The translations under genes and the position numbers were made by a program. Positions 1 through 6,734 of a stretch of 6,734 bases of DNA are shown in pieces. Positions within the stretch are counted from its first letter, which is position 1; each line of letters opens with the position of its first letter. The notes beneath the pieces are model-generated. The model was given only the letters and a program-made list of their open reading frames with translations, searched no databases and was not told where the DNA came from. The DNA is from Bacteroidales bacterium (GTDB lineage Bacteria; Bacteroidota; Bacteroidia; Bacteroidales; GCA-2711565): contig JAOZUV010000097.1 in NCBI GenBank assembly GCA_029938505.1, positions 1-6,734 of the forward strand, written 5' to 3'.

Positions 1-1
1 T

Positions 2-1324
2 CAAAAAAATGGTCAACTGGATAAATCAGAGGAGTTTTTTGAAAAATCTTATCGGTATCATTTGAATATAAATAATCTTCGTTATGCTTCTTTTTGCTTG
101 ACTGGAATGGCTGAAAATCATTATTTAAAAAAAGAATTTCATCAAGCGTATGACCATTACTTACAAGCCATTAAATTGAACGATGATCGCGATTATCTTT
201 ATGGTCAAATTGATAATTACATTGGCCTTGCATTTGTGTTTGCTCAAAAAGATAAAAAAAAGGAGGGTGAAGTTGTATTAAATAAAGCACTCGAAATTTC
301 CAGATTGATCTATAAACCTTCCGATATTTTAAAAATTTATAAAGCATATGGTACTTTCTATCGAATTTTGAAAGACTATGAAAAAGCTACTAATAGTCTG
401 GAACTTTTTTTAGAATTATCAGATTCTATTTTATCTACTCAACAATTTGATTTTTTAAATGAAGTACAAACAAACTTTTTAATAAATCAAAGTTTATCGG
501 AAACTCAACAACAACTTAAATATAAGAAGACAGAAGAAAAATATTTATTTCTTATTATCTTATTGATGTCGATTCTTGTTGTTGTGTTTTTTTGGCTTAT
601 ACGTTCACAACGAAAGATGAACTGGGAGTTAAAGCAAATTAATAAATCAAAGGATAAATTATTTTCAGTTATCTCACACGATCTTAAAACACCTTTTAAT
701 TCCTTACTTGGGTTTACGGCTATTCTAAATCAGAATTTAGAAAATGGGGACTATAAAAATGCAAAGAAATATGCCAGTATTGTTAATCATTCAGCAGAAG
801 AAAATTTTAAATTATTAACTAATTTATTGAACTGGTCGCGTTCACAAACTGGTCGTATAAAATTTAATCCCCAAGCTATTTCTATAGATATGCTTTTTAA
901 GGAATTAAATGATTTATATGAGGATCATGCTAAAAATTATGGAATTCAATTAGATTTTAGTTCTTCAGTAAAAGAAAAAGTTATTGCTGATTCTGATATT
1001 CTTAAAATTATTCTTAGTAATCTAATCTCAAATGCTCTGAAATATACAAAAAAACAGGGCTTGATTCAGATAAGGGTCTGGGATACGACTTCTGATATAT
1101 TCCTTAGTGTTACAGACAATGGACTTGGGATGACAAAAGAAATGCTAAATAGTCTATTCGATAATTCTGAATCACAAACGACTCCAGGACTTAGAAACGA
1201 AAAGGGTAGTGGACTAGGGCTTATCTTATGTTCTGAACTGATTCAAATTCATAAAGGACATATATCTGCTAAAAGTGAACTAGGCAAAGGAAGTGTATTT
1301 GAAATTGAATTCCCTAAAACCTAA
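2..1324 (+). CDS. TPR-containing membrane sensor histidine kinase (5' partial)
   Basis: The frame is open from the first bases of the window, so the gene starts upstream. The TTG at 62 is an internal leucine codon, not a credible start, because helical-repeat sequence continues before it. Numbering from that TTG, residues 1-120, with about 20 residues before them, form three to four TPR-like helix pairs. A linker helix (about 125-160) leads to one membrane segment at 161-180 (nt 542-601). The kinase core follows: H-box SHDLKTP with phospho-acceptor His206 (codon 677-679), N-box with Asn320 and Asn324, G1 box DNGLGM (352-357) and G2 box GSGLGL (382-387). All catalytic motifs are intact and there is no receiver domain. 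In this Bacteroidota family the TPR region is usually periplasmic and the kinase cytoplasmic, signalling to a separate response regulator; none is visible here. The signal sensed cannot be read from sequence. Confidence 0.95.
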   Translation, partial: QKNGQLDKSEEFFEKSYRYHLNINNLRYASFCLTGMAENHYLKKEFHQAYDHYLQAIKLNDDRDYLYGQIDNYIGLAFVFAQKDKKKEGEVVLNKALEISRLIYKPSDILKIYKAYGTFYRILKDYEKATNSLELFLELSDSILSTQQFDFLNEVQTNFLINQSLSETQQQLKYKKTEEKYLFLIILLMSILVVVFFWLIRSQRKMNWELKQINKSKDKLFSVISHDLKTPFNSLLGFTAILNQNLENGDYKNAKKYASIVNHSAEENFKLLTNLLNWSRSQTGRIKFNPQAISIDMLFKELNDLYEDHAKNYGIQLDFSSSVKEKVIADSDILKIILSNLISNALKYTKKQGLIQIRVWDTTSDIFLSVTDNGLGMTKEMLNSLFDNSESQTTPGLRNEKGSGLGLILCSELIQIHKGHISAKSELGKGSVFEIEFPKT

Positions 1325-1739
1325 TTTTTTTGTGATTAAAATTTGAATAGTTCATTTTGCAAATTTACCCCCCGCTTAAATATTAAAAATATTTCTTATT
1401 CAAATTTGTTAATTGGATAGCTGAGTCTGTTATTTGTTGATTGAGTGTAGTCAATTGTTAATTTTTATTCATTGATCGAATTAATAATTTTTAGATTGCA
1501 GCTGATTTTGGCTAAACATAATTATATAATTGAAATAATGATAAATATCTAGTCTCTGATATCATTCGTATAACTTAATATTTTTTTGGTCGAAATTTTG
1601 TTTAGAATATTTGTTGCTAATGGATAAGAAACTATTTTTGCAGGCATTATAAAATGGAGCATATTAGTTTAACAGATTTTTAACAAGGCCAATATTGAAT
1701 AATAGATTTAGAATTCTCAATTTTGAAAAAAAATAACCA
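1325..1739. other. Intergenic region, no gene seen
   Basis: These 415 bases between the kinase and the receptor gene are very AT-rich and contain no convincing reading frame, tRNA or strong terminator. A short AT-only hairpin lies at 1378-1394 (7-bp arms, 3-base loop), and an 11-bp inverted repeat lies at 1339-1407. I checked every TTTG for the Bacteroidota -7 element TAnnTTTG and found only near misses, such as AATATTTG near 1607-1614. The receptor promoter probably lies here but cannot be placed. A run of six C at 1368-1373 is the only notable GC stretch. Confidence 0.6.
1339..1407. repeat. 11-bp inverted repeat downstream of kinase gene
   Basis: The arm AAATTTGAATA (1339-1349) is matched by its exact reverse complement TATTCAAATTT (1397-1407), with 47 bases between. 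The inner part of each arm is close to the palindrome CAAATTTG, and a further GCAAATTT lies in the loop at about 1359-1366. It could be an operator-like site or a loose hairpin at the kinase mRNA end, but AT-only arms in AT-rich DNA arise easily by chance. Confidence 0.3.
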
Positions 1740-4256
1740 ATGATAAAAAAAACATTTTTACTGTTTGTTATAGCAGTTATCAATTTTAGCGCAATTTCGC
1801 AAGAAAAGGCAGATATTCAAGGAAAAATCACTGATATTAATCAGAATCCAATAGCTGGTGTCCATATTTATATAGATGAAATTCAAAAGGGAACAACCTC
1901 CAATAGTTTGGGCGATTATTATTTAAGTGATCTGAAAATAGGAAATATATCCATAGAAATTTCTTATACCGGATATGAATCACAAAATATTAATTTTCGC
2001 TTGCATGAAGGAATGGATAGCTTGAATGTCGTTCTTCAAAGCACTTCATATACTTTGCAAGGGGTTGTGGTAACAGCGCAAAAACGCGAACAAGATATAT
2101 TGGATGTGCCTGTAAGTATGAGTGCAATCACTAATAAAACTATTGAGGATTTATCGATACAGGATTTAGATAATTTTGCTGATCTAGTTCCCGGATTAAA
2201 TGTTCGAATACAAAGTAATCAACGTCCAAGTTTTGTTATTCGTGGACTCAGTAGTGATGAGGTAAGCGCAAATGCCCAGCCTCGTGTTTCTTTGTTTTTG
2301 AATAATACACCAATTACACGTGCCAGTGGCGGAGTTCTTGAATTATATGACATGGAGCGTATTGAAGTATTAAAGGGTCCTCAAGGAACTTTATTTGGAA
2401 GAGGTGCTCAAATTGGAGCTGTTCATTTTTTAACTAAAATGCCTACAAATAAATTTGAGGGTTTTGTTTCTTATGGATTAGGAAGCTATCAGAAAAAAGA
2501 TTTTAAAGCAGCTTTTAATATTCCTGTCATTAAAAATAAACTAAATACTCGTTTAGCTCTTGTTCGTAATACGCAAGATGGATATGTAGAAAATACCTTT
2601 GGTGGATTGTTAAATGGAAAAGAAACTAAAGGACTTAGGTTTTCAGCGAGGTATTTACCTTCAAAAAAGACAAAAATTGATTTTGTTTTTAACTATCAGG
2701 AAGATCGTGCACCAGGTGTTGCTTTTGTAAGTTGGTTATTTCCAAATACCAATGGTATTGCCAATCCTTTTGCATATGAAGCTTCTCTTGATCAGGGTGC
2801 AAATCTTGGTGCTGAAAAGGATTTGTTTAGTTATATTTTTAATTTCAAACATTATTTTAATAACAATTTATATTTAACGGCCATTACTTCATATCAAAGC
2901 AATGAGTCTTACGAACGTTGGGACGGTGATGGTTCAGCTGCTGATGCTCTTGATATGGCTGAAACTATTGATGCTTCACAATTTTCTCAAGAAATTCGAT
3001 TAAATTATTCTATCGGTGAGGAAATTACAGGTTTTTCGGGAATAAATTACTTACGCGAAAACGTAGATCAATCCTATAGATTTTCAACCAATGAACAACA
3101 TATGGCATATTTATTTTTAGGGATGCCTCAATACATGATAGGTGCTAATGGAGAGCCAATCGATATGCCTGCATTACCTCTTGATCCGATGCTTGGACCT
3201 CTGGGGGGAATGCCATTGCCTACTGATCGTGAAGAAGAAAATGTAAATACGGCCAAAAACAGTGCAATTGAATTTTTTACAGATGCAACTTTTGAACTTA
3301 CAGAAAAATTGAATTTAACCGCAGGATTCAGAATAGTTTTTGATCATTCAGTTGTAAGTAATCAGGCTGAATTTGTATCTGGTTCTCCATCCGTTCTTGG
3401 GATGCTGATTGGAAATTCTCCTAATCTGTTTTTTAAACCATCAGATTATCAGGAAACAACTTCTAATTTTAGTGGATTTACCGGAAGATTGGGACTTAGC
3501 TATAAACTAAATTCAAGTTCAAACATATTTTTGACTTATGCAAAAGGTAGGAGACCAAATGTAATCCAATATCTGGCAGATGGTAGTTCCGAGATTTTGG
3601 ATGATGAAACAGTCCATAGTTTTGATTTAGGGTTTAAAACAAAAATCAATAATAAATTATTTTTTGATATTGTGAGCTTTTATCATAATTATAATAATTT
3701 CCAAACCAATGCTTGGGTTGCTGATCCGGATAGTGGTGAATTTGCTTATCTTATTAAAAATGGCGGAAAGGCCACCACTTATGGACTTGAAACTTCAATT
3801 CAGTATAATGTATTTAAGAATTTAAAACTATCTGCAAATTATGCTTTCACTCATGCTCGTTATAATAAAGAAGATAAGGATGGAGCTGCTCAAGAATATG
3901 CCGACAATCAATTTAAATTAACTCCTAAACATAGTCTTAATTTTAATATTGACTTTCAAACTCAGTTGACTGATAATTTGAAATTATTTGTTAGACCATC
4001 AGTATCTTATAGATCTCATATCTATTTTGAAGATGCTAATACAACTGGAATAGAACAAAATGCTTATGTCATAGTTAATGTAACTGCAGGTGTATATCTT
4101 AAGAATCCTTCACTCACAATGTCTTTATATTCCCATAATTTATTAAATCAGAACTATTTAGTAAGTGCAGGAAATATGGGTAGTATGTTTGGTATTCCTA
4201 CATATATTGTTTCTATACCACGTACATTTGGGTTTAATATTAAATGGGATTTTTAG
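1740..4256 (+). CDS. TonB-dependent outer-membrane receptor with N-terminal carboxypeptidase-regulatory-like domain
   Basis: This complete 838-residue protein should import a ligand across the outer membrane using TonB-ExbBD energy. The order is: signal peptide (1-20, ending AIS/Q); CarboxypepD-reg-like beta-sandwich (about 24-100, with the GVHIYI and GTTSNSLGDYYL strands); a TonB-box-like stretch GVVVTA (108-113); plug domain (about 115-235) with the hallmark ERIEVLKGPQGTLFGRG (206-222); then a 22-strand-type beta barrel to the terminal Phe838, as outer-membrane barrels require. The plug opening TAQKREQDILDVPVSMSAIT resembles iron-complex/siderophore-type receptors rather than SusC, and no SusD gene follows. 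Residues 455-496 form a Met/Pro-rich stretch, probably an external loop. The ATG at 1740 is chosen because the signal peptide starts there; the leader is A-rich without a Shine-Dalgarno, normal for Bacteroidota. The substrate is unknown. A terminator 41 bases after the stop ends the transcript. Confidence 0.95.
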   Translation: MIKKTFLLFVIAVINFSAISQEKADIQGKITDINQNPIAGVHIYIDEIQKGTTSNSLGDYYLSDLKIGNISIEISYTGYESQNINFRLHEGMDSLNVVLQSTSYTLQGVVVTAQKREQDILDVPVSMSAITNKTIEDLSIQDLDNFADLVPGLNVRIQSNQRPSFVIRGLSSDEVSANAQPRVSLFLNNTPITRASGGVLELYDMERIEVLKGPQGTLFGRGAQIGAVHFLTKMPTNKFEGFVSYGLGSYQKKDFKAAFNIPVIKNKLNTRLALVRNTQDGYVENTFGGLLNGKETKGLRFSARYLPSKKTKIDFVFNYQEDRAPGVAFVSWLFPNTNGIANPFAYEASLDQGANLGAEKDLFSYIFNFKHYFNNNLYLTAITSYQSNESYERWDGDGSAADALDMAETIDASQFSQEIRLNYSIGEEITGFSGINYLRENVDQSYRFSTNEQHMAYLFLGMPQYMIGANGEPIDMPALPLDPMLGPLGGMPLPTDREEENVNTAKNSAIEFFTDATFELTEKLNLTAGFRIVFDHSVVSNQAEFVSGSPSVLGMLIGNSPNLFFKPSDYQETTSNFSGFTGRLGLSYKLNSSSNIFLTYAKGRRPNVIQYLADGSSEILDDETVHSFDLGFKTKINNKLFFDIVSFYHNYNNFQTNAWVADPDSGEFAYLIKNGGKATTYGLETSIQYNVFKNLKLSANYAFTHARYNKEDKDGAAQEYADNQFKLTPKHSLNFNIDFQTQLTDNLKLFVRPSVSYRSHIYFEDANTTGIEQNAYVIVNVTAGVYLKNPSLTMSLYSHNLLNQNYLVSAGNMGSMFGIPTYIVSIPRTFGFNIKWDF

Positions 4257-4288
4257 TGAAGTATTGATTCTATTTGAAAGTCATTTAT

Positions 4289-4345
4289 AATAGTGGGCAG
4301 GTATAGGATCTATTCTTATACCTGCTTTTTTTTGAACCCACTATT
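4289..4345. repeat. Outer inverted repeat enclosing the receptor terminator
   Basis: The arm AATAGTGGG (4289-4297) has its exact reverse complement CCCACTATT at 4337-4345. The pair encloses the whole terminator hairpin and its T-run, and base G4297 is shared by the outer and inner stems. The result is a 57-base nested palindrome just after the receptor gene. It might stabilise the mRNA 3' end or form an alternative structure that competes with termination. It could also be a small dispersed palindromic element. Confidence 0.6.
4297..4333 (+). terminator. Intrinsic terminator of the TonB-dependent receptor gene
   Basis: A 9-bp perfect stem, GCAGGTATA (4297-4305) with TATACCTGC (4317-4325), extends inward by a G-T wobble and two more pairs to about 12 bp around a 5-base loop. 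Eight T residues follow directly at 4326-4333. It is the strongest hairpin in the window and separates the receptor transcript from the propeller gene downstream. Confidence 0.9.
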
Positions 4346-4369
4346 TTTCACAATAGCTAAAAATAAATT

Positions 4370-4377
4370 TATATTTG
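4370..4377 (+). promoter_or_regulatory. Candidate Bacteroidota sigma -7 element for the propeller gene
   Basis: TATATTTG exactly matches the Bacteroidota housekeeping -7 consensus TAnnTTTG. It sits after the receptor terminator and 127 bases before the ATG at 4505, where an independent promoter is expected. The matching -33 TTG element is not clear at the usual 19-21 base spacing; only T-rich TTTTTCA lies there. In such AT-rich DNA the match could be chance, and it implies a leader of roughly 120 bases. Confidence 0.35.
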
Positions 4378-4504
4378 TTTTAAATCAAGTGTTTGACTAC
4401 TTAATTAGCTCTGTTAAAATTGTGTTAAAAAGCCTGTAAAACATACATTTAATTCATATTTTTAAATCATTAAAATATAATAAGTACAGTTAAAAATATA
4501 GACT

Positions 4505-5716
4505 ATGAAAAAAATACCATTAGTATTACTAAGCCTACTTATTTGTACTCAATTATTTTCACAAGATTTTGTACAGTGGAGAGGATTAGATCGTGATGGC
4601 AAATATCCGGATACTGAATTATTAAAGATATGGCCTACTGAAGGACCTGAACTTTTATGGCATTTTGATGAATTGGGTGATGGTCATGCTAGTGCTGCTG
4701 TCACAAAAAACAAAATATTTACGGCTGGAACCATAAATGATATCGGTTATGTTTTCGCATTTAATATGAGTGGAGAATTGCAATGGAAAGTGGAATATGG
4801 TCCGGAGTGGACAGTAAGTTGGCCAGGAGTTAGATCTACACCGCTGATAGTTGATGGGAAATTATATCTTTTGAGTGGTTATGGCAAATTGATTTGTATG
4901 AATACAGATGATGGAAGTTTAATTTGGGAAATTGATTTCATGAAAGAATATGGAGGATTGAATATCAAATGGGGGTATTGCGAAAATTTATTGGTGGATG
5001 ATAATCAATTGTTTGTTACTGTTGGAGGCCCTGATGCTAATATAGTATCTGTAAATAAAAATGATGGGAAATTAATTTGGAAAAGTAAAGCTAAAGGCGA
5101 AAAAAGTGCTTATGGATCTCCTGCTTTAATTACTTATAACGGACGTAAATTATTGATAACGCATACTGAATTTTCAGTACTTGGTCTTGATGCAATAAGT
5201 GGTGAAATGCTTTGGTCTTACGAGAAAAAAAATCGTTGGGCAGTTCATCCTAATACGCCTATCTACCACGAAGGGCAACTATATTGTGTCAGTGGTTATG
5301 GTACTGGTGGTATTATGTTAAAGCTTTCTGAGGATGGAACTGAAGTAACTGAAGTCTGGAAAAATATTTCTCTTGATAATCAAATGGGGGGCGTAATATT
5401 ATTGAATGGTAAATTATATGGTGGAGGACATGCCAGTAGAAAATGGTTTTGCCTTGACTGGAATACCGGAGAAGAATTATTTGTTACCAAAGAATTAAGA
5501 AGAGGTAATACTATTTATGCAGATGGAGTATTGTATTTTTATGATGAACGTGGTTTCGTAAACTTGATTCAACCAGATGGAGCAAATACTAAAGTTATCA
5601 GTAAATTTAAAGTACCCTATGGATCTGCTCAACATTGGGCACATTTGGTCATTAATAACAAAAAATTATATGTACGTCATGGAAATTCATTAATGGTTTA
5701 TTCCATTGCTGAATAA
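4505..5716 (+). CDS. Secreted PQQ-like beta-propeller repeat protein
   Basis: This complete 403-residue protein has a Sec signal peptide (1-20, ending LFSQ). Mature sequence begins with the WRGLDRDG motif (25-32), then WPTEGPELLW (43-52), the usual start of secreted PQQ-like/quinoprotein-type propellers. Blade signatures of the type (D/S)G-x-x-x-W recur: SGELQW (89-94), DGSLIW (136-141), DGKLIW (187-192), SGEMLW (232-237) and a degenerate NTGEELF (320-326), consistent with a BamB/quinoprotein-like fold. The Cys in LLIC (position 14) lacks a small residue before it, so I do not read this as a lipoprotein. Similar domains may act as binding scaffolds rather than true PQQ enzymes, and I see no dehydrogenase active site. 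It has its own terminator and probably its own promoter. A truncated tandem paralogue follows 133 bases later. The exact ligand is unknown. Confidence 0.88.
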   Translation: MKKIPLVLLSLLICTQLFSQDFVQWRGLDRDGKYPDTELLKIWPTEGPELLWHFDELGDGHASAAVTKNKIFTAGTINDIGYVFAFNMSGELQWKVEYGPEWTVSWPGVRSTPLIVDGKLYLLSGYGKLICMNTDDGSLIWEIDFMKEYGGLNIKWGYCENLLVDDNQLFVTVGGPDANIVSVNKNDGKLIWKSKAKGEKSAYGSPALITYNGRKLLITHTEFSVLGLDAISGEMLWSYEKKNRWAVHPNTPIYHEGQLYCVSGYGTGGIMLKLSEDGTEVTEVWKNISLDNQMGGVILLNGKLYGGGHASRKWFCLDWNTGEELFVTKELRRGNTIYADGVLYFYDERGFVNLIQPDGANTKVISKFKVPYGSAQHWAHLVINNKKLYVRHGNSLMVYSIAE

Positions 5717-5748
5717 AAATTTATGTATACAAATCATGGGTGTTGAAA

Positions 5749-5817
5749 GATGTTTTGATCTTATTTATCCAAAACTTACTAAGTCATTGGTTTATCTGAT
5801 AAAAACATCCTTTTTTT
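5749..5817 (+). terminator. Probable intrinsic terminator of the propeller gene
   Basis: GATGTTTT (5749-5756) pairs with AAAACATC (5802-5809). After one mismatch three further pairs form (5758-5760 with 5798-5800). One C separates the stem from seven T residues at 5811-5817. The loop is long (about 37 bases) and may hold its own short stem (CCAA 5769-5772 with TTGG 5787-5790). It lies 32 bases past the stop codon and just before the next gene, so the paralogue at 5850 is probably transcribed separately. Confidence 0.6.
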
Positions 5818-5849
5818 GTACTAAATACGCTTAATCTAAAAAAACTATT

Positions 5850-6098
5850 ATGAAAAAAAATACCTTGCTTGCTATTGTCCTAGTTTTTATCTCATTGAAT
5901 TCTTATTCTCAGGTTATTGACGAATTTAGAAGCTTAGATAGAACAGGTGTTTTTAACGAAACAAATCTCCTAAAAGAATGGCCGCTTGATGGACCCGAAA
6001 TGCTTTGGTCTTTGGAAAATATTCCTGTTGGGCATTCTTCTATATCTTCCGCCTATAATACCTTATATCTTACAGGACCATTGGTGTTGATGATTTAA
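5850..6098 (+). pseudogene. Truncated N-terminal fragment of a second PQQ-like beta-propeller protein
   Basis: The 82-residue frame starts with a signal peptide (1-20, ending SYSQ) and then matches the preceding gene's start without a gap. Shared residues include LDR (29-31), LLKEWP (40-45), DGPEMLW (47-53), GH (61-62) and the LYLTG strand (72-76). Homology stops at Gly76 (codon 6075-6077); the last residues PLVLMI and the TAA at 6096-6098 have no counterpart. A complete protein of this type would be about 400 residues, so over 80 percent is missing, and no remainder is found later in the window. It arose as a tandem duplicate of the upstream gene. The WRG motif is altered to FRS. Truncation could be a real rearrangement or a contig misjoin. 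As it stands it could yield only a short exported peptide with no propeller. Confidence 0.8.
6075..6086. other. Breakpoint between propeller paralogue and PASTA-like sequence
   Basis: The propeller paralogue aligns to its upstream copy up to GGA at 6075-6077. The upstream copy reads GGAACCAT where this one reads GGACCAT, one A fewer, so a few bases of similarity may continue to about 6081. From about 6086 the other frame reads VDDLSF, which already resembles the end of a PASTA-like unit (compare GDDITT further on). The switch therefore happens within about ten bases. No insertion sequence, target duplication or long repeat is visible at the join. Confidence 0.7.
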
Positions 6099-6734
6099 GT
6101 TTTATCCGGTCATCACAGATAGAATTTACTTTTACACAAGTTGAAGAAACCACATCAGTTACCATGCCAAATATGTTGGAAGCAGATATGGCAGCCGTAG
6201 ATATTTGGGCGCTGAACAACAACATGAGTTACACTTTGCTTTATGATTATAGTGATATATATGCTGAGGATAGTGTCATGGCACAATCATTTATGCCAGG
6301 TGATGATATTACTACTGATACGTCAGTAACCTTTACCATATCTTATGGCTCAGGAAATGAAATGATAGAATTTCCTAGTTTCATTGGTCAACAGTTAAAT
6401 ACAGCTGACACATGGTTAAAAAACAATGAAATGACTTATGTCTACACAACTAGATTTACGGATTTATATGTGGAAAATACCATTATGGAACAGAGTATTC
6501 AGATGAATACAGAAGTCCCTATTAATACGGTAGCGGAGCTTGTTGTATCTGCAGGAGAAGGTCTGATAGTTCCAGATTATTCTAAGACAACAATAGACAA
6601 CTACTTGAATAAGAATGATGGTTATGATGGTATTATTATTGTAGAGAGCAATTACAACAATACTATTTTAAAAGGTGAGTTGATTTCACAATCTTTGAAC
6701 ACTGGCACATGGGCAGAACCAGAAGACTTGTTGG
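6080..6734 (+). CDS. PASTA-like repeat protein (partial at both ends)
   Basis: The frame is open from 6059, after a TAA at 6056-6058, to the window end; gene-like sequence begins near 6080. It has no credible start: the first in-frame ATG (6164) lies inside a repeat unit, so the natural 5' end is missing. The roughly 218 residues contain the tail of one unit (QIEFTFTQVEE), two complete units and a third cut by the window edge. Each has Pro near its start, a Gln-Ser pair exactly 39 residues later, and, in the complete ones, a closing beta-strand (VTFTISYG, AELVVSAG). This fits PASTA domains, extracellular modules of about 65 residues known from penicillin-binding proteins and Ser/Thr kinases that bind cell-wall material. 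No kinase or transpeptidase domain is visible, so the parent protein is unknown. The style recalls Gram-positive or Mollicute-like surface proteins more than the Bacteroidota genes upstream; that origin is inference. Confidence 0.7.
   Translation, partial: MGVDDLSFIRSSQIEFTFTQVEETTSVTMPNMLEADMAAVDIWALNNNMSYTLLYDYSDIYAEDSVMAQSFMPGDDITTDTSVTFTISYGSGNEMIEFPSFIGQQLNTADTWLKNNEMTYVYTTRFTDLYVENTIMEQSIQMNTEVPINTVAELVVSAGEGLIVPDYSKTTIDNYLNKNDGYDGIIIVESNYNNTILKGELISQSLNTGTWAEPEDLL
6155..6733 (+). repeat. Three tandem PASTA-like protein repeats
   Basis: The units lie at about 6155-6349, 6362-6550 and 6563-6733 (the last incomplete). Counted from the Met at 6164, the Pro residues are at 2, 71 and 137 and the Gln-Ser pairs begin at 41, 110 and 176, so the Pro-to-Gln distance is 39 in each. 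The middle of each unit has a helix ending in an Asn-rich turn and a strand (ALNNNMSY, LKNNEMTY, LNKNDGYD). The repeats are diverged in sequence, so this is an old protein repeat, not a recent DNA duplication. Confidence 0.7.

Follow-up and report, generated by a model that had tools for sequence, protein, structure and literature searches.

A gene that changes identity in mid-sequence raises the question of whether what lies beyond the switch belongs to the same genome as what precedes it, and this is the question posed by a contig of 7,297 bases (JAOZUV010000097.1) assigned to a Bacteroidales bacterium. The stretch of it analysed here, 6,734 nucleotides long and hereafter called the window, had been described in a first-pass annotation as joining the start of a propeller gene abruptly to unrelated PASTA-like sequence, either through a deletion or illegitimate recombination that beheaded two genes at once, or through misassembly of DNA from two organisms. 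Of these alternatives, the full-length orthologues of the interrupted gene and a shift in composition at the join favour the second, and we put at about 0.85 the probability that the contig is a chimera of the DNA of two organisms, made during assembly or library preparation. The window is laid out as follows:

2-1324: histidine kinase, 3' end.
1740-4256: TonB-dependent receptor.
4505-5716, forward strand: intact PQQ-type beta-propeller gene 1, 403 aa, Bacteroidales-like (Pfam PQQ_2, E 1.8e-21, and relatives).
5850-6077, forward strand: start of propeller gene 2 (76 codons), interrupted within the gene (gapless identities to five full-length orthologues).
6077/6078: join point; the last propeller codon is GGA at 6075-6077, after which the orthologues have R or K and the window has CCA.
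6078-6098, forward strand: fortuitous extension of the propeller frame (PLVLMI, then a stop), without similarity to the orthologues.
6077-6157, forward strand: open continuation of the PASTA frame, presumably of the same origin, weakly PASTA-like only from 6125 (scores not above shuffles; NF033483 alignment starts at 6125).
6158-6733, forward strand: PASTA-repeat protein lacking its start, with two complete repeats and a third truncated by the end of the window (NF033483, Pfam PASTA).

Positions 4505-6077 thus hold a tandem pair of propeller paralogues behind the TonB-dependent receptor. Between that receptor and the histidine kinase, 1325-1739 is AT-rich, with no open reading frame of 50 aa and no Rfam match at the gathering threshold.

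The end of the propeller sequence is sharp. Gene 2 aligns without gaps over its 76 residues to each of five orthologues (P0121-P0125), with 61, 64, 59, 55 and 56 identities, and the match ends at the glycine codon 6075-6077. Immediately afterwards all five orthologues continue [RK]RD[ST]IDVL, where the propeller frame of the window gives PLVLMI before a stop codon; in the 30 residues that follow the break, none of the three forward frames agrees with the orthologues at more than 4 of 30 positions (ungapped, at shifts of -1, 0 and +1). Because the propeller match ends there and no forward frame continues it, sequence comparison places the breakpoint at 6077/6078, to within a base that both sides may share by chance. 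The five orthologues were found with a composite query in a protein search of 1,104 candidates, which gave six matches at E up to 10 (the five propellers and a PASTA protein, P0126) and was restricted to proteins of about 343-1090 aa, so that cut copies in relatives would be missed. To the PQQ-type beta-propeller proteins of Bacteroidales (PF13360), gene 1 is a close match over its whole length and gene 2 over its first 76 residues; the gene 2 match, however, stops at codon 76, whereas its five orthologues run to 414-417 aa. An earlier claim that gene 2 aligns gaplessly over about 75 residues to gene 1, ending at 6075-6077, was right about the end and wrong about the gaps, BLASTP of gene 2 against gene 1 giving 29/78 with one gap in the signal peptide.

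The upstream side is Bacteroidales-like by its relatives. Among the best 120 of 2,421 matches to propeller 1, the closest are 81-83% identical, and those that carry a taxon name (56-61% identical) are all of Bacteroidetes/Bacteroidales type, the names being Bacteroidetes, Bacteroidales, Tenuifilaceae, Marinifilum and Salinivirgaceae. One relative (P0010, 52% identical) has 645 residues where 403 is usual and may carry an extra part. Homologues of propellers 1 and 2 share the same source and equal longest-contig sizes in two cases (25,054 bases for P0003 and P0121; 3,081 bases for P0007 and P0122), which suggests that they are neighbouring genes in two relatives; a third equal size (2,522 bases, P0101 and P0123) comes from different sources and may be chance. 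Further afield, a genome scan with propeller 1 picked out a single locus, in Campylobacterales, with 35% identity to part of the protein and in a genome with no PASTA match; a plasmid search with the propeller gave one archaeal record at 27%; and 134 stretches of viral contigs matched the propeller alignment, with no relative among them.

Beyond the join, PASTA sequence in another frame is clear, as had been proposed (Pfam PF03793, E 2.3e-13; NCBIfam NF033483, E 2.6e-16), and the two sides are therefore homologous to different proteins across a sharp breakpoint, the PASTA side being recognisable some 50 to 80 bases past it. The proposed onset by about 6086 proved too early: the signal is firm only from 6158 and weak from 6125. 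NF033483 aligns from 6125 to 6718 with 59.8 bits, loses about 5 bits when 6158-6733 is taken alone (54.4 bits), and gives 16.7 bits on 6059-6352 alone, from 6125 on. Pfam PASTA reaches 50.3 bits, is strongest at 6371-6550 and finds no match in 6059-6301 taken alone. A PASTA-tail profile gives 6086-6157 a score of 0.3 bits, which 468 of 2000 shuffles also reach, and on 6077-6157 a profile built only from the repeats of P0126 scores 0.0 bits (459/2000). Repeats begin at 6158, 6365 and 6566 according to a profile that includes the window's own repeats and is to that extent circular; redone with P0126 repeats only, scores fell strongly, to 10.3 bits for the first repeat (1/2000 shuffles) and 1.8 bits for the second (143/2000), and the PASTA call accordingly rests on Pfam and NCBIfam. 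Positions 6077-6124 are only an open continuation of the PASTA frame. That frame, shifted by one from the propeller's, is open from 6059, its first 19 bases being propeller sequence, and 6059-6157 is probably coding in it for most of its length, since, when the upstream genes are read in wrong frames, only 84 of 3,158 overlapping windows are stop-free over 33 codons. A dual-frame propeller/PASTA overlap at 6059-6077 was considered as the signature of a shared word and rejected, the PASTA tail not rising above shuffles (707/2000 reach it).

The PASTA fragment's 50.3 bits exceed the PF03793 gathering cut-off of 23.2. Its highest-scoring profile is that of the Stk1 PASTA kinase family NF033483, of whose 563 profile positions 354-553 are matched, but these 59.8 bits fall short of the curated cut-off of 450; the gene being a fragment, this shortfall does not exclude a kinase. 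Stk1-type kinases are known from Gram-positive bacteria. With PASTA-repeat proteins and such kinases the window shares two whole repeats and one partial repeat; it differs in having no start, kinase or membrane part and in its low similarity to any protein found. The nearest is P0126 (38% identical over 58 residues), a protein of 807 residues which by Pfam has nine PASTA domains, mostly of two alternating repeat types, and no kinase domain; the PASTA domains lie behind a hydrophobic segment recognised by eye. The PASTA piece alone gave nothing at E 1e-3 among 122 candidate proteins (about 120-381 aa) and no match in phages; viral contigs scanned with it and with P0126 yielded 1 and 7 stretches respectively, none a relative, and PHROGs gave nothing below E 0.04. 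A search of the PDB returned six matches, all weak; the top two carry the name protein kinase (E 0.0007 and 0.0009). A DNA match of 44 bases to four Staphylococcus phages (E 0.07) was taken as chance. Among plasmids the only record matching the piece is from Enterococcus raffinosus (22.8% identity); P0126 has matches in five E. raffinosus records, and in one of these the annotation shows PASTA proteins adjoining a response regulator. Best-hit taxonomy thus gives Bacteroidales names for propeller 1 and, downstream, P0126 and E. raffinosus at low identity. The phylum of the PASTA part is nevertheless a guess, because PASTA domains match in 9 of 14 control genomes, including two archaea and Bacteroides ihuae, and so widespread a domain does not exclude Bacteroidota.

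Composition changes at the same place. Synonymous codon use in 218 downstream codons stands at -0.153 from the upstream model, below all 208 held-out windows of the three upstream genes that form the reference (minimum -0.111), and third-position GC is 0.307 downstream against at most 0.243 in upstream windows, the 76 codons of propeller 2 themselves having 0.276. Tetranucleotides up to 6077 were compared with those beyond, a check set beforehand, and the 657 downstream bases (distance 0.485) were more deviant than any equal-sized window of the single 6-kb upstream stretch (maximum 0.468). The two sides therefore differ in signature, with 0/208 codon windows and 0/109 tetranucleotide windows as deviant as one short downstream segment, whilst overall GC is alike and makes no jump at the join. 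Because the windows overlap and the upstream set is small, this shift is moderate evidence for two genomes.

Could a single genome have produced the join? A real rearrangement, in which a Bacteroidales-like genome underwent a deletion or an illegitimate recombination, perhaps involving DNA gained horizontally, that fused the start of propeller 2 with the interior of a PASTA gene, would fit two fragments on the same strand with similar GC, and horizontal acquisition would also account for the foreign codon usage. It would fit, too, a 12-base direct repeat (11/12 alike) of which one copy lies directly after the join (6079-6090) and the other between the propeller genes (5735-5746), and which would suit a recombination footprint. 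Short two-copy repeat families of this kind are often chance, and this one, being short, may be so as well. The repeat counts against a chimera, as do the absence of a GC jump, the occurrence of PASTA domains in Bacteroidota, the low identity of the PASTA piece to its best protein and the size limit of the orthologue search. However, the propeller gene is intact in the five relatives found, both genes are cut in mid-coding sequence, the window holds no tRNA and no mobile element was seen in it, and the arrangement is known from one short contig only; we consider such a rearrangement unlikely. Less likely still is a true recombination across phyla, in which a Bacteroidales-like genome would have exchanged the greater part of a secreted propeller gene for a Gram-positive PASTA gene with no mobile element involved.

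A frameshift within the propeller gene would dispense with a join at this point, the frame-2 residues TIGVDDLSF continuing the propeller and the switch to PASTA lying further on. Gene 1 has GGAACCAT at the place of GGACCAT in gene 2, and many of its homologues read glycine, then T or M, then I, L or V, in line with this reading. Yet in the orthologues of gene 2 the glycine is followed by RRDSIDVL or a close variant and not by TI, and the frame-2 residues agree with them at no more than 4 of 30 positions; with TIGVDDLSF missing from the orthologues at that place, the idea fails and was rejected, and we regard it as highly improbable.

The chimeric contig remains the preferred reading because all five orthologues found, the kind of full-length, PASTA-free relatives named beforehand as part of a test, stay propellers past the break; because both codon usage and tetranucleotides deviate downstream; because the propeller pair seems to share contigs in two relatives; because no transposase or integrase was seen among the open reading frames scanned in the window, as the first reading had it, and neither a tRNA nor an Rfam family at the gathering threshold was found there; and because the contig is short and chimeric contigs are a common, well-known product of assembly. 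A benchmark on a mock community put the number of chimeric contigs per genome at 22.15 with megahit and 2.63 with SPAdes (PMC11261854), and a review describes, for closely related species, assembly graphs linked by shared k-mers or errors (PMC7299287). Bases up to about 6077 would come from a Bacteroidales-like genome with the propeller gene pair, and the remainder from inside a PASTA-repeat gene of another organism, perhaps a Gram-positive (Bacillota-like) one; the join most likely arose when an assembler followed a chimeric read, or a short word common to both genomes, and would have cut both genes at once. The exact 24-mer across the join is absent from viral contigs, in which neither parent would be expected, and one viral contig contains the exact 20-mer 6058-6077, in an unrelated reading. 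As in inter-genome chimeras of metagenomes generally, a sharp mid-gene switch coincides with a different composition on each side, here seen from the contig sequence alone. Bases after 6077 should not be assigned to the upstream genome unless reads support it; otherwise a Gram-positive-like PASTA gene and a pseudogene would be attributed to a Bacteroidales-type contig.
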